Shown in pieces: positions 1-64,000 of a DNA stretch of 64,000 nt. Position numbers and translations under genes: made by a program. The DNA lies in the NCBI RefSeq assembly GCF_002914525.1, contig NZ_LODW01000082.1, positions 124,001 to 188,000 on the forward strand. Reading direction: 5' to 3'. Numbering within the stretch: the first letter of the stretch is position 1; every line of letters starts with the position of its first letter. The stretch is from Rhizobium hidalgonense. GTDB taxonomy: Bacteria > Pseudomonadota > Alphaproteobacteria > Rhizobiales > Rhizobiaceae. The notes under the pieces are model-generated. The model worked only from the letters and a program-made list of their open reading frames with translations, was not told where the DNA came from and searched no databases.

Positions 1-1
1 G

Positions 2-2254
2 AGGAACGTCGAGCTGGAATACCAGCGCAACGGTGAACGCTACCGCTTCCTGAAATGGGGCCAGCAGGCCTTCAAGAATTTCCGCGTCGTGCCTCCCGGC
101 ACCGGTATCTGTCACCAGGTCAACCTCGAATATCTCGGCCAGACCGTCTGGACAAAGGAAGAGGACGGCGAGACGATCGCCTATCCGGATACATGCGTCG
201 GCACCGACAGCCACACAACGATGATCAACGGTCTCGGCGTTCTCGGCTGGGGCGTGGGCGGTATCGAAGCGGAAGCGGCGATGCTCGGCCAGCCGGTCTC
301 GATGCTGCTGCCTGAAGTCATCGGCTTCAAGCTGACCGGCAAGCTCAAGGAAGGCGTCACCGCGACCGACCTCGTCCTCACCGTCGTGCAGATGCTGCGC
401 AAGAAGGGCGTCGTTTCGAAATTCGTCGAATTCTTCGGGCCCGGCATGGACAACATGCCGCTCGCAGACCGCGCGACGATCGGCAATATGGGCCCGGAAT
501 ACGGCGCCACCTGCGGCTTCTTCCCGGTCGATGGCGAAACCATCAACTACCTCACCATGTCCGGCCGCACACATGACCGGATTGCTCTCGTGGAAGCCTA
601 TTCGAAGGCCCAGGGCATGTGGCGCGACGGCGACGGCTCCGATCTCGTCTTCACCGATACGCTGGAACTCGACCTCGGCGACGTCGTGCCGTCGATGGCC
701 GGTCCGAAGCGTCCGGAAGGCCGTATCGCGCTGGAGAATATCGCTTCCGGTTTCGCCGGTTCGATGGATGCCGATTACAAGAAGCCGGGCCAGATCAACA
801 ACCGCTATGCGGTCGAAGGCACGGATTTCGATCTCGGCCATGGCGACGTGGCGATCGCCGCCATCACCTCCTGCACCAACACCTCCAATCCGTCGGTGCT
901 GATCGCTGCCGGCCTTCTCGCCCGAAACGCCGTTGCCAAGGGCCTGAAGACCAAGCCGTGGGTCAAGACCTCGCTGGCACCGGGATCCCAGGTCGTCGGC
1001 GAATATCTTGCCAAATCGGGCCTGCAGGCCGATCTCGACAAGCTTGGCTTCAACCTCGTCGGCTTCGGCTGCACCACCTGCATCGGCAATTCCGGCCCGC
1101 TGCCGGCGCCGATCTCGAAGACGATCAACGACAAGGGCCTGATCGTATCGGGCGTACTCTCGGGCAACCGTAACTTCGAAGGCCGTATTTCTCCGGATGT
1201 TCAGGCGAACTATCTGGCTTCGCCGCCGCTCGTCGTCGCCTACGCGCTTGCCGGCACGGTGCAGACGGATCTGACCAAGGAGCCGATCGGTGAAGACCAG
1301 AACGGCAACCCGGTCTATCTCAAGGATATCTGGCCGACCTCGCACGAGGTGCAGGAGTTCATCCAGAAATACGTCACTCGCGAACTTTACGAGAGCAAGT
1401 ATGCCGACGTCTTCAAGGGCGACGTCAACTGGCAGGCCGTGCAGGTTCCCCCGGGACAGACCTATGCCTGGGACGACGATTCGACCTATGTTCAGAACCC
1501 GCCCTACTTCGTCGGCATGGGCAAGAAGGGCACCGGCGTTTCCGACATCAAGGGCGCCCGCGTCCTTGGCCTGTTCGGCGACAAGATCACCACCGACCAC
1601 ATTTCCCCGGCCGGTTCGATCAAGGCGGCTTCGCCGGCTGGCGCCTATCTGATCGACCACGCCGTCGCCGTGGCCGACTTCAACCAGTACGGCACGCGTC
1701 GCGGCAACCATGAAGTGATGATGCGCGGCACCTTTGCCAATATCCGCATCCGCAACCACATGCTTGGCCCGAACGGCAAGGAAGGTGGCTACACCATCCA
1801 CTACCCGTCGAAGGAAGAGACCTCGATCTACGACGCCGCCATGCAGTACAAGGCCGAAGGCGTGCCGCTCGTCATCTTCGCCGGTGTCGAATATGGCAAT
1901 GGCTCCTCCCGCGACTGGGCTGCCAAGGGCACCAACCTGCTCGGCGTCAAGGCCGTGGTCGCCCAGTCCTTCGAGCGTATCCATCGCTCGAACCTGGTCG
2001 GCATGGGTGTCATCCCCTTCGTCTTCGAAGAGGGCACGACCTGGCAGAGCCTCGGCTTGAAGGGCGACGAGCTCGTCACCATCGAAGGCCTCGACAAGAT
2101 CAAGCCGCGTGAGAAGAAGATCGCCAGGATCACCTATAGCGACGGCACCGTGAAGGACGTTCCGCTGCTGTCGCGCGTCGATACGCTCGACGAGGTGGTC
2201 TACCTCAACAATGGCGGCATCCTGCAGACGGTTCTGCGCGACCTCGCTGCCTGA
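2..2254 (+). CDS. acnA: Aconitate hydratase, 5'-truncated by window edge
   Basis: Aconitase interconverts citrate and isocitrate in the TCA cycle in the cytoplasm. The frame is already open at base 2, so the N-terminal part lies outside the window; about 750 residues remain of a protein usually near 900. The three cysteines of the [4Fe-4S] cluster are visible in SCTNTSNPS (near base 870) and [11 protein letters not shown] (near base 1070). The C-terminal swivel domain carries [13 protein letters not shown] and the substrate-binding [11 protein letters not shown] strong hairpin terminator follows directly, so it ends its transcript. The family assignment is secure. Confidence 0.97.
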
Positions 2255-2279
2255 TTGTTAATAGCCTCGCATGATAATG

Positions 2280-2312
2280 GCCGCCGGAGAGCAATTTCCG
2301 GCGGCTTTTCTT
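2280..2312 (+). terminator. Rho-independent terminator of acnA
   Basis: A perfect 9-bp stem, GCCGCCGGA (2280-2288) with TCCGGCGGC (2297-2305), is followed by TTTTC-TTT. It starts about 25 bases after the aconitase stop codon. Confidence 0.85.
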
Positions 2313-2485
2313 TACGGGCGACGGTTTCGAGGGGCTCACGATGATTTGTTTTCCGCGCCTTCCGATGGCGCTGCGTCTCACCCGTTCGTGACTTTTCGTT
2401 TGGACCCGGAAGGATTATTCGTACGTTCATATGTCAGAGCTTCCGTTCCAACCCGCCGGCGGCGCTGAAAAAGAGGTGCAGGTGA

Positions 2486-3226
2486 ATGTCCCCCCGTTTC
2501 TTGATTCCGCTGATCGCCGGTGTTGTTCTCGCAGGCTCGTTGCAGGCCGAAGACGGCACGCCGAAAGGCGTCGTCGAACTCTTCACCGCGCAGGGCTGCT
2601 CTTCCTGTCCTCCTGCTGACGCCGCTTTCCGCAAGCTGGTGAGCCAAGGCGATGTGATCGCGCTTGCCTACCATGTCGATTACTGGAACTACCTCGGCTG
2701 GGCCGATACGCTGAGCTCCAAGGAAAATACCGAGCGGCAATACGGCTATGCCAGAACGATGGGCCGCAGCAACGTCTATACGCCGCAGGCGATCGTCAAC
2801 GGCCGCGGCCATCTGGCCGGCGCCGATCTCAGCGGCATCAACGGCAAGATCGATACTTATAGCGGCGAAGGCAACGGGCTGACCGTTCCGATCAGCGCGG
2901 CGATGCGCGGTGACGAGCTGGAGATCAAGATCGGCGCGGGACAGGGCAAAGCCAATGTGGTGATGGTCTATTTCGACAAGGAAAAGACGATCGAGGTCGA
3001 AAAAGGCGAGAACAGCGGAAAGAAGCTATCCTATCTGCACAGCGTCACTAATGTCGAAACGGTCGGCATGTGGGACGGCAAAGCGACCAGCCTGACACTT
3101 CCGGCCAGCGTGTTGCAGCGGCCGCAACTCGAGGGCTGCGCGATCCTGCTGCAATCGGCGACCGACAATGGTGATCCGGCTGCGATCCTTGGCGCGACCG
3201 TTGTGATGGCTGGAAAAAATATCTGA
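2486..3226 (+). CDS. DUF1223 secreted thioredoxin-like protein
   Basis: The 246-residue product starts with a hydrophobic leader ending near QAEDG, which fits a signal peptide and periplasmic location. The mature part opens with VELFTAQGCSSCPPAD, the CxxC-bearing signature of the DUF1223 family, which is thioredoxin-fold related. A role in thiol redox chemistry is inferred from that motif; no substrate is known to me. The ATG at 2486 is preceded by a purine-rich AAAAAGAGG. It stands alone between the acnA terminator and a DUF2794 gene on the same strand. Confidence 0.85.
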   Translation: MSPRFLIPLIAGVVLAGSLQAEDGTPKGVVELFTAQGCSSCPPADAAFRKLVSQGDVIALAYHVDYWNYLGWADTLSSKENTERQYGYARTMGRSNVYTPQAIVNGRGHLAGADLSGINGKIDTYSGEGNGLTVPISAAMRGDELEIKIGAGQGKANVVMVYFDKEKTIEVEKGENSGKKLSYLHSVTNVETVGMWDGKATSLTLPASVLQRPQLEGCAILLQSATDNGDPAAILGATVVMAGKNI

Positions 3227-3584
3227 GATTTCATCCGCTTGCGGATGAAGTACCGGGCGGCCCGGCTGAGCGTATTCGGGGCTGGGGTTAAGGTCGATAC
3301 GCTCCGCCGGGCCCTTTGGCGCGCTGGCGCCAAACCGGGATTCATAATTCCCCTGCAAATGAGGCGCTGTTTTGACTGAAATGCGGCGTTGCCGAGAAAG
3401 CGTCAGCGCTCCTCTGGGCATTGTACGATGCGCAGATTCAAAGTGCCGCAGCATCCTTTGCGCGCCTCGGCAGACGCGCGGCGCTGTCAGGCGCGGCCGA
3501 ATGTAACGGCCGGCACTCTTGCAATTTGCGGCGGCTCGGGCACACTGTCACCCTCCTGTCACACGCAGAGGCCTTGGAGACTGA
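3227..3584. other. 358-bp intergenic stretch with a hairpin
   Basis: No convincing gene is seen. A perfect inverted repeat TTCATCCGC-TT-GCGGATGAA (3230-3249) sits five bases after the DUF1223 stop; it has no T-run, so it may act as an mRNA-stabilising or weak termination structure. The rest, up to the DUF2794 start, presumably carries that gene's promoter, but I cannot point to clear -35/-10 boxes. Confidence 0.5.
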
Positions 3585-3986
3585 ATGACAGATCAGCCGG
3601 ATTTACGACACGGCGAAAGCCGTTCCGTCGACAAGAATTCTTCAGTCGTCGTCGATCTCAGGGAATACAAGCAGAGCAAGGACCCGCTTCCGGTGACCTT
3701 TCATCGGCGCGAACTGGATGCGATCCTCTGGATCTACGGCCGTATGGTCGGTGACGGCGAATGGCGCGACTATGCCATCGATCACCTGAAAGACAGGGCG
3801 GTCTTCTCTGTGTTCAAACGCTCCGGTGAAATGCCACTCTTCCGCATCGAGAAAAATCCCAAGCTCGCCGCCAAACAGGGCGCCTATTCTGTGATCAACG
3901 TCCACGGCACCATCCTGAAGCGCGGTCACGAGTTGAACCAGGTGCTGAAGGTGTTCGACAAGGCGCTGAAGCTCGTCGACAAGTAG
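3585..3986 (+). CDS. DUF2794 family protein
   Basis: A 133-residue soluble protein without signal peptide or membrane segment. The conserved core reads VTFHRRELDAILWIYGRMV then GEWRDYAIDHL and FRIEKNPKL, matching the DUF2794 family found almost only in alphaproteobacteria. No biochemical role is known to me. It is monocistronic, followed by a rhizobial palindromic repeat and then a gene on the other strand. Confidence 0.85.
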   Translation: MTDQPDLRHGESRSVDKNSSVVVDLREYKQSKDPLPVTFHRRELDAILWIYGRMVGDGEWRDYAIDHLKDRAVFSVFKRSGEMPLFRIEKNPKLAAKQGAYSVINVHGTILKRGHELNQVLKVFDKALKLVDK

Positions 3987-3999
3987 GCCCTATCGGCCG

Positions 4000-4091
4000 T
4001 TAGAGCGCCGCGCGTCTAGCAAGACGCGCTGAGGACGCTCTAATACTTTGAATTTGCGCGTAGTCCTTTCCGAAAATCGATTCCGATTTGT
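4000..4091. repeat. Rhizobial intergenic palindromic repeat
   Basis: Nested inverted repeats: outer TTAGAGCG (4000-4007) with CGCTCTAA (4036-4043), inner GCGCGTC with GACGCGC, followed by an AT-richer tail with TTTCCGAAAATCGATTCCG. This matches my memory of a dispersed Rhizobium intergenic element. It lies between the convergent DUF2794 and GNAT genes. Confidence 0.65.
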
Positions 4092-4094
4092 CGG

Positions 4095-4652
4095 TTATGC
4101 GCTAAACAGCGTGCCGGGATAGGCGGAGGGATCCGGATCGGTCGTCATGCCGTCGCCGAGGGTGCGCTGCATGAGCATCGTATCCAGCCAGCGGCCGTGT
4201 TTGTAGCCGGCGCCCCTCATCAAACCGACCTCCACAAAGCCCGCCTTGAGATGAAGCGCGATCGAGGCGGGGCTGGCGCCGCCGATGACGGCGATCATCT
4301 GGCGAAAACCGAGACCGGTGCAGCGGTCGATCAACTCGGTCATCAGCGCTTTGCCGATGCCGCGGCCGCGGGCCTCGGGCGCCAGATAGATCGAATCCTC
4401 GACCATCCATCGATAGGCCGGGCGGACGCGAAAGGCCGAGGCATAGGCATAGCCGAGCAGGCCTCCATCCGCACCGGCTGCAGTGATATAGGGATAGCGC
4501 TGGCTGACGATTGCCGAAAAACGCTGCGCCATCTCGGCCTCGGAGGGCGGCGTGATCTCGTAGCTCGAGGTGCCGTTCAGGACGGATTCCCGGTAGATAC
4601 CGGTAATGGCGGGAATATCGGCTTCAGAGCCATCGCGCAGGAGAAAGGACAT
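4095..4652 (-). CDS. GNAT N-acetyltransferase (phosphinothricin-type)
   Basis: A 185-residue acetyltransferase using acetyl-CoA. The start chosen is MSFLLRDGSEADI, typical of the family; an upstream TTG at 4679 would add nine residues but has poor ribosome-site spacing. The acetyl-CoA loop is YLAPEARGRGIGKALM, and the order ITGIYRESVLNGTSSYE...MIAVIGG...SIALHLKAGF is that of phosphinothricin acetyltransferase-like proteins. The true substrate cannot be read from sequence; amino acid analogues such as methionine sulfoximine are usual for the group. Confidence 0.85.
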   Translation of the reverse strand: MSFLLRDGSEADIPAITGIYRESVLNGTSSYEITPPSEAEMAQRFSAIVSQRYPYITAAGADGGLLGYAYASAFRVRPAYRWMVEDSIYLAPEARGRGIGKALMTELIDRCTGLGFRQMIAVIGGASPASIALHLKAGFVEVGLMRGAGYKHGRWLDTMLMQRTLGDGMTTDPDPSAYPGTLFSA

Positions 4653-4711
4653 TTCGGCGGCGGGTCCATCAGGAGGCAAGCCCCTCTAAAACCATCTGAA
4701 GAAAATCAGCG

Positions 4712-4742
4712 CAATAAAAAAGGCGGCCGAAGCCGCCTTTTC
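4712..4742 (-). terminator. Terminator of the Bax inhibitor-1 gene
   Basis: Read on the minus strand, AAGGCGGC-TTCG-GCCGCCTT is followed by TTTTATT. It lies 18 bases after the stop of the Bax inhibitor-1 gene. The stable UUCG tetraloop is typical of intrinsic terminators. Confidence 0.85.
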
Positions 4743-4759
4743 GATCTCAGTCCGTCCTG

Positions 4760-5488
4760 TTATTTGCGGTTGCCCATGAACTGCAGCAGGAACATGAAGA
4801 GGTTGATGAAGTCGAGATAGAGCGTCAGCGCACCCATGATCGCCTTGCGGCCGGCCACGGCGACGTCATCGGCTTCCAGGTACAGTTCCTTGATCCGCTG
4901 CGTGTCGTAGGCGGTGAGGCCGGCGAAGATCAGAACGCCGATCACCGAGATCGCAAACTGCATGGCCGACGAAGCCAGGAAGATGTTGACGATCGAAGCG
5001 ATGATCAGGCCGAAAAGACCCATGATCAGGAACGAGCCCATCGCCGACAGGTCACGCTTCGTCGTGTAGCCGTAAAGCGACAGCGCGCCGAAGGAGGCGG
5101 CGGTGACGAAGAAGGTCTGAACGACGCTCTGGCCGGTGTAGACCAGGAAGATCGACGAGAGCGACAGGCCGACCAGTGCGGCATAGACCCAGAAGGTCGT
5201 CTGTGCGGCGGCCACGCTCATGCTATTGATGCGGAAGCTCAGGAAGAAGACGGCCGCAAGGGGCGCAAGGATGACGACCCAGCGCAAGGGCGACTGGAAC
5301 AGGAGTACGCCGAACTGGGTGAGTTGGCCGTCCTGAACAGCGAAGTTGAATCCGAGATATGCGGCCACACCGGTGATCGCCAGACCCAGCGCCATCAGGT
5401 TGTAAACCTTGAGCATATAAGCGCGCAGGCCTTGATCAATCATCTCGCCGGTCTGAGCGCGGCTTTGATAGTTACGAAGGTCAGCCAT
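4760..5488 (-). CDS. Bax inhibitor-1 / YccA-YbhL family membrane protein
   Basis: A 242-residue inner-membrane protein with about seven hydrophobic segments and the family ending YLDFINLFMFLLQFMGNRK. The BI-1 family (YccA, YbhL, TMBIM) are calcium or proton-leak channels and modulators of membrane proteolysis; the role in rhizobia is not established. The N-terminal MADLRNYQSRAQTGEMIDQGLRAYM-type cytosolic segment precedes the first helix. The start is supported by AAGAGG nine bases upstream. The upstream transcript contains a likely ybhL leader RNA, which argues for post-transcriptional control. Confidence 0.93.
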   Translation of the reverse strand: MADLRNYQSRAQTGEMIDQGLRAYMLKVYNLMALGLAITGVAAYLGFNFAVQDGQLTQFGVLLFQSPLRWVVILAPLAAVFFLSFRINSMSVAAAQTTFWVYAALVGLSLSSIFLVYTGQSVVQTFFVTAASFGALSLYGYTTKRDLSAMGSFLIMGLFGLIIASIVNIFLASSAMQFAISVIGVLIFAGLTAYDTQRIKELYLEADDVAVAGRKAIMGALTLYLDFINLFMFLLQFMGNRK

Positions 5489-5494
5489 AGTTTC

Positions 5495-5566
5495 CTCTTA
5501 CAAGCTCCGATGGAGATACGGTGTCGGGGTTTTCGACCCGGGCGCCGCTGCGGAGCTCCAGCATGC
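5495..5566 (-). ncRNA. Candidate ybhL leader RNA motif
   Basis: Just upstream of the BI-1 gene on the minus strand the transcript can fold with an outer stem AGCTCCG (from 5557 down) pairing CGGAGCT (to 5503). An inner hairpin GTCG-AAAACCC-CGAC lies between the arms, and the ribosome site follows directly. A ybhL RNA motif has been described in Rhizobiales upstream of exactly this gene family. Position and paired core fit, but I compared from memory, not with a covariance model. Confidence 0.6.
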
Positions 5567-5668
5567 CTGCAAACAATATGAGGCTTTCGCCTCTTGCAAA
5601 CAAGAGGGTTGCGAAGGCCCGGCCGGTTAAATCGCCGTAAGGTGAAGGGTTTGAGCGCCGTTCTCCGG

Positions 5669-8212
5669 TCAAAGCTCGCGCAGGACGGGCGCGGCCTTCT
5701 GCCCGAGGATGCGCCAGGTGCCGATCAGGCCGATGCCGACGGTCAGCACGAGGGCGGTCAACAGCGTCAGCCCCGCCACATCGGGCAAGAAGGTCGAGGG
5801 CAGGCGCATGATGCGGGCGACGATGAACCAGGCGGCGACACCGCCGGCGATCAGCGCGAAGATGGCGGTCGCCAGCCCCAGGATCAGATATTCGTAGCTG
5901 AAGGCGCGAATCAGCATGGCGCGGGTGGCGCCGAGCGTCTTCAGCACCACGGCATCATGGGTGCGCGCCCGGTTTCCGGCAGCAAGCGCCCCGGCGAGGA
6001 CGAGGATCGAGGCGATGAGGGCGACGGAAGCGGCGGCGCGGATTGCGGTCGCCAGCTGCGCAACCAGCTGGTTGACGATGTCGATCGCGTCCTTGACGCG
6101 GACACTGGTGATCGTCGGATAGGTGTTGGTGACGGATTTCAGGATCGCCGCATCTTCGGCCGGTGTCGAGAAGGGATCCGTCAGCGTCGCCAGCCATGCA
6201 TGCGGGGCGCCGCTGAAGGTGTTCGGCGAAAAGACCATGACGAAATTGATCGATAGCGATTCCCATTGGACGCGGCGGAGATTGGCGATCTTTGCGGTGA
6301 TGTTGCGGCCGAGCACGTTGACGGTGACCTTGTCGCCGATCTTCAGGCCGAGTTCGTGCGCCTCTTCCGAGGAAAAGGAGACGAGCGGCTCGCCGCTGTA
6401 ATCCTTGTCCCACCAGCTGCCTTCGGTAAGGGCGGCATTTTCCGGCAGGGTATCGGCATAGGTGATGCCGCGGTCGCCGTTCAGCACCCAGCGGCCGGCG
6501 GCCGGCACGTTCATTTTGCTGACGTCCTCACCGTTAAAAGCGACGATCCGGCCGCGCAGCATCGGCACTTCCATGAGCTTGCCCTTCGGCGCCTGCGCCT
6601 GGACGAGAGCACGGAAAGCATCGACCTCGGCGCTCTGGATATCGACGAAGAAGAAGTTCGGCGCGCCCTCGTTCATGCGGCCGGTGAGCTGCCGGCGCAG
6701 GTTTCCGTCGATCAGGGTCAAAGTTACCAACAATGCCAGGCCGAGGCCGAGCGAGAGCACGACCGAGGGCGTCAGCGCGCCGGGGCGGTGGATGTTGCCG
6801 ATCGCAAGCCGCAATGCCGGCGAGTTGACGCGCGGGCTGCGGCGCGCAAGCCAGGCGATCAACGCCGCGACGAGGCGCAGCACGACGAAGGCGAAGACGA
6901 TCGCACCGACGAAGACGACGGCGATGAACCGGTCATAGGCGGTGACGACGGCAAGGCCGGCAAGGGCCGCCATGAACAGCGCGGCCAGCAGGATGTAGGG
7001 CCAGGAGGGAAGGCGGCGGGCCTCGAAGCCCTGTTCGCGGAAGAGTGCGGTGGCGGGCACTTCGCGGGCATGGCCGAGCGGCAGGATGGCGAAGGCGAGT
7101 GTCGTCAGGATGCCGAACAGCGTCGCCAGCAGCAAGGCGCCGGGATAAAGCGTCGGCGTCGTCGAGACCGGCAGGAATTGCGCTAGGAACTGGGCGGCGA
7201 AGATCGGCGACAGGGCGCCGATAACGAGGCCGATCAGGATCCCGCCAAGGGCGATGATGGCGATCTGGAAGAGATAGATCAGAACGACGACCTGCGCCGG
7301 TGCGCCGAGACATTTGAAGGTGGCGATTGTGGTGCGCTTGCCGTCGAGGAAGGCGCGAACGGCATTGGCGACGCCGACGCCGCCGACGATCAGTGCGGTT
7401 AGGCCGACCAGCGTCAGAAACTGCGAGAATCGGGTGATGTTTTCGGTGAGCGAGGGCGCAGCGCGGTCGCTGGTGCGAACGGCCCAGCCGGCGGAGGGAA
7501 ATTCCTTGGTCGCGCGCGCTTGGATGCCCGACATCGCACCCTTGTCTTCCAGCCGGATCTTGTAGGCATGCTCGACCAGGCTTCCCGTCTGGATCAATCC
7601 GGAGGCTTCCAGTGCCCGGCGGCTGACAAGCAGACGCGGCGCAAAGCCGAAACCTTCCGACAGCGCGTCCGGCTCGGTTTTGACGGTGCCGGTGATGCTG
7701 AGCTTAACATTGCCGAGCAGCAATTCATCGCCGACCGCAAGCCCGAGCCGATCGAGAAGCAGCGGGGCTGCGACGGCGCCATAGGTGCCGCCCTGGCCTG
7801 AAAGCAGGGCTGCGAGCGGGTAATCCGGCTTGGCCACGAAGCTGCCGTAGAGCGGGTAGGCATCGTCGACGGCCTTGACCTCGACCAGCGCCTGATCGGA
7901 ACCGTCAGGCTTGCGCGCCATCGAACGCAGGCCCGTCGACACCGAAACGCTGCCCAGGCCTTCGAGGAAACTCATTTCCTCAGGCGTCGCTTCGCGGTTG
8001 TTAAGTTCGAAGCGGACGTCGCCGGCCAGCAGTTCCTGCCCCTGCGTGGCGATCGTATCGGTGATCGACTGCGAAACGGAATTGACGGCGGCAATCGCAC
8101 CGGTGCCGAGGGCGATGCAGGCGAGAAAAATGTAGAAGCCGCGGATGCCACCGCGCAGCTCGCGCAGCGCCAGGCGAAAAGCGAGCGAGACGCGCGGCGT
8201 GATCACCCTCAT
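5669..8212 (-). CDS. ybbP: ABC transporter permease, YbbP/FtsX family
   Basis: An 847-residue permease with an N-terminal membrane anchor (LAFRLALRELRGGIRGF), a large periplasmic MacB-like domain, and FtsX-type helices in the middle and at the C-terminus (ARTHDAVVLKTLGATRAMLIRAFSYEY). The length and two FtsX blocks match YbbP-like proteins. It overlaps the ATPase gene by four bases (ATGA type), so the two are translationally coupled. Divergent from the pair is a TesA-like esterase, the same arrangement as the tesA-ybbA-ybbP neighbourhood known from enterobacteria. A role in lipoprotein or lipid export is inferred; substrate unknown. Confidence 0.9.
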   Translation of the reverse strand: MRVITPRVSLAFRLALRELRGGIRGFYIFLACIALGTGAIAAVNSVSQSITDTIATQGQELLAGDVRFELNNREATPEEMSFLEGLGSVSVSTGLRSMARKPDGSDQALVEVKAVDDAYPLYGSFVAKPDYPLAALLSGQGGTYGAVAAPLLLDRLGLAVGDELLLGNVKLSITGTVKTEPDALSEGFGFAPRLLVSRRALEASGLIQTGSLVEHAYKIRLEDKGAMSGIQARATKEFPSAGWAVRTSDRAAPSLTENITRFSQFLTLVGLTALIVGGVGVANAVRAFLDGKRTTIATFKCLGAPAQVVVLIYLFQIAIIALGGILIGLVIGALSPIFAAQFLAQFLPVSTTPTLYPGALLLATLFGILTTLAFAILPLGHAREVPATALFREQGFEARRLPSWPYILLAALFMAALAGLAVVTAYDRFIAVVFVGAIVFAFVVLRLVAALIAWLARRSPRVNSPALRLAIGNIHRPGALTPSVVLSLGLGLALLVTLTLIDGNLRRQLTGRMNEGAPNFFFVDIQSAEVDAFRALVQAQAPKGKLMEVPMLRGRIVAFNGEDVSKMNVPAAGRWVLNGDRGITYADTLPENAALTEGSWWDKDYSGEPLVSFSSEEAHELGLKIGDKVTVNVLGRNITAKIANLRRVQWESLSINFVMVFSPNTFSGAPHAWLATLTDPFSTPAEDAAILKSVTNTYPTITSVRVKDAIDIVNQLVAQLATAIRAAASVALIASILVLAGALAAGNRARTHDAVVLKTLGATRAMLIRAFSYEYLILGLATAIFALIAGGVAAWFIVARIMRLPSTFLPDVAGLTLLTALVLTVGIGLIGTWRILGQKAAPVLREL

Positions 8213-8916
8213 GCGATCGCCGCCTCGCTGTGACGGGCGGCGCTGTCGCCTTCGATCCTGCCGGAACGGACACGGATCTGGCGCGAGCAGCGATTGGCCA
8301 GCGAGACGTCATGGGTGACGAGAAGCAGGGTCATGCCGCGTTCGGCCTGCTTGGAAAACAAGAGGTCGGCGATCTGGCGGCCGGTCTCGGTATCGAGATT
8401 GCCTGTGGGTTCGTCGGCGATCAACAGGGCGGGCGAGGGAGCGAGCGCCCTTGCGATCGCCACGCGCTGCTGTTCGCCCCCGGAAAGCTGGCCGGGATAG
8501 TGGTTCAGCCGTTCGCCGAGGCCGACCGATTTCAGCTCGCGATGGGCAATCTCGAAGGCGTTGGGAACATTGGCGAGTTCGAGCGGCACGGCGACGTTTT
8601 CCAGCGCCGTCATGTTGGCGATCAGGTGGAAGGACTGGAAGACGATGCCGATGTTGCGGCCGCGGAAATCGGCCACCTGATCCTCGCTCAGCGCGTGGAT
8701 CGGCGTGTCGTTGATATTGATTTCGCCGCTGTCGAGCTTCTCCAGCCCGGCAAGCACCATCAGCAGGGTCGACTTGCCGGACCCGGACGGGCCGACAATG
8801 CCGACGGATTCGCCGGCATCGATATCGAGATCGATCCCCTTCAGCACGTGCACGGAAGCGGCCGCACTGCCAAGGGTCAGATCGGCGCCCTTCAACTCGA
8901 TGATGGTTTTTGCCAA
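8209..8916 (-). CDS. ybbA: ABC transporter ATP-binding protein, YbbA/LolD type
   Basis: A 235-residue ATPase with Walker [12 protein letters not shown], signature [15 protein letters not shown] and Walker [13 protein letters not shown], the last with the GNLD ending typical of LolD/MacB-class ATPases. I place the start at a TTG at 8916 (reading [13 protein letters not shown]), behind an AGGG. The frame stays open upstream to 9015, but that would run into the divergent esterase gene starting at 8989. It powers the downstream YbbP-like permease. Confidence 0.9.
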
Positions 8917-8988
8917 CAGAAATCGCCCTATATAAATCCATAATCGAATGGCCGCATCACGGCACTTCGCCAATCTAGGGAAGCCAGA

Positions 8989-9633
8989 ATGAGATTTAAA
9001 GTTGCCGCGCTTCAATTCACCGTCATTGCCGTCTCACTGATCTTTACCGCCGCAGCGAATGCCCGGACGATCAATCTCGTCGGTTTCGGGGACAGTTTGA
9101 TGGCGGGCTATCAATTGCCTCCCGGCGACGGCTTTCCGGAAAAGCTGCAGTCGGCCCTCAAGGCGAAGGGGCTCGACGTCGCCGTCGCCAATGCCGGGGT
9201 GTCCGGCGACACGACGACAGGGGGGCTTGCGCGGATCGACTGGTCGGTGCCCGACGGTACCGACGGCGTCATTCTGGAGCTCGGCGCCAACGACGCGCTG
9301 CGCGGCATCCCGCCGGAGGTGAGCGAGAAGAACCTCGATCAGATGATTGCCCGGCTGAAGCAGCGTGGCATCGATGTGCTGCTCGTCGGCATGATGGCGC
9401 CGCCCAATATGGGGGCGGATTATGCCGCACGCTTCAATCCGATTTACCGGAAACTTTCTGAGAAACACGGAGTTCGGCTTTATGCCTTCTTCCTGGACGG
9501 CGTGGCGCTCGATGCGGCGCTGAAACTCGAGGACGGCATGCATCCCAATGCGAAAGGCGTCGACATTATGGTCGGGAAGATGGAAGCCGATGTCACAAAT
9601 TTCGTCGGAACGATTTCTACTGTGAAGAAATAG
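8989..9633 (+). CDS. tesA: Arylesterase / TesA-like SGNH lysophospholipase
   Basis: A 214-residue secreted hydrolase with a signal peptide ending near ANA-RTIN. The SGNH blocks are all visible: GDSLMAGYQLP with the nucleophile serine, GVSGDTTTGG, LELGANDALRG with the oxyanion asparagine, and the Asp-x-x-His pair in DGMHPNAKG. The family cleaves thioesters, aryl esters and lysophospholipids in the periplasm. The gene is divergent from ybbA with about 70 bases between starts, suggesting shared control. Confidence 0.92.
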   Translation: MRFKVAALQFTVIAVSLIFTAAANARTINLVGFGDSLMAGYQLPPGDGFPEKLQSALKAKGLDVAVANAGVSGDTTTGGLARIDWSVPDGTDGVILELGANDALRGIPPEVSEKNLDQMIARLKQRGIDVLLVGMMAPPNMGADYAARFNPIYRKLSEKHGVRLYAFFLDGVALDAALKLEDGMHPNAKGVDIMVGKMEADVTNFVGTISTVKK

Positions 9634-9701
9634 GGACTTGCGCGCTCATTGATTGCGTGATTCCGTGTAAGCACCTGCAAAAGATTCGGGGAGTGCTCGT
9701 T

Positions 9702-10295
9702 ATGCCGAGACTGTTTACCGCCCTCGAAATTCCGCGCAATGCGGCGATGAGCCTTTCATTGCTGCGCGGTGGCCTCCCCGGAGCACGATGGATCGATGTG
9801 GAAAATTACCACATCACCCTGCGCTTCATTGGCGATGTCGACGGCCGCACGGCCGATGAAATCGTAGAACGTCTCGACCGCATCGACCGGCCGGAATTCC
9901 AGTTCCGGCTCGAAGGCATCGGTTCCTTCGGCTCGAAGAAACCGCATTCGGTCTGGGCCGGCGTTTCGCAATCGCCTGAAATGTACGCCCTGCAGGGCGA
10001 GATCGAGCGCATCTGCCAGCGTATCGGCCTGCCGCCGGATCCGCGCAAATTCATGCCACATGTGACGCTGGCGCGGCTCAAATCGTCGCGGCTCGACGAT
10101 GTCGTGCAATATCTGGCCGGGCGCGGCAACTTCCACACATCGACCTTCACGGCGCCGCGCTTCGTGCTGCTGTCGTCGCGCGAATCGGTCGGCGGCGGGC
10201 CTTACCTCACCGAGGAAGTGTTCCCGCTGCATGAGGCACGCTCGACGCCCAGCGTTTCGAGCAAGCTGCTGCAGCCGGTCAAGAGCCTGGTATAG
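9702..10295 (+). CDS. thpR: RNA 2',3'-cyclic phosphodiesterase (2H family)
   Basis: A 197-residue 2H phosphoesterase with both catalytic HxTL motifs, HITLRFIG and HVTLARLK, spaced as in ThpR/LigT. The family hydrolyses 2',3'-cyclic phosphates on RNA. The start at 9702 (MPRLFTALEIP) is behind GGGGAG; the frame is open further up but lacks family similarity. Its last 94 bases overlap the convergent phosphatase gene on the other strand. Confidence 0.92.
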   Translation: MPRLFTALEIPRNAAMSLSLLRGGLPGARWIDVENYHITLRFIGDVDGRTADEIVERLDRIDRPEFQFRLEGIGSFGSKKPHSVWAGVSQSPEMYALQGEIERICQRIGLPPDPRKFMPHVTLARLKSSRLDDVVQYLAGRGNFHTSTFTAPRFVLLSSRESVGGGPYLTEEVFPLHEARSTPSVSSKLLQPVKSLV

Positions 10296-10702
10296 ACCAG
10301 CTCGAAACCGTCCGGGCCGCCATAATAGGGATCGGGGATATCCTCTCCGGTTCTGAGTGCGGCATCGCCGAAAAGACGGATGTTCGCCTCGGGCGGCGCG
10401 ATTTCGGCGAGCGCCGCCACATTGTCGCGGTCCATGGCGAGGACGAGGTCGAAACCCCTGAAATCTCCCGGTCGGATGCGGCGGGCACGCTGTGCCGATA
10501 TATCGATGCCGTGGCGTTGCGCGGTGGCGATCGAACGCCGGTCGGGCGGCTCGCCCTCGTGCCAGCCGCCGGTGCCGGCCGAATCGACCGTAAACTGGCC
10601 AGTCAAACCCGCCTCGGCGACGAGGTGACGAAGAATTCCCTCCGCGAGCGGAGAACGGCATATATTGCCCATGCAGACGAAGAGGATGCTGATGCGTTTC
10701 AT
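10202..10702 (-). CDS. Low-molecular-weight protein tyrosine phosphatase
   Basis: A 166-residue phosphatase with the N-terminal P-loop VCMGNICRSPLAEG (C-x5-R) and the general-acid loop DPYYGG. The start at 10702 (MKRISILFVCMGN) is fixed by the family, although the frame is open for 75 codons more upstream over the divergent phhB gene. The 3' end, past the DPYYGG loop, overlaps thpR by 94 bases. Such enzymes dephosphorylate tyrosine kinases or arsenate-like substrates; the target here is unknown. Confidence 0.92.
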   Translation of the reverse strand: MKRISILFVCMGNICRSPLAEGILRHLVAEAGLTGQFTVDSAGTGGWHEGEPPDRRSIATAQRHGIDISAQRARRIRPGDFRGFDLVLAMDRDNVAALAEIAPPEANIRLFGDAALRTGEDIPDPYYGGPDGFELVYTRLLTGCSSLLETLGVERASCSGNTSSVR

Positions 10703-10736
10703 CGGTAGACCTGTCGACAGATGAAAGGACGATCGC

Positions 10737-11042
10737 ATGAAAATGGAAAAACTGGAACGGACGGCGGTCGAGGCGCAACTGGCCGGGCTTGCGGGCTGGA
10801 CACTGAATGAGGCGGCCTCCGCGATATCGAAGACATTCAAGTTTTCGAATTTCATCGAGGCGTTCGGCTTCATGACGGAGGCAGCGATCACGGCCGAGAA
10901 GCTCAACCACCATCCCGAATGGTTCAACGTCTATTCCCGGGTGGATGTGACGCTGAACACGCATGATGCCGGCGGGCTGACGGAGCTGGATTTCAAGCTC
11001 GCCAAGGCCATGGAGAAGGCTGCGGCGCGACGTATGGTTTGA
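10737..11042 (+). CDS. phhB: Pterin-4a-carbinolamine dehydratase
   Basis: A 101-residue protein of the expected length. The active-site region reads [21 protein letters not shown] followed by [11 protein letters not shown], the histidine-rich signature of PCD/DCoH. It dehydrates 4a-hydroxytetrahydropterin formed by aromatic amino acid hydroxylases; no hydroxylase gene is nearby. It is divergent from the phosphatase with 34 bases between starts, so the two may share control. Confidence 0.95.
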
Positions 11043-11108
11043 AAGCGGGGCCATTTGAAAGGCGGGCCGCCATCACCATATGTTCGCTTGGACAAAAGGG
11101 ATGCAGGG

Positions 11109-11501
11109 ATGGATGAGGTCAAATTCGGGGAAATCCTGTTGCCGGGCGACGAGGACACCCAGAGCCGACGGGAAAAGACCGTAAGGCAGAAATTCTGGCC
11201 GACCTTCCGGCGGGCTGTGCGGCAAATTCCCTTCTCCCGCGATGTCGTCGCCGGTTTTTATTGCGCGCTCGACCCGCAGACGCCGACGAAGGTGCGCGGC
11301 GTGCTTCTCGCAGCGCTCGCCTATTTCGTCATGCCGATCGACATGATCCCGGATGTCTTCGCCGTCATCGGCTTTTCCGACGATATCGCCGTCCTGTCAG
11401 CCGCGTTCGCCATGGTGCGCGGCCATATCCGCCCAGGCCATTATGAGGCCGCCGATCGCGTTCTCGCCGACTCGTCTGAGGAAACGATGAAGACGATTTA
11501 G
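11109..11501 (+). CDS. DUF1232 (YkvA-like) membrane protein
   Basis: A 130-residue protein with the DUF1232 core ALAYFVMPIDMIPDVFAVIGFSDD, a membrane hairpin built around a conserved PxDxIPD motif. I chose the ATG at 11109 over one 18 codons upstream because AAAAGGG-GCAGGG lies just before it. Function in the family is unknown. The gene follows phhB by 66 bases and its end overlaps the convergent sigma factor gene by four bases. Confidence 0.85.
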   Translation: MDEVKFGEILLPGDEDTQSRREKTVRQKFWPTFRRAVRQIPFSRDVVAGFYCALDPQTPTKVRGVLLAALAYFVMPIDMIPDVFAVIGFSDDIAVLSAAFAMVRGHIRPGHYEAADRVLADSSEETMKTI

Positions 11502-12058
11502 GCGGTTTCGCGCTCCAGCACCTTCCTCAGTTTGCCAAAGGCAAGCCGAATGCGCGATTTCACCGTGCCGAGCGGCAGCCCGGTCGATTCGGCGATTTCC
11601 GAATGCGATTGACCGAGGAAGAAGGCGGCGCGCAGCATGTCGCGCTGCTCCTCCGGCAATTGGCCGACGGCGGCGCGGATCTTGGCATCGCGATCGTCAT
11701 TGGCGATGATGTCTTCCGCGCCGATCTCGGCCGGCGGCTGCAGGGCCGGGTCGGTCTCATCGAAGATGCGGGTATTGATGCGGCGCTGCAGGTCGATGCG
11801 GCGGTTGCGGGCAATGCGGAAAAGCCAGGTGGAGAGCGAAGATCGCGTGGAATCGTAGAGATCCGCCTTATGCCAAAGCACGATCATGATCTCCTGGACC
11901 AGTTCCTCGGCCTCGCCTGATGTCATCTTCTGGCGCATCAGCCAAGCCTTCAGCCGGGGTGCGAAATAGTCGAACAGGATGGAAAAGGCCTGCTGGTCGC
12001 GATCCCTGGCGACGGCCTTTGCGAGGGCAGCGAAACGCTGTCTTTCCTCGGCATCCAT
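11498..12058 (-). CDS. ECF RNA polymerase sigma factor (ECF11-like)
   Basis: A 186-residue sigma factor with only regions 2 and 4. Region 2 includes AEELVQEIMIVLWHKADLYD and STWLFRIARNRRIDLQRR; region 4 includes LPEEQRDMLRAAFF and the helix-turn-helix GLPLGTVKSRIRLAFGKLR. The layout resembles RpoE of Rhodobacter, which is controlled by the zinc anti-sigma factor ChrR and answers singlet oxygen. Here no ChrR-like gene adjoins it: downstream is the convergent DUF1232 gene. The specific stress is therefore unknown. Confidence 0.9.
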   Translation of the reverse strand: MDAEERQRFAALAKAVARDRDQQAFSILFDYFAPRLKAWLMRQKMTSGEAEELVQEIMIVLWHKADLYDSTRSSLSTWLFRIARNRRIDLQRRINTRIFDETDPALQPPAEIGAEDIIANDDRDAKIRAAVGQLPEEQRDMLRAAFFLGQSHSEIAESTGLPLGTVKSRIRLAFGKLRKVLERETA

Positions 12059-12392
12059 GTCCCCTCACGAGCCCCCTGCGGCGAAATTTTCGGACCGAAT
12101 TTCCAAGCTTTACTGAGGTACAACGGAATTCTGAAAGGTCAAACTCTTGCCTGAATCTTTGTGTCTTAAATTCAGCCGAACGGACGGCCGGTGCCATCGG
12201 GTCACGGTGTCACGGCCATTACCGTCAAAGGGCGAAAATTGTTACCCGAGCTGAAATGACACAGGCAGATACAAATCGCAGCCATTGTTGACCATTTGGT
12301 AACCTGAATTAAGTCAAAATAAAGCAGATCGTGATTATGCGGCGCCCGCAATGATCGCTTCGGGCCTTGATCGCAAGAACCGGCAGGAATCC
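12059..12392. other. Divergent control region, ECF sigma and ialB-like gene
   Basis: A 334-bp stretch without a supportable gene. It must hold promoters of both flanking genes. A possible -35 box TTGACC is at 12288 in front of the IalB gene, with AT-rich sequence after it, but no convincing -10. I looked for the rhizobial general-stress promoter pair GGAAC/GTT and did not find a good match. Confidence 0.4.
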
Positions 12393-12902
12393 ATGTTTGT
12401 AAAAAGTATCGTATCCGCTCTCGCACTCACCCTTGTCATGGCCGGAGTTGCGGCAGCGCAGCAGGCCGCGCCGAACCGCATCCAGCAGTTCCAGGCATGG
12501 GGCGCCTATTCCTACAAGTCGGGCAACAGCACCGTCTGCTATGTGCTGTCGGTTCCGACGGCAAAGCAGCCGGCAAGCGTCGACCATGGCGACAACTTCT
12601 TCATCGTCTCGCAACGTCCGGGCCAGAACATCTCCTATGAGCCGCAGGCGATGATGGGCTACACGGTGAAGGAAAATTCGAAGATCAACGTCGTCATCGA
12701 CAACAAGACCTTCGTGATGTTCACCAAGGACAAGGCCGGCTGGGTCGAGAATGCGGCGCAGGAGCCCGCTCTGGTCGCGGCGATGAAGACCGGTCATTCG
12801 ATGACGGTCAATGCCGTCTCGCGCAAGGGTACCGGCACCTCTTATAGCTATTCGCTCTCGGGCATCTCGGCTGCGCTGAAGCAGATCGAAAGCTGCAAGT
12901 AA
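12393..12902 (+). CDS. Invasion-associated locus B (IalB) family protein
   Basis: A 169-residue secreted protein with signal peptide MFVKSIVSALALTLVMAG-VAAAQ. The mature protein has the IalB fold features QAWGAYSY...CYVLSVPT...SYEPQAMMGYTV...MKTGHSMTVNAVSRKGTGTSYSYSLSGI, and two cysteines. IalB was named from Bartonella erythrocyte invasion; in free-living rhizobia the family is common and its role is unclear, probably envelope-related. The start at 12393 is chosen because the signal peptide begins there and GGCAGGAA lies upstream. A terminator follows. Confidence 0.88.
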   Translation: MFVKSIVSALALTLVMAGVAAAQQAAPNRIQQFQAWGAYSYKSGNSTVCYVLSVPTAKQPASVDHGDNFFIVSQRPGQNISYEPQAMMGYTVKENSKINVVIDNKTFVMFTKDKAGWVENAAQEPALVAAMKTGHSMTVNAVSRKGTGTSYSYSLSGISAALKQIESCK

Positions 12903-12931
12903 GCGGCTTTTCGCCCGCAAAAATCTCACGG

Positions 12932-12957
12932 GCCGGCCTTGCGCCGGCCTTTGTCGT
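12932..12957 (+). terminator. Terminator of the IalB-family gene
   Basis: A GC-rich stem GGCCGGC with GCCGGCC around a short loop is followed by TTTGTCGTTT, about 30 bases after the stop. Confidence 0.75.
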
Positions 12958-12964
12958 TTCCATC

Positions 12965-13057
12965 TCCAAGCGTATCGCATCACGCAACACGCTTGGATCT
13001 TTGACGTTATGCATGTCGTTGTCCCAAAACCGCTGCACACTTTCGGGCGACATGCAT
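12965..13057. repeat. Rhizobial intergenic repeat, two hairpins
   Basis: The first hairpin is TCCAAGCG (12965) with CGCTTGGA (12990-12997). The second is ATGCATGTCG (13009-13018) with CGACATGCAT (13048-13057), with CCGCTGCACAC in the loop. A close copy of the second hairpin is at 18123-18171 and a decayed one at 22939-22963. This matches mosaic elements common between rhizobial genes. Confidence 0.75.
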
Positions 13058-13234
13058 TAGTGACGCGCGGGCAAAATGATGCTAAAGGCCGCGCCAACAG
13101 CGGACAGATCGCGATATCAATCGCCGCTCCGCCATTCAATTTCTGCCCATGTGCCGCCATGTGCTCGCAAGTCTTCCGGTCTGTCCTGAAGTCCGCGGGC
13201 TTGTAGGGCGGTTATATGTTCGAATTCGGGATGA

Positions 13235-14467
13235 ATGCCTATGTCCGTCATGGAAGCGATAGATGTCACCAAGCCGCAGGCGCGCACGTCCACCAGCCTC
13301 GAAAAGCCGTCCTTGATCGGGCTGTCGCGCGAGGAGATGGCGGCGGCACTCCGGGATAAGGGCGTAGCCGAGAAGCAGATCAAGATGCGCGTCGCGCAGC
13401 TCTGGAACTGGATCTACGTGCGCGGCGTCTCCGATTTCGACCATATGACCAACGTCGCCAAGGACATGCGCGAGATGCTGAAGCAGCATTTCACCATCGC
13501 GCGTCCGGAGATCGTCGAGGAGCAGGTTTCGAATGACGGTACGCGCAAATGGCTGCTGCGGTTTCCGCCGCGCGGCGCCGGCCGCCCGGTCGAGATCGAA
13601 GCCGTCTACATTCCGGAAGAGGGCCGCGGCACGCTCTGCATCTCCAGCCAGGTCGGCTGCACGCTGACCTGTTCCTTCTGTCATACCGGTACGCAGCGCC
13701 TGGTGCGCAACCTGACGGCGGAGGAAATCCTGTCGCAGCTGCTGCTTGCTCGCGACCGGCTCGGCGACTTCCCGGATCGCGAAGCGCCGCAGGGCACGAT
13801 CATGCCTGCTGAGGGCCGCAAGGTCAGCAATATCGTGATGATGGGCATGGGCGAGCCGCTCTACAATTTCGATGCCGTCAAGCAGGCCTTGCTGATCGCC
13901 ACGGATGGCGACGGCCTATCGCTCTCCAGGCGCCGGGTGACGCTTTCGACCTCCGGCGTCGTGCCGGAGATTTTCCGCACCGGCGAGGAGATCGGCGTCA
14001 TGCTGGCTATTTCGCTGCATGCGGTGCGCGACGATCTGCGCGACATTCTGGTGCCGATCAACAAGAAGTATCCGCTGAAGGAATTAATCGAGGCGTGCAA
14101 GGCCTATCCCGGCCTTTCCAATGCGCGGCGCATCACCTTCGAATATGTGATGCTGAAGGACGTCAACGACAGTTTGGAGGACGCCAAGGGGCTGATCAAG
14201 CTCCTGAAGGGCGTGCCGGCGAAGATCAACCTCATTCCCTTCAACCCCTGGCCCGGCACCAATTACCAATGTTCCGACTGGGAGCAGATCGAGAAGTTCG
14301 CCGATTTCATCAACTCGGCAGGCTACGCCTCGCCGATCCGCACGCCGCGCGGCCGCGATATTCTGGCAGCCTGCGGCCAGCTGAAATCGGAATCCGAACG
14401 TATGCGCAAGACCGAGCGCCTGGCCTTCGAGGCGATGATGATCGCCAATCACGGCGCCGACGACTGA
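13235..14467 (+). CDS. rlmN: Dual-specificity 23S rRNA/tRNA adenine C2-methyltransferase
   Basis: RlmN is a radical SAM enzyme that methylates C2 of A2503 in 23S rRNA and A37 in some tRNAs. The 410-residue product has the cluster motif [11 protein letters not shown] (CxxxCxxC), the N-terminal accessory domain ([20 protein letters not shown]) and the C-terminal methyl-carrying cysteine in [22 protein letters not shown] is also typical. Several in-frame ATGs lie at the start (13235, 13241, 13250); the choice is uncertain by a few residues. It is monocistronic. Confidence 0.96.
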
Positions 14468-14559
14468 TCAGCAAGTTTGATCCTCGCTACAATTCTCCTG
14501 CATTGATTTAAGCATGCGCTTTTCCTAATAGTGCCGCCAAAATCAATCAGGAGGATATA

Positions 14560-15513
14560 ATGCGCCCGATTCTGCTCGCTCTTGCCGCCACTTTGGCGCT
14601 TTCGCTGCCTGCAAAGGCCGATGACGTGACCGTTGCCGTGACGGCGATCGTCGAGCACCCGGCGCTGGACGCTGCCCGCAAGGGCGTTCTCGATGCGCTG
14701 ACGGCCGCCGGCTACAAGGAAGGCGAGAACCTGAAATTCGTGTTCGAGTCGGCGCAGGGCAATCCGGCGACCGCAGCCCAGATCGCCCGCCAGTTCGCCG
14801 GCGACGAGCCGGATGTGATCGTGCCGATCTCCACACCCTCGGCTCAGGCCGTCGTCTCCTCGACGCGCGACATTCCCGTCGTCTTCACTGCGGTCTCCGA
14901 TCCGCTCGGCGCTCAGCTTGTCAAGAACATGGACAAGCCCGGCGGTAACGTCACCGGCCTTTCCGACATGTCACCGGTCGCCGAGCACCTGGCGCTGATC
15001 AAGGAAATCCTGCCTGATGTGAAAACCGTTGGCTATCTCTACAACTCAGGCGAGGCCAACTCCGTTTCGCTCCTCGCCGTGCTGAAGGCCGAGGCCGAAA
15101 AGGCCGGCCTGAAGGTGGTGGAATCCGCCGCCACAAAATCGGCCGAGGTCCAGGGTGCGGCTCGCGCCCTCGTCGGCCGTGCCGATGCGATCTATATCCC
15201 GACCGACAACACGATCATCTCTGCGCTCGAAGGCGCCGTTGCCGTTGCCGAAGAGAGCAAGCTGCCGCTCTTCACCGCCGATACCGATTCGGTTTCGCGC
15301 GGTTCCATCGCTGCCCTCGGATTCAACTATTACGATGTCGGCAAGCAGACGGGCGACATTGTCGTGCGTGTGCTGAAGGGCGAGAACCCGGGCGATATCG
15401 CAGTCAAGACCGCCGCCGGCAGCGATCTCGTCGTCAACAAGGCGGCGGCTGCCAAGATGGGCGTCACCTTGCCGCAGAGCGTGCTTTCGCGCGCCAACAA
15501 AGTCATCGAATAG
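14560..15513 (+). CDS. ABC transporter substrate-binding protein, TrpX type
   Basis: A 317-residue periplasmic binding protein with a signal peptide ending LPAKADD. It belongs to the ABC_sub_bind (TrpX/YcjN-unrelated) family, shown by TAIVEHPALDAARKGVLDAL, VPISTPSAQAVVSSTRDIPVVFTAVSDPLGA and GGNVTGLSDM. Relatives bind aromatic amino acids such as tryptophan, but the ligand here is not proven. An AGGAGG sits at ideal spacing before the ATG. It leads a three-gene operon with a permease and an ATPase. Confidence 0.9.
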   Translation: MRPILLALAATLALSLPAKADDVTVAVTAIVEHPALDAARKGVLDALTAAGYKEGENLKFVFESAQGNPATAAQIARQFAGDEPDVIVPISTPSAQAVVSSTRDIPVVFTAVSDPLGAQLVKNMDKPGGNVTGLSDMSPVAEHLALIKEILPDVKTVGYLYNSGEANSVSLLAVLKAEAEKAGLKVVESAATKSAEVQGAARALVGRADAIYIPTDNTIISALEGAVAVAEESKLPLFTADTDSVSRGSIAALGFNYYDVGKQTGDIVVRVLKGENPGDIAVKTAAGSDLVVNKAAAAKMGVTLPQSVLSRANKVIE

Positions 15514-15545
15514 ACAGCGCGGCTGCCGCCGCCGGTCAAGTTTTA

Positions 15546-15574
15546 CAGCCGCTCTCGTTCCACACGAGGGCGGC
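15546..15574 (+). other. Stem-loop between binding protein and permease genes
   Basis: CAGCCGC-CTCGT pairs with ACGAG-GCGGCTG around a small loop, without a T-run. Such structures after a binding-protein gene often stabilise its message or partly stop transcription, so that the binding protein is made in excess over the membrane parts. Confidence 0.55.
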
Positions 15575-15594
15575 TGATGCTATTGGAAGCCTAA

Positions 15595-16521
15595 ATGTTT
15601 CGCAGGCATGCGGAACGGAAACGGAAAAAGGGGCTGAAAGCCTTGAGCCAAATCGCATTCTGGGGGGCCGTCGAACTCGGACTGGTCTATTCCTTCGTCG
15701 CCCTTGGGGTCTATCTCGCCTTCCGCATTCTCGACTTTCCCGATCTGACGGTCGACGGCTCCTTTCCGCTCGGTGCGGCGGTGACCGCCGTGCTGATCAT
15801 TGCCGGCGTCAATGCCTGGCTTGCAGCTCTGATCGCGATGGCTGCCGGCGCGGGCGCGGGCATGGTGACGGCGCTGCTCAACGTGCGCTTCAAAATCCTC
15901 AATCTGCTCGCCTCGATCCTGACGATGATTGCGCTGTTTTCGGTCAATCTCAGGGTGATGGGCAAACCGAATGTCGCTCTCATCAATGCCGATACGATGA
16001 TCAGCCCGTTCTTCGGCCATGGCCTTCGCGATTTCTATGTGCGGCCGCTCTTCGTCGGCGTTCTTGTGATCGTCGCCCTCATCCTGGTCTGGCGCTTCCT
16101 CGAAAGCGATGCCGGGCTGGCCATGCGCGCGACCGGCGCCAATGCGCGAATGGCGCGCGCCCAGGGCGTCGATACCAGCCGGCAGATCTATCTCGGCATG
16201 GCGATCTCGAATGCGCTGGTGGCATTCGGCGGCGCGCTGTTTGCCCAGACGAACGGCTTTGCCGACGTCACTTCAGGCGTCGGCACGATCGTCGTCGGGC
16301 TTGCCGCCGTCATCATCGGCGAGACGCTGCTCGGGCGCCGCGGTCTGCTGATCGCACTGATCGGCTGCGTGCTCGGCTCGATCCTCTACCGCATCGCGAT
16401 CCAGTTGGCGCTGTCGAGCGACGTCATCGGCCTACAGGCTTCCGACCTCAATTTCGTGACGGCGGTGCTGGTAACCGTGGCGCTCATCCTTCCCCGTCTT
16501 CGCGGAGGTGCCGCATCGTGA
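15595..16521 (+). CDS. ABC transporter permease (LivH-like)
   Basis: A permease of the branched-chain amino acid type, up to 308 residues, with about eight hydrophobic segments and the core GLVYSFVALGVYLAFRILDFPDLTVDGSF. ANARMARAQGVDTSRQIYLGMAISNALVA is the coupling region. The start is ambiguous: ATG at 15595 behind GGAAG, or TTG at 15643 behind AAGGGG, where family similarity begins. It ends in an overlap of four bases with the ATPase gene. Confidence 0.9.
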   Translation: MFRRHAERKRKKGLKALSQIAFWGAVELGLVYSFVALGVYLAFRILDFPDLTVDGSFPLGAAVTAVLIIAGVNAWLAALIAMAAGAGAGMVTALLNVRFKILNLLASILTMIALFSVNLRVMGKPNVALINADTMISPFFGHGLRDFYVRPLFVGVLVIVALILVWRFLESDAGLAMRATGANARMARAQGVDTSRQIYLGMAISNALVAFGGALFAQTNGFADVTSGVGTIVVGLAAVIIGETLLGRRGLLIALIGCVLGSILYRIAIQLALSSDVIGLQASDLNFVTAVLVTVALILPRLRGGAAS

Positions 16522-17312
16522 TCAGCGTTAAGGATATCAAGGTTGTTTTCGGGCGCGGCACGCCGCTGCAGAAGCAGGCGCTGAACGGCGTCAGCCTGAC
16601 CATCGAACAAGGCTCCTTCGTCACCGTCATCGGCTCCAACGGCGCCGGCAAATCGACGCTGCTCGGTGTGCTCGCCGGCGACGTCCTGCCGAGCGAGGGA
16701 CAGGTGCTGATCGGCAAGAGCGATGTGACGCGCAAGTCGACGGCATCACGCGCAGGTCTGGTAGCGCGGGTGTTCCAGGATCCGCTGACGGGAAGCTGCG
16801 GTTCGCTGTCGATCGAAGAAAATCTTGCTCTGGCTGCCCGCCGGGGCGAAAAGCGCGGGCTTGCGCCGGCATTAGGCGGCAAACGTCGGGATTATTTCAA
16901 GGAGCGGATCGCGGAGCTGAATCTCGGGCTGGAAAACCGGCTGAAGGACCGCATGGATCTGCTCTCCGGCGGGCAGCGGCAGGCCGTGTCGCTTGTGATG
17001 GCAACGCTTGCCGGTTCCGAAGTGCTGCTGCTCGACGAACATACGGCCGCCCTTGATCCCGGCATGGCCGAGTTCGTGATGAACCTGACGCAGAAGATCG
17101 TTGCCGAGCGCAAATTGACGACGATGATGGTGACGCATTCCATGCGCCAGGCGCTGGATTACGGCCACCGCACCATCATGCTGCATGGCGGCGAGATCGT
17201 TCTCGACGTGGCGGGCGACAACCGAAAGAACCTGCAAGTCGAGGACCTGATCGCCATGTTCCGCAAGATGCGCGGCCAGACGCTCGACGACGATGCTTTG
17301 CTGATTGGCTAA
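16518..17312 (+). CDS. ABC transporter ATP-binding protein
   Basis: A 264-residue ATPase starting at a GTG that overlaps the permease stop (GTGA). Walker A is GSNGAGKSTLLG, the signature LSGGQRQAVSLVMATL, Walker B VLLLDEHTAALDP, with the switch histidine in MVTHSM. DEHTAALDP rather than DEPT is usual for the partner of TrpX-type transporters. With the two upstream genes it forms a complete importer of an organic ligand, possibly an aromatic compound. Confidence 0.93.
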   Translation: MISVKDIKVVFGRGTPLQKQALNGVSLTIEQGSFVTVIGSNGAGKSTLLGVLAGDVLPSEGQVLIGKSDVTRKSTASRAGLVARVFQDPLTGSCGSLSIEENLALAARRGEKRGLAPALGGKRRDYFKERIAELNLGLENRLKDRMDLLSGGQRQAVSLVMATLAGSEVLLLDEHTAALDPGMAEFVMNLTQKIVAERKLTTMMVTHSMRQALDYGHRTIMLHGGEIVLDVAGDNRKNLQVEDLIAMFRKMRGQTLDDDALLIG

Positions 17313-17355
17313 GGCAACAGCGTGCTGATCGGTTAACCGACAGCGGATCCGCTGA

Positions 17356-17997
17356 TCATCTGGCCTGGGTGAGCAGGATCTTCGCGGCGAAGATCGAGAA
17401 GACGCCGGCGAAGGTATAGTCCATGCCGCGCAGCACCTTCCTGTTGTTCTGCAGCCAGGAGGCCAGCCAGTCGGCAGCAAGGACCACGCCGGCATTGACC
17501 GGCATGCCGAACAGGATGAAGCAGAAGCCCAGGAAAAGCAGCTTCTGCGTCACGGCCGGGTCGCCGGCGCTGACGAATTGCGGCAGGAAGGTCATGAAGA
17601 AGATAATGACCTTCGGGTTCAGAAGATTGACCCAGAAGCCCGACGAGATGTTCGCAAGCGCCGTGCCCTTCTGCGCCTCGACCCTGGCGACAGTGAGCTT
17701 CGAACCGAAGCGGATCGCCTGCACCGCCAGCCAGAGCAGATAGGCGGCGCCGCCGGTCTTCAGGAACAGGAAGGCGGTCGGCGAGGCCGTGATCAGCGCC
17801 GAAATTCCGAAGGCGACCAGCATGGTGTGGACGACGATGCCGAGGCTGGTGCCGATGACGACGAAAAGAGCCGCTTTCTTGCCCTGGGCTAGCGCACGGC
17901 TGATCGACAGCGTCATGTCGGGACCCGGCGTCGCGGCGAGCAGCAGGGTCGCGGCGGCAAAGGCCAAAAGAGTCGACAGGCTGGGCAGGAAATCCAT
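17356..17997 (-). CDS. LysE/RhtB family exporter
   Basis: A 213-residue inner-membrane protein with six hydrophobic segments. The N-terminal LAATPGPDMTLSISRALAQGKKA and the central NPKVIIFFMTFLPQF are the LysE/RhtB signatures. The family exports amino acids or homoserine lactones; the substrate is not readable. It is convergent with the ABC operon and has its own promoter upstream of 17997. Confidence 0.9.
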   Translation of the reverse strand: MDFLPSLSTLLAFAAATLLLAATPGPDMTLSISRALAQGKKAALFVVIGTSLGIVVHTMLVAFGISALITASPTAFLFLKTGGAAYLLWLAVQAIRFGSKLTVARVEAQKGTALANISSGFWVNLLNPKVIIFFMTFLPQFVSAGDPAVTQKLLFLGFCFILFGMPVNAGVVLAADWLASWLQNNRKVLRGMDYTFAGVFSIFAAKILLTQAR

Positions 17998-18122
17998 GAC
18001 ACGCTCTGAAAGCCGGGAAGATCGGAGGATTTTTTACCCGGCTTTCAGAAAATTACCAATCAAACCTTCGAATGCGCGTCGCATTAAACTTGATCCATGC
18101 CACGCTCATTCGCTGTTGTTTT

Positions 18123-18171
18123 ATGCATGTCATTATCCCGGAACCGCTGCACACTTCCGGGCGACATGCAT
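18123..18171. repeat. Rhizobial intergenic repeat, second copy
   Basis: ATGCATGTCA...CGACATGCAT with CCGGAACCGCTGCACACTTCCGGG inside. It is closely similar to the element at 13009-13057 and sits eight bases beyond the stop codon of the SDR gene. Confidence 0.75.
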
Positions 18172-18179
18172 GAGTGCCA

Positions 18180-19031
18180 TTATTTCTGTTCGAGGAAGGC
18201 CTTGAACTTGTCGGCATAGTCCTCGTGCCAGCGTGACAGCGGCGGGCGATTCTCGATGATGTCGCCAGCAGCCCAGGCCATGCGGCGCTCGTCGACCGGG
18301 CGGGCCACGTCATTGTCGGGGCACAGGATATAGAAATCGCCGCGCTTGAGGCTCTCGACCATGAAATCCACAGTCTGCTCCGGCGTCCAGGCGCCGGCCG
18401 GCTTTTCCGCGCGGTCGCCCTTGGTGAGGCCGGTGAAGACGAAGCCGGGGATCAGAAGATGCGCGGAGATTTTCGCGCCTTCGATGTTGCGAAGCTCGTG
18501 CTCGAGCGCTTCGGTAAAGACCTTCACCCCGGCCTTTGAGATATTGTAGGCGGGATTACCGGGCGGCGTGGTGATACCCTGCTTCGAGCCGGTGTTGATG
18601 ATCAGCCCAGGCTCGCCATGCGACAGCATCTTCGGGCCGAAGGTGCGCGTACCATTGATCACCCCCATCAGGTTGACGGCGAAGATATGGTCCCAATTCG
18701 CCTGCGGGCTGAAGATCGAGGTTTCCGGGCCGATGCCGGCATTGTTCATTAGCACATGGACGCGGCCGAAACGCTGGAGCACGGCGCGTTCGAGCGCCTC
18801 GAGGGAGTCCCGGCTGGCGACGTCGGTCTCGACCGCCATCACCTCTTCCTCGCCGGCAATGGCCTTGAGTTCGTCTGCGGCGCCCGCCAGCCGGTCGCCG
18901 CCGAGATCGGCGATGACCACGCTCATGCCGGCCTTGGCAAAGTGTCTTGCGGCAGCCAGGCCGATGCCGGACGCGCCGCCGGTGACGACTGCAACATTGG
19001 ATTTCTTGAAAATGTCTTGAATATTCGTCAC
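18180..19031 (-). CDS. Short-chain dehydrogenase/reductase
   Basis: A 283-residue Rossmann-fold oxidoreductase: nucleotide motif VVTGGASGIGLAAARHF, structural NNAGIGPE, and catalytic YNISKAG (YxxxK). The acidic residue in IADLGGDRLAG suggests NAD rather than NADP. Residues near the end (YILCPDNDVARP) are typical of a subgroup without defined substrate. The start is a GTG at 19031 behind GAGGAGGGG; the open frame upstream has no family similarity. It is divergent from argG. Confidence 0.9.
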   Translation of the reverse strand: MTNIQDIFKKSNVAVVTGGASGIGLAAARHFAKAGMSVVIADLGGDRLAGAADELKAIAGEEEVMAVETDVASRDSLEALERAVLQRFGRVHVLMNNAGIGPETSIFSPQANWDHIFAVNLMGVINGTRTFGPKMLSHGEPGLIINTGSKQGITTPPGNPAYNISKAGVKVFTEALEHELRNIEGAKISAHLLIPGFVFTGLTKGDRAEKPAGAWTPEQTVDFMVESLKRGDFYILCPDNDVARPVDERRMAWAAGDIIENRPPLSRWHEDYADKFKAFLEQK

Positions 19032-19206
19032 GGGGAGCCCCTCCTCGGTCGTTGCTCTGACGTTGGCGAATATGGGCTCCGCTTTCGCGCTGTCAACGCT
19101 ATCGCGCCGGCGGTGCCGCACTTGCCCTTGCGTCACGCGTCAATCTCGCTAAAAGTGCCGCGATACCGGGTTTTCGCCGGCCTTTTATGCAACGGACCTC
19201 ATCATC

Positions 19207-20430
19207 ATGGCATCATATAAAGACGTGAAGAAAGTCGTGCTCGCCTATTCCGGCGGCCTCGACACCTCGATCATCCTGAAGTGGCTGCAGACCGAGCTCG
19301 GCGCCGAAGTCGTCACCTTCACCGCCGATCTCGGCCAGGGCGAAGAGCTGGAGCCGGCGCGCAAGAAGGCCGAGATGCTCGGCATCAAGGAGATCTATAT
19401 CGAGGACGTGCGCGAGGAATTTGTGCGCGATTTCGTTTTTCCGATGTTCCGCGCCAATGCCGTCTATGAGGGTGTCTATCTGCTCGGCACCTCGATCGCC
19501 CGGCCGCTGATTTCCAAGCATCTGATCGATATCGCCCGCAAGACGGGCGCCGATGCGATCGCCCATGGCGCGACCGGCAAGGGCAACGACCAGGTTCGTT
19601 TCGAATTGTCCGCCTATGCTTTGAACCCCGACATCAAGATCATCGCGCCGTGGCGCGACTGGGCGTTCAAGAGCCGCACCGACCTGCTCGCCTTTGCCGA
19701 ACAGCACCAGATCCCGGTTGCCAAGGACAAGAAGGGCGAGGCGCCGTTCTCCGTCGACGCCAACCTTCTGCATTCTTCTTCCGAGGGCAAGGTTCTCGAG
19801 GACCCTGCTCAGGAGGCGCCGGAATATGTGCATATGCGCACGATCTCGCCTGAGGCTGCGCCCGACAAGGCGACGGTGATCAAGGTCGGCTTCCGCAAGG
19901 GCGACGCCGTCTCGATCAACGGTGTCGAGATGTCGCCGGCGACGCTGCTCGCGACCCTCAACAATTACGGACGCGATAACGGCATCGGCCGTCTCGACCT
20001 CGTCGAGAACCGTTTCGTCGGCATGAAGTCGCGCGGCGTCTACGAGACGCCCGGCGGCACGATCCTGCTTTCGGCGCACCGCGCCATCGAATCGATCACG
20101 CTCGACCGGGGTGCGGCCCATCTCAAGGACGAGATCATGCCGCGTTACGCCGAGCTGATCTATTACGGCTTCTGGTTCTCGCCGGAGCGCGAGATGCTGC
20201 AGGCGCTGATCGACAAGAGCCAGGAGCATGTCGAAGGCGAAGTGACGCTGAAGCTCTACAAGGGCAATGTCATGGTCATCGGCCGTGAAAGCGAAAAGTC
20301 GCTCTATTCCGACAAGCTCGTCACCTTCGAGGACGACCAGGGTGCCTACGACCAGAAGGATGCGGCCGGCTTCATCAAGCTCAATGCGCTGCGCCTGCGC
20401 ACGCTCGGCAAGCGCAACCTCGTCAAGTAA
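19207..20430 (+). CDS. argG: Argininosuccinate synthase
   Basis: Joins citrulline and aspartate using ATP in arginine biosynthesis. The 407-residue protein has the PP-loop [12 protein letters not shown], the [17 protein letters not shown] helix, [14 protein letters not shown] for citrulline and aspartate binding, and [11 protein letters not shown]. Length and motifs fit the family fully. It is monocistronic with a strong terminator. Confidence 0.98.
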
Positions 20431-20457
20431 TCACGCTTCGCTTTTCGAGTTGAATAG

Positions 20458-20493
20458 GAGCCCGCCGGCATTGCCGCGCGGGCTCTTTTTTTG
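20458..20493 (+). terminator. Terminator of argG
   Basis: GAGCCCGC (20458-20465) pairs with GCGGGCTC (20478-20485), followed by seven Ts. It is 27 bases beyond the argG stop and just before the end of the convergent PurA-like gene. Confidence 0.88.
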
Positions 20494-20500
20494 CCGTGGC

Positions 20501-21712
20501 TCACGCGGCGGCTGCATCCATACGCAGCCTGACATCGCCGCGACGCGGTCCCCAGCTTTCGGCCCAGAGCGGCAGGCCGGCAAGATCGGCTATCTCGGAC
20601 GCCGCTTCGGCAGGATCAAGCCGGATGGCCTCGCCGTGATCCGTGATGGCAAACCCATCTTCGGCCTGATCTAGACAGGTGACGGCCAGTCCGCCTCTGA
20701 TTGTTATGCCGCCGCGATCCAACGTCAGATCGCGGGCAATGGCCTGGCGCAACGTGTCGAGATCGAGCGGAGCGAGCCGCAGAGTACCTTGCCACTCGTT
20801 CGGTGCGTTGGTGGGGTCGACGATATTGATGCCTGATAGTGCGGGAACTTCCCCCTTGAGGGGACCTGCGCCGTGCCGGGTGGTGTAGCAGCGCGTCGCA
20901 TATGTCGCGGCCAGCTCTGTGATGCCGGCCTCGACTGAGATCGCGAGCATGTTCGCGAGCCCGGTATTCGAACGGGTGACGTGGGGAAACACGCCGCGGT
21001 CCTGATCAAGCTCCAGACCCTGTGCCGCTTCGAAGATGACAGGGCCGCGTTCGCACAGCCGCCGGTCGGGCCAGAGCGCGGCGCGGTCGAGATAGGCGGC
21101 GCAATCGGCTTCGAAGCGGGCGGTGGTGATGTCGTCAGCCAGTGCGGCGGCCAGTTCCGCGGGCAGGGCGGTGATGCCGAGCGCGGCCAGCCGGACGGGC
21201 ACCCAGGCATCGCGAATGGAAACAAGCCGGGCATGCAGATCGGGGCGAAACAGATCCTTCGTCGAGAGAGCGAATTCCGGGCGCAGATTGCGCTCGATGG
21301 TCTCGCCGAAGCCGAGGCCGCAACTGCCGTGACGGGCAGTGCCGCGCGCCAGCTCCAAGGCCTGGTTGATGATGACGTCGAAGGGTGTGGTGACCGGGGC
21401 ACGCGGGTCGCTGCTGATCTCGGGCTCCACACCCAGCTGGCCGAGGGCGGTCAATTCATCGAGCAGCAGCATCGGATGGGCGACGAAGAAGCGGCTGAAA
21501 TGGGTGGCAGCGCCGGCAAAGCTGCCCGCGCCAATGTGGTGAAAGACATGGCGCACCCCGGCGGGATCGACCACGGTATGGCCGGCCTGAGCACCGCCAT
21601 TGCTGCGAACCACCACGGCTCCCGGCGTGGCTGCAGCGAGCCGATCGACCATCAGCCCCTTGCCTTCGTCGCCATAAAGCGCGCCGATCACGGCTTGTGC
21701 CTGGGTGCTCAT
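20501..21712 (-). CDS. Adenylosuccinate synthetase-like (PurA/PurZ superfamily) protein
   Basis: A 403-residue relative of PurA, the GTP-dependent enzyme joining IMP and aspartate. Visible are the P-loop GALYGDEGKG with the catalytic Asp, and SNGGAQAGHTV with the catalytic His. GSCGLGFGETIERN and FEAAQGLELDQDRG match the PurA segments around the IMP-binding Thr and Gln. The usual TTGRxRR aspartate/IMP loop is absent; the region reads TRCYTTRHGAGPLKGE, and the end is WAESWGPRRGDVRLR. That suggests an altered substrate, as in divergent PurA or phage PurZ enzymes. The gene sits downstream of a vWA gene in a probable operon, behind GAGGAG. It is unlikely to be the housekeeping purA. Confidence 0.82.
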   Translation of the reverse strand: MSTQAQAVIGALYGDEGKGLMVDRLAAATPGAVVVRSNGGAQAGHTVVDPAGVRHVFHHIGAGSFAGAATHFSRFFVAHPMLLLDELTALGQLGVEPEISSDPRAPVTTPFDVIINQALELARGTARHGSCGLGFGETIERNLRPEFALSTKDLFRPDLHARLVSIRDAWVPVRLAALGITALPAELAAALADDITTARFEADCAAYLDRAALWPDRRLCERGPVIFEAAQGLELDQDRGVFPHVTRSNTGLANMLAISVEAGITELAATYATRCYTTRHGAGPLKGEVPALSGINIVDPTNAPNEWQGTLRLAPLDLDTLRQAIARDLTLDRGGITIRGGLAVTCLDQAEDGFAITDHGEAIRLDPAEAASEIADLAGLPLWAESWGPRRGDVRLRMDAAAA

Positions 21713-21774
21713 GTTCTGCTCCTCAAAATGGGTCCCGGAGGGCGCCGGGGCTTTTGTACTGGAAGATATGGGCA

Positions 21775-21811
21775 GAGCGGTTCAGCTCTTTATGGCAGCT
21801 CAGAACCGCTC
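21775..21811. repeat. Inverted repeat between PurA-like and vWA genes
   Basis: GAGCGGTTC (21775-21783) and GAACCGCTC (21803-21811) form a perfect 9-bp stem. The half-site also appears at 51778-51788 after another gene, so this is probably a dispersed rhizobial repeat rather than a locus-specific site. Confidence 0.55.
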
Positions 21812-21860
21812 CAACCTTTGGTTTTAAATAACCGGGGAAAGCGCGCAGCACTGTCCTGGA

Positions 21861-21990
21861 TTAGAAGAACGGCAGCAGGTGCCGCTTCGGGCGTTCGCCG
21901 ATGGCTTTGGCGACGACTGCAGCCGCCGAACCCGGCCAACTGGCGGCTACGTCGTCGGCGTCACGACCCTCGGTGATTTCGATGATTGAA
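21861..21990 (-). other. Out-of-frame 3' coding extension of the vWA gene
   Basis: In another minus-strand frame, overlapping the vWA 3' end, the sequence reads SIIEITEGRDADDVA, then ASWPG, AAAVVAKAIGERP and HLLPFF before a TAA at 21861-21863. It looks like a true protein C-terminus and continues where the vWA frame turns into low-quality SSKSPRVVTPTT. One base lost, or two gained, near 21985-21995 would explain it. Confidence 0.65.
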
Positions 21991-22762
21991 CCACCAGCTC
22001 GGCAATGCGCCTGTGATCATCGAGCACGAAGGTGCGACCGGGCAGCAGCGGCTGCCAGCTTTCGAGCACCCGGCCGAGCCTCCTGGCCGCATAGCCCTCG
22101 CGGATGACGATGTGGAAGACCTCATAGGATCTTTGCGCCATCGCCAGGCATTCCCGGGCGCTCAGACCGCGCGGCGGTGCGATGCCGAAGATGCGGGCAA
22201 TCTGAGGGGCGGTCAGGCCATTGTGAACCGGCTCGTCGCCGATGGTGAAGAGATAGCCCTTGCGGCCGCGTCTTTCGAAGGCATCGGTCGAGGTTTTGAG
22301 CGCTGCCAGAAGGTGGGCGGCGCTGTAGCTCTCGCCGTCATTGCCACCGCCATTGCCTTCCAGCCACAAGGCGCGGATCTGGCTGGCAAGCGAGATGTCG
22401 GCCTCGAACTGGGTAGCCTGCAACGGTGCCACATCAGTATCCGCATCTCCGACCGCCGCCACCATGATATGCGGATCGGATACCGGACGGCGGTCGTAGA
22501 TCTCCGATGTCAGGGTGATGAGCCCGCCACGCATCAGTTCGTGGGCGATCATGCCCATCGAGCCGGTCACATCCGAGGCCAGAATAATCGGGGTCGATTG
22601 TGGATTGTAGGGGCTGTCGCGGCTCTCGCGGGTGGAAAAGCGCGCCGGGTCCAACTGCGGATCGATGCCGGTGGCCCCGAATACTTCCGACCGGCTGCGG
22701 CCATCCACATGGCGTGCATTGTAGGCCGCCCAGTCGGTTGTGCTGAAACGTCCCATACCCAT
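21947..22762 (-). CDS. vWA-domain protein, MIDAS present, 3' end probably frameshifted
   Basis: A 271-residue protein as read. After an N-terminal segment (TTDWAAYNARHVDG) comes a von Willebrand A fold: IILASDVTGSMG gives a DxTxS MIDAS, and GNGGGNDGESYSAA and YLFTIGDEP follow. No signal peptide or membrane segment, so cytoplasmic. vWA proteins bind metal-dependent protein partners, often AAA ATPases or stress modules. ATG at 22762 is behind a perfect AGGAG and a good promoter. The PurA-like gene lies downstream. The C-terminus is suspect (see the extension at 21861-21990). Confidence 0.82.
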   Translation of the reverse strand: MGMGRFSTTDWAAYNARHVDGRSRSEVFGATGIDPQLDPARFSTRESRDSPYNPQSTPIILASDVTGSMGMIAHELMRGGLITLTSEIYDRRPVSDPHIMVAAVGDADTDVAPLQATQFEADISLASQIRALWLEGNGGGNDGESYSAAHLLAALKTSTDAFERRGRKGYLFTIGDEPVHNGLTAPQIARIFGIAPPRGLSARECLAMAQRSYEVFHIVIREGYAARRLGRVLESWQPLLPGRTFVLDDHRRIAELVVQSSKSPRVVTPTT

Positions 22763-22831
22763 GGTTTCACTCCTTTGCTGTTGCCTTGGCGATCAGGCTC
22801 AGGCGTTTGCCTACTGCCCTTCGTCATCACC

Positions 22832-22860
22832 TATATAGACTTGCAAAGTGCATGTTGCAA
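22832..22860 (-). promoter_or_regulatory. Promoter of the vWA / PurA-like operon
   Basis: On the minus strand TTGCAA (22860-22855) and TATATA (22837-22832) stand exactly 17 bases apart, close to a sigma-70 consensus. Transcription would start near 22825, about 63 bases before the vWA ATG. The -35 box coincides with the middle one of three TTGCAA repeats. Confidence 0.65.
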
Positions 22861-22879
22861 GTTGCTATTTGCAAATTGT
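22838..22879. promoter_or_regulatory. Three TTGCAA iterons at 14-bp spacing (putative operator)
   Basis: TTGCAA occurs at 22841, 22855 and 22869, each step exactly 14 bp; the units share further bases (T-G-C/T after the core). The third is a perfect 10-bp palindrome ATTTGCAAAT. They cover the spacer and -35 region of the vWA promoter, as expected for repressor sites. The divergent Nudix/winged-helix gene is the natural candidate for the binding protein. Confidence 0.6.
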
Positions 22880-22938
22880 CATTTTTTCCGATGGCGCGTA
22901 TGAGAGCCGGAGAACGCGAAAGCGCGTTGTGTCGCCAA

Positions 22939-22963
22939 CCCGGAATCGCTGCACATTTCCGGG
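22939..22963. repeat. Decayed copy of the rhizobial GCTGCACA repeat
   Basis: CCCGGAATCGCTGCACATTTCCGGG is a partial copy of the elements at 13009 and 18123. It lies in the 5' untranslated region of the Nudix-type regulator. Confidence 0.55.
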
Positions 22964-22981
22964 TGTGCATTAACCAGGAAG

Positions 22982-23656
22982 ATGCTGATGGCAGAGGCTG
23001 AATTCGCACGGCCGATCGTGACGGTCGACATCGTCCTGCTGACGCTGCACGAAGGACGATTGTGCACCGCGCTGCTGCCTCGGTCCGCCGAGCCGTTTGC
23101 CGGCGTTCCGGCGCTGATCGGCGGCTATCTGCACATCGATGAGGACGCCGATGCCGAGGCGGCGGTGCGGCGTATCCTCAGCGTCAAGGCGGGGCTCGGC
23201 GGCATATTCTTCGAACAACTCGCAACCTTCGCTTCGGCGCGGCGCGACCCCCGCGACTGGTCGGTATCGATTGCGTATTTTGCGCTGGTCCCACAGGGAG
23301 CCTTGGAGGGCGGCACAAGTCCTCTGGAATTGCGGCCGGCCGAGGCCGCCGGCAAACTGCCTTTCGACCACAATGAGATCCTCAAAGCGGCGCTGGAGCG
23401 GTTGCGCGGCAAGGGCGCCTATTCGACCATTCCGGCAAGGCTGCTTCCCGAGATCTTCACAATGTCCGAACTTCAGGCCATCTATGAAACGGTGATGGGC
23501 GAGCGACTGGACCAGAGCGCCTTTCGCCGCAAGATCAACGATCTTGAGCTGCTCGAAGTCGTCGAGGGCGAAAAACGGCAGACCGAGCGGGCCCGGCGAC
23601 CGACGACGCTCTATCGGCTGAAGACGCCGGTGGCTGTGTTCGATCGGCGAATTTGA
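22982..23656 (+). CDS. NrtR-like regulator: degenerate Nudix domain plus winged helix
   Basis: A 224-residue protein with an N-terminal Nudix fold (PIVTVDIVLLTL; FAGVPALIGGYL) and a C-terminal winged-helix-like region (IFTMSELQAIYETVMGERLDQSAFRRKI, ending RRPTTLYRL), the NrtR arrangement. The Nudix box is broken: where REUxEExGU is expected it reads RILSVKAGL, so all catalytic glutamates are gone. It is thus likely a nucleotide or ADP-ribose-type ligand sensor, not a hydrolase. It is divergent from the vWA gene across three TTGCAA boxes. ATG at 22988 behind AGGA is an equally good start. Confidence 0.82.
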   Translation: MLMAEAEFARPIVTVDIVLLTLHEGRLCTALLPRSAEPFAGVPALIGGYLHIDEDADAEAAVRRILSVKAGLGGIFFEQLATFASARRDPRDWSVSIAYFALVPQGALEGGTSPLELRPAEAAGKLPFDHNEILKAALERLRGKGAYSTIPARLLPEIFTMSELQAIYETVMGERLDQSAFRRKINDLELLEVVEGEKRQTERARRPTTLYRLKTPVAVFDRRI

Positions 23657-23700
23657 GCGACCAGAAGGACGCGCCTCTTCCTGGCTCTGCATTCGGCAGA

Positions 23701-24678
23701 TCATTCGTGCGCAAGCAATGTCTTTCCCGATGCAAATTGGCGATCATAGAAAATCCGCACTGACAGAACGACGCCGGCGATCAGGACAACCACGCCAGCG
23801 ACTTCGATCGGGGTTGGCCAACGAGCATGCACGACAAGTCCCCCAATGACACCGAAGGCTGTTTCCGAAACGATCAGTTGCGCCGCCAGGGCGACGGGCA
23901 GGCTCCGTGACGCAATGTTCCAGGCCCAGACGCCGCCTACGGTTGCCAGCAGCGCGAACGATGCACCCCAGATATACAGGTTGCCGGCGGCACTCCAGCC
24001 GAACCCCAATGCTGGAAGCTGGAAGAGGCCGATCTCGGCACCGACGGGATAGAAGGCCAGCATCAAGACACCACCTCCGACCAATATCAGCGCCGACCAC
24101 ACACTGGAGGGCATGTCTGGTCGGGCGGCGAGTGCAGCCTGATTGGCGAGCGCGAACGAGACCCAAAGCCCCACGGCAGCAAGCGCTAGCGGCACGCCAA
24201 CCCACAATGATTCGACGGAGCTCAATCCTTCAACCGTGAATGCCGTGCCATTGACGAGAACAAGGCCGACCAGCACCAGCGCCAAAGGCATCATCAGGGA
24301 TCGCCACGGCAATGATCCCTGACGCTGGTTGCCAATGACCATCAATACGATCGGTACCAGACCGAGAAAGGCCGGAGCGATTACCGGGCCGGCAAAGACG
24401 GCCGCTCCGGTCACCGTCAGGAAGTAGCCGACATATCCGACGAAGGCGAGCCAGATGGCCTGCAAACAGTTCCGAAGCGTGACGTGGCGCATTACACGCT
24501 TCTCCGAAAACAGAATGTAGAACCCCACCAGACCCGAGACAACATGACGGATGAGGGCAAAATCAAAGGTGGAATAGTCACCGATGATGAAGGGCACAAC
24601 AAAGTTGAGCGAAAAGGCAAAGGCCGCAAAGAGAGCGGCTGACACGCCAACATGGAAGAGTCTGTCCATAATGTTCAC
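23701..24678 (-). CDS. DMT-superfamily (EamA-like) transporter
   Basis: A 325-residue membrane protein with about ten hydrophobic segments in two halves, the EamA arrangement. The first half has FAFSLNFVVPFIIGDYSTFDFALIRHVVSG; the second ends VIGGLVVHARWPTPIEVAGVVVLIAGVVLSV. These proteins export metabolites or amino acids; the substrate is unknown. It is divergent from a LysR regulator and so probably under its control. Confidence 0.85.
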   Translation of the reverse strand: MNIMDRLFHVGVSAALFAAFAFSLNFVVPFIIGDYSTFDFALIRHVVSGLVGFYILFSEKRVMRHVTLRNCLQAIWLAFVGYVGYFLTVTGAAVFAGPVIAPAFLGLVPIVLMVIGNQRQGSLPWRSLMMPLALVLVGLVLVNGTAFTVEGLSSVESLWVGVPLALAAVGLWVSFALANQAALAARPDMPSSVWSALILVGGGVLMLAFYPVGAEIGLFQLPALGFGWSAAGNLYIWGASFALLATVGGVWAWNIASRSLPVALAAQLIVSETAFGVIGGLVVHARWPTPIEVAGVVVLIAGVVLSVRIFYDRQFASGKTLLAHE

Positions 24679-25053
24679 CCTCTTGAAGTTGCGTCGCTGA
24701 GCCTTGACTCCGGTGACGCCGACAGTCGGTTCGCTATCAAGGGAAACCCTTGATCGAATGGGCGAAAGTTACTTGCCGAAAGCCCTGACCGGTAGCCAGC
24801 GAAAATGAGAACCACCCTCTCGACGCTCATCCAGGCAATCGCCAATCAGTTCTGCTCCGAAGCCGAGTTGAACGGCAGGAGGCCTATCCGGCGCGATGAT
24901 GGTGCAATGCCCCGACCATTGCTCCCCGCTTCTCGAGCGTCGCCTGCAGCGATGTGGCCGCGACACTTCTGGGGCAACCGCGCTGTGCCGCCTATTCACC
25001 GGAAGCGATTCCTCATATCCTCAAATATCAAGGCTTCTAATTGTCGGGGCGTT
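24679..25053. other. Divergent region between DMT exporter and LysR gene
   Basis: 375 bp with no supportable gene. It contains the perfect palindrome at 24736-24754, close to the exporter start. Frames are open on both strands near 24800-25000 but neither shows a recognisable protein. Confidence 0.45.
24736..24754. promoter_or_regulatory. Palindrome ATCAAGGG-AAA-CCCTTGAT, possible operator
   Basis: Two perfect 8-bp arms with a 3-bp centre, 58 bases upstream of the exporter start. The size fits a dimeric regulator site; the divergent LysR protein is the obvious candidate, though classic LysR sites have a T-N11-A shape. Confidence 0.45.
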
Positions 25054-25959
25054 ATGGATCGGCTTGATGCAATGCGGGTTCTGCTTGCCGTAGTTGACGC
25101 CGGGAGCTTGTCGGCGGGCAGCCGGAAGCTGAACGCACCGCTGCCGAGCGTCAGCCGCAAGGTTGCCGATCTGGAGCGATATTTCGGCACAAACCTTATC
25201 ATCCGAACAAGCCGCAACCTGCAACTCACCGATGCCGGTCGCGACTATGTCGACGCGGCGCGCAAGATTATTGCCGATCTGGAGGAGGTCGAACGCAGGG
25301 CGTCAGGTGAGTATCAGACGCCGCGGGGATTGCTGACCGTCACGATGCCGATCGAGTTTGGCCACCGGTATGTCCTGCCGATTGCACTCGACTTCATGGA
25401 CAAGCATCCGGAGGTGATATTGAACGTGCTTTCACTCGACCGCTCTGTCCATCTCGTCAATGAACAGGTCGATGTCGCCATCCGGCTTGGTGATTTGGTC
25501 GACAGTTCGCTCCACGCCGTCAAGGCCGGCGAGTTTCGTCTGTTGACCTGCGCGAGCCCGGCCTATCTGGAACGGCATGGCGTTCCCCAACATCCCACCG
25601 AGCTTATCAATCACGATGGGATCATGTTCCACAACCGGTCGTTCTTTTGGAGTTTCGAGATCGACGGGAAGTCCGTCGAACTGTTGCCCCAGAGCCGGAT
25701 CGAGGTGAACACGGCCGCCAGTTGCGTCGCCGCCGCGCTCAATGGAGCCGGCGTCGCCCGGCTCTTCGACTATCAAGTTCCGGAGGAAGTGTCCTCGGGC
25801 GCGCTCGTGCAGATTTTGAAGGACTATGGCGGCGAGTCCAAGCCGATCAACATCGTCTATTCGCGTCAGGGCTTACTCGCCCTCAAGGTGCGTGCCTTCG
25901 TCGATTGGGCGCTGCCCCGGCTTCGCGCGGCTTGCAGCAACTATGGCGATATGCCGTAG
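25054..25959 (+). CDS. LysR-family transcriptional regulator
   Basis: A 301-residue regulator. The N-terminal helix-turn-helix is MRVLLAVVDAGSLSAGSRKLNAPLPSVSRKVADLERYFG, followed by the linker and an effector-binding domain (DVAIRLGDLVDSSL, NTAASCVAAALNGAGVARLFDYQV). The start at 25054 follows family length; the frame is open 83 codons more upstream without similarity. It resembles the group that regulates divergent exporters or oxidoreductases; here the DMT exporter is the neighbour. Confidence 0.92.
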   Translation: MDRLDAMRVLLAVVDAGSLSAGSRKLNAPLPSVSRKVADLERYFGTNLIIRTSRNLQLTDAGRDYVDAARKIIADLEEVERRASGEYQTPRGLLTVTMPIEFGHRYVLPIALDFMDKHPEVILNVLSLDRSVHLVNEQVDVAIRLGDLVDSSLHAVKAGEFRLLTCASPAYLERHGVPQHPTELINHDGIMFHNRSFFWSFEIDGKSVELLPQSRIEVNTAASCVAAALNGAGVARLFDYQVPEEVSSGALVQILKDYGGESKPINIVYSRQGLLALKVRAFVDWALPRLRAACSNYGDMP

Positions 25960-25997
25960 TCGCCCATCATTGTCATCTCGGTGGCTCCTCTTTCGCC

Positions 25998-26214
25998 TCA
26001 ACGAACGACGCGATCGACCTGCGCCTGAAGGCGGGGACCGACCAGCAGGATGGCGGGAATGACGATGAGATAGGCGATGCTCCACGAGCGGAGCCATGTC
26101 AGGGCGAATCCTTTCGAAAAGCCCAGATTGAGCGCAATCAGCGTGAAGGAAATCAGCTCTGTCGTTACGATGCCCATCGACAGAGCGAAGACGACGTTTG
26201 AAATCCGTGTTCAT
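25998..26214 (-). pseudogene. DUF2798 membrane protein gene, frameshifted
   Basis: The ATG at 26214 opens MNTDFKRR, then the correct protein continues one base out of frame: FALSMGIVTTELISF, TLIALNLGFSKGFALTW, LRSWSIAYLIVIPAILLVG, RLQAQVDRVVR, stop at 25998-26000. This is a complete two-helix DUF2798 protein of about 71 residues. A single extra base (or two missing) near 26189-26191 breaks it. Either real decay or a sequence error. Function of the family is unknown. Confidence 0.7.
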
Positions 26215-26637
26215 GTCGGTCTCCCGGCTGGATGTGAAAGCGGGATCGCTTCAGCGGTTGCGACCCCGGGTTGGCGCTGTGACGATCGCGCAATTCCGGC
26301 ATCGGCGGTAGCGAGAGAACCCGAGAGCCAGCCTCTTGAATCCTGAAAGGTCTCAACGGCCGGGAAACCGTGAGATCGGTCGAGAAGCGACAAACTCCCC
26401 TGTCGCCAACGCGCCCCAAGCTCCACCACTCATGCACCCAGTGTGACTGGCCTTGTCTACGCCGATCGCCTGGCGCGCTGCGGATATGATCTTTGCTGCT
26501 CACATGCCGATCGAAAATGAGAGGCTCACTCTCGTTTCAGCTCACTACTGGGCCGGACTTGCGACGCTCATCTTCTCGTCATCGCGCGGCCCCCTTGATC
26601 CTGGGCGGCGTTCGTCAAACCAACAAGGAGTATCTGA
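26215..26637. other. 423-bp stretch without a recognisable gene
   Basis: Long frames exist on both strands but none gives a protein I can recognise, and their composition (many S, R, P) looks like shadow translation. It presumably holds the promoters for the DUF2798 gene and ohr. An AAGGAG at 26625 is the ribosome site of ohr. Confidence 0.4.
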
Positions 26638-27043
26638 ATGTCGAGTCATCTACACTGGCACCACCAACACCATCGGCGGGCGTGATGGCGCGTCTCGCAG
26701 TTCCGATGGGCGCCTCGACGTGAAATTGTCCCCGCCCGGTTCCGCGGGCTCGGGCACCAATCCCGAGCAGCTCTTCGCTGCGGGCTGGTCCGCCTGTTTC
26801 CTCGGTGCGATCGGGAGAGCGGCCGCCGAGCGCCAGCTGCGCGTCCCCGCCGACGCCGCCATCAATACCGAGATCGACCTGGTTTCGAATGACGACGGCT
26901 ATGTGCTGCAGGCGCGGCTTAATGTGAGGCTGCCGGGCATCGCGGCGGACCTCGCCAAGTCCCTGATCGAAAGTGCTCACCAGCTCTGCCCTTATTCCAA
27001 GGCCACCCGGGGCAACATCGCCGTCGAACTGAACGTCGCTTGA
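26638..27043 (+). CDS. ohr: Organic hydroperoxide resistance protein, start out of frame
   Basis: Ohr reduces organic peroxides with a cysteine pair. Both are here: AAGWSACFLGAI and HQLCPYSKATRGN. The body reads VIYTGTTNTIGGRDGASRSSDGRLDVKLS and is full length, about 134 residues. The ATG at 26638, ideally placed behind AAGGAG, is one base out of frame with this body: its own frame stops after 15 codons. No other start lies in the Ohr frame close by. The gene is thus frameshifted at codon 2-3, or the sequence has an indel error. No ohrR-like repressor gene is adjacent. Confidence 0.78.
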
Positions 27044-27134
27044 TCGGTCTCCGATCAAGCGCTCTCCACCCCAACATTGCGCCGGCGTCCCGACAGTCGT
27101 CGGTCATAACCGGCGCACTACGCAGGATTTTGTC

Positions 27135-27587
27135 ATGACCGTGATCGCAAGAGCTCTCGCAACGGCAGGTCTTCTGTTTGCCGCCAGCACACCCGTCTAC
27201 GCGCAAACACCGCATCCCGCAGCCACGCAGTTTCTTCCCATCAAGGACGAGCCTGCGCCCCAATTGTTCGTGGATCAGCCCCTTCCGGGACCACTGGCGA
27301 GCAGAGCGGTGGTCATCATTCCCTATCGAACCGAGAATTTCCGCATCCTGCCAATCTTTGGCGCCAGCGCCAGCGACGTCTCGCCAAGGGCCGGCCATCT
27401 CCATGTCAGCATCGACGACCTGCCTTGGCGGTGGGCTGATGCGGGTGGTACCGGCGCTGTAGTCCTGACAGGCTTGCCGCCAGGCGAACACAAGGTGCTG
27501 ATCGAAATCGCCACGCCGGAACACGAGGTGCTTGGCGGAAAGGCTGTGAAGTTCACTGTCCCGGCGATCGACAGCGCGCACCATTAG
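27135..27587 (+). CDS. Secreted protein, DUF6130-like
   Basis: A 150-residue protein with a clear signal peptide (MTVIARALATAGLLFAASTPVYA-QTP). The mature part includes GHLHVSIDDLPWRWADAGG and LTGLPPGEHKVLIEIATPEH, a beta-rich pattern I associate with DUF6130. The His-x-His and the PGEHK loop resemble small copper-binding or Ig-like periplasmic folds, but no function is known. It follows ohr by 91 bases in the same direction and may share its stress context. Confidence 0.68.
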   Translation: MTVIARALATAGLLFAASTPVYAQTPHPAATQFLPIKDEPAPQLFVDQPLPGPLASRAVVIIPYRTENFRILPIFGASASDVSPRAGHLHVSIDDLPWRWADAGGTGAVVLTGLPPGEHKVLIEIATPEHEVLGGKAVKFTVPAIDSAHH

Positions 27588-27749
27588 AGGTCACTCCGAC
27601 ATAGTGGCTCAATTCGGCTGCGTCCGCTTCGTGCCGGCAGCTGCCGCCAGCGGCGTTTGCTACCTCATCCCCTTTTCATCGGCATTCGCCGCCCTTGACG
27701 GATGCCCGGGATGGCTTACTCTGCCGCGATCATCCTCCGGAGCATCTCC

Positions 27750-28391
27750 ATGACGCAGTCCCTGGTCTTCGGCGCCTTTCTGGCGGCGCTCTTTTACGTG
27801 CTCATTCCGGGGCCCGCCTTCTTGCAGCTGCTCGGCATCGGTGCCGGGCAGGGCCGCAAGGCTGGCGCCTTCTTCATGATGGGGCATCTGGTCGGGGATC
27901 TGATCTGGTCGTCGCTGGCGCTGATCGCGATCGTTGGCGCGAAGACGATCGGAACCTTCGTCTTCGACCTGCTCGGCCTTGCCTGCGGTTTCTATCTCGC
28001 CTGGATCGGCTGGAGCGCCGTCAATGCCAAGCCGAAAGCCGAGGGACAGGCTCTCATGGTGGTCGAGCGGCCGTTTCGTCGCGGGCTGATCTTCGGCGTC
28101 ACCAATCCGAAGGGCTATCCCGTGGCCCTCGCCACCTTCACCGCACTGGTTGCGGGCTCGGCCGGGGCGCTTGATTTCGAGGCATTGCCGATGCTTCTCG
28201 GCGTGTCCTTCGTCGGCTTCGTGACGGCAGACATCATCCTGATCGGCGTCATCGGCGCCGGCGCGGTGCGGCGCTTCTATCGCGCGCATGAACGGCTGAT
28301 TGTGCGCTGCTCCGGCGTGCTTTTCATGGGGTTTGCTGCCCAGGCACTCTGGCACGCAACCCCCGGCCTCATCGGCTGGCGCAAGGCTTAA
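27750..28391 (+). CDS. LysE family translocator
   Basis: A 213-residue membrane protein with six hydrophobic segments. LIPGPAFLQLLGIGAGQGRKAGAFFMMGHLVGD and TNPKGYPVALATFTAL are the LysE/RhtB landmarks. The start at 27750 is the first ATG that keeps the family N-terminus, behind CCGGAG. Substrate unknown. It is convergent with the unknown gene 28393-28824; the two stops are one base apart. Confidence 0.88.
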   Translation: MTQSLVFGAFLAALFYVLIPGPAFLQLLGIGAGQGRKAGAFFMMGHLVGDLIWSSLALIAIVGAKTIGTFVFDLLGLACGFYLAWIGWSAVNAKPKAEGQALMVVERPFRRGLIFGVTNPKGYPVALATFTALVAGSAGALDFEALPMLLGVSFVGFVTADIILIGVIGAGAVRRFYRAHERLIVRCSGVLFMGFAAQALWHATPGLIGWRKA

Positions 28392-28392
28392 T

Positions 28393-28824
28393 TCAACTAT
28401 CCAGGAAATTGACGATCGATTTCAGCGTCTGGACCTCATCGGGATCGCCGATCGACATGGCGATCTGCAACTGATTTTTGTAATAATCGAGAAAATTGAA
28501 GCTGGTGCCGTCGGTGACACTGGAAAGATCGATGACATTGCCGAGCGGATCGATCGCATGCATCGGCAGCGGCTCGGAGATCGCGGCGTAGGTGCTCTGG
28601 TCGATCAGGCCGCTGTCGAAACTCTGACGCGCGTAATTGCGCAATTCGCCAGGGCTGACCGCGGTGAAATCCGGCCCTTCGTCGAGATTGTCGTCGAGCT
28701 GGAATGAGGCCGGGGCGGAAGCTCTGGTCTCGATTTCAATATCAGAGGTCTTCGAACTTTTTGCGTTATTAGGATTGTTTTTAAATAGCAAACTCTGAGA
28801 AGACCGCACAGAAAAAATTTCCAT
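28393..28824 (-). CDS. Hypothetical protein, unknown family
   Basis: A 143-residue acidic protein I do not recognise. The first 45 residues are rich in S, N and K (SLLFKNNPNNAKSSK) and look disordered. The middle, from DEGPDFTAVSPGELRNYARQSFDSGLIDQ, and the end, YYKNQLQIAMSIGDPDEV and LKSIVNFLDS, look helical. No signal peptide, no membrane segment. The codons are ordinary for the neighbourhood, except for an AT-richer N-terminal part. It is isolated between a LysE gene and an M3 peptidase. Confidence 0.6.
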   Translation of the reverse strand: MEIFSVRSSQSLLFKNNPNNAKSSKTSDIEIETRASAPASFQLDDNLDEGPDFTAVSPGELRNYARQSFDSGLIDQSTYAAISEPLPMHAIDPLGNVIDLSSVTDGTSFNFLDYYKNQLQIAMSIGDPDEVQTLKSIVNFLDS

Positions 28825-29029
28825 GGCGCATGTCCCCGGACAAGAAGAAACATGGGGAAACTAGCGCTCGGCCCTGATTCGCGTCAATCGTTAACGGTTG
28901 GTTAATTCTAGCGCGTCAATTTTTGTCCACCAGATTTTGCAGGCGAGGCAAATGGCCCTGCCCGCATACCAATTCTACGACAGCTCTCCTATATTGACGA
29001 ACCCGTGCATGCCAAAAAGGAATTCTTCG

Positions 29030-31117
29030 ATGCCTTCTCCCCTTGATTTCAATCCGGCGCTGGTCAACTGGGACGGTCTACACGGCCTGCCACGTTTCGA
29101 TGCTGTCGATGACGGCGATTTCGCCGCCGCCTTCGAAGCGGCGCTTGCCGCCCATGAACGGGAGATCGACGAGATCGCCGGAAATGGCGAGGCGCCGACA
29201 TTCGACAATACGGTCACGGCGCTGGAGATCGCCGGCGATGCACTGTCGCGCGTCTCGGCGCTGTTTTGGAACAAGGCGGGCGCCCATACCAATGATGTGA
29301 TCCAGGCGCTGGAGCGGGAAATCTCCCCGAAGATGTCGCGCCACTATTCGAAGATCGGCATGAATGCCGCACTTTTCGCACGCATCGACACGCTTTGGGA
29401 AAAACGCGAAAGCCTCGGCCTGACGCTCGAACAGACACGCGTGCTCGAGCGCCACTGGAAAGGCTTCGTCAAGTCAGGCGCCAAGCTCGAGAAGGCCGAG
29501 CAGGAGAAACTCGCAGCGATCAATGAAAAGCTTGCCGGACTCAGCACGCAATTCGGCCAGAACTTGCTGGCCGACGAGAAAGCCTGGGCACTGGTGCTCT
29601 CTGATGGAGCCGAGCTCGACGGGCTGCCGGAATTCCTGCGCGACGCAATGGCCGCAGCTGCGCGCGAACGCGGCGAGGAGGGCAAATATGCGGTGACGCT
29701 GTCACGCTCGATCATCGAGCCATTCCTGACCTTTTCGGAGCGCCGTGACCTGCGCGAGCAGGCTTTCAAGGCGTGGGTGGCGCGCGGCGAGAATGACGGC
29801 GAGACGGACAATCGCGCCGTCATCAAGGAAACGCTGGCACTGCGCCATCAGGTGGCGAGCCTGCTTGGTTACGGCAATTTCGCCGAGCTGAAGCTCGACA
29901 ACACAATGGCGAAAACGGCGGAGGCGGTGAATGACCTGCTGAAAGCGGTCTGGGCGCGGGCGGTCAAACGCGCCGGCGAGGAGGAGGTCGATATATCGGC
30001 GCTGATCGCCGAGGAGGGGCGTAACCACGAGGTGATGCCCTGGGACTGGCGGCACTACGCCGAAAAGATCCGGGCGCGGAAATTCGATTTCTCCGAGGCT
30101 GAACTCAAGCCCTATCTGCAGCTCGAGAAGATCATCGAGGCCTGCTTCGATGTGGCCGGCCGGCTGTTCGGTATCCGCGCCGTCGAGAAGAAAGGCGTGG
30201 CGGTCTATCATCCGGATGTCAGGGTATTCGAAATCAGGGACCGCGAAGACCGGCTGGTGGCGCTGTTCCTCGGCGATTATTTCGCCCGCGGCTCGAAACG
30301 ATCGGGCGCATGGATGAGTTCGCTGCAATCGCAGCACAGACTGGAGCTGAAGAACGGCCGCCATGGCGAGCTGCCGATCATCTACAATGTCTGCAACTTC
30401 GCCAAACCGGCCGAGGGCAAGCCGGCGCTGCTGTCGCTCGATGATGCGCGCACACTGTTCCACGAATTCGGCCACGCGCTGCACGGCATGCTCTCGAATG
30501 TCACCTACCCCTCGGTCTCCGGCACCGGCGTTTCGCGCGATTTCGTAGAGCTGCCATCGCAGCTGTACGAGCATTGGCTGACGGTGCCCGCTATTCTGAA
30601 GCGCTATGCCGTGCATGTCGAAACCGGCGAGCCGATGCCGCAGGCGCTGCTCGACAAGGTGCTGGCCGCCCGCACCTTCAATGCCGGTTTCAACACCGTC
30701 GAGTTCACCTCATCGGCGCTTGTCGACATGGCGTTCCACACGAGAACGGCCGTCGAGGATCCAATGGCGGTGCAGGCCGAAGTGCTGGCCGAGATCGGCA
30801 TGCCGAAATCGATCGTCATGCGCCACGCGACGCCGCACTTCCAGCACATTTTCTCCGGCGGGTATTCGGCCGGCTACTACTCCTATATGTGGTCGGAGGT
30901 GCTCGATGCCGACGCCTTTGCCGCCTTCGAGGAAACGGGCGACGCCTTCAACGGCGAGATGGCGCGCAAGCTCAGGGAAAACATCTATTCCGTCGGCGGC
31001 TCGATTGATCCGGAGGACGCCTACAAGGCCTTCCGCGGCAAGCTGCCGAGCCCGGATGCGATGCTAGTGAAAAAGGGGCTTTCGACCTTCGAGGAATTGA
31101 CAGGCAGCGACGCCTAA
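29030..31117 (+). CDS. M3 family zinc oligopeptidase (Dcp/PrlC type)
   Basis: A 695-residue cytoplasmic metallopeptidase. The zinc motif is LFHEFGHALHGML (HExxH), with the downstream glutamate in DFVELPSQLYEHW. ARGSKRSGAWMSSLQSQ and GGYSAGYYSYMWSEVLDADAF are typical of peptidyl-dipeptidase Dcp and oligopeptidase A. It degrades short peptides. The start at 29030 is behind AAAAAGGAA; one more ATG lies at 29009. A terminator follows. Confidence 0.93.
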   Translation: MPSPLDFNPALVNWDGLHGLPRFDAVDDGDFAAAFEAALAAHEREIDEIAGNGEAPTFDNTVTALEIAGDALSRVSALFWNKAGAHTNDVIQALEREISPKMSRHYSKIGMNAALFARIDTLWEKRESLGLTLEQTRVLERHWKGFVKSGAKLEKAEQEKLAAINEKLAGLSTQFGQNLLADEKAWALVLSDGAELDGLPEFLRDAMAAAARERGEEGKYAVTLSRSIIEPFLTFSERRDLREQAFKAWVARGENDGETDNRAVIKETLALRHQVASLLGYGNFAELKLDNTMAKTAEAVNDLLKAVWARAVKRAGEEEVDISALIAEEGRNHEVMPWDWRHYAEKIRARKFDFSEAELKPYLQLEKIIEACFDVAGRLFGIRAVEKKGVAVYHPDVRVFEIRDREDRLVALFLGDYFARGSKRSGAWMSSLQSQHRLELKNGRHGELPIIYNVCNFAKPAEGKPALLSLDDARTLFHEFGHALHGMLSNVTYPSVSGTGVSRDFVELPSQLYEHWLTVPAILKRYAVHVETGEPMPQALLDKVLAARTFNAGFNTVEFTSSALVDMAFHTRTAVEDPMAVQAEVLAEIGMPKSIVMRHATPHFQHIFSGGYSAGYYSYMWSEVLDADAFAAFEETGDAFNGEMARKLRENIYSVGGSIDPEDAYKAFRGKLPSPDAMLVKKGLSTFEELTGSDA

Positions 31118-31141
31118 GACAATTTGATGACACGCTTCGAT

Positions 31142-31172
31142 GCGGCATGGCGGCGGCCATGCCGCAGCTTTT
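31142..31172 (+). terminator. Terminator of the M3 peptidase gene
   Basis: GCGGCATGG (31142-31150) pairs perfectly with CCATGCCGC (31157-31165), followed by AGCTTTT. Confidence 0.75.
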
Positions 31173-31274
31173 GCGCGTTCCCCTCTTTCGCAAACGCAAA
31201 AAAAACTGTATGGACGCCCCAAACCAATAGGCGCGTCCTCAAGAGCGTGCGCCGCAGCCTCAGAGATTTCACAT

Positions 31275-33095
31275 ATGGCACTTCGCAATATCGCGATCAT
31301 CGCGCACGTTGACCATGGCAAGACGACCCTGGTGGATGAGCTTCTCAAGCAGTCCGGCTCGTTCCGCGAAAATCAGCGTGTCGCTGAACGCGTGATGGAC
31401 TCGAACGATCTCGAAAAAGAACGCGGCATCACCATTCTCGCCAAGGCAACCTCGGTCGAGTGGAAGGGTGTCCGTATCAACATCGTCGATACACCCGGCC
31501 ACGCCGACTTCGGCGGTGAGGTCGAGCGTATTCTCTCGATGGTGGATGGCGCGATCGTTCTCGTCGACTCCTCCGAAGGGCCGATGCCGCAGACCAAGTT
31601 CGTCGTCTCCAAGGCGCTGAAGGTCGGCCTTCGCCCGATCGTCGCGATCAACAAGATCGACCGTCCCGATGGCCGCCACGAAGAAGTCATCAACGAAGTC
31701 TTCGATCTTTTCGCCAATCTCGACGCGACCGACGAGCAGCTCGACTTCCCGATCCTCTACGGTTCGGGCCGCGACGGCTGGATGAACGTCAATCCGGAAG
31801 GGCCGAAGGATGAGGGTCTTGCACCGCTTCTCGACCTGGTGCTCAAGCATGTTCCGGAGCCGACGGTCGAAGAAGGCCCGTTCCGCATGATCGGCACGAT
31901 CCTCGAGGCCAACCCCTTCCTCGGCCGCATCATCACCGGCCGCATCGCATCGGGCTCGATCAAGCCGAACCAGGCCGTCAAGGTTCTCGGCCAGGATGGC
32001 AAGCTGATCGAAACCGGTCGCATCTCCAAGATTCTCGCCTTCCGCGGCATTGAGCGCACCGCGATCGAAGAAGCACATGCGGGCGACATCGTCGCGATCG
32101 CTGGTCTCTCCAAGGGGACCGTCGCCGACACCTTCTGCGATCCGGCCGTCTCGGAAGCCATGAAGGCGCAGCCGATCGACCCGCCGACGGTGACCATGTC
32201 CTTTATCGTCAACGACAGCCCGCTGGCGGGCACCGAAGGCGACAAGGTGACCTCGCGCGTCATCCGCGACCGTCTCTTCAAGGAAGCCGAAGGCAACGTC
32301 GCGCTGAAGATCGAAGAAGCCGAAGGCAAGGACTCGTTCTACGTATCTGGCCGCGGCGAACTTCAGCTTGCCGTTCTCATCGAAACCATGCGTCGCGAAG
32401 GCTTCGAGCTTGCCGTGTCGCGTCCGCGCGTCGTGATGCACAAGGATGAAAGCGGTCAGCTTCTGGAGCCGATCGAGGAGGTCGTCGTCGACGTCGACGA
32501 AGAACATTCCGGCGTCGTTGTGCAAAAGATGTCCGAGCGCAAGGCCGAAATGGTCGAGCTGCGTCCGTCGGGCGGCAACCGTCTTCGCCTGCGTTTCTAC
32601 GCACCGACCCGTGGCCTGATTGGCTACCAGTCGGAGCTGCTGACGGATACGCGCGGCACGGCGATCATGAACCGCCTGTTCCACGACTACCAGCCCTACA
32701 AGGGTGTGATCGGTGGCCGCGTCAACGGCGTTCTGCTCGCCAACGCTTCCGGCGAAGCCGTCGCCTATGCGATGTTCAACCTGGAAGATCGCGGCCCGAT
32801 GATCATCGAGCCGGGTGAAAAGGTCTATGCCGGCATGATCATCGGCATCCATTCGCGCGACAACGACCTCGAAGTCAACGTGCTGAAGGGCAAGCAGCTC
32901 ACCAACATCCGCGCCGCCGGCAAGGACGAAGCGGTGAAGCTGACGCCGCCGATCCGCATGACCCTCGATCGCGCGCTCTCCTGGATCCAGGATGACGAGC
33001 TGATGGAAGTGACGCCGAAGAATATTCGTCTGCGCAAGATGTATCTCGACGCAAACGATCGCAAGCGTTTCGAAAAGTCCAAAGCGGCTCTCTGA
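31275..33095 (+). CDS. typA: Ribosome-associated GTPase BipA/TypA
   Basis: A 606-residue translational GTPase beginning [19 protein letters not shown] (G1). G2 lies in [10 protein letters not shown]3 is [14 protein letters not shown] and G4 is [12 protein letters not shown]. The C-terminal domain has [20 protein letters not shown] and [17 protein letters not shown], specific for TypA rather than LepA or EF-G. It assists ribosome assembly and stress growth. The frame is open 45 codons further up but similarity starts at 31275. Monocistronic with a terminator. Confidence 0.97.
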
Positions 33096-33115
33096 GAGCT
33101 TCAAACACCCTTTGA

Positions 33116-33146
33116 AACCCCGGCCTTCGTGCCGGGGTTTTTTATT
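33116..33146 (+). terminator. Terminator of typA
   Basis: AACCCCGGC (33116-33124) pairs with GCCGGGGTT (33131-33139), followed by a T-run to 33143. Confidence 0.9.
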
Positions 33147-33292
33147 GTGCGCCGCGCTGATTCCGACTTGTGACAATCGTTAAAAAAGCGTTAAATTTTA
33201 TCCGTCGTCCACATATCAAGTCTGTGGGCAATCGATCACGATGCGCTGACCGCATATGGTTAATTGCCTTTGGCGGGACCAGAGTAAACGTT

Positions 33293-33799
33293 ATGAAGAC
33301 GTTGTCGATCGATGTTCGGCGGGCCGAACCACACGATGCCCGAGCCATATCGGAAACGCACAGGCTTGCCTGGCAGCACACTTACGCAGGCATTATCCCA
33401 CATCGGGCGCTGACGCAGATGATCGAGCGGCGCGGTGAAAACTGGTGGCGCAAGGCGACGCGCGGACCGGCGACGCTGCTGGTTCTCGATGTCGCCGGAA
33501 CGGTTGCCGGCTACGCGACTCTCGGCCTCAACCGCGCCCGCGCTTTGCCGCAGGAAGGCGAAATCTACGAGCTTTATCTTCGGCCGGAGTATCAGGGCAT
33601 CGGTCTCGGCCGCATGCTGTTCGGCGAGGCGCGGCGGCTGCTGAAGTCGCTCGGCTGCAACGGGATGGTCGTCTGGTGCCTCGAGGAAAACGAGACCGCC
33701 GGCCGTTTCTATCGCCATCACGGCGGTGTCGATTTCTGCGAAGGCATGGAAAATTTCGACCACAAGCAGTTGAAGAAGATCGGCTTCATCTGGAACTGA
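33293..33799 (+). CDS. GNAT family N-acetyltransferase
   Basis: A 168-residue acetyltransferase. RRAEPHDARAISETHRLAWQHTYAGIIP is the typical N-terminus, and YLRPEYQGIGLGRMLFGEARRLL is the acetyl-CoA loop, followed by ENETAGRFYRHHGG. Substrate not identifiable. The start at 33293 is where similarity begins, though the frame is open for 41 codons more. It is the gene before ppa but 148 bases separate them. Confidence 0.88.
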   Translation: MKTLSIDVRRAEPHDARAISETHRLAWQHTYAGIIPHRALTQMIERRGENWWRKATRGPATLLVLDVAGTVAGYATLGLNRARALPQEGEIYELYLRPEYQGIGLGRMLFGEARRLLKSLGCNGMVVWCLEENETAGRFYRHHGGVDFCEGMENFDHKQLKKIGFIWN

Positions 33800-33947
33800 C
33801 CGGCTTGGTCAGCAATCGCCTGTTTTCCTATTCGAAAGATTCGAGCTCTCTGCGCCGGCGCCATCACGCATTGGTGATCTCAAATGTTGCGTTGCGACAT
33901 GAAACTGATTATCTGGCTGCCAGCAATTCAACCTCGCGGGAGTTCCT

Positions 33948-34481
33948 ATGCGCATCGACGCCATTTCCATCGGTAATAATCCACCTGAGGACGTCAACGT
34001 TATCGTCGAGGTTCCGGTTGGCGGCCATCCCATCAAGTACGAAATGGACAAGGAAGCCGGCACGCTGGTGGTCGATCGTTTCCTCTATACGCCGATGACC
34101 TATCCGGGCAATTACGGTTTCGTGCCGCACACGCTGTCTGAGGATGGCGACCCGATCGACGTTCTGATCGCCAGCACCCGTCCGCTGGTTCCGGGCTGCG
34201 TCATCAATGTGCGCCCGATCGGCGTCCTGAAGATGGAAGACAATTCCGGCAAGGACGAGAAGATCATCGCCGTGCCGTCGCCGAAGCTGACGCTGCGCTA
34301 CGAGAAGGTGAAGGATTACACCGATCTTCCCGAGATCACGCTGAAGCAGATCGAGCACTTTTTCGAGCACTATAAGGATCTGGAGCCGGGCAAGTGGGTG
34401 AAGATCTACGGCTGGGGCGATTCCAAGGAAGCCGGCCAGCTCATTCTCGAAGCCGTCGAGCGCGCCAAGACAAAGGGCTGA
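33948..34481 (+). CDS. ppa: Inorganic pyrophosphatase, family I
   Basis: Hydrolyses pyrophosphate to drive biosynthesis. The 177-residue protein has the usual length. The metal-binding signature is [10 protein letters not shown], with [21 protein letters not shown] and [11 protein letters not shown] before it and [18 protein letters not shown] at the end. The transcript probably stops at a hairpin that lies within the convergent DUF167 gene. Confidence 0.97.
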
Positions 34482-34485
34482 TCGC

Positions 34486-34796
34486 TCAGCCGAAAAGTGC
34501 TTCTAGTTTTTTTGCCAAATCCTCCGGGTCTCCGTCGATCCGGAGGATTTTTTTGCGCGCGGTGTCGCCGGAGACGAGGCTGATGCTGGATTTGGGGATG
34601 CGCAGCGATTGCGCGACGAGAAGGATCGGGCCTTGTTGGCCTTACCCTTTTCCGGGACTGATGTGACGCGCGCCTTCAGGTGCGTTTCGCCCTCTCCATC
34701 CGCCTCGATGCCATCGATGCCGTCACGCCCGCCATTCGGCGTCAGCCGGACGGCGAGGCGCAGATGATCGCCGAAAAGGCTCCAGGGACGGCTCAA
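34486..34796 (-). pseudogene. DUF167 (YggU family) gene, frameshifted
   Basis: A start TTG at 34796 overlaps the YggT stop (TTGA). The first part reads [22 protein letters not shown] and ARVTSVPEKGKANKA, the DUF167 hallmark. After ANKA the correct protein continues in a different frame: ILLVAQSLRIPKSSIS, LVSGDTARKKILRIDG, PEDLAKKLEALFG, stop at 34486-34488. A one-base deletion near 34627-34628 (CG where CTG-like is expected) explains it. Frame-corrected length is about 103 residues, usual for the family. Possibly a sequence error. Confidence 0.8.
34517..34555 (+). terminator. Terminator of ppa inside DUF167 coding sequence
   Basis: AAATCCTCCGG (34517-34527) pairs perfectly with CCGGAGGATTT (34540-34550), followed by TTTT. 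On the plus strand this is a strong intrinsic terminator 36 bases after ppa. On the minus strand the same bases encode KILRIDGDPEDLAKK of DUF167. Confidence 0.75.
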
Positions 34797-35083
34797 GCGA
34801 CCAGCGGGTACAGCGTTGTCCAAAGCAAGGTGCGCAGGAAGAAAATGATCAGCAGCAGGATGATCGGCGAAATGTCGATGCCGCCAAGGTTCGGCAAGCG
34901 GCTGCGGATCGGCTTCAGCACCGGTTCGGTGACGTTATAGAGGAATGTGCCGACCGAATTGACGAACTGATTGCTGGAGTTGATGACGTTAAAGGCATAG
35001 AGCCAGGAAAAAATGGCACTGGCAATCAGGATCCAGGTGTAAATATTCAAAGCCAAATCAATGGTTTGAAACAGCGCAAACAT
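34793..35083 (-). CDS. YggT family membrane protein
   Basis: A 96-residue protein with two YggT-type hydrophobic repeats: [24 protein letters not shown] and [39 protein letters not shown] is the conserved link. YggT proteins are implicated in osmotic shock tolerance and, as CCB3/SepG relatives, in membrane assembly. The start at 35083 (MFALFQTID) has GGAG at good spacing; an upstream ATG at 35113 would add ten residues. It overlaps the DUF167 gene by four bases. Confidence 0.9.
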
Positions 35084-35222
35084 CGTCTTCTCCAATTCGT
35101 TGTTGACAGACATGTAGACATTGGTGACTAAACGAGCAAGTGCCGTGTGGGAACGCGCGGTGAATCATGTTTAACGGGCGGCCTTGCAGCTATTCCGGCG
35201 CCCGTCTCCTCGGAAAACATCC

Positions 35223-36458
35223 ATGTCGTTTTCGCCCACCGGAGACCGTTTTGCCGCGTTCCGGCATTCGTCCTACACGCGGTTCTTCTTCGCGCGTTTC
35301 CTGCTGTCCTTCTCGCAGCAGATCGTCAGCGTCGCCGTCGGCTGGCAGATGTACGACCAGACGGGCAAGGCGATCTATCTCGGCCTGATCGGTCTCGTAC
35401 AGTTCCTGCCGTCGCTGCTGCTCATGCTCGTCACCGGTTCGGTGGCCGACCGGTACAATCGTCGGGCGATCGCCGCACTCTGCTCGCTGGTGAGTGCGCT
35501 CTGCACGCTGGCGCTGCTGGTCATGACCGTCATGGGAACCTTCACGCCGCTGCCGGTTTTCGCCGTGCTTTTGATCTTCGGCATCGAACGCGCCTTCATG
35601 TCGCCGGCGGTGCAGTCTCTGGCGCCCAATCTCGTGCCGGAGCACGCACTTTCCAATGCGATTGCCTGGAACTCGTCGTCCTGGCAGCTCGCCGCGATCA
35701 CCGGGCCGGTGATCGGCGGCCTGCTCTACGGCGTCAGCGCGACGACCGCCTATACGGTGGCGGTGATCTTTTCAGTGCTCGGTGCGGCGCTTCTCTACAT
35801 GATCCCGAAGCCGGAGCAAAAGACCACGGGCGAGACCAAGAGCTGGGCGATGATCCTCGGCGGCTTCAGCTTCATCCGCGCCGAAAGAGTAGTGCTCGGG
35901 GCGATCTCGCTCGATCTCTTCGCCGTGCTGCTCGGGGGGGCGACGGCACTGATGCCGATCTTCGCCCGCGATATCCTGACGCTCGGTCCCTGGGGGCTGG
36001 GGCTGCTGCGCGCAGCACCTGGGCTTGGCGCCATCGTCATGGCGATCTTCCTGGCCGCCTATCCGCTCAAACACCGCGCCGGCATCTATATGTTCATCGG
36101 CGTCGCCCTGTTCGGCGTTGGAACCATCGTCTTCGGCCTATCGACCAACACCGAAGTCTCGATCGCGGCGCTGGCGCTGATGGGGGCGGCCGACATGGTG
36201 TCGGTCTATGTGCGCGAGAGCCTGATTGCGCTCTGGACGCCGGATCAGCTGCGCGGCCGCGTCAACGCGGTCAACATGGTCTTCGTCGGCGCCTCGAACG
36301 AACTCGGGGAATTCAGGGCGGGTACGATGGCATCGATCTTCGGCGCGGTGCCGGCGGTTGTTATCGGCGGAATCGGGACTTTGGCGGTGGCGGCGATCTG
36401 GGCTTCGAGTTTCCCCAAATTGCGCAGGATCGATACGCTCGACGCGCCCAGTACATAA
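35223..36458 (+). CDS. MFS transporter, MFS_3/EntS-like
   Basis: A 411-residue membrane protein with about twelve hydrophobic segments. RFFFARFLLSFSQQIVSVAVGWQMYDQTG begins the first, GSVADRYNRRAI is the MFS loop 2-3 motif, and PNLVPEHALSNAIAWNSSSWQLAAITGPVIGG is typical of the MFS_3 (enterobactin exporter-like) family. It probably exports a small molecule; the substrate is not known. Start at 35223 fits the family N-terminus. Confidence 0.88.
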   Translation: MSFSPTGDRFAAFRHSSYTRFFFARFLLSFSQQIVSVAVGWQMYDQTGKAIYLGLIGLVQFLPSLLLMLVTGSVADRYNRRAIAALCSLVSALCTLALLVMTVMGTFTPLPVFAVLLIFGIERAFMSPAVQSLAPNLVPEHALSNAIAWNSSSWQLAAITGPVIGGLLYGVSATTAYTVAVIFSVLGAALLYMIPKPEQKTTGETKSWAMILGGFSFIRAERVVLGAISLDLFAVLLGGATALMPIFARDILTLGPWGLGLLRAAPGLGAIVMAIFLAAYPLKHRAGIYMFIGVALFGVGTIVFGLSTNTEVSIAALALMGAADMVSVYVRESLIALWTPDQLRGRVNAVNMVFVGASNELGEFRAGTMASIFGAVPAVVIGGIGTLAVAAIWASSFPKLRRIDTLDAPST

Positions 36459-36484
36459 TAGCGCGCGCTGCCAGCGGTGGGGCT

Positions 36485-37240
36485 CTATGCGGGAAGCGTG
36501 ATCGGGGATGCGGCCTTTGCCGGCTTGCCTTCGAAGACGATATCCAGGAATTCGTTCAGCCAGGCTTTCAGCGGCGCATCGAACAGCATGCGGCCTTCGA
36601 GATGTTCGCGGCCCTGCTGGGCGTTCGGCAGGATGAAGCGGTGCGCGCCATGCACCACCCAGCGATGCATCATCACCCGGGTGAGTTCGGCATGGAACTG
36701 CAGGCCCCAGGCGTTGCCGTCATAGCGGAAAGCCTGGTTCGGGTAGGCATCGCCTTCGGCCAGCAGGTCGGCGCCGTGCGGCAGTTCGAAGCCTTCGCGG
36801 TGGAAGTGATAGACCATCTTCGGCCAATGCATCAGCAGGCGGCCTTTCTCGGTCGGGTGCAGCGGATACCAGCCGATCTCCGTCGAGCCGTCGGCATTCG
36901 ACTGCACCTTGCCGCCGAGATGACGCACCAGCATCTGCGCGCCGAGGCAGATACCGAGATAGGGGCGTTTTTCCCGCAACGGAACATCGATCCAGCCGAT
37001 CTCCTTTTTGACGAAGTCCTCGGGATCATTGGCGCTCATCGGCCCGCCGAAGACGACGACACCGGCATGGTTTTCAAGCGTCGTCGGCAGCACTTCGCCG
37101 AGAACCGGGCGGCGGATATCGAGGCGATAACCCTTCTCGACCAGCAATTGGCCGACACGCCCGGGGCTCGACCGCTCCTGGTGCAGGACGATGAGGATCG
37201 GGCGCCGGTCGTGGTTCGTGTTTTGCTCAGTCGCTATCAT
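36485..37240 (-). CDS. Class I glutamine amidotransferase-like protein
   Basis: A 251-residue protein with the GATase triad: nucleophile in GICLGAQMLVRHLGG, His and Glu in QFHAELT. VVVFGGPMSANDPEDF is the oxyanion region. It resembles GMP-synthase-related stand-alone amidotransferases, which often act on glutathione-like or gamma-glutamyl compounds. It overlaps the TerB gene by 14 bases, so it is in the same transcript. Confidence 0.88.
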   Translation of the reverse strand: MIATEQNTNHDRRPILIVLHQERSSPGRVGQLLVEKGYRLDIRRPVLGEVLPTTLENHAGVVVFGGPMSANDPEDFVKKEIGWIDVPLREKRPYLGICLGAQMLVRHLGGKVQSNADGSTEIGWYPLHPTEKGRLLMHWPKMVYHFHREGFELPHGADLLAEGDAYPNQAFRYDGNAWGLQFHAELTRVMMHRWVVHGAHRFILPNAQQGREHLEGRMLFDAPLKAWLNEFLDIVFEGKPAKAASPITLPA

Positions 37241-37712
37241 CTTGCGCAACCCGGACATCCGTCACCCTGGCGGCCGCCTCCTGCCGCTTCTGGATGCGCT
37301 CGCGTGAGGAGACGCCGAGCAGATCGGCGATTCGCCAGATCACATGGTCTTCCATTTCGCTGCGTTCGCCATCGGCATAGACGATGTCCCAGAGAATGCC
37401 GATCAGCTCCAGCCGTTGCTCGGTATTGAGATGGCGTTTCAGGTCGGCGGTGAACCGATAATAATCGACGGCGGTGCTTTCGGCAGCGAGGCCGGCCGCC
37501 ATCAGGGCATCCAGCTGCTTGCCGTCGAGTGCATATTGCTCCTTCAACAGCTTGCGCAGCCGCTTCTTCTCGCTGGCCTTGATCTGACCGTCGGCCTCCA
37601 TGACCTGCATGCAGAGGGCTGCCACCGCGATGCGGGGGTCGTCAGGGGCAAAACCTTTCCTGGGGTGGTCGGCGGTGAGCTTCTGGAAGAATGCCTGAAA
37701 GCGTTCGAACAT
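37227..37712 (-). CDS. TerB-like tellurite resistance domain protein
   Basis: A 161-residue cytosolic all-helical protein. The pattern AALCMQVMEADGQIKASEKKRLRKLL and ELIGILWDIVYADGERSEMEDHVIWRIADLLGV shows the two acidic D-G-x-I/E-x-x-E loops of the TerB fold, likely metal-binding. It lies downstream of hemY by 17 bases and before the amidotransferase, so probably belongs to the haem-cluster transcript. It is also called COG4103. Role unknown. Confidence 0.88.
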   Translation of the reverse strand: MFERFQAFFQKLTADHPRKGFAPDDPRIAVAALCMQVMEADGQIKASEKKRLRKLLKEQYALDGKQLDALMAAGLAAESTAVDYYRFTADLKRHLNTEQRLELIGILWDIVYADGERSEMEDHVIWRIADLLGVSSRERIQKRQEAAARVTDVRVAQDDSD

Positions 37713-37729
37713 GCGGTTTTCGTTCCATT

Positions 37730-39343
37730 TCAGAAAAGGCGGAGCCGTGTCTTGGGTCCCGGTTCCACCCTGGGGTCGCGAACGCCGGGATCATCCGGCA
37801 GGCCGCCAAAGAAAGGTTTCGCTTCGCCCGGTGCAGGCGCTTTATCGCTGACGGGTTCGACGGGCTTCGGTTTCGCCGGTGCCGGTGCCGGCGCCGGGCG
37901 CACGGCCTCGGCGATCGTCGCGGCGCGTTCCAGTTCGATGATGCGATGGTCGTTGACCGGACTTTCCGGCCTGACGTCGCGCAGCGGCGGCAAGGTCTTC
38001 AGGGCGGTCTCGATCGAGGCCGGCGCCGAACCGTCTTCGAGCGGACCCTCGATCTGACCGAAGGGCGCCTTCCATTCGAAGGCGTCGAGGCGGCCGGTCA
38101 CGGGCGATACCGGCAGCCATTTGTCGGAGACGAAACCATCAGCCACCCAGGCCGGATCACGCGGGGCTTTGAGCGCCTGGGCCAGCCAGTGGCGCACCCG
38201 GCCCTGGTCTCCGGTCTCGGCTTCTTCGATGTCGGCCAACAGCAGGAAGGCGGCTTCCCGCGGCTGCATGCGCGCTGCCGCTTCCGCCTTGGCGCGGGCC
38301 TTGGCGAATTCCTGCGCGTCGAGTGCGGCCTGGGCGACGACGAGAAGGGATTCGACATTATTCGGGCGCAGCCCCTCCAGTCGTTCGGCGCGCTTCAGCC
38401 GGTCGAGCGTGGAATCGCCGCTGCGGGCCCTGACATAGGCCTGGCCGATCTCGGGATGCGGCGCCGATTTCCATGCCTGTTCGAGGATCGAGGCGGCCTT
38501 GCGCACGCCGCCCTCGCGAAACAACGCCTTTGCGGCAATGAGGGCTGCCGGAATGAAATCGGCGGCGAGCTTCAGTGCCTGCTGCGCGTCGTCGCGGGCG
38601 CCGGTCGGGTTGCCTTCCAGCTTTTCGCCGGCCCGCGCCGTCAAGAGGACCGCGTGCAGACGGTTGGCCTCGGCCTTTTCGACGACGCGGGCGGCCTTTT
38701 GCTGTTCGAGCAGGCGGATCGCATCGTCCCAGCGGCCGGACTGGCTGCGATATTCGAGCGTTGCCTGTGCGGCCCAGGGCAGATAAGGCGCGCTGTCGGC
38801 AGCCTTCTCGGCATATTGGCGGGCGGCCTCGTTGGCGCCGAGGCGGCGGGCTTCCAGATACAGGCCGCGCAGACCGAGTTCGCGTGTTTCTGGATCGTTG
38901 GCCATGGCCTCGAACTTGGCGCGCGCCTCGTCATAGCGGCCTTCGATGAGGGCGGCCTGGGCCTCGAGCAAATTGATCAGCGGCTCCTGGTCGGCGCGGA
39001 TGAGACCGCGCGAGCGGGCTGCCATCTTGCGGGCGAGCAGCGCATTGCCGGCGCCGGCAGCGATCAGGCCGGTCGACAGCGCCTGATAACCGCGGTCGCG
39101 CTTGCGGGCGCGGAAATAACGAGTGACCGAATGCGGCGAGGTCCAGACCAGGCGGATGAACCACCAGGTGATCATCACGGCGGCGACCAGAGCGATGATG
39201 GCGCTGGCGGCGACGATCAGCTTCGTCTGATAGATCTGGCCCTCCCAGATCAGCGAGAGGTCGCCGGGACGATCGGCAAGCCAGGAGAAACCATAGGCGA
39301 GGGCCAACACGAAGAGGGCGAAGGCGACAAGACGGATCAGCAT
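37730..39343 (-). CDS. hemY: HemY family TPR membrane protein
   Basis: A 537-residue protein with two N-terminal hydrophobic segments (VAFALFVLALAYGFSW and ASAIIALVAAVMITWWF) and a series of TPR-like helices, ending in a proline-rich tail (PAPAPAPAKPKPVEP). Proteobacterial HemY of this type is encoded with hemCD and influences late haem synthesis, but is not protoporphyrinogen oxidase. It follows the mitofilin gene by four bases in a hemC-hemD-mitofilin-hemY array. Confidence 0.92.
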   Translation of the reverse strand: MLIRLVAFALFVLALAYGFSWLADRPGDLSLIWEGQIYQTKLIVAASAIIALVAAVMITWWFIRLVWTSPHSVTRYFRARKRDRGYQALSTGLIAAGAGNALLARKMAARSRGLIRADQEPLINLLEAQAALIEGRYDEARAKFEAMANDPETRELGLRGLYLEARRLGANEAARQYAEKAADSAPYLPWAAQATLEYRSQSGRWDDAIRLLEQQKAARVVEKAEANRLHAVLLTARAGEKLEGNPTGARDDAQQALKLAADFIPAALIAAKALFREGGVRKAASILEQAWKSAPHPEIGQAYVRARSGDSTLDRLKRAERLEGLRPNNVESLLVVAQAALDAQEFAKARAKAEAAARMQPREAAFLLLADIEEAETGDQGRVRHWLAQALKAPRDPAWVADGFVSDKWLPVSPVTGRLDAFEWKAPFGQIEGPLEDGSAPASIETALKTLPPLRDVRPESPVNDHRIIELERAATIAEAVRPAPAPAPAKPKPVEPVSDKAPAPGEAKPFFGGLPDDPGVRDPRVEPGPKTRLRLF

Positions 39344-39347
39344 GGTC

Positions 39348-40622
39348 TTATCCTTCCTTGCCGGTGCCGGAAACCGCTTTCGACAGCGCGCCCCCGACCA
39401 GTTCCTCGACGCGGATGCGCGCTTCGAGCGACTGCTTGAAGGCGGTGGAAGCCTGCTTGCCGGGAGCCGGCAGCTTGTTCCATTCGGCGGAAGCGCCCGG
39501 CAGATCGCCGCTCTTCACCTTATCCTCCATGCGGGCGGCGATGGCTTCGACGCTGTCGCCTTCGATATTGCCGACGGGGCGGACCGATACCAGCGACTTG
39601 GCGCTCGACATCAGCCGGTCCGACCAGCTCTCATTCGGATCCGGCTGGTTGACGGCTTCGACGATCGCGGTGGCGACATCGGGAACCTGACGCATGAGTT
39701 CGGCGCGTGAGGGAATGCCGGTTTCGGCAAAGCCGCGCAGGTCGGCGACGGTGGGATCGTCGGCTGCGACGCCGGCGAAGGTATCGAGCTCGGCCAGGAA
39801 CGGCCCGCCGCGATCGATCGCCGCCTTGAGGGCGGCCGCGGCGATCGCCTTGGCGACGGCGACATCCTCGCGCGGCTCGTTCAGCTTCTTTTCGGCCTCG
39901 GCGAGGCGCTTGGCGATATCGGCGCCGCTGCTCGTCTGCTCTTCGGAGGACTGGGCCAGGGTCGAGCGCAACTGGTCGAGCTGACCGCTCAGCTCGGCAA
40001 TCTTCTTGTTGAGCGTCTCGACATTTGCCGAATCGGCCGGGGCGGCTGCCGGCGCCTTGGCAGCCGTTTCCAGCGCGGCGAGGCGCTTTTCAATCTCACC
40101 ATCATCTGCGCTCGCCGGATTGGCGGCGAGGTTGGCGACGGTCTGTTTCAGGCCGTCGATCTCGCCTGAGAGATCGGCGACATCAGGCGAGGTCGCCTGC
40201 GGCGCGGGGGAACCGGAGAGATAGCCGGCATATTGAATGGCGCCGGCGCCAAGCAGCGCCACGAGGCCGCCGAAGATGCCGGCGGCGATGAGACCGGAGG
40301 TGGCGGCGCGGCGCGGCTGTTCGGGAGGAGGCATGAAGTCAGGCTCGGGGGCTGCCGGCTCCTCGGGCACCGCAGGCCGGTCCTGGTGTTCGGCTTGTTC
40401 GTGTTCGGCGTCTTCCTGCTCGGCCCGTCCCTGTTCCAACTGCGGCGCAGCCTCGGTTTCGGGCGTCACGCCGGCGCCGGCGGCGCTGTTGGCGGCGTCG
40501 CCGACATCATTCTCCACCGGCTTTTCGGTATCGGCTGCAGAGGCGAAATCCTGTGCTTCGAGGTCGATCGTGACCGGCTCGTCGGCGCTCTTCGAATGGC
40601 GTGGCGGGTTTCCCGATACCAT
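39348..40622 (-). CDS. Alphaproteobacterial mitofilin (Mic60-like) protein
   Basis: A 424-residue protein with an acidic, Glu/Pro-rich cytosolic head, one membrane segment (LIAAGIFGGLVALLGAGAIQY), a coiled coil (LKQTVANLAANP...KIAELSGQLDQLRSTLAQ) and a C-terminal mitofilin domain (SWSDRLMSSAKSLVSVRPVGNIEGDS). Alphaproteobacterial Mic60 homologues lie next to hemY, as here, and shape inner membranes. The start at 40622 is behind AGAGGA. A longer open frame upstream lacks similarity. Confidence 0.88.
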   Translation of the reverse strand: MVSGNPPRHSKSADEPVTIDLEAQDFASAADTEKPVENDVGDAANSAAGAGVTPETEAAPQLEQGRAEQEDAEHEQAEHQDRPAVPEEPAAPEPDFMPPPEQPRRAATSGLIAAGIFGGLVALLGAGAIQYAGYLSGSPAPQATSPDVADLSGEIDGLKQTVANLAANPASADDGEIEKRLAALETAAKAPAAAPADSANVETLNKKIAELSGQLDQLRSTLAQSSEEQTSSGADIAKRLAEAEKKLNEPREDVAVAKAIAAAALKAAIDRGGPFLAELDTFAGVAADDPTVADLRGFAETGIPSRAELMRQVPDVATAIVEAVNQPDPNESWSDRLMSSAKSLVSVRPVGNIEGDSVEAIAARMEDKVKSGDLPGASAEWNKLPAPGKQASTAFKQSLEARIRVEELVGGALSKAVSGTGKEG

Positions 40623-40711
40623 GAGGTCCTCTTTATCCTGCATTGCAACGAAACTAGACAGTGATGCCAATTAAGGGAAGAGGTTAGATCAAATTTGGGC
40701 GGCTAAAGCAT

Positions 40712-41419
40712 TCAAAGCAGCGACAAAAGACTTTTCTCATCCGGCATCGGCGCAATCGCCGCGTTTTTTTTCAAGGCTGCCGGAACGGCTTCAGCCACCG
40801 CTTCGCTGAGGCAGAGAAGGCGGATTCCGCTTTCCTCCGGCAGGGCCGAGCGAAGTTCCGCTACGCCAAAAAAATCGTCGGCCGTCTGCCGGGAATAGAA
40901 GAGAACCGCATCCGGCCGACCGCCCGCAAAAACCGCTTCGATCTCGGCCGGGCCGGGGGCAATCGGCTGCATGCGATAGCATTCTCCAATCGAAAAGCGG
41001 ATGCCGCGTTGACGTAATCCTGCTTCGAAGGTTTCGGCGCGCGGCAAGCCGGCAAGATAGAGCAAATCATCGATCCCCCGTGCGGCGACGAGATCGGCGA
41101 GATCGCCGCCATTGCCCGAGGAAGAGGCGACCGACTGGAATCCGAGGCTACGGGCTGCTTCCGCCGTCATCTCGCCGACCGCGAAAAGCGGGCGGGCAAG
41201 ATGCGCACGGAGTGTTTCGCCAAGAACGGAGATGACCCTGACGGCTTCGGCGCTGGTCACGGCGATCGCGCCGCTGGTTCTTGCAAGCGCGGCTGCGGCT
41301 GCGGCGCTGTCATGCACCGGCCGGCGCAGCGCCAGCAGCAGCGGCTCGTGGCCCATATCGCGCAGACGTTGTGCGGTTTTCGTCGCCGAATGCGCGGGGC
41401 GGGTGACGAGCACGCGCAT
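40712..41419 (-). CDS. hemD: Uroporphyrinogen-III synthase
   Basis: Closes and isomerises hydroxymethylbilane to uroporphyrinogen III. The 235-residue product starts MRVLVTRPAHSATKTAQRL and keeps the weak HemD landmarks AVTSAEAVR, FAVGEMTAEAARSLGF and DAVLFYSRQTADDFF. It starts seven bases after the hemC stop. The family is poorly conserved but the hemC context makes the call firm. Confidence 0.92.
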   Translation of the reverse strand: MRVLVTRPAHSATKTAQRLRDMGHEPLLLALRRPVHDSAAAAAALARTSGAIAVTSAEAVRVISVLGETLRAHLARPLFAVGEMTAEAARSLGFQSVASSSGNGGDLADLVAARGIDDLLYLAGLPRAETFEAGLRQRGIRFSIGECYRMQPIAPGPAEIEAVFAGGRPDAVLFYSRQTADDFFGVAELRSALPEESGIRLLCLSEAVAEAVPAALKKNAAIAPMPDEKSLLSLL

Positions 41420-41426
41420 GGCGGCC

Positions 41427-42356
41427 TCAGTGCCAGTCGTCGAAGAAGGCGCTGCCGGCCCTGGCGCGCACGTCCTGGCCGGCGCGGGTGCCGAGTGCGG
41501 CCGCATCGCGGCGGTGGCCGTCTGTTGTTACCGCATGCTGGCTGCGGCCATCGGGGGTGATGATGAGGCCGGAGAAGCGGATCAGGTCGCCTTCGCAGAC
41601 GGCATAACCGCCGATCGGCGTGCGGCAGGAGCCGTCAAGGGCGGCGAGGAAGGCTCGTTCGCAGGAGACGGTGTCGAAGGTCGCGGCATCGTTGACCGGC
41701 GCCAGCAGATCGTCGATCCCAGTGTCGCCGATGCGGCTTTCGATGCAGATCGCCCCTTGCGCCGGCGCCGGGGGGAAGGTGTCGGGGTCGAGGATATCGG
41801 TAATCACCTCGACCTTGCCGAGGCGTTTCAGGCCGGCGAGCGCCAGCAGGGTCGCGTCGACCTGGCCCTCTTCGAGCTTGCGCAGGCGCGTTTCCACCAG
41901 GCCGCGGAAAGTCACGACGTTGATATCCGGCCGCATGCGGCGGATCAGCGCCTGGCGGCGCAGTGACGAGGAACCGACGGTGGCGCCATGCGGCAGGTCG
42001 ATCAGTTTGCGCGCAGTGCGGCCGATGACGGCGTCGCGAATATCCTCGCGCGGCAGATAGGCGGAAAGATGAAGGCCGTCCGGCAGGTGGGTCGGCATGT
42101 CCTTGGCGGAGTGCACGGCAAAATCCAGCTCGCCTGATGCAAGCTGCTGTTCGAGCTCCTCTGTGAACAGGCCCTTGCCGCCGATCTCGGAGAGCGACCG
42201 GTCGGTGATGCGATCGCCCTTGGTCGTCAGCACGACGATCTCGAACATTTCCTCAGGCAGATGGTGCGCCGCCATCAGCCTGTCGCGGGCCTCGTGCGCC
42301 TGAGCGAGCGCCAGCGGGCTGCCGCGCGTGCCGATCCGGAAAGGTTTTGTTTGCAT
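41427..42356 (-). CDS. hemC: Porphobilinogen deaminase (hydroxymethylbilane synthase)
   Basis: Assembles four porphobilinogens into hydroxymethylbilane. The 309-residue enzyme starts [20 protein letters not shown] and contains [10 protein letters not shown] and [15 protein letters not shown]. The dipyrromethane-anchoring cysteine is in [12 protein letters not shown]. It heads the hem transcript and is divergent from tsaD with 72 bases between starts, so the two share a short control region. Confidence 0.97.
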
Positions 42357-42428
42357 CCGCTCAGTTCCGTTGTTACCGGAGTTCTCGTAAACGGGTTTCC
42401 ATCCCATCGCAATCAACGAACAGGCCTC

Positions 42429-43550
42429 ATGGTTCCCTTTCTGCGCATCCTTGGCATCGAAACGAGCTGCGACGAGACCGCGGCCGCCGTCGTCGAGCGT
42501 GATGCGGAGGGGCATTCCAAGGTGCTGTCCGACGTGGTGCTGTCCCAGCTCGACGAGCATAGCGCCTATGGCGGCGTGGTGCCGGAGATTGCTGCGCGCG
42601 CCCATGTCGAGGCGCTGGACGAGCTGATCGAGGAGGCGCTGCAGCGCGCCAATGTGTCGCTCAACGAGGTCGACGCCATCGCCGCCACATCAGGGCCGGG
42701 GCTGATCGGCGGGCTGCTCGTGGGGTTGATGACCGGCAAGGCGATCGCGAGAGCCGCCGGCAAACCGCTTTATGCGGTCAACCACCTCGAAGGCCATGCG
42801 CTGACGGCGCGGCTGACGGACGGGCTTTCCTTTCCCTATTTGATGCTGCTCGTCTCCGGCGGCCATACCCAGCTCATCCTGGTGCGCGGTGTCGGAGATT
42901 ATCAACGCTGGGGCACGACGATCGACGATGCGCTCGGCGAGGCCTTCGACAAGACGGCAAAGCTGCTTGGTCTGCCCTATCCCGGCGGCCCGGCGGTGGA
43001 ACGGATGGCGCGGGACGGCAATGCCGATCGCTTCGCGTTTCCGCGGCCGCTGGTCGGCGAGGCGCGGCTCGACTTCTCCTTCTCCGGCCTGAAGACGGCG
43101 GTGCGGCAGGCGGCGCAGGATATCGCGCCGCTCAGCGATCAGGACGTGGCCGATATCTGCGCGTCGTTCCAGAAGGCGGTTTCGCGGACGCTGAAGGACC
43201 GGATCGGCCGCGGCCTGCAGCGGTTCAAGACGGAATTTGCCGCGACATTTCCAGCGGCTGCCCCGGCGACTGGCGAAAAGCCGGCGCTTGTCGTTGCCGG
43301 CGGTGTCGCCGCCAATCTCGAATTGCGCGGCACGCTGCAGACACTATGCGACAAAAACGGCTTCCGCTTCATCGCGCCGCCGCTGCACCTCTGCACCGAC
43401 AATGCCGTGATGATCGCCTGGGCGGGGCTGGAGCGGATGGCGACGGGTGCCGCGCCTGATCCGCTCGACGTCCAGCCGCGTTCGCGCTGGCCGCTTGATT
43501 CCAATGCGGAAACGCTGATCGGATTCGGAAAGAGAGGGGCCAAGGCATGA
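42429..43550 (+). CDS. tsaD: tRNA N6-threonylcarbamoyladenosine transferase
   Basis: Transfers the threonylcarbamoyl group to A37 of ANN-decoding tRNAs with TsaB/TsaE. The 373-residue protein begins [17 protein letters not shown]. The metal-binding histidines are in [10 protein letters not shown], the kinase-like loop is [10 protein letters not shown], and [19 protein letters not shown] follows. ATG at 42429 fits the family; the open frame upstream crosses hemC. It overlaps gpsA by four bases. Confidence 0.97.
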
Positions 43551-44530
43551 GCGAAAATATCGCCGTTGTCGGATCGGGGGCTTTCGGAACGGCGCTTGCC
43601 GCCGTCATCGCGCTTGCCGGCCGCAGCGCGGTGACGCTTGTCGGGCGCAATCCGTCGCTGATATCAGATCTGAAGGCCGAACGCCTGCATGATGCAGCGC
43701 TGCCCGGCATTCTCCTGCCCGATACGCTGGAATTTGCCGCCGAGGCGGAAGCAGTCGCCGACGCCTCCATCGTGCTTTTTGCGATGCCGTCGCAGGCGCA
43801 GGCCGATGCGGCCCGGCAATACGGCCCCTATCTCTCGAAGGACGCCATTGTCGTCACTTGCGCCAAGGGCATCGAGCGCGCGACGGGCAATCTTCTGACC
43901 GACATGCTGGAACGGGAACTGCCCGACCATGCCGTTGCTGTGCTCTCCGGCCCGGGTTTTGCCGCCGATATCGCCAAGGGCCTGCCGACGGCGATGGCGA
44001 TCGCGGCAGCTGACCTGGAGACTGCGGAGCGGCTCGCCCAGGCGATATCAGGCCGAACCTTTCGGCTCTACGCCTCGAGCGACCGCATCGGCGTTCAGCT
44101 CGGCGGCGCGTTGAAGAATGTGCTGGCGATCGCCTGCGGCATCGTCGAAGGCGGCGGCATCGGCGATTCCGCCCGTGCGGCGCTAATTGCCCGCGGGCTT
44201 GCAGAAATGTCGCGTTTCGTCGTCGCCAAGGGGGGGCAGGCCGATACGGTGCGCGGGCTTTCGGGGCTCGGCGACCTGGTGCTGACGGCAACCAGCCATC
44301 AATCGCGAAACCTGCGCTTCGGCATCGCGCTCGGGCGCGGCGAAAAGGTCGATCCGCTGCAGGGCGCGCTGGTCGAAGGCGCGCTTGCCGCTTCCGTCGC
44401 CGCGCGGCTTGCGGCCGAGCTTGGGATCAGCATGCCGATCACCGATGCCATTTCCGCCATCATCGACGGCAAGCTCGATATATCAGAGGCGATAGAGCAA
44501 TTGATGACGCGCCCGATCACCACCGAATAG
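43547..44530 (+). CDS. gpsA: Glycerol-3-phosphate dehydrogenase [NAD(P)+]
   Basis: Makes sn-glycerol-3-phosphate for phospholipids. The 327-residue protein has the dinucleotide motif [12 protein letters not shown], the catalytic lysine region [17 protein letters not shown] and [13 protein letters not shown]. It overlaps tsaD (ATGA), and a short gap leads to the YciI gene, so it is in a five-gene transcript. Confidence 0.97.
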
Positions 44531-44539
44531 GAGACAGAC

Positions 44540-44833
44540 ATGCTTTTCGCCCTTCTCTGCAAGGACAAGCCCGGACATTTGAACGTGCGCATGGAAACGC
44601 GGCCGACGCATCTTGAGTATCTGAACGGGCTAAACGCCGAGGGCATATTGAAGATCGCCGGCCCGTTTCTCGATGATGAGGGTAAGGCCTGCGGTAGCCT
44701 GATCATCGTCGAAGCGGCATCGAAAGAGGCGGCGCGTGCGCTTGCCGATGCCGATCCTTACGCCAAGGCCGGGCTGTTCGAAAGTGTTGACGTCAAGGCC
44801 TACAACTGGGTCTTCAACAAACCGGAAGCATAA
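44540..44833 (+). CDS. YciI-like protein
   Basis: A 97-residue ferredoxin-like alpha/beta-barrel protein with MLFALLCKDKPG, RMETRPTHLEYLN, GPFLDDEGKACGSLIIVEAAS and ADADPYAKAGLFESV. The HxxxL helix and the conserved DP(Y/F) are YciI marks. YciI from Haemophilus has a chloride-dependent peroxidase-like active site; the role is otherwise unclear. Tightly placed between gpsA and the EVE gene. Confidence 0.92.
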   Translation: MLFALLCKDKPGHLNVRMETRPTHLEYLNGLNAEGILKIAGPFLDDEGKACGSLIIVEAASKEAARALADADPYAKAGLFESVDVKAYNWVFNKPEA

Positions 44834-44835
44834 GC

Positions 44836-45267
44836 ATGGCGCACTGGCTCTATAAATCCGAACCCGCCTCCTGGTCCTGGGAGCAGCAGAAGGACGCCGG
44901 CGAAACGGGCACGGAATGGACGGGTGTCCGCAACTATCTGGCGCGCAACAACATGCGGGCGATGCAGATCGGCGACAAGGGCTTCTTCTACCATTCCAAT
45001 GACGGGCTGGAGATCGTCGGGATCGTCGAAGTCTCAGCCCTGTCGCAGCCCGATTCTACCGCCAAGGGCGATCCGAAGTGGGATTGCGTCCACATCCGCG
45101 CCGTCATGGACATGCCGAAGCCGGTGACGCTGAAGGACGTCAAGGCGAGCGAGAAGCTTGCCAAGATGGCGCTCGTCACCTCCATGCGCCTTTCCGTGCA
45201 GCCGGTGACGGATGACGAATGGGCCGAAGTCTGCCGCATGGGCGGGCTGGACAATCCGCCGCGGTGA
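44836..45267 (+). CDS. EVE-domain protein
   Basis: A 143-residue PUA-like protein. MAHWLYKSEPASWSWEQQ and TEWTGVRNYLARNNMRAMQIGDKGFFYHSN are the EVE signature; these domains bind modified bases such as 5-methylcytosine in DNA or modified RNA. It begins two bases after the YciI stop and overlaps the methyltransferase gene by four bases. A stand-alone EVE protein next to tsaD is common in alphaproteobacteria, suggesting a housekeeping RNA role. Confidence 0.94.
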   Translation: MAHWLYKSEPASWSWEQQKDAGETGTEWTGVRNYLARNNMRAMQIGDKGFFYHSNDGLEIVGIVEVSALSQPDSTAKGDPKWDCVHIRAVMDMPKPVTLKDVKASEKLAKMALVTSMRLSVQPVTDDEWAEVCRMGGLDNPPR

Positions 45268-45911
45268 AAACCGATCCGCAAGCCTTCATCCGCGCCCATA
45301 CCAGCGTGATGGCGCCACCGCATGTGCCGGAAATTTCGCTTCATCTGGCGAGCGAGGCGCATGAGCTCTGGCTGAAGACGGAGGAGGAGCTCGAAGCGAT
45401 CGGCCTGCCGCCGCCCTTCTGGGCTTTCGCCTGGGCGGGCGGCCAGGGACTGGCCCGTTACATCCTCGATAACCCGGAAATGGTGGGCGGCCAGCGCGTG
45501 CTGGATTTCGCCAGCGGTTCCGGCCTCGTCGGCATTGCGGCCGTCATGGCCGGCGCCCTTGAGGTCTCGGCCTGTGATATCGATCCCTGGGCGGAGACGG
45601 CGGTCCGGCTGAATGCCGAGGTGAATGGCGTTTCGCTCGGATTTACCGGCGCCGACCTGATCGGCAAGGCCGTTGATGCGGATATCGTGCTTGCCGGCGA
45701 CGTCTTCTACGACAGCGCTCTCGCGGCTGCGCTCGTTCCCTGGCTCGCCAGGCTGGCGGCCGACGGCAAATTGGTGCTGGTCGGCGATCCCGGGCGCAGC
45801 TACCTGCCTAGAGATCGGCTGGAATTCTGCGCGGTCTATGAGGTGCCGGTAACGCGGGCGCTGGAGGATAGCGAAATCAAGAAGACCACGGTGTGGCGGT
45901 TCGTTTCTTAG
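45264..45911 (+). CDS. Class I SAM methyltransferase (ETF-beta lysine type)
   Basis: A 215-residue methyltransferase starting at GTG, overlapping the EVE stop (GTGA). SAM motif I is VLDFASGSGLVGIAAVMAGA, motif II region ACDIDPWAETAVRLNAEVNG, then ADIVLAGDVFYDSALA. PPFWAFAWAGGQGLARY is typical for the ETF-beta/nicotinamide N-methyltransferase-like group, of which an Agrobacterium member methylates lysines of electron-transfer flavoprotein beta. That target is likely but inferred. Confidence 0.87.
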   Translation: MKTDPQAFIRAHTSVMAPPHVPEISLHLASEAHELWLKTEEELEAIGLPPPFWAFAWAGGQGLARYILDNPEMVGGQRVLDFASGSGLVGIAAVMAGALEVSACDIDPWAETAVRLNAEVNGVSLGFTGADLIGKAVDADIVLAGDVFYDSALAAALVPWLARLAADGKLVLVGDPGRSYLPRDRLEFCAVYEVPVTRALEDSEIKKTTVWRFVS

Positions 45912-45949
45912 GTCGGATCGATCATTCGCGATCGCCGGGCCCGAAGATG

Positions 45950-46921
45950 TCAGCCGGCAATCAAGGCGGCTTCATATACCATCGTTGCGGCGGCAAGATC
46001 AGCCAACGCCGTTCCGACTGCCTTGTAGAGAGTGATCTCATCGTTGGACACCCGCACCGGAATATCCCGGCGGCACAGCTCGTTCAATGTCGCACGCACC
46101 GCATCTTGAGAAATGACGCCTGCGCCGATCGGCTGAACCAGATCGCCCGCTTCGTGAAGGGCTTCGTGAGTGTCGATATAGACCGAGGAGCGCCGAACCG
46201 CCTCGTCATCGGCCTCGCGCATCGCCGGGGTGAAGCCGCCGATCAGATCGACATGGGTGCCCGGCCTCAGCCATTCGCCCCGGATCAGCGGTGCGGTCGC
46301 GAGCGTCGCAGCGCTGACGATATCGGCTTGCCGCGCCGCGGCTTCCAGATTCGTGACGGCAGTGGCCTGGAGTCCCCGTTGCCGGAGGCTCCGTGCCAGC
46401 CGTTCTGCGCTGGCGGGATCGATATCCCAGATATCGATCTGTGCGACCGGCCGGACGGCGCGGTAGGCATCGGGTATGAGACCCGCGACGCGGCCCGCGC
46501 CGATCACCAGCAGACGGCTCGCGTCCTTTCGGGCGAGATAGTCCGCGGCAAGGGCCGATGCCGCTACCGTACGGCGCGCCGTGATCGTGTTTCCGTCAAG
46601 GAGCGCAAGCTGCATCCCGGTGCGGCCATCATAGAGCATGTAAGTCGAGGTCAAACCGGGAATGCCGCGCGCCGTGTTGCCCGGAAAGACGGTAACGATC
46701 TTGATGCCAAGATAGCGCTCGGACCGGTGCGTTTCATGCCAGGCCGGCATCAGAAGCAGCGTCGCGTCCGGCTCGTCGCCGTTGGCTATCGTGTGGTGAT
46801 GCCGTACCGGGACAACACAGCCTTCGGCAAATGCTTGCCGCAAGTTCGCGACCAGCGCGCCGAAAGGGAGAAGCTCGCCCGTCGTCCGGGCATCGAGAAT
46901 ACGGATTTGTGTGTCGGTCAT
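45950..46921 (-). CDS. Ornithine cyclodeaminase / mu-crystallin family protein
   Basis: A 323-residue NAD(P)-dependent enzyme of the OCD family, which includes ornithine cyclodeaminase, alanine dehydrogenase and ketimine reductase. The Rossmann motif is RLLVIGAGRVAGL; GNTARGIPGLTSTYMLYDGRTG and HVDLIGGFTPAMREADDEAV are family marks. The neighbours (polar amino acid transporter, ureohydrolase) point to a basic amino acid or cyclic imino acid. It is the last gene of its minus-strand group. Confidence 0.9.
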   Translation of the reverse strand: MTDTQIRILDARTTGELLPFGALVANLRQAFAEGCVVPVRHHHTIANGDEPDATLLLMPAWHETHRSERYLGIKIVTVFPGNTARGIPGLTSTYMLYDGRTGMQLALLDGNTITARRTVAASALAADYLARKDASRLLVIGAGRVAGLIPDAYRAVRPVAQIDIWDIDPASAERLARSLRQRGLQATAVTNLEAAARQADIVSAATLATAPLIRGEWLRPGTHVDLIGGFTPAMREADDEAVRRSSVYIDTHEALHEAGDLVQPIGAGVISQDAVRATLNELCRRDIPVRVSNDEITLYKAVGTALADLAAATMVYEAALIAG

Positions 46922-47042
46922 TGAAGCGATCTCTCAGGACGTTCCGATTGCTGGACAAGGCGAGTTCTGTGTGATTGAACGAGAGCAGCGTCGCCGCTGC
47001 GCGGCGCACCAGCTTTTCAACCGGCATCGGCCTTTTGGGCAC

Positions 47043-47690
47043 TCAGCCAAACGCCGCTTTCTTCTCCAGAATTCTGGCGTATTGCGTTAGCGGATAGCAC
47101 AGGGCGAAGAAGATCACCGCGACGAGACCGTAGACCTTGAAAGGTTCGAAGGTCGCGTTGTTGATGGCGTTTGCGGTTTTCAGCAGTTCCTCGAAGCCGA
47201 GGATCGAGGCCAGTGCGGTACTCTTGATCAACTGGACCAGGAACCCGACGGTCGGCGCGCGCGTAATCCGGAAAGCCTGCGGAAGGATGATAAGGCGAAG
47301 TTCGAGGAGACGATGCAAACCCAGGCTGGATGCGGCGTCCCATTGCCCGCGCGGCACCGCTTCGACGCCGCTCCGCCAGATTTCGGCGAGATAAGCGCTG
47401 GCATAGAATGTCAGGCCACAGACGGCGGCGGTCCATGACTCGATCCGGAAGCCGAGCATCGGCAGGCCGAAGAACATCAAAAAGAGCTGCATGAGTAGCG
47501 GCGTTCCCTGAAACAGCGCGATGTAGCCGGACGCCAAGCTGCGCGGCCAGCGCATTTTCGATATCCGTGCAGATAGGATCGCCAGGCCAACGATGGCGCC
47601 GCCGGCAAAGGCCGCGAGCGAAAGCAGCAGGGTCCAGCGTGTCGCGAAGACGAGATTGCGCAGAATGTCCCAGAACGTGAACTCGATCAT
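47043..47690 (-). CDS. Polar amino acid ABC transporter permease
   Basis: A 215-residue HisM/GlnP-type permease: FQGTPLLMQLFLMFFGLPML is the start of the family, and EIWRSGVEAVPRGQWDAASSLGLHRLLELRLIILPQAFR is the EAA coupling loop. It overlaps the upstream permease gene by four bases. The pair forms the membrane part of one importer. No ATPase gene is in this cluster. Confidence 0.93.
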   Translation of the reverse strand: MIEFTFWDILRNLVFATRWTLLLSLAAFAGGAIVGLAILSARISKMRWPRSLASGYIALFQGTPLLMQLFLMFFGLPMLGFRIESWTAAVCGLTFYASAYLAEIWRSGVEAVPRGQWDAASSLGLHRLLELRLIILPQAFRITRAPTVGFLVQLIKSTALASILGFEELLKTANAINNATFEPFKVYGLVAVIFFALCYPLTQYARILEKKAAFG

Positions 47691-48355
47691 GCCAGACCAG
47701 CTCCCAGAAAACGGCGTTTCCCGGCGAAAAGAAGCCGGCGAAGTGCGGCGGACATTGAAAGATAGATCACCGTCGCCACCAGATAGGTCTCGAAGGAGCG
47801 GAAGGTGCGCGACTGAAGCAGATCGGCTTCCTGCGCCAGCTCGCGGACGGATATTTGCGAAACCACCGCCGATTCCAGCATCATGATGATGATCTGGCTT
47901 GTCAGCGCCGGGAAGATGATGGCGAGCGCTTGCGGCATGACGATCTTGAAGAATACCAGCCGAGGCCGGAGACCGAGTGCCTGCGCCGCTTCCTTCTGCC
48001 CTCTCGGTATGGCATCGAGCCCGGCCCCGACCACTTCGATCGTGTAGGCCGCCATGTTGAGGGTCATGGCGAGTACGGCGGCAGAAATCGGATCGAGGCG
48101 AATGCCCAGACTAGGCAACCCGAAGAAGATGAAGAACAGCTGCACCAGGAATGGCGTATTGCGCATGACTTCCACATACAGGCCGACGACCTTGCGCAAC
48201 CATGGATAAGGTCCTCGGCGCGCGGCCGCGCCGAGAACGCTGAGAACGATCCCGAGCATCGTTGTCGAGGCTGTCAGTGCAAGCGTCGTGCCTGCGCCAT
48301 AAGCCAGAGCTCCCATTCCGTCCCAAAGCCAATTGAAATCGAGGCTGTATCTCAT
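47687..48355 (-). CDS. Polar amino acid ABC transporter permease
   Basis: A 222-residue HisQ/GlnP-type permease: YVEVMRNTPFLVQLFFIFFGLPSLG and EVVGAGLDAIPRGQKEAAQALGLRPRLVFFKIVMPQALA (EAA loop). Five hydrophobic segments. It begins 145 bases after the binding-protein gene, the gap holding a palindromic repeat. Confidence 0.93.
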   Translation of the reverse strand: MRYSLDFNWLWDGMGALAYGAGTTLALTASTTMLGIVLSVLGAAARRGPYPWLRKVVGLYVEVMRNTPFLVQLFFIFFGLPSLGIRLDPISAAVLAMTLNMAAYTIEVVGAGLDAIPRGQKEAAQALGLRPRLVFFKIVMPQALAIIFPALTSQIIIMMLESAVVSQISVRELAQEADLLQSRTFRSFETYLVATVIYLSMSAALRRLLFAGKRRFLGAGLA

Positions 48356-48430
48356 CGCTTGTCCTTTGGGGCCGGATGATCCGGGCCGGGTCGGTTCGAA
48401 ATCCGGATCCGCCTCTCAACCAGAGAATTG

Positions 48431-48476
48431 GAGCATGATGCCACCGCAATCGCTCACGGTTTTCGGCATCATGCTC
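48431..48476. repeat. Palindromic repeat between binding protein and permease genes
   Basis: GAGCATGATGCC (48431-48442) and GGCATCATGCTC (48465-48476) form a perfect 12-bp stem. It is a common type of rhizobial intergenic repeat. Being inside the operon it could stabilise the binding-protein message. Confidence 0.65.
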
Positions 48477-48499
48477 TGCTGAGCGGGAGGCCGGCCTCG

Positions 48500-49297
48500 T
48501 CAGTCCTTCAGATTTTCAGGGTTGAGCGGCGCTTTCAGCCAGCTCTTCGAGCTTGCGTCGAGTGAACCGTCGGCGACCATTGCGGCGACGCTGTCATTGA
48601 CAGCCTTCTTCAGGCCTTCCTCGCCCTTGCGGAGCGCAATGTGCGAGGGCGAGCTGAGCAGCTGGAATTTCTGCTCCGGCTTCAGGGCGTCCTGTCGTGC
48701 CAGAACCTGCGCACCGACATCGTTGCCGACGACCATCAACTCGGTCTGGCCTGAAATGAAGGCCTGGATGACCGAATTGTAGTTCTCGAAGCGCTGGATC
48801 GCGGCCGAGCCAGGAGCGGCGGCGGTCAGCGACGTGTCTTCGAGCGTCCCGCGATTGACGGCAACGGTTTTGTCGGCAAGATCTTCCTTGCCGCTCACCT
48901 TCAGCGCAGCCGGACCGATGACGGCGATATAATAGGGGGCGTACGGGGCGGCAAAATCGATAACCTCGGCGCGCTCCTTCGAATAGCCGACGCTCATCAG
49001 CAGGTCGACGCGGTCGTCGTTCAGGTAGGCGATCCTGTTCTGGCCGGTGACGCTGACGAGATTGAGTTTCACGCCGAGCCCATCGGCGATCTTCTGGGCG
49101 ACGTCGATGTCATAGCCCTTGATGCTCATATCGGCGCTTGCCGAAGAGAAGGGCGGGAAATCGGAGAAGATGCCGATGTTAATCTCGCCTGCGGCTTTGA
49201 TATCGGCAAGTTCGTCGGCCTGAGCGACCCCTGCCAGAATGCCGAACACGGCAATTGCCGCGGTGGCGGTGTAGCGCAATTTCATAAGAGCATTCAT
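48500..49297 (-). CDS. Amino acid ABC transporter substrate-binding protein
   Basis: A 265-residue periplasmic protein of the SBP_bac_3 family. Signal peptide MNALMKLRYTATAAIAVFGILAGVAQA. EINIGIFSDFPPFSSASADMSIKGYDIDVAQKIADGLG is the ligand-binding start; MSVGYSKERAEVIDFAAPYAPYYIAV follows. The ligand is a polar or basic amino acid or related compound. Start at 49297 is behind AAAAAGGGG. Confidence 0.92.
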   Translation of the reverse strand: MNALMKLRYTATAAIAVFGILAGVAQADELADIKAAGEINIGIFSDFPPFSSASADMSIKGYDIDVAQKIADGLGVKLNLVSVTGQNRIAYLNDDRVDLLMSVGYSKERAEVIDFAAPYAPYYIAVIGPAALKVSGKEDLADKTVAVNRGTLEDTSLTAAAPGSAAIQRFENYNSVIQAFISGQTELMVVGNDVGAQVLARQDALKPEQKFQLLSSPSHIALRKGEEGLKKAVNDSVAAMVADGSLDASSKSWLKAPLNPENLKD

Positions 49298-49380
49298 GTC
49301 GTTCCCCTTTTTGAGATGTATTGTGCGACAGGCGTTGGACGGCAACGGGCACCAGGCCCGCTCCCGCTGTAAGCTGGGTC

Positions 49381-50478
49381 TCAAGTCACGTTTGTCCTGA
49401 CCGCGGGACTGAACATCGCGAGGCACAGGAGTTCGAACAGGACCTGCGCGGCGATCTGCGCAGTGTTGGTGGTGTTGTCGTATTGCGGCGCGATTTCCAC
49501 GACGTCGCCGCCGATGAGGTTGATGCCTTTGAAGCCGCGCAGCAAGGTCAGGGCCTCCCTCGGCTGAAGCCCGCCCACTTCTGGCGTGCCGGTTCCCGGA
49601 GCAAAAGCCGGATCAAGGCTGTCGACGTCGAAACTGAGATAGGTTGGACCGGCGCCGACAACCTCCAGAGCCTTTGCGATCACCGCCTTGAGACCCATCT
49701 CCGCCACCTCTTCCGCGTGGATGACGGTCATCCCGGAGGCAAAGGAGAACTCCCAGAGATATTCGCCGCCGCCGCGGATGCCGATCTGGATCGTACGCTT
49801 CGGATCGAGCACGCCGGCCAGAACCGCCTCGCGAAAAGGCGCGCCGTGATGGAACTTGGAGCCCTCATAGGGACCTGCGGTGTCGCAATGAGCGTCGATA
49901 TGGATCATGCCGACCGGCTGGCTGGCCGCTAGGCCCTTGAGGATGGCGCCGGAGATCGAATGATCGCCGCCGACCGACAGCGGGATAACCCCGGTTGCCG
50001 CGATCATCCGATAGCATGCCTCGATGTCGGCATGGCATTCGGCCAGGCCGAACCGGCTGCGCATCGGCACGTCGCCGACATCGGCGACCCTTAGCCCTCC
50101 CATCGGCGCGACACGCAGAACATGTTCGTAGGGACCGATACGCTCGATCGCCCGGACGGCCCGCGGCCCCAGCCGCGCGCCGGCGCGATTGGTGACGCCG
50201 AGGTCCATCGGCACGCCGATCAGAGCCACGTCAAGCGCCTCGAGCACCTCGGGCCGCAAGCCGTTCTCGATGAAACGGGCGTCCAGAAAGGTCGCAGGAT
50301 CGGCGAAGGGCCATTTGCGGCTGTCGCCGTCCTTGAATACACTCGCCGCCACGGCACGGAAGTGCGGATCTTCCATCTCCCCGCCCGCGGCGCTGCCGAA
50401 GCGCTTTCTCAAGTCTTCCAGAAAATCCTGGTCAATGGTCAAGGCAGGCTCCCACGGTATTGATGCTGACATCATCAT
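49381..50478 (-). CDS. Ureohydrolase (agmatinase/arginase family)
   Basis: A 365-residue binuclear manganese enzyme that cleaves guanidino compounds to urea and an amine. Metal ligands are visible in SVGGDHSI, MIHIDAHCDT and YLSFDVDSLDP. The N-terminal ~70 residues exceed arginase and resemble guanidinobutyrase, guanidinopropionase and agmatinase types; TGTPEVGGLQPREAL is shared with them. The exact substrate is open. It lies 83 bases upstream of the binding-protein gene in the same direction and is divergent from a polyamine-type transporter. Confidence 0.92.
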   Translation of the reverse strand: MMMSASIPWEPALTIDQDFLEDLRKRFGSAAGGEMEDPHFRAVAASVFKDGDSRKWPFADPATFLDARFIENGLRPEVLEALDVALIGVPMDLGVTNRAGARLGPRAVRAIERIGPYEHVLRVAPMGGLRVADVGDVPMRSRFGLAECHADIEACYRMIAATGVIPLSVGGDHSISGAILKGLAASQPVGMIHIDAHCDTAGPYEGSKFHHGAPFREAVLAGVLDPKRTIQIGIRGGGEYLWEFSFASGMTVIHAEEVAEMGLKAVIAKALEVVGAGPTYLSFDVDSLDPAFAPGTGTPEVGGLQPREALTLLRGFKGINLIGGDVVEIAPQYDNTTNTAQIAAQVLFELLCLAMFSPAVRTNVT

Positions 50479-50702
50479 CGGCTCCGCCCGCTACTGTTGG
50501 AACCGCGAAAATTCGAGAGGGGATATAACGATTATTGATAGCTTCGATCCGCTGAGCTCAGCGATGCGGGCAGCGCGTTTCATCGAGATATTCAGAAAAC
50601 CTTATAACCCGGCGAGAATTTTCCCACTACCGCGGTTGGCAACCTCCAAGCAGTCTCCGATGCGAACGGTCCGGCAGAGGGCCGACAACAAAGGGAACTA
50701 CC

Positions 50703-51779
50703 ATGTTGCACGATATGACACGCCGCCGCTTCCTCGGGTCCGCCGCTGCCGCGGGGATTGCCGGCACGATGACCGGGTTTGCGAGATCCGCCGCAGCCGG
50801 CAGCGGCAATCTGACCGCCGTCGAATGGGGCGGCGATGTCGTCGAAGCCATGAAGCAGATTGCCGCCGACCAGAGTGCAGCGACATTCAACTGGGTTCTT
50901 CATCAGGGCGGCGCGGGCGCGATCCTTCCAAAGATCAAGGCCGTCTGGCCGAATGTCGACTACGACTATGTCGCCGGGTGGGAAGGCTCATTCAACAGCA
51001 TGGTGAAGGAGGATTGGCTCGAGACCATCAATCCTGCCGATATTCCCAACCTTGCGAATATTCCTGAGAAAATCATCATTCGTGACGGCAAGGGTAATAT
51101 CAAAGCGGTGCCACGCGCGGTCGGCGGCATGTATTTCGGTGCCCGAACCGACACGGCTCCTCTCGCCGTGAAAACCATCGATGATCTGCTGAGTCCCGAT
51201 CTTAAGGGCGCGATCTGCTGGCCGGGCCCGACACAGAGCATGATGCTCCAGATTGTCGCGCTCGCCCTTCACGCCGGAGGCAGTGAAACGAATATGGAGC
51301 CCGGATGGAAGCTCATGAAGGAATTGGCGAAATCCGGCAATATCGGCCGCGTCGCCGTCACCGACATCGACTTCACCAATTCGCTGACGTCGGGCGAGAC
51401 CTCCGTCGGCTTCTTCGCTGAGCCCGGTTGGGCGGCCGTGGCGAAGAACTTTCCCGTTACTCGCTTTACCAAGGACAACAATTTCAAGGTCTTCCTCTAC
51501 CAGAGCGGTTTCGGCGTCCTGAAGAATAGACCGAACACCAAGGCAACGCTCGATTTCGTCAACTTCGCGATCAGCCCGGACATGAACTCGCTCTATGCCA
51601 AGGTGGCTGGTGAAGCGCCGTTGAACAGCAAGGCGGTCACGCCGGACAGTCTCAAGCATCTGTCCTTCACGTCGGACGAGTTTTCGAACTTCGTTTACGT
51701 GCCGGATTATAATGTCGTTCTCGAACAGCAGGATGCCTGGTCCAAACGCTGGGAACAGGACATCGCCCCGTTGCTCTAG
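50703..51779 (+). CDS. Polyamine-type ABC transporter substrate-binding protein
   Basis: A 358-residue periplasmic protein of the PotD/PotF class. The N-terminus TRRRFLGSAAAAGIAGTMTGFA has the twin-arginine pattern, suggesting Tat export. NLTAVEWGGDVVEAMKQ opens the mature protein; GTDTAPLAVKTIDDLLSPDLKGAICWPGP-like elements fit the spermidine/putrescine or opine-binding group. It begins a four-gene transporter operon divergent from the ureohydrolase. Confidence 0.88.
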   Translation: MLHDMTRRRFLGSAAAAGIAGTMTGFARSAAAGSGNLTAVEWGGDVVEAMKQIAADQSAATFNWVLHQGGAGAILPKIKAVWPNVDYDYVAGWEGSFNSMVKEDWLETINPADIPNLANIPEKIIIRDGKGNIKAVPRAVGGMYFGARTDTAPLAVKTIDDLLSPDLKGAICWPGPTQSMMLQIVALALHAGGSETNMEPGWKLMKELAKSGNIGRVAVTDIDFTNSLTSGETSVGFFAEPGWAAVAKNFPVTRFTKDNNFKVFLYQSGFGVLKNRPNTKATLDFVNFAISPDMNSLYAKVAGEAPLNSKAVTPDSLKHLSFTSDEFSNFVYVPDYNVVLEQQDAWSKRWEQDIAPLL

Positions 51780-51803
51780 AGCGGTTCAGGTTTTCACGGA
51801 AGT
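51776..51803. repeat. Partial rhizobial repeat after the binding-protein gene
   Basis: AGAGCGGTTCAGGTTTTCACGG overlaps the stop codon; the GAGCGGTTCAG core also occurs at 21775. It looks like a remnant of a dispersed element. Confidence 0.4.
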
Positions 51804-51905
51804 GCTCGAAGGCACCTCGCGGCAGGTTATCGAAGGCGTGAATGCGGACTTCGATAACCTCCCTTTCTCATGCCCGGTCAAGGGCGAGGAAAAGGCTGTT
51901 CCATC

Positions 51906-52790
51906 ATGACCAAAGCAAGGCGGCAACCTGTTGCCATTTCAATTCCCGATCGCCGAGATGCTGCCCTGACGCTCGGGCCGGCTCTCCTGGTGTTCGCATT
52001 CGGTTTTCTGTCACCGCTAGTCAATCTGGCAGTCGAAAGCCTGAAGGAGTTTACGCCGGGGCGTGTCGGTTCCGTTGAAAATGCCGCGGCAACGGTTCAA
52101 AACTATTACGAGCTTGCAAACCAGGCGTTTGCGAGTGTGCTGCTGACAACCTTCTGGATCGGCGGAGCCGCTGCGATCATCGGTCAGCTTGTGGCGTTTC
52201 CTCTGGCCTACGTCATCGTGCGGCGCATTTCCCCGCGGATGCGCGCACTCACCCTTGGTTTTTTGATTACGCTTGTTCTATCCAGCGTCCTGATCAAGAC
52301 CTATGCGATCGAACTGACCTTCGGGTCGGTCGGCATCTTCCGACCCCTCCTCCTGACGCTTGGCCTTTCGCCCAACAGCCGCGAATATATCAATATCGTC
52401 GTTACCGCGGGTCTCGTTCACTCGATCATACCGGTCGCAACGCTGACAATGATCGGCGCGATGCAATCGATCGATCCGCGTCTGCTCGATGCCGCCCAAT
52501 CCCTCGGCGCGCCGGGATGGAAAGCCCATCTGTCGATCACGCTTCCCTTAAGCTTCCCGGCTCTGATCTCAAGCGCGCTTGTCTCGCTGACTTTCGCGAT
52601 CAGCGCCTTCGTTATTCCCATGGTGCTCGGGAGGGGCCGGGTGCTTTTCATGTCGAACGTCATCTACACCCGGTTCAGCGATATCGCCAACTATCCGAGC
52701 GGCGCGGCGATCTCGCTCGTCATGCTTGCCGTGGCGTTGGCGGTTGTCGCTGTCATAACGTTTGCGCAGCCCTGGAGGGTTTCCCGATGA
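51906..52790 (+). CDS. Polyamine-type ABC transporter permease (PotB-like)
   Basis: A 294-residue permease with six hydrophobic segments; ALLVFAFGFLSPLVNLAVESLKEF is the first. The EAA loop is SIDPRLLDAAQSLGAPGWKAHLSITLPLSFPAL. ATG at 51906 lies behind GAGGAAAAGG. It ends in a four-base overlap with the next permease. Confidence 0.92.
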   Translation: MTKARRQPVAISIPDRRDAALTLGPALLVFAFGFLSPLVNLAVESLKEFTPGRVGSVENAAATVQNYYELANQAFASVLLTTFWIGGAAAIIGQLVAFPLAYVIVRRISPRMRALTLGFLITLVLSSVLIKTYAIELTFGSVGIFRPLLLTLGLSPNSREYINIVVTAGLVHSIIPVATLTMIGAMQSIDPRLLDAAQSLGAPGWKAHLSITLPLSFPALISSALVSLTFAISAFVIPMVLGRGRVLFMSNVIYTRFSDIANYPSGAAISLVMLAVALAVVAVITFAQPWRVSR

Positions 52791-53626
52791 GCATACAGTC
52801 TCTTGCAGCGCGAACCGGAGACCGGATCGCCGGTTCCTTCGCCTACGGTGTCATCGGCCTTGGATTGGCGTTCCTCGCCATTCCGTTGGCGATAACATGT
52901 CTCATGGCTTTCGACGCTAGGACCTATCTTGGTCCACTGCCGCCGCCTGCCTTGTCGCTTCACTGGTTCGAACGGCTCGTCTCCCAGGCGGATATCCTTG
53001 CCAGCCTGCGCACCAGCCTCATCTTGGCTGTCCTCACGACGGTTCTGTCCGTGACGATCGGAACTGCGGCGGCTGTCGGCCTTGCCCGTGGCAATTTTCC
53101 AGGAAAGGGAGCGCTGACTTCGGTCTTTCTCTCGCCACTCATCGTCCCGCCGGTCGTCATCGGCTTCGGCCTGCTGCTCTTCCTTTCCAAGGTCGGTATT
53201 GCAAATGGTATGGCGCGCCTGCTCCTCGGCCACGTGATCGTGACGCTGCCCTACTGCATAAGGACGAGTCTCGCCAGCCTTCTCGGCAGCGACCGACGAT
53301 TGACGGAAGCCGCGATGGTTCTCGGTGCTACCGAGCGCCAGGCCTTCTGGTCCATTACCCTGCCGCTCATGCGGACGGGCGTCGTCACCGGTGCGATCTT
53401 CGCCTTCGCGATTTCGATAGATGACGTGTCCATCAGTCTCTTCCTGAGCGATCCGTCCGCAACGACCTTGCCTGTTACGCTGGTCAGCAACATGCGCGCG
53501 GCTTTCGATCTGACGATCGCTGCAGCGGCCGTGGTGCTGATTGCCGTCACCGCGTTGCTGATCGTCATACTGGAGCGTGTCGTCGGCTTCGACACGGTCG
53601 TGGGTCAGGGTTTGTTTCGTTCTTGA
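52787..53626 (+). CDS. Polyamine-type ABC transporter permease (PotC-like)
   Basis: A 279-residue permease starting at the ATGA overlap. Six hydrophobic segments; LSLHWFERLVSQADILASLRTSLILAV and the EAA loop SDRRLTEAAMVLGATERQAFWSITLPLMRTGV are typical for PotC. DDVSISLFLSDPSATTLPV near the end is also a PotC mark. It pairs with the preceding permease. Confidence 0.93.
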   Translation: MSIQSLAARTGDRIAGSFAYGVIGLGLAFLAIPLAITCLMAFDARTYLGPLPPPALSLHWFERLVSQADILASLRTSLILAVLTTVLSVTIGTAAAVGLARGNFPGKGALTSVFLSPLIVPPVVIGFGLLLFLSKVGIANGMARLLLGHVIVTLPYCIRTSLASLLGSDRRLTEAAMVLGATERQAFWSITLPLMRTGVVTGAIFAFAISIDDVSISLFLSDPSATTLPVTLVSNMRAAFDLTIAAAAVVLIAVTALLIVILERVVGFDTVVGQGLFRS

Positions 53627-53636
53627 GGACAATACG

Positions 53637-54701
53637 ATGATTTCTGCCGTGGAATTTCAAGGGGTGAGCAAGCGCTTCGGCGAAACCGTCGCCCTCGGTA
53701 ATATCTCCTTTTCGGTGAACCCAGGTGAAACAATTGCACTGCTTGGACCGAGCGGCTGCGGCAAGACCACCATTCTTCGTCTTATTGCCGGATTCGAGCG
53801 GCCTGACAAAGGGTCGATCTTGATCGACGGCATGCCGATGGCTGGATTGAAACCCTATGAACGCAACGTCGGGCTGCTGTTCCAGCACTATGCTCTTTTC
53901 CCGCATATGACCGTCGAACAGAATATCGGCTACGGACTTCGCCATCGCAACCATCCGCCGGGGCAAATACCGCGCCGCATTGCCGAGATGCTTGAGCTCG
54001 TCCGGCTCGTCGGTTTCGGACAGCGGCGGCCGCACCAGTTGAGCGGCGGCCAGCAGCAGCGCGTTGCGCTTGCGCGGGCGCTCGCCACCCATCCGAGCCT
54101 CGTTCTTCTGGATGAGCCCCTGTCGGCGCTCGACGCCAAACTTCGGCATGAGCTGCGCACCGAACTGAAGGATGTGCTTGCCGCGGTCGGCTCGACCGCA
54201 ATCGTGGTAACCCACGACCAGGAGGAGGCGATGAGCCTTGGGGAGCGCATATTCGTGATGAATCGCGGCGCAATCATGCAATCCGGCAGGCCGGATGATG
54301 TGTATTGGCGTCCAGATTCGCGTTTCGTCGCGGATTTCATGGGGCGGACGAATTGGATCCACGGCTCGATTTCGGCAGCGGGCGAAACGGCCCGCAAATT
54401 TCGCTCCGAATTCGGCTGGGAATTTTCGGTCGCGTCAAGGGAACACATTTCAGGTGCCGCCGAGATTTGCGTGAGGCCGGAAAGCGTCGAGATATCGTCC
54501 GGCGCTCCGAGCTCCGGTGCCATGCCCGGACGTGTTGCCGACGTGGTGACACTCGGTGCCTTCAGGCATGTCGTTCTCGACTTGGTCAGTGGCGACCGCA
54601 TAATCTCGGCTTGCACGAACCGTCCAGACATAGCTTTCACTCGCGGGCAGGAGGTCAGCGTTTCCATTCCCCCCGAGGCATGCGTTCTCTTCGCGCGATA
54701 A
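53637..54701 (+). CDS. Polyamine-type ABC transporter ATPase (PotA-like)
   Basis: A 354-residue ATPase. Walker A GPSGCGKTTILR, signature LSGGQQQRVALARAL, Walker B VLLDEPLSALDAKLR, switch VVTHDQEEAMSLG, and a C-terminal TOBE regulatory domain (EICVRPESVEISS...GRVADVVTLGAFRHVVLDL). It completes the importer with the binding protein and two permeases. Starts ten bases after the permease stop. Confidence 0.94.
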   Translation: MISAVEFQGVSKRFGETVALGNISFSVNPGETIALLGPSGCGKTTILRLIAGFERPDKGSILIDGMPMAGLKPYERNVGLLFQHYALFPHMTVEQNIGYGLRHRNHPPGQIPRRIAEMLELVRLVGFGQRRPHQLSGGQQQRVALARALATHPSLVLLDEPLSALDAKLRHELRTELKDVLAAVGSTAIVVTHDQEEAMSLGERIFVMNRGAIMQSGRPDDVYWRPDSRFVADFMGRTNWIHGSISAAGETARKFRSEFGWEFSVASREHISGAAEICVRPESVEISSGAPSSGAMPGRVADVVTLGAFRHVVLDLVSGDRIISACTNRPDIAFTRGQEVSVSIPPEACVLFAR

Positions 54702-54819
54702 ACTCTCATTGACGGGCGCAGGATCGCCAGTTGCCGGAAGAACATGGTTCGTCCAATATCGGTTATAGCAGAGAGGCCCTCGGCTCTCGAGCGTCACAAA
54801 GTATGGAATGCGGCTTCCG

Positions 54820-55677
54820 ATGCTTGATCTTGATTCCTATCTGCTTCGCGCGTTTCTGACCGTCGCTGAGATCGGCACCGTTAATGGAGCAGCGGTTAAG
54901 CTCAACAGAACGCAAGCGGCCGTGAGCATGCAGATCCGCAAGCTGGAGGAGCTGGTCGGCGTTGCGCTGTTTTCGCGTTCGTCAAAAGGCCTCGAGCTCA
55001 CGAGCCATGGGCAGATCATGCTGGCCTATGCCCGCGAATTGGTCGCCCTCAGCGACGAAGTCGAGAAAAGACTGACCGGCAAGATGATCGAGGATCGCAT
55101 TCGCCTCGGCGTCGTTGAGGACTTCGCTGCCGGCCACCTGATCGACATTCTGAGCGATTTCAGAGCCCAGAACCCGAAGGTCGACATCGACATCATTGTC
55201 GAACCGAATCGCCGCCTCGCCCATCTGTTTGAAGACGGGAAGCTGGATCTCGTGGTTTGCGACATTACCTGTCTCTCGCGAAAGCCGACCCTGATCTGGA
55301 CCGAATATTTGATGTGGACGGTCAGATCCGACTTTGTGGTGGATGCGGAAAAACCGCTTCCCATCATTATGTTCGAGGAGGAGTGTCCCTGGACGCTCCC
55401 GACGATTGCGGCTCTGTCGCAGCGCAGCTTCACGTGGAAGACGGCATGCGTCGCATCGACGCTGGTGGCCATGGCGACCGCGGTTCGCGTCGGTATCGGT
55501 ATCGCACCGATGATGCTTACAACGAAACCGGAAGGCTGCCGGACACTTGACAGGTCGACGGACCTGCCCGGTCCGGTACGCATCGAAATCGGTCTGTATG
55601 CTCAGTCCGAGACGGCCGAAGGCGCGCGGTACCTCGTGGATTTCATTTCGCGGCATACCGCGATATTGTCGAGTTAA
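54820..55677 (+). CDS. LysR-family transcriptional regulator
   Basis: A 285-residue regulator. The helix-turn-helix is RAFLTVAEIGTVNGAAVKLNRTQAAVSMQIRKLEELVG; the effector domain includes RIRLGVVEDFAAGHLIDILSDFRAQNPKVD. An ATG four codons upstream (54808) is an alternative start. Its place after the polyamine-type transporter suggests it controls this catabolic island. Similar LysR proteins accompany amino-acid and opine transporters. Confidence 0.92.
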   Translation: MLDLDSYLLRAFLTVAEIGTVNGAAVKLNRTQAAVSMQIRKLEELVGVALFSRSSKGLELTSHGQIMLAYARELVALSDEVEKRLTGKMIEDRIRLGVVEDFAAGHLIDILSDFRAQNPKVDIDIIVEPNRRLAHLFEDGKLDLVVCDITCLSRKPTLIWTEYLMWTVRSDFVVDAEKPLPIIMFEEECPWTLPTIAALSQRSFTWKTACVASTLVAMATAVRVGIGIAPMMLTTKPEGCRTLDRSTDLPGPVRIEIGLYAQSETAEGARYLVDFISRHTAILSS

Positions 55678-55699
55678 TTCACTTTTCCTGGAATTGGTC

Positions 55700-55750
55700 T
55701 AAGAGCGATGCTGAAAGATCGCGACGCGCTTTAGGCGCGTTCAGCTTCCA
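55700..55750. repeat. Rhizobial intergenic repeat fragment
   Basis: AAGAGCGATGCTGAAAGATC...GCGCTTTAGGCGCGTTCAGC contains short inverted parts (GATGCTGAA / TTCAGC) and resembles a dispersed Rhizobium repeat. Between LysR and the RidA gene. Confidence 0.45.
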
Positions 55751-55862
55751 TTATATCGGGTCAATTTTATTCTCTCTACCGGGATGGCGAGCGAAGCTCC
55801 ATAGTGATCCGACGAAGGGTCGACGGCCCGATCTCCAGCATTCATGGAAGTCTGCGAATACG

Positions 55863-56216
55863 ATGATGGGCCAAGCCAAAGTTGACGAAACTCTCCTCGC
55901 AGATGCCGCCTATCTGCCCGGCCAGGTCGCAAACCTGACGAGGGGAGCGAGCGTGACAGCGCAAACCAACGAAATACTGGAGCGTATCAATGATTTGCTG
56001 CTGCGCGAAGGTACAGACAAGTCGGAGATCATTCTCGCCAACATCTGGCTCAGGGACCTTGCCTCATTCGAGGAAATGAACAGAGCCTGGGATGCCTGGA
56101 TGCCGGATGGCGGAACGCCGCGGCGGGCGACGTTCGAGGACAAGAATCTCCCACCGATGTGCGCCATCCGTATCGACGTAGCCGCGTCGCGAAAAAGCGG
56201 GACCGGGCAAATTTGA
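55863..56216 (+). CDS. RidA family protein, unusual N-terminus
   Basis: A 117-residue YjgF/RidA-like protein. YLPGQVANLTRGASVTAQTNEILERINDLL and ANIWLRDLASFEEMNRAWDAWMPDG are the family core. RidA proteins hydrolyse reactive imines made by amino acid dehydratases or oxidases, apt in an amino-compound catabolic cluster. The first residues MMGQAKVDETLLADA do not fit the usual first strand. In the frame that starts at ATG 55844 the sequence reads MEVCEYDDGPSQS, closer to the family, so a one-base shift near 55880 is possible. Confidence 0.78.
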   Translation: MMGQAKVDETLLADAAYLPGQVANLTRGASVTAQTNEILERINDLLLREGTDKSEIILANIWLRDLASFEEMNRAWDAWMPDGGTPRRATFEDKNLPPMCAIRIDVAASRKSGTGQI

Positions 56217-56238
56217 GCCGCCTGCGTTCGGCAATATT

Positions 56239-56748
56239 CTAAGGCCGAATGACGCAGACATTGGCCTCGTAGGTGCAAGGGTCGTCCTGGATGGCGACGT
56301 CGATGACCTTCGCCTTCGGGGCCTGCGGCTCGGGCCGTGCTGCGGGATAGTATCCATAGCCATAGCCGCCGACATACGTTCCGCCATCGACCTGATAGGC
56401 ATAGGATGAGCCGGCATAGGTGCCGCCGCTGTCGCCACGTGGCGCCTGGGGAGCGATGATGACCAGAGCGCCGCGAGCGACGCGATTTGTCGCCGGAGAT
56501 GAATACTGCTTCAAGAACGGCATCCGCTCCCTGACGTATCGGTGGCCGAAAGCATGATCGAAACGGATGCCGCGATTGCGCCAGCCTGCACGCTCACCGA
56601 GAAACAATCCGTTATGGATGGCGTGGCGATGGCCGGAAAAGCGATGATCGGGGAAGCGATGATCAAGACGGCGCTCGCCGGCGGTAGCGGGGAACACGGC
56701 AAGTGCAGACAGAGCAAGCAGAGTGACTGCGGATAGACTGCGAAACAT
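56239..56748 (-). CDS. Hypothetical secreted protein, His- and Gly/Tyr-rich
   Basis: A 169-residue protein with a signal peptide (MFRSLSAVTLLALSALAVFPATAG). The next part is histidine and arginine rich (HRFPDHRFSGHRHAIHNG). The C-terminal part has GGTYVGGYGYGYYPAARPEPQAPK and two cysteines in DPCTYEANVCVIRP. I do not recognise a family with function. Location is probably periplasmic or surface. Monocistronic, convergent with the RidA gene. Confidence 0.75.
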   Translation of the reverse strand: MFRSLSAVTLLALSALAVFPATAGERRLDHRFPDHRFSGHRHAIHNGLFLGERAGWRNRGIRFDHAFGHRYVRERMPFLKQYSSPATNRVARGALVIIAPQAPRGDSGGTYAGSSYAYQVDGGTYVGGYGYGYYPAARPEPQAPKAKVIDVAIQDDPCTYEANVCVIRP

Positions 56749-57061
56749 GGGCGCCGGCCTCCGGAATTCCGAGGGTTAACAAATCGTTAACGCAAGATTG
56801 CGCCAAAAGCGGCAGCTTGTCCATGCGGCTCAGGAGAACGGCCTGATTATTGAGCCGAAAACCCCAGTTTCGTTAGCCTGCAAATTTCCTGGTAACCCGA
56901 ATCGATTAAATTAAGGCGAGACAGCGATTGTGCTTGTCGTCGGCGTTTCCGGTGATTAAACGTCGCAATTGATGCAACGCACACAGAGAATTCGTCATTC
57001 GTGTGGTTGACTGAGCATGCTCCGAAATCCGGGAGCGCAGAGAAGCCGCCGCGAGGTTCTG
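56749..57061. other. 313-bp region upstream of sdhC
   Basis: No gene is seen. The AT-richer part 56770-56910 (for example GTTAACAAATCGTTAACG) should contain the divergent promoters of the secreted-protein gene and of the sdh operon. A TTGACT at 57006 is a -35-like box but without a matching -10. Confidence 0.4.
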
Positions 57062-57457
57062 ATGGCGAACGTGACAAATAATCGGCCCCTGTCGCCGCAT
57101 TTGCAAATTTACAAACCTATTCCCACCATGGTGATGTCGATCGTCCACCGCATTACCGGTGGCGCGCTCTACGTCGGCACGCTGTTGGTCGCCTGGTGGC
57201 TGATCGCGGCGGCAAGCGGCCAGGGCTCCTATGACTGGGCTAACTGGGTGCTCGGCAGCCTTCTCGGCAAGCTCGTGCTGCTCGGCTATACCTGGGCGCT
57301 GCTGCACCACATGCTCGGCGGCTTCCGCCACTTTATGTGGGATCTCGGCTACGGCTTCGAGAAGGAATTCTCGACCAAGCTCGCCATCGCCAATGTCATC
57401 GGGTCGCTCTGTCTGACCGTGCTGGTCTGGGTGATCGGCTTCCTCATTCGCTTCTGA
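57062..57457 (+). CDS. sdhC: Succinate dehydrogenase cytochrome b556 subunit
   Basis: A 131-residue membrane anchor of complex [28 protein letters not shown] is the signature region around the quinone site, and [13 protein letters not shown] has the haem-ligand histidine. Three hydrophobic segments. Start at 57062 (MANVTNNRP) is family-typical. It leads sdhCDAB. Confidence 0.96.
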
Positions 57458-57467
57458 AGGTCCTCTC

Positions 57468-57848
57468 ATGGATATGCGCACCCCCCTCGGCAAGGTTCGC
57501 GGGCTCGGCTCCGCCAAGGACGGCACGGACCATTTCTGGCGCCAGCGTCTGACGGCCGTCGCCAATGTTCCGCTCATCCTGTTCTTCCTCTTCTTCATGA
57601 TCGCCTATGCCGGCGCGCCCTATGCGGATGTGGTCCGCGCGCTGTCGAACCCTTTCGTCGCGGTCGTCATGGGGCTGATGGTGATATCGGGTGTCATCCA
57701 TATGAAGCTCGGAATGCAGGTGATCATCGAGGATTACGTGCACGGCGAGTTCGGCAAGATCGCGCTGCTGATGCTGAACACGTTTTTTGCGATCCTGATC
57801 GCCGGCCTCTGTCTCTTCGCCATTCTGAAAATCGCATTCGTAGGATAA
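57468..57848 (+). CDS. sdhD: Succinate dehydrogenase hydrophobic anchor subunit
   Basis: A 126-residue membrane protein with three hydrophobic segments. [34 protein letters not shown] and [14 protein letters not shown] are typical of alphaproteobacterial SdhD. It begins ten bases after sdhC and binds haem and quinone together with it. Confidence 0.95.
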
Positions 57849-57855
57849 GCTCGAT

Positions 57856-59697
57856 ATGGCACCGACTTCACCCGCCCAGAACGGCAAGGCCTACAAATAT
57901 GTCGATCACTCCTACGACGTGATCGTCGTCGGCGCCGGCGGCGCCGGCCTGCGCGCCACGCTCGGCATGGCCGAGCAGGGGTTTCGCACCGCCTGCATCA
58001 CCAAGGTGTTTCCGACCCGCTCGCACACGGTCGCCGCCCAGGGCGGCATTGCCGCCTCGCTGCGCAACATGACGCCCGACAGCTGGCAGTGGCACCTCTA
58101 CGACACCGTCAAGGGTTCCGACTGGCTCGGCGATGTCGATGCCATGCAGTATCTCACCATGGAAGCGCCGAAGGCGGTCTATGAACTCGAGCATTACGGC
58201 GTGCCGTTCTCGCGCAATGAGGAAGGCAAGATCTACCAGCGCCCGTTCGGCGGCCATATGCAGAATTACGGCGAAGGCCCGCCAGTGCAGCGCACCTGCG
58301 CCGTTGCCGACCGCACCGGCCACGCCATCCTGCATACGCTTTATGGCCAGTCGCTGCGCCACAACGCCGAATTTTTCATCGAATACTTCGCGCTCGACCT
58401 GATCATGTCGGAAGACGGCAGCCGCTGCACCGGCGTCGTCGCCTGGTGTCTCGATGACGGCACGATCCATCGCTTCGCCGCCAAGATGGTGGTGCTGGCG
58501 ACCGGCGGCTACGGCCGCGCCTATTTCTCGGCAACGTCTGCCCATACCTGCACCGGCGACGGCGGCGGCATGGTAGCGCGTGCAGGCCTGCCGCTGCAGG
58601 ACATGGAATTCGTCCAGTTCCACCCGACCGGCATCTATGGTTCGGGCTGTCTGATCACTGAAGGCGCGCGCGGCGAAGGTGGTTACCTCGTCAACTCCGA
58701 GGGCGAACGCTTCATGGAGCGTTATGCGCCGTCGGCCAAGGACCTTGCTTCGCGTGACGTCGTTTCGCGCTGCATGACCTTGGAAATCCGCGAAGGCCGC
58801 GGCGTCGGCAAGAACAAGGATCACATCTTCCTGCATCTCGACCATCTCGATCCGGCCGTTCTGCATGAACGCCTGCCGGGCATTTCCGAGAGCGCCAAGA
58901 TCTTTGCCGGCGTCGACGTCACGCGCGAGCCGATCCCGGTCCTGCCGACCGTTCACTACAATATGGGTGGTATTCCCACGAACTACTGGGGCGAAGTGCT
59001 GAATGCCGACAGCGCCAATCCGGAACGGATCATCCCCGGGCTGATGGCCGTCGGCGAAGCCGGCTGCGCCTCGGTGCACGGCGCCAACCGCCTCGGCTCC
59101 AACTCGCTGATCGATCTCGTGGTCTTCGGCCGCGCCGCTGCGATCCGCGCCGGCGAGGTGATTGACCGCGCAGCGCCGATCCCGCATCTTAATATTGCTT
59201 CCTGCGACAAGATCATGGACCGCTTCGACGGACTGCGTCACGCCAGCGGCGGTACGCCGACGGCGGAACTGCGCGAGAAAATGCAGCGCGCCATGCAGGA
59301 AGACGCCGCCGTCTTCCGCACCCAGGAATCGCTGGAATCCGGTTGCCAACGCATCTCGGCGATCTGGCAGGAAATGCGCGACATCAAGGTGATCGACCGT
59401 TCGATGATCTGGAACTCGGATCTGGTCGAGACGCTGGAGCTGCAGAACCTGATGGCCAACGCCATCACGACGATCTACGGCGCCGAGGCCCGCAAGGAGA
59501 GCCGCGGTTCGCATGCCCGCGAGGATTATACCGAAGGTGCATTCGCCGGCCGCGACGACGTCAACTGGCGCAAGCATACGCTTGCCTGGGTCGGCGAGGC
59601 GGGTGACGTCAAGCTCGATTATCGGCCGGTTCACACCGAGCTCATCGCCGAAGGCATCGATCCGCACAAGATCGAGCCGAAAGCTCGCGTGTACTGA
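57856..59697 (+). CDS. sdhA: Succinate dehydrogenase flavoprotein subunit
   Basis: A 613-residue catalytic subunit oxidising succinate to fumarate. FAD-binding [21 protein letters not shown], the covalent FAD histidine in [11 protein letters not shown], and active-site [21 protein letters not shown] are visible. [12 protein letters not shown] and [19 protein letters not shown] confirm SdhA. It starts seven bases after sdhD. A long antisense frame over it is a shadow. Confidence 0.98.
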
Positions 59698-59715
59698 TCT
59701 CAAGAGGAACCGGAT

Positions 59716-60495
59716 ATGGTTGAACTCGCTCTCCCCAAGAATTCCCAGATGCGCGAAGGCAAGGTTTGGCCGAAGCCGGCGGGTGCCAAGAACACCCGTG
59801 AGTTCCGCGTTTACCGCTGGAGCCCGGATGACGGGCAGAACCCGTCGATCGACACTTTCTATATCGATGTCGACGATTGCGGCCCGATGGTGCTCGACGG
59901 TCTGCTCTACATCAAGAACAAGATCGACCCGACCCTGACGCTGCGCCGCTCCTGTCGCGAGGGTATCTGCGGCTCCTGCGCGATGAATATCGACGGCACC
60001 AACACGCTTGCCTGCACCAAGGGCCTCGACGACATCAAGGGCGCGGTGAAGATCTATCCGCTGCCGCATCTGCCGGTCGTCAAGGATCTGGTGCCGGACC
60101 TCACCAACTTCTATGCCCAGCATCGTTCGATCGAGCCCTGGCTGAAGACGGTGTCGCCGGCGCCTGCCAAGGAATGGAAGCAGAGCCACGAGGACCGGCA
60201 GAAACTCGACGGCCTCTATGAATGCATCCTCTGCGCCTGCTGCTCGACCTCCTGTCCGAGCTACTGGTGGAACGGCGACCGTTATCTCGGTCCGGCCGTT
60301 CTGCTGCAGGCCTATCGCTGGCTGATCGATTCCAGAGACGAGGCAACCGGCGAACGCCTCGACAATCTCGAGGATCCGTTCCGCCTCTATCGCTGCCACA
60401 CGATCATGAACTGTGCGCAGACCTGCCCGAAGGGCCTCAACCCGGCCAAGGCGATCGCCGAAATCAAGAAGATGATGGTCGAGCGCCGGGTCTGA
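59716..60495 (+). CDS. sdhB: Succinate dehydrogenase iron-sulfur subunit
   Basis: A 259-residue protein with the [2Fe-2S] motif [14 protein letters not shown] and two further cluster motifs [17 protein letters not shown] and [11 protein letters not shown]. It passes electrons from SdhA to quinone. It is the last gene of the operon; a short hairpin follows at about 60523. Confidence 0.98.
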
Positions 60496-60826
60496 TCAGG
60501 ATGCATGCCGACGGCTGAAGAGACGGCTTCGAGCCGTTTCGCAGGCCAGGTCGCGCCGCAGTGCTGGTGGAGAGCTCGTGTCGAGCCTTATTCCGAGATA
60601 TTGCGGGAGTTCGACAGGGGTCCGGACAGAGATCAACGCGCGCAACACCTTGCTGACAAATTCTATGTGCAGGAAGTTCTGCAGCGGGGCAGTTGAACTG
60701 TATCGTTTTTCGGTTAGTGGTTGTCACGGTCAATTTATGCAGTTCGACTTGATTAACCAAAGCGAATTACGATAATCGGACTTGTCTCACGCCCGTTTCT
60801 TTGCGGCGATAGCCGAATTCAGGAGT
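60496..60826. other. 331-bp region between sdhB and Omp19-like gene
   Basis: Contains a small hairpin ACGGCT-TCG-AGCCGT (60523-60537), a possible sdh terminator without a full T-run. A short open frame at 60505-60696 has no support. The AT-rich end, near 60690-60780, should carry the promoter of the lipoprotein gene. Confidence 0.45.
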
Positions 60827-61348
60827 ATGATGATGCAGTTGCGATATGCGATGACAGGTCTGGTGGTGGCTCTCGCGCTAGCCGGTTGTGATCGGACGGC
60901 ATATAATTACAACTCCAGCCCCAATTCGATGCCGACGCCGCTGACGGCACAGCCGGTACCCTCGGTGCAGGGCGGGCAGCTTCCGCCGGTGAACAATTCG
61001 TCGTTTCCGGCGGCGCCGACGACGACGGCGCCGATGCAGGGTGGGGCTCAGCCTGGCGCAATGACCGCAAATGCCCTTGATGTCACCAAGGAATCGATGG
61101 TCGGAAGCTGGCGCGTCAATGGCAGCTGCGACATGTTCCTGACGCTGACCAATCTCGGCAGCGGTTCGCGCGGCGGCACGCGCGGCTGCGTCGGCGAGCT
61201 GACGGCGATGGGGTCCTGGGAGGTTGCCGGCAAGCAGGTGCTGCTCAAGGACCGCTCGGGCAACCAGCTCGGCAGCGTCTACAAGACGGCCGACAACCGC
61301 TTCGAGGGCCAGACCAGCACGGGTCAGCAGATCAGCCTCAGCCGGTAA
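60827..61348 (+). CDS. Omp19-like lipoprotein, AprI/Inh protease-inhibitor domain
   Basis: A 173-residue lipoprotein. The lipobox is VVALALAGC, followed by a Pro/Asn/Gln-rich linker. The C-terminal domain, [44 protein letters not shown], is the Inh fold (beta barrel with one disulfide) of Brucella Omp19, which inhibits host and bacterial proteases. Start: three ATGs in a row (60827, 60830, 60833) behind AGGAG. It is probably outer-membrane anchored. Confidence 0.9.
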
Positions 61349-61394
61349 ACCAACCGGCGCGGTAAACCAACCGGCGCGGTAAACGATCCGGCGG
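61344..61394. repeat. 17-bp tandem repeat at the end of the lipoprotein gene
   Basis: GGTAAACCAACCGGCGC occurs at 61344-61360 and identically at 61361-61377; a third, partly changed copy follows to 61394. The first copy contains the stop codon of the Omp19-like gene. Confidence 0.85.
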
Positions 61395-61426
61395 TCTCCG
61401 CCGATGACTGACAGGCGGATGCCCTC

Positions 61427-62590
61427 ATGCAACCCATGCCGGATTACGCGCTCAGCGTCTGCGAACAGCTCAAAGCGCTGACCGCCTCGGGTATGCTGCA
61501 GATCGATTCCGCCCAGATGGAGGTGGCAAAGAACCTCGACAGGGTGTTGGCCGGGCTGAAACAGCGGCGGCCGGCGGCAAAATCGAGCGCGCTCGGCTGG
61601 CTGTTCGCCGCCAAGAAGAAATCCGCCGACGGCACCAGGGGGCTTTACATTCACGGCAGCGTCGGCCGCGGCAAGACCATGCTGATGGACATGTTCTTTG
61701 CGATGGCGCCGTGCCGGAAGAAACGCCGGGCGCATTTCCACGAATTCATGGCGGACGTGCATAATCGCATTGCAGCGCACCGGCTGAAGCTCAAGAACGG
61801 CGAGACCAAGCAGGCCGATCCGATGCCGCCGGTCGCCGCAGCCCTTTACGAGGAAGCGGAATTGCTCTGCTTCGACGAATTCACGGTCACCGATATTGCC
61901 GATGCGATGATCCTGTCGCGGCTGTTCTCCGAGCTTTTCGCGCGTGGCTGCGTGCTGGTCGCGACCTCGAATGTCGAGCCCGACAATCTCTACATGGATG
62001 GCCTCAACCGCGGCCTCTTCCTGCCCTTCGTCGGCCTGCTCAAGCAGCATGTCGACGTCGTCACCCTGGATTCGCCAACTGATTACCGGATGGAGAAGCT
62101 GAGCAGCCAGCCGGTCTATCTGGTGCCGATCAACGATCACAACGACATGGCGATGGACGCGTCCTGGACGCAGGCGCTGCACGGGCGCAAGGCGCAGCCG
62201 CTGGACATTCCGATGAAGGGGCGCCACATCCACGTGCCGCTCGCCGTCGACCGCATGGCGCGATTCTCCTTCGCCGATCTGTGCGAGAAGCCGCTGGGGG
62301 CGACCGACTTCCTGGCCATCGCCGAGCGTTTCGACATGGTCTTCGTCGATCACGTTCCCTTGCTGGGGCCGGAAAAACGCAATCAGATCAAACGCTTCAT
62401 CATTCTCGTCGATACATTCTACGATCATGCCGTGCGCCTCTACATTTCCGCCGCCGCGATGCCGGAGGAACTTTTAGTGCACCGCCGCGGTACCGAAGGT
62501 TTCGAATTCGACCGCACGGCCTCGCGCCTGTTCGAGATGCGCAGTGCCGAATATCTGGCGCTGCACCATGAAAAGCGCGCGGCCGAGTAA
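61427..62590 (+). CDS. zapE: Cell division ATPase ZapE (AFG1-like)
   Basis: A 387-residue P-loop ATPase. Walker A YIHGSVGRGKTMLMD, followed by RRAHFHEFMADVH, Walker B LLCFDEFTVTDIADAMIL, sensor VATSNVEPDNLYMDGLNR. ZapE/AFG1 proteins act on FtsZ rings in E. coli or on mitochondrial protein quality in eukaryotes. Position upstream of mdh-sucC is conserved among rhizobia as far as I recall. A terminator follows. Confidence 0.95.
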   Translation: MQPMPDYALSVCEQLKALTASGMLQIDSAQMEVAKNLDRVLAGLKQRRPAAKSSALGWLFAAKKKSADGTRGLYIHGSVGRGKTMLMDMFFAMAPCRKKRRAHFHEFMADVHNRIAAHRLKLKNGETKQADPMPPVAAALYEEAELLCFDEFTVTDIADAMILSRLFSELFARGCVLVATSNVEPDNLYMDGLNRGLFLPFVGLLKQHVDVVTLDSPTDYRMEKLSSQPVYLVPINDHNDMAMDASWTQALHGRKAQPLDIPMKGRHIHVPLAVDRMARFSFADLCEKPLGATDFLAIAERFDMVFVDHVPLLGPEKRNQIKRFIILVDTFYDHAVRLYISAAAMPEELLVHRRGTEGFEFDRTASRLFEMRSAEYLALHHEKRAAE

Positions 62591-62608
62591 CAATCCGGTG
62601 ACAGATTA

Positions 62609-62633
62609 TCTTACGTTTACGTAAGAATTTTTG
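62609..62633 (+). terminator. Terminator of zapE
   Basis: TCTTACGT (62609-62616) pairs with ACGTAAGA (62619-62626), then ATTTTTG. It is 19 bases beyond the stop codon. The loop is only two bases as drawn, so the true loop is probably larger. Confidence 0.6.
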
Positions 62634-62714
62634 TATCTAAACGATTGAAAACGCTGCATCAAAATTAATGGATTGCCATTTTTAGGCTTTCGGTCTATGC
62701 GATTGCGTCATTGA

Positions 62715-63734
<1,020 letters not shown>

Positions 63735-63749
63735 AACAGGGACAGACCC

Positions 63750-64000
63750 ATGAACATTCATGAATATCAAGCCAAGGCTCTGCTGAAGGGTTATGGCGCG
63801 CCGGTTGCCGAGGGTGTGGCTATTCTCAAGGTCGAGGAAGCCGAGGCTGCCGCCAAGTCGCTTCCCGGCCCGCTTTACGTGGTCAAGAGCCAGATCCATG
63901 CCGGCGGCCGCGGCAAGGGCAAGTTCAAGGAACTGTCGCCTGAGTCCAAGGGCGGCGTGCGTCTCGCCAAGTCGATCGACGAAGTGGTCGCCCATGCCAA
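63750..64000 (+). CDS. sucC: Succinyl-CoA ligase beta subunit, truncated by window edge
   Basis: The first 83 residues of the ADP-forming succinyl-CoA synthetase beta chain. [22 protein letters not shown] is the ATP-grasp N-terminus, and [20 protein letters not shown] the nucleotide loop. The rest lies beyond base 64000. Co-transcribed with mdh. Confidence 0.95.

Follow-up and report, generated by a model that had tools for sequence, protein, structure and literature searches.

One phage paralogue of adenylosuccinate synthetase (PurA), PurZ, makes a new DNA base. In all 147 phage PurZ sequences compared, Ser occupies the position of the catalytic Asp (PMC12884076). In PurA, R303 is in contact with the 2'-oxygen of IMP and also binds aspartate; the equivalent residue of PurZ lies further from C2', which according to the authors precludes stabilisation of a ribonucleotide (PMC8342488). 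Among regulators, AraR is an NrtR-family factor for arabinose use (PMC4666351). Nudix/WYL-regulated ADP-ribosylglycohydrolase systems with a vWA chaperone are described in another study, which also reports NADAR in >48% of medium and jumbo phages and NadV in 22% and 33% (PMC9503650). The terms "PurA" and "adenylosuccinate" are absent from the main text of that study and of the vWA-system papers PMC7824862 and PMC7159879.

Here we describe a locus of Rhizobium hidalgonense in which a PurA-like enzyme, a vWA protein and an NrtR-type regulator are encoded side by side (Table 1). It lies in a stretch of 64,000 nucleotides, the whole of which is called the window below. The three open reading frames are present at the positions given in the initial annotation and form a small gene set that is probably self-regulated. 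The PurA-like gene is not the genome's ordinary purA: a canonical one scoring 585 bits sits on another contig, which answers a check that the initial annotation had set for itself. None of the three proteins has a match in PADLOC at E 1, ruling them out as a known defence system.

Table 1. Features of the cassette in the window
Feature	Position	Strand	Basis
PurA-like enzyme, 403 aa, adenylosuccinate synthetase paralogue	20501..21712	-	ORF + PF00709
vWA protein, 271 aa, MIDAS (DVTGS) intact, N-terminal MG; C-terminus frameshifted relative to relatives	21947..22762	-	
Conserved vWA C-terminal tail, other reading frame	~21885..21989	-	
Operator-like array, three TTGCAA boxes, kept in orthologous regions	22839..22876	-	
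Possible vWA/PurA-like promoter: TTGCAA 22855-22860, 17-nt spacer, TATATA 22832-22837; overlaps the array	22832..22860	-	by eye
NrtR-type regulator, degenerate Nudix domain + winged helix, divergent; likely start 22988	22982..23656	+	ORF + NrtR_WHD

The vWA/PurA-like pair occurs in several bacterial phyla, on plasmids and in large phages, including well-studied phages of Mycobacterium smegmatis. Among the best matches (loci drawn from the 80 top-ranking hits each among at least 558 in genomes and 487 in viruses), the PurA-like gene lies downstream of the vWA gene in 82/84 bacterial and 80/82 viral loci with sufficient room, and the two are separated by less than 300 bp in 81/82 and 59/80 of these, respectively. 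The identity matrices of the two proteins are correlated over 139 loci (r 0.82; the highest of 200 permutations reached 0.11). It is therefore well supported that the pair is a conserved operon and behaves as one unit, and this conserved pairing rules out chance neighbours. The initial annotation had treated the genes as a unit and had asked whether the families co-occur across genomes; they do, and the vWA/PurA-like pairing is both conserved and co-inherited. The NrtR-type regulator is often found beside the pair in cells. None of the additional neighbours that had been guessed (PRPP synthetase, ADP-ribosylglycohydrolase and Ter genes) was recognised as a fixed partner. Most bacterial loci share only the four families described here (the fourth being the J-domain protein introduced below), and other clusters are present in at most 11 loci. 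Judged by eye from their sequences, the largest of these (11, 8 and 7 loci) resemble an ABC-transporter ATPase, a LysR-type regulator and a short-chain dehydrogenase. The PurA-like gene has no fixed dNTP-pool partner in bacterial loci. By eye, neither a MoxR AAA+ cluster nor an ADP-ribosylglycohydrolase was recognised among bacterial clusters of at least 4 loci; an AAA ATPase is annotated downstream of the pair at locus L011.

In phages, 226 records match the PurA-like protein, 207 of them with a query coverage of at least 80%, and 206 match the vWA protein; when the PurA-like ranking is sampled evenly, the five lowest rows have a query coverage of 26-61%. The phage homologues of the enzyme are annotated as "2-aminooxy adenylosuccinate synthetase" (PHROG 1211). 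Phage neighbours were collected as 276 candidates (same strand, at least 130 aa, within four genes) and reduced to 254 at 90% identity, of which 253 were scanned, leaving out one large mycobacteriophage protein. They include 5 NADAR, 3 NAPRTase, 1 NadA and 1 Tad3 Thoeris inhibitor, together with 4 NUDIX and 3 nucleotidyltransferase-like proteins (these counts may overlap), and most are of other or unidentified kinds. No ADP-ribosylglycohydrolase appears among their 25 most frequent Pfam families (of 90 and of 55). The excess of NAD genes near the phage copies is a post hoc observation, and such genes are common in large phages and cluster together.

The PurA-like protein belongs to the PF00709 family (130 bits, cut-off 27). 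It does not reach the cut-offs of the curated NCBIfam PurA models (107 vs 402 and 92 vs 396 bits) or that of the PurZ model (39 vs 300 bits). Its predicted structure (pLDDT 94.6) matches PurA with a Z of 40.3, and PurA enzymes are the closest solved folds (Z 40). PurA-like and PurA sequences fall on separate sides of a fully supported branch in a tree obtained by a quick method and containing some long branches.

Conservation was followed in alignment A3 (the window protein and 63 of 75 picked relatives, without the actinobacterial/mycobacteriophage branch) and in a wider one of 163 rows which takes in this branch. The catalytic set D15, K18, H45, Q231, T246, R279, R312 and D348 (window numbering) is present in 64/64 rows of A3; in the wider set these residues are found in 162, 162, 162, 163, 161, 162, 159 and 153 rows, respectively. 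The catalytic Asp is present in 162/163, with one gap, and the guanine-reading Asp is kept in 153/163 and replaced by Asn in 8. The PurA motifs GDEGKG, AGHT, EGAQG and YxTR also occur in the PurA-like family. However, the substrate pocket differs from that of PurA. N38 is replaced by Q in 158/163 rows (64/64 in A3) and retained in 4, while T128 and T129 are changed in 157 and 156 of the 163; we take these three to be 5'-phosphate pocket residues in PurA. V273 is replaced by H in all rows (163/163; 64/64 in A3), and T301 is changed in 163/163, to Q in 162 (64/64 in A3). The Arg-rich (R303) loop is one residue shorter in 64/64 A3 rows, and the aspartate loop TTGRxRR is replaced in nearly all relatives. 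In contrast, N38, T128/T129, V273, T301 and the R303 loop are conserved in 30/30 PurA reference rows, which come from one phylum and were chosen by their WGDEGKG motif, this motif being therefore invariant among them by construction. Since the pocket residues differ from PurA throughout the family, the unusual purine product proposed in the initial annotation is plausible. Use of GTP is unsure because K331 is C or H in 64/64 A3 rows and the guanine Asp is Asn in 8/163 of the wider set.

The vWA protein of the window has no Pfam match at E 1, and sequence searches gave no significant solved relative. Its AlphaFold2 model (pLDDT 88.9) resembles integrin beta I-like domains (top rows: Z 16.0-16.2, rmsd 2.9-3.8 Å, 188-196 residues). 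Length and score filters retained 151 of 181 hits, all of which carry the MIDAS motif DxTxS (151/151). The aligned N-terminus reads MG in 147/148 rows uncut by a contig end, and in 121/151 this MG is also the first start of the longest open reading frame. At 271 aa against a median of 307 in the family, the window protein is shorter than its relatives; the tail conserved in these lies in another frame at about 21885-21989. The vWA gene is often preceded by a fourth gene, absent from the window, which encodes a J-domain protein with a degenerate kinase-like region. The HPD motif is present in 88 of the 96 J-domain sequences retained from 102 hits after length and score filters, and Pfam DnaJ is matched at 0.01 by 37 of 46 aligned fourth-gene members. 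None of the same 46 matches a kinase Pfam profile at 0.01, which speaks against kinase activity. Among five plasmid or phage members scanned in full, one from a Mycobacterium phage matches Pkinase (3e-8) and two from plasmids do so weakly; the L015 protein matches a Kdo-kinase model at 4e-4. Elsewhere in the genome only short, J-domain-sized matches to the fourth gene were found. As the J-domain gene is absent and the vWA gene frameshifted, the window copy may be non-working. The initial annotation, whose reading is partly supported overall, contained neither the frequent fourth gene nor the phage distribution nor the vWA frameshift.

The regulator matches NrtR_WHD (67.6 bits, cut-off 27), while its NUDIX domain remains below the cut-off (16.5 vs 21.1 bits) and the NCBIfam NtrR equivalog model is missed (151 vs 400 bits). 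With the family profile, the nearest solved protein is 3gz5 (MutT/nudix family protein, E 2e-65), presumably NrtR, in line with the references of PMC9503650. The profile also matches AraR (E 8e-60); the ligand could therefore be another molecule, given this match and the missed NtrR cut-off. The motif RD-x-RGWS is common to the family (consensus RDPRGWS) and 3gz5 (RDARGWS) and absent from AraR; the window regulator reads RDPRDWS. At the position of the Nudix motif, REUXEEXGU, it reads RRILSVKAGL and has lost the catalytic Glu residues, as in a sensor rather than an enzyme. Within the family R64 is found in 30/30 sequences, but Glu persists at position 68 in 11/30. Translation probably starts at the Met at 22988, which corresponds to the start of the L033 orthologue.

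Three TTGCAA boxes lie between the vWA and regulator genes (22841-22874). Their spacing pattern, chosen after the boxes were seen, is expected 0.00 times (100 window shuffles). Eleven aligned orthologous regions including the window represent 10 distinct ones (L004 is contained in L026); nine of the ten, the window among them, carry three boxes and the tenth, L033, two. The repeated operator-like boxes of the initial annotation thus correspond to a conserved array. A 22-nt part of this array has a single match in the 7.27 Mb genome when up to 3 mismatches are allowed, against none for its reversed control, so that a wider regulon was not detected at this threshold, which more divergent operators would escape. 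The TTGCAA/TATATA pair could be the vWA/PurA-like promoter; it was read by eye, a consensus scan (9 of 12 needed) detected no promoter, and promoter and terminator scanning returned nothing above chance, which makes this a putative assignment.

The reading we prefer, tentatively and at somewhat short of even likelihood, is that the cassette is a bacterial version, lacking the fourth gene, of a horizontally mobile [J-domain/degenerate-kinase-like protein] - vWA - PurA-like operon that bacteria and large phages share and that in cells often adjoins a dedicated NrtR-type regulator. The module would be switched by an NAD/ADP-ribose-type ligand and would aminate an unusual hypoxanthine-type nucleotide together with the vWA protein. 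This reading builds on the observed gene set, gene order, co-inheritance, kept catalytic core, changed pocket residues and conserved box array. The relation of the regulator to 3gz5, including the motif that AraR lacks, favours a nucleotide ligand, and the NAD-type phage neighbours are in keeping with the overall reading. The regulator would bind the TTGCAA array covering the vWA promoter, thereby repressing it, and would come off on binding an NAD/ADP-ribose-type nucleotide. We infer the chemistry: GTP (or another NTP) may activate the 6-oxo group, which an amine would then replace. Because the pocket residues for the 5'-phosphate, the ribose and L-aspartate differ from those of PurA, plain IMP is probably not the substrate and free aspartate in its usual pose probably not the nucleophile. 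The vWA protein would be a needed partner whose metal site and near-invariant N-terminus might present or recognise a peptide or protein, and the J-domain protein, where present, might recruit Hsp70 (DnaK). The most likely role would be the making or repair of a nucleotide in NAD/ADP-ribose-linked stress or phage-host conflict. As in the initial annotation, this ligand and the stress or phage role are inferred.

The kept catalytic Asp, Lys, His and Gln, the mostly kept guanine Asp and the PurA enzymes as closest solved folds (Z 40) would also suit a second, ordinary adenylosuccinate synthetase induced by nucleotide stress, making the AMP precursor from IMP and aspartate with the vWA protein as an assembly or stability factor only. 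We consider this unlikely: nearly all relatives differ from PurA at TTGRxRR, N38, T128/T129 and V273, the curated PurA models are missed widely (107 of 402 and 92 of 396 bits) and the host already has a purA. Somewhat less likely again is a deoxy- or 2'-modified-nucleotide enzyme (for example dIMP to succinyl-dAMP, PurZ-like for hypoxanthine) serving phage nucleotide supply or the removal of a dITP-type signal. The greater distance of the R303 equivalent from C2' in PurZ (PMC8342488) and, in the present family, the shorter R303 loop (64/64) and the His in place of V273 over the ribose (163/163), with the catalytic Asp kept (162/163, one gap), are consistent with it. However, bacterial chromosomes carry the enzyme too, beside an NrtR-type regulator, no dNTP-pool gene is fixed in bacterial loci and the retention of the vWA protein would be unexplained.

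Changes at N38, T128 and T129 might instead accommodate an extended 5' group, the enzyme re-aminating the hypoxanthine form of an NAD- or ADP-ribose-type dinucleotide via a succinyl or other amine adduct. The NrtR-type regulator and the NADAR, NAPRTase, NadA and Tad3 phage neighbours point the same way, but the neighbour signal is weak and the pocket could fit other ligands, and we hold this for rather improbable. More doubtful still, the PurA-like enzyme could be a nucleotide-protein ligase, joining C6 of a hypoxanthine nucleotide not to free aspartate but to an amine of its partner, for which the near-invariant glycine at the N-terminus of the vWA protein would be the simplest choice. This would explain the changed aspartate loop, the near-constant vWA neighbour and the unusual conservation of the vWA N-terminus; if true, it would be a new post-translational modification ("purinylation") common to bacteria and phages. 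Synthesis of 2-aminoadenine for phage DNA, suggested by the PHROG 1211 annotation, is scarcely credible: the catalytic Asp is kept in 162/163 rows (one gap) and not replaced by Ser or Gly, the residues that mark PurZ, and the PurZ model gives 39 bits against 300, which rules out identity with PurZ.

We found no description of the vWA/PurA-like pair in the open-access literature, subscription papers being mostly outside this search. Its recurrence in bacteria and large phages suggests a nucleotide pathway that has gone unrecognised. Two proteins, one of them with a purine-ligase active site that is kept but re-tooled, form a core that has stayed together across phyla and large phages. Knowing what the enzyme acts on could uncover a new nucleotide metabolite, signal or protein modification, and through the NrtR-type regulator it can be tested directly when cells need the cassette.

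Compared with known systems, the Nudix/WYL-regulated systems of PMC9503650 share a Nudix-type regulator and a vWA protein, whereas no ADP-ribosylglycohydrolase was recognised as fixed to the unit found here. NrtR (3gz5/3gz6) and AraR (5bs6) share the Nudix and winged-helix architecture; the window regulator differs in adjoining the cassette and in a 22-nt operator part without a second genome copy at up to 3 mismatches. The vWA-kinase Ter triads presumably combine, as here, a vWA with a kinase-like protein, but here, as we understand these triads, the kinase region is degenerate and fused to a J-domain, and a PurA-like enzyme takes the place of the Ter proteins. PurA (PF00709; E. coli 1ade/1cg4) has in common the fold (Z 40), GDEGKG/AGHT/EGAQG/YxTR and mostly the guanine Asp; the PurA-like enzyme differs in its IMP-ribose, 5'-phosphate and aspartate-loop residues, its side of the tree and the curated cut-offs. 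PurZ/PurZ0 (7odx, 6fm1, 7vf6) is likewise a phage-carried PurA paralogue with an altered aspartate/ribose loop. In contrast, the PurA-like enzyme keeps the catalytic Asp (Ser in PurZ), adjoins a vWA protein and is also bacterial, often with an NrtR-type regulator.

The three ORFs lie where the initial annotation placed them in the sequence of the window. Pfam identifies the first as an adenylosuccinate synthetase and the third as an NrtR winged helix. The Pfam scan returns no match for the vWA protein, but its AlphaFold2 model (pLDDT 88.9) adopts an integrin I-type fold (Z 16.2 against integrin beta I-like domains). The PurA-like gene is not the only PurA of its host. The genome (7.27 Mb, 139 contigs) carries a canonical purA (585 bits) on another contig, of which the window gene is a 130-bit paralogue. 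Among 31 sampled genomes of the phylum, 28 have a single PF00709 match.

Coordinates of the cassette and of features in related loci (window positions unless a locus is named)
Feature	Position	Strand	Observation
PurA-like gene	20501-21712	-
vWA gene	21947-22762	-
vWA C-terminal tail	21885-21989		conserved; out of frame with the rest of the gene
TTGCAA array	22839-22876		far above chance
NrtR-type regulator	22982-23656	+	divergent
argG to LysE-like gene	20441-27672		stretch varying among related genomes
Tandem vWA	L094:7992-11259		vWA gene doubled upstream of PurA-like
Rearranged order, viral contig	L155:4242-7574		PurA-like, J-domain gene, vWA
Mycobacterium phage MoMoMixon	L007:6885-7151		small annotated ORF separates vWA from PurA-like
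Rhodovulum plasmid	L009:6101-9029		regulator, J-domain gene, vWA; PurA-like gene not found
Paenibacillus PurA-like ORF	L091:8983-11292		769 aa; intein-like insert at AGH/T active-site motif, read by eye

The cassette belongs to a mobile unit with a conserved two-gene core, vWA and PurA-like, and two frequent additional genes. The pair also occurs in phages, chiefly those of Mycobacterium, Rhizobium and Vibrio, with identical gene order: against 50,697 phage records, tblastn gives matches to the PurA-like protein in 226 and to vWA in 206. The vWA protein is matched by 21 of 72,556 plasmid records. A profile search turned up relatives in bacterial and archaeal genomes (at least 558) and in viral contigs (487). 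Among the top 80 from each group, which were examined, the record titles name Pseudomonadota, Clostridia and other Bacillota, Acidimicrobiales, Acidobacteria, Melainabacteria, Cyanobacteria, Desulfobacterota-type bacteria and a Treponema bin; metagenome bins account for several of them.

Four families were mapped with HMMs over 179 loci and the window, counting only loci with room for the neighbour. The initial annotation described the three families of the window as one compact cassette. The vWA/PurA-like pair is nearly constant (PurA-like downstream of vWA in 82/84 bacterial loci, plasmids included, and in 80/82 viral loci). A strong NrtR-type regulator match (>200 bits) is present in 52/83 bacterial but in 0/81 viral loci. 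No further gene family was found fixed to the unit in the bacterial loci. The second frequent gene, encoding a J-domain/degenerate-kinase-like protein, lies upstream in 57/83 bacterial and 41/81 viral loci. Like the window, 21 bacterial loci have the regulator without it. For the vWA and PurA-like proteins, the identity matrices correlate at r 0.82 over 139 loci, against at most 0.11 in 200 permutations; for vWA and the J-domain gene the value is r 0.86 over 83 loci (highest permutation 0.15). In the Rhodovulum plasmid locus, the vWA ORF has a TonB-receptor-like stretch at its end, and the annotation places an IS3 transposase close by.

The vWA gene occurs in 16/120 genomes of the genus, 2/151 of the family sample and 6/398 of the phylum sample. 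In the window it is flanked by argG and, farther off, by a LysE-like gene (named from our reading of the sequence). In the three genomes examined that lack vWA, this interval holds different sequence of about 0.7, 1.4 and 5.9 kb. In one vWA-bearing genome, the equivalent of 18184-24836 (argG to an EamA gene) directly abuts that of 27672 onwards. Since its content differs among related genomes, the interval looks like a variable insertion site. In a quick tree, 72 PurA-like sequences separate from 8 PurA sequences (SH-aLRT 100). Phage and bacterial copies are intermixed in it, with at least 9 label changes, 3 of them forced by well-supported branches.

The PurA-like model (pLDDT 94.6) superimposes on PurA over its full length (Z 40.3, rmsd 2.3 Å, 367 residues) and scores lower against PurZ (best Z 32.6). 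The enzyme retains the catalytic set while its pocket residues are consistently changed. Between 64 family members and 30 PurA, D15, K18, H45, Q231, T246, R279, R312 and D348 (window numbering) are identical throughout. Substitutions are given from E. coli PurA, numbered from our own alignments. N38 to Q42, V273 to H280, T301 to Q308 and T128 to S130 occur in 64/64 each, T129 to C131 in 57/64. K331 is replaced by C or H in 64/64, and the Arg-rich loop is one residue shorter in 64/64 (gap placement uncertain by one or two residues). In a wider set of 163 sequences, H280 is found in 163, Q308 in 162, R312 in 159 (K in 3), Q42 in 158 (N in 4), S130 in 157, D348 in 153 (N in 8) and C131 in 137. 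According to a PurZ study (PMC8342488), R303 touches IMP at its 2'-oxygen and also binds aspartate, and a conserved Val lies near C2'. Given these roles, the retained catalytic set and the replaced pocket residues, the enzyme seems to have preserved base recognition and phosphoryl transfer, whereas its sugar/phosphate and amine sites seem remodelled. Identity with PurZ is ruled out because the Ser that defines PurZ (PMC12884076) is missing from the family. That study counts 481 PF00709 proteins in phages, 147 of them PurZ.

The MIDAS of the vWA family is intact in 151/151 members. The N-terminus begins MG in 147/148 sequences uncut by a contig end, one locus (L069) being the exception. The tail that is frameshifted in the window forms one continuous frame in a close relative (L026). 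The frameshift could be a real mutation or an assembly error; because of it, the window copy of the cassette may be impaired. Among fourth-gene proteins the J-domain HPD motif is found in 88/96 and Pfam DnaJ (at 0.01) in 37/46, while kinase Pfam profiles match 0/46. Weak kinase matches occur in some plasmid members, and the Mycobacterium phage member reaches 3e-8 against a kinase model. A search of the host genome for this gene gave short J-domain-like matches only.

The operator-like boxes initially proposed between the divergent genes are borne out by a conserved TTGCAA array. Three boxes occupy the same position in 9 of 10 distinct aligned orthologous regions (window included), and two in the remaining one (L033). 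A 22-nt part of the array occurs once in the host genome at ≤3 mismatches. Three Methylobacterium-type loci (L066, L084, L185) carry a perfect palindrome around TTATTTGCAAATAA. The array overlaps a candidate promoter, read by eye; a consensus scan lists none there. The window regulator lacks the Glu residues of the Nudix motif, one of which is retained in some relatives. The RD-x-RGWS stretch of the nearest solved regulator (3gz5) is kept by the family and is missing from AraR; the window itself reads RDPRDWS.

Of 254 neighbour proteins selected from viral loci, 253 were scanned, yielding 5 NADAR, 3 NAPRTase, 1 NadA, 4 NUDIX, 3 nucleotidyltransferase-like proteins and 1 Thoeris inhibitor. PMC9503650 reports NADAR in >48% of medium and jumbo phages and NadV in 22% and 33%. 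From these frequencies, with each genome assumed to hold 200 genes, the expectation is about 0.6 NADAR and 0.3-0.4 NadV-type neighbours. The excess of NAD genes near viral copies is suggestive, the comparison being post hoc, with non-independent counts and an expectation from literature frequencies.

In the mechanism that we propose, the trigger would be an NAD- or ADP-ribose-type ligand and the regulator would act as a repressor through the TTGCAA array. The PurA-like enzyme would take an unusual purine substrate and an unusual nucleophile, with the vWA protein as its putative partner. Every component belongs to a known superfamily; any novelty would lie in the system as a whole.
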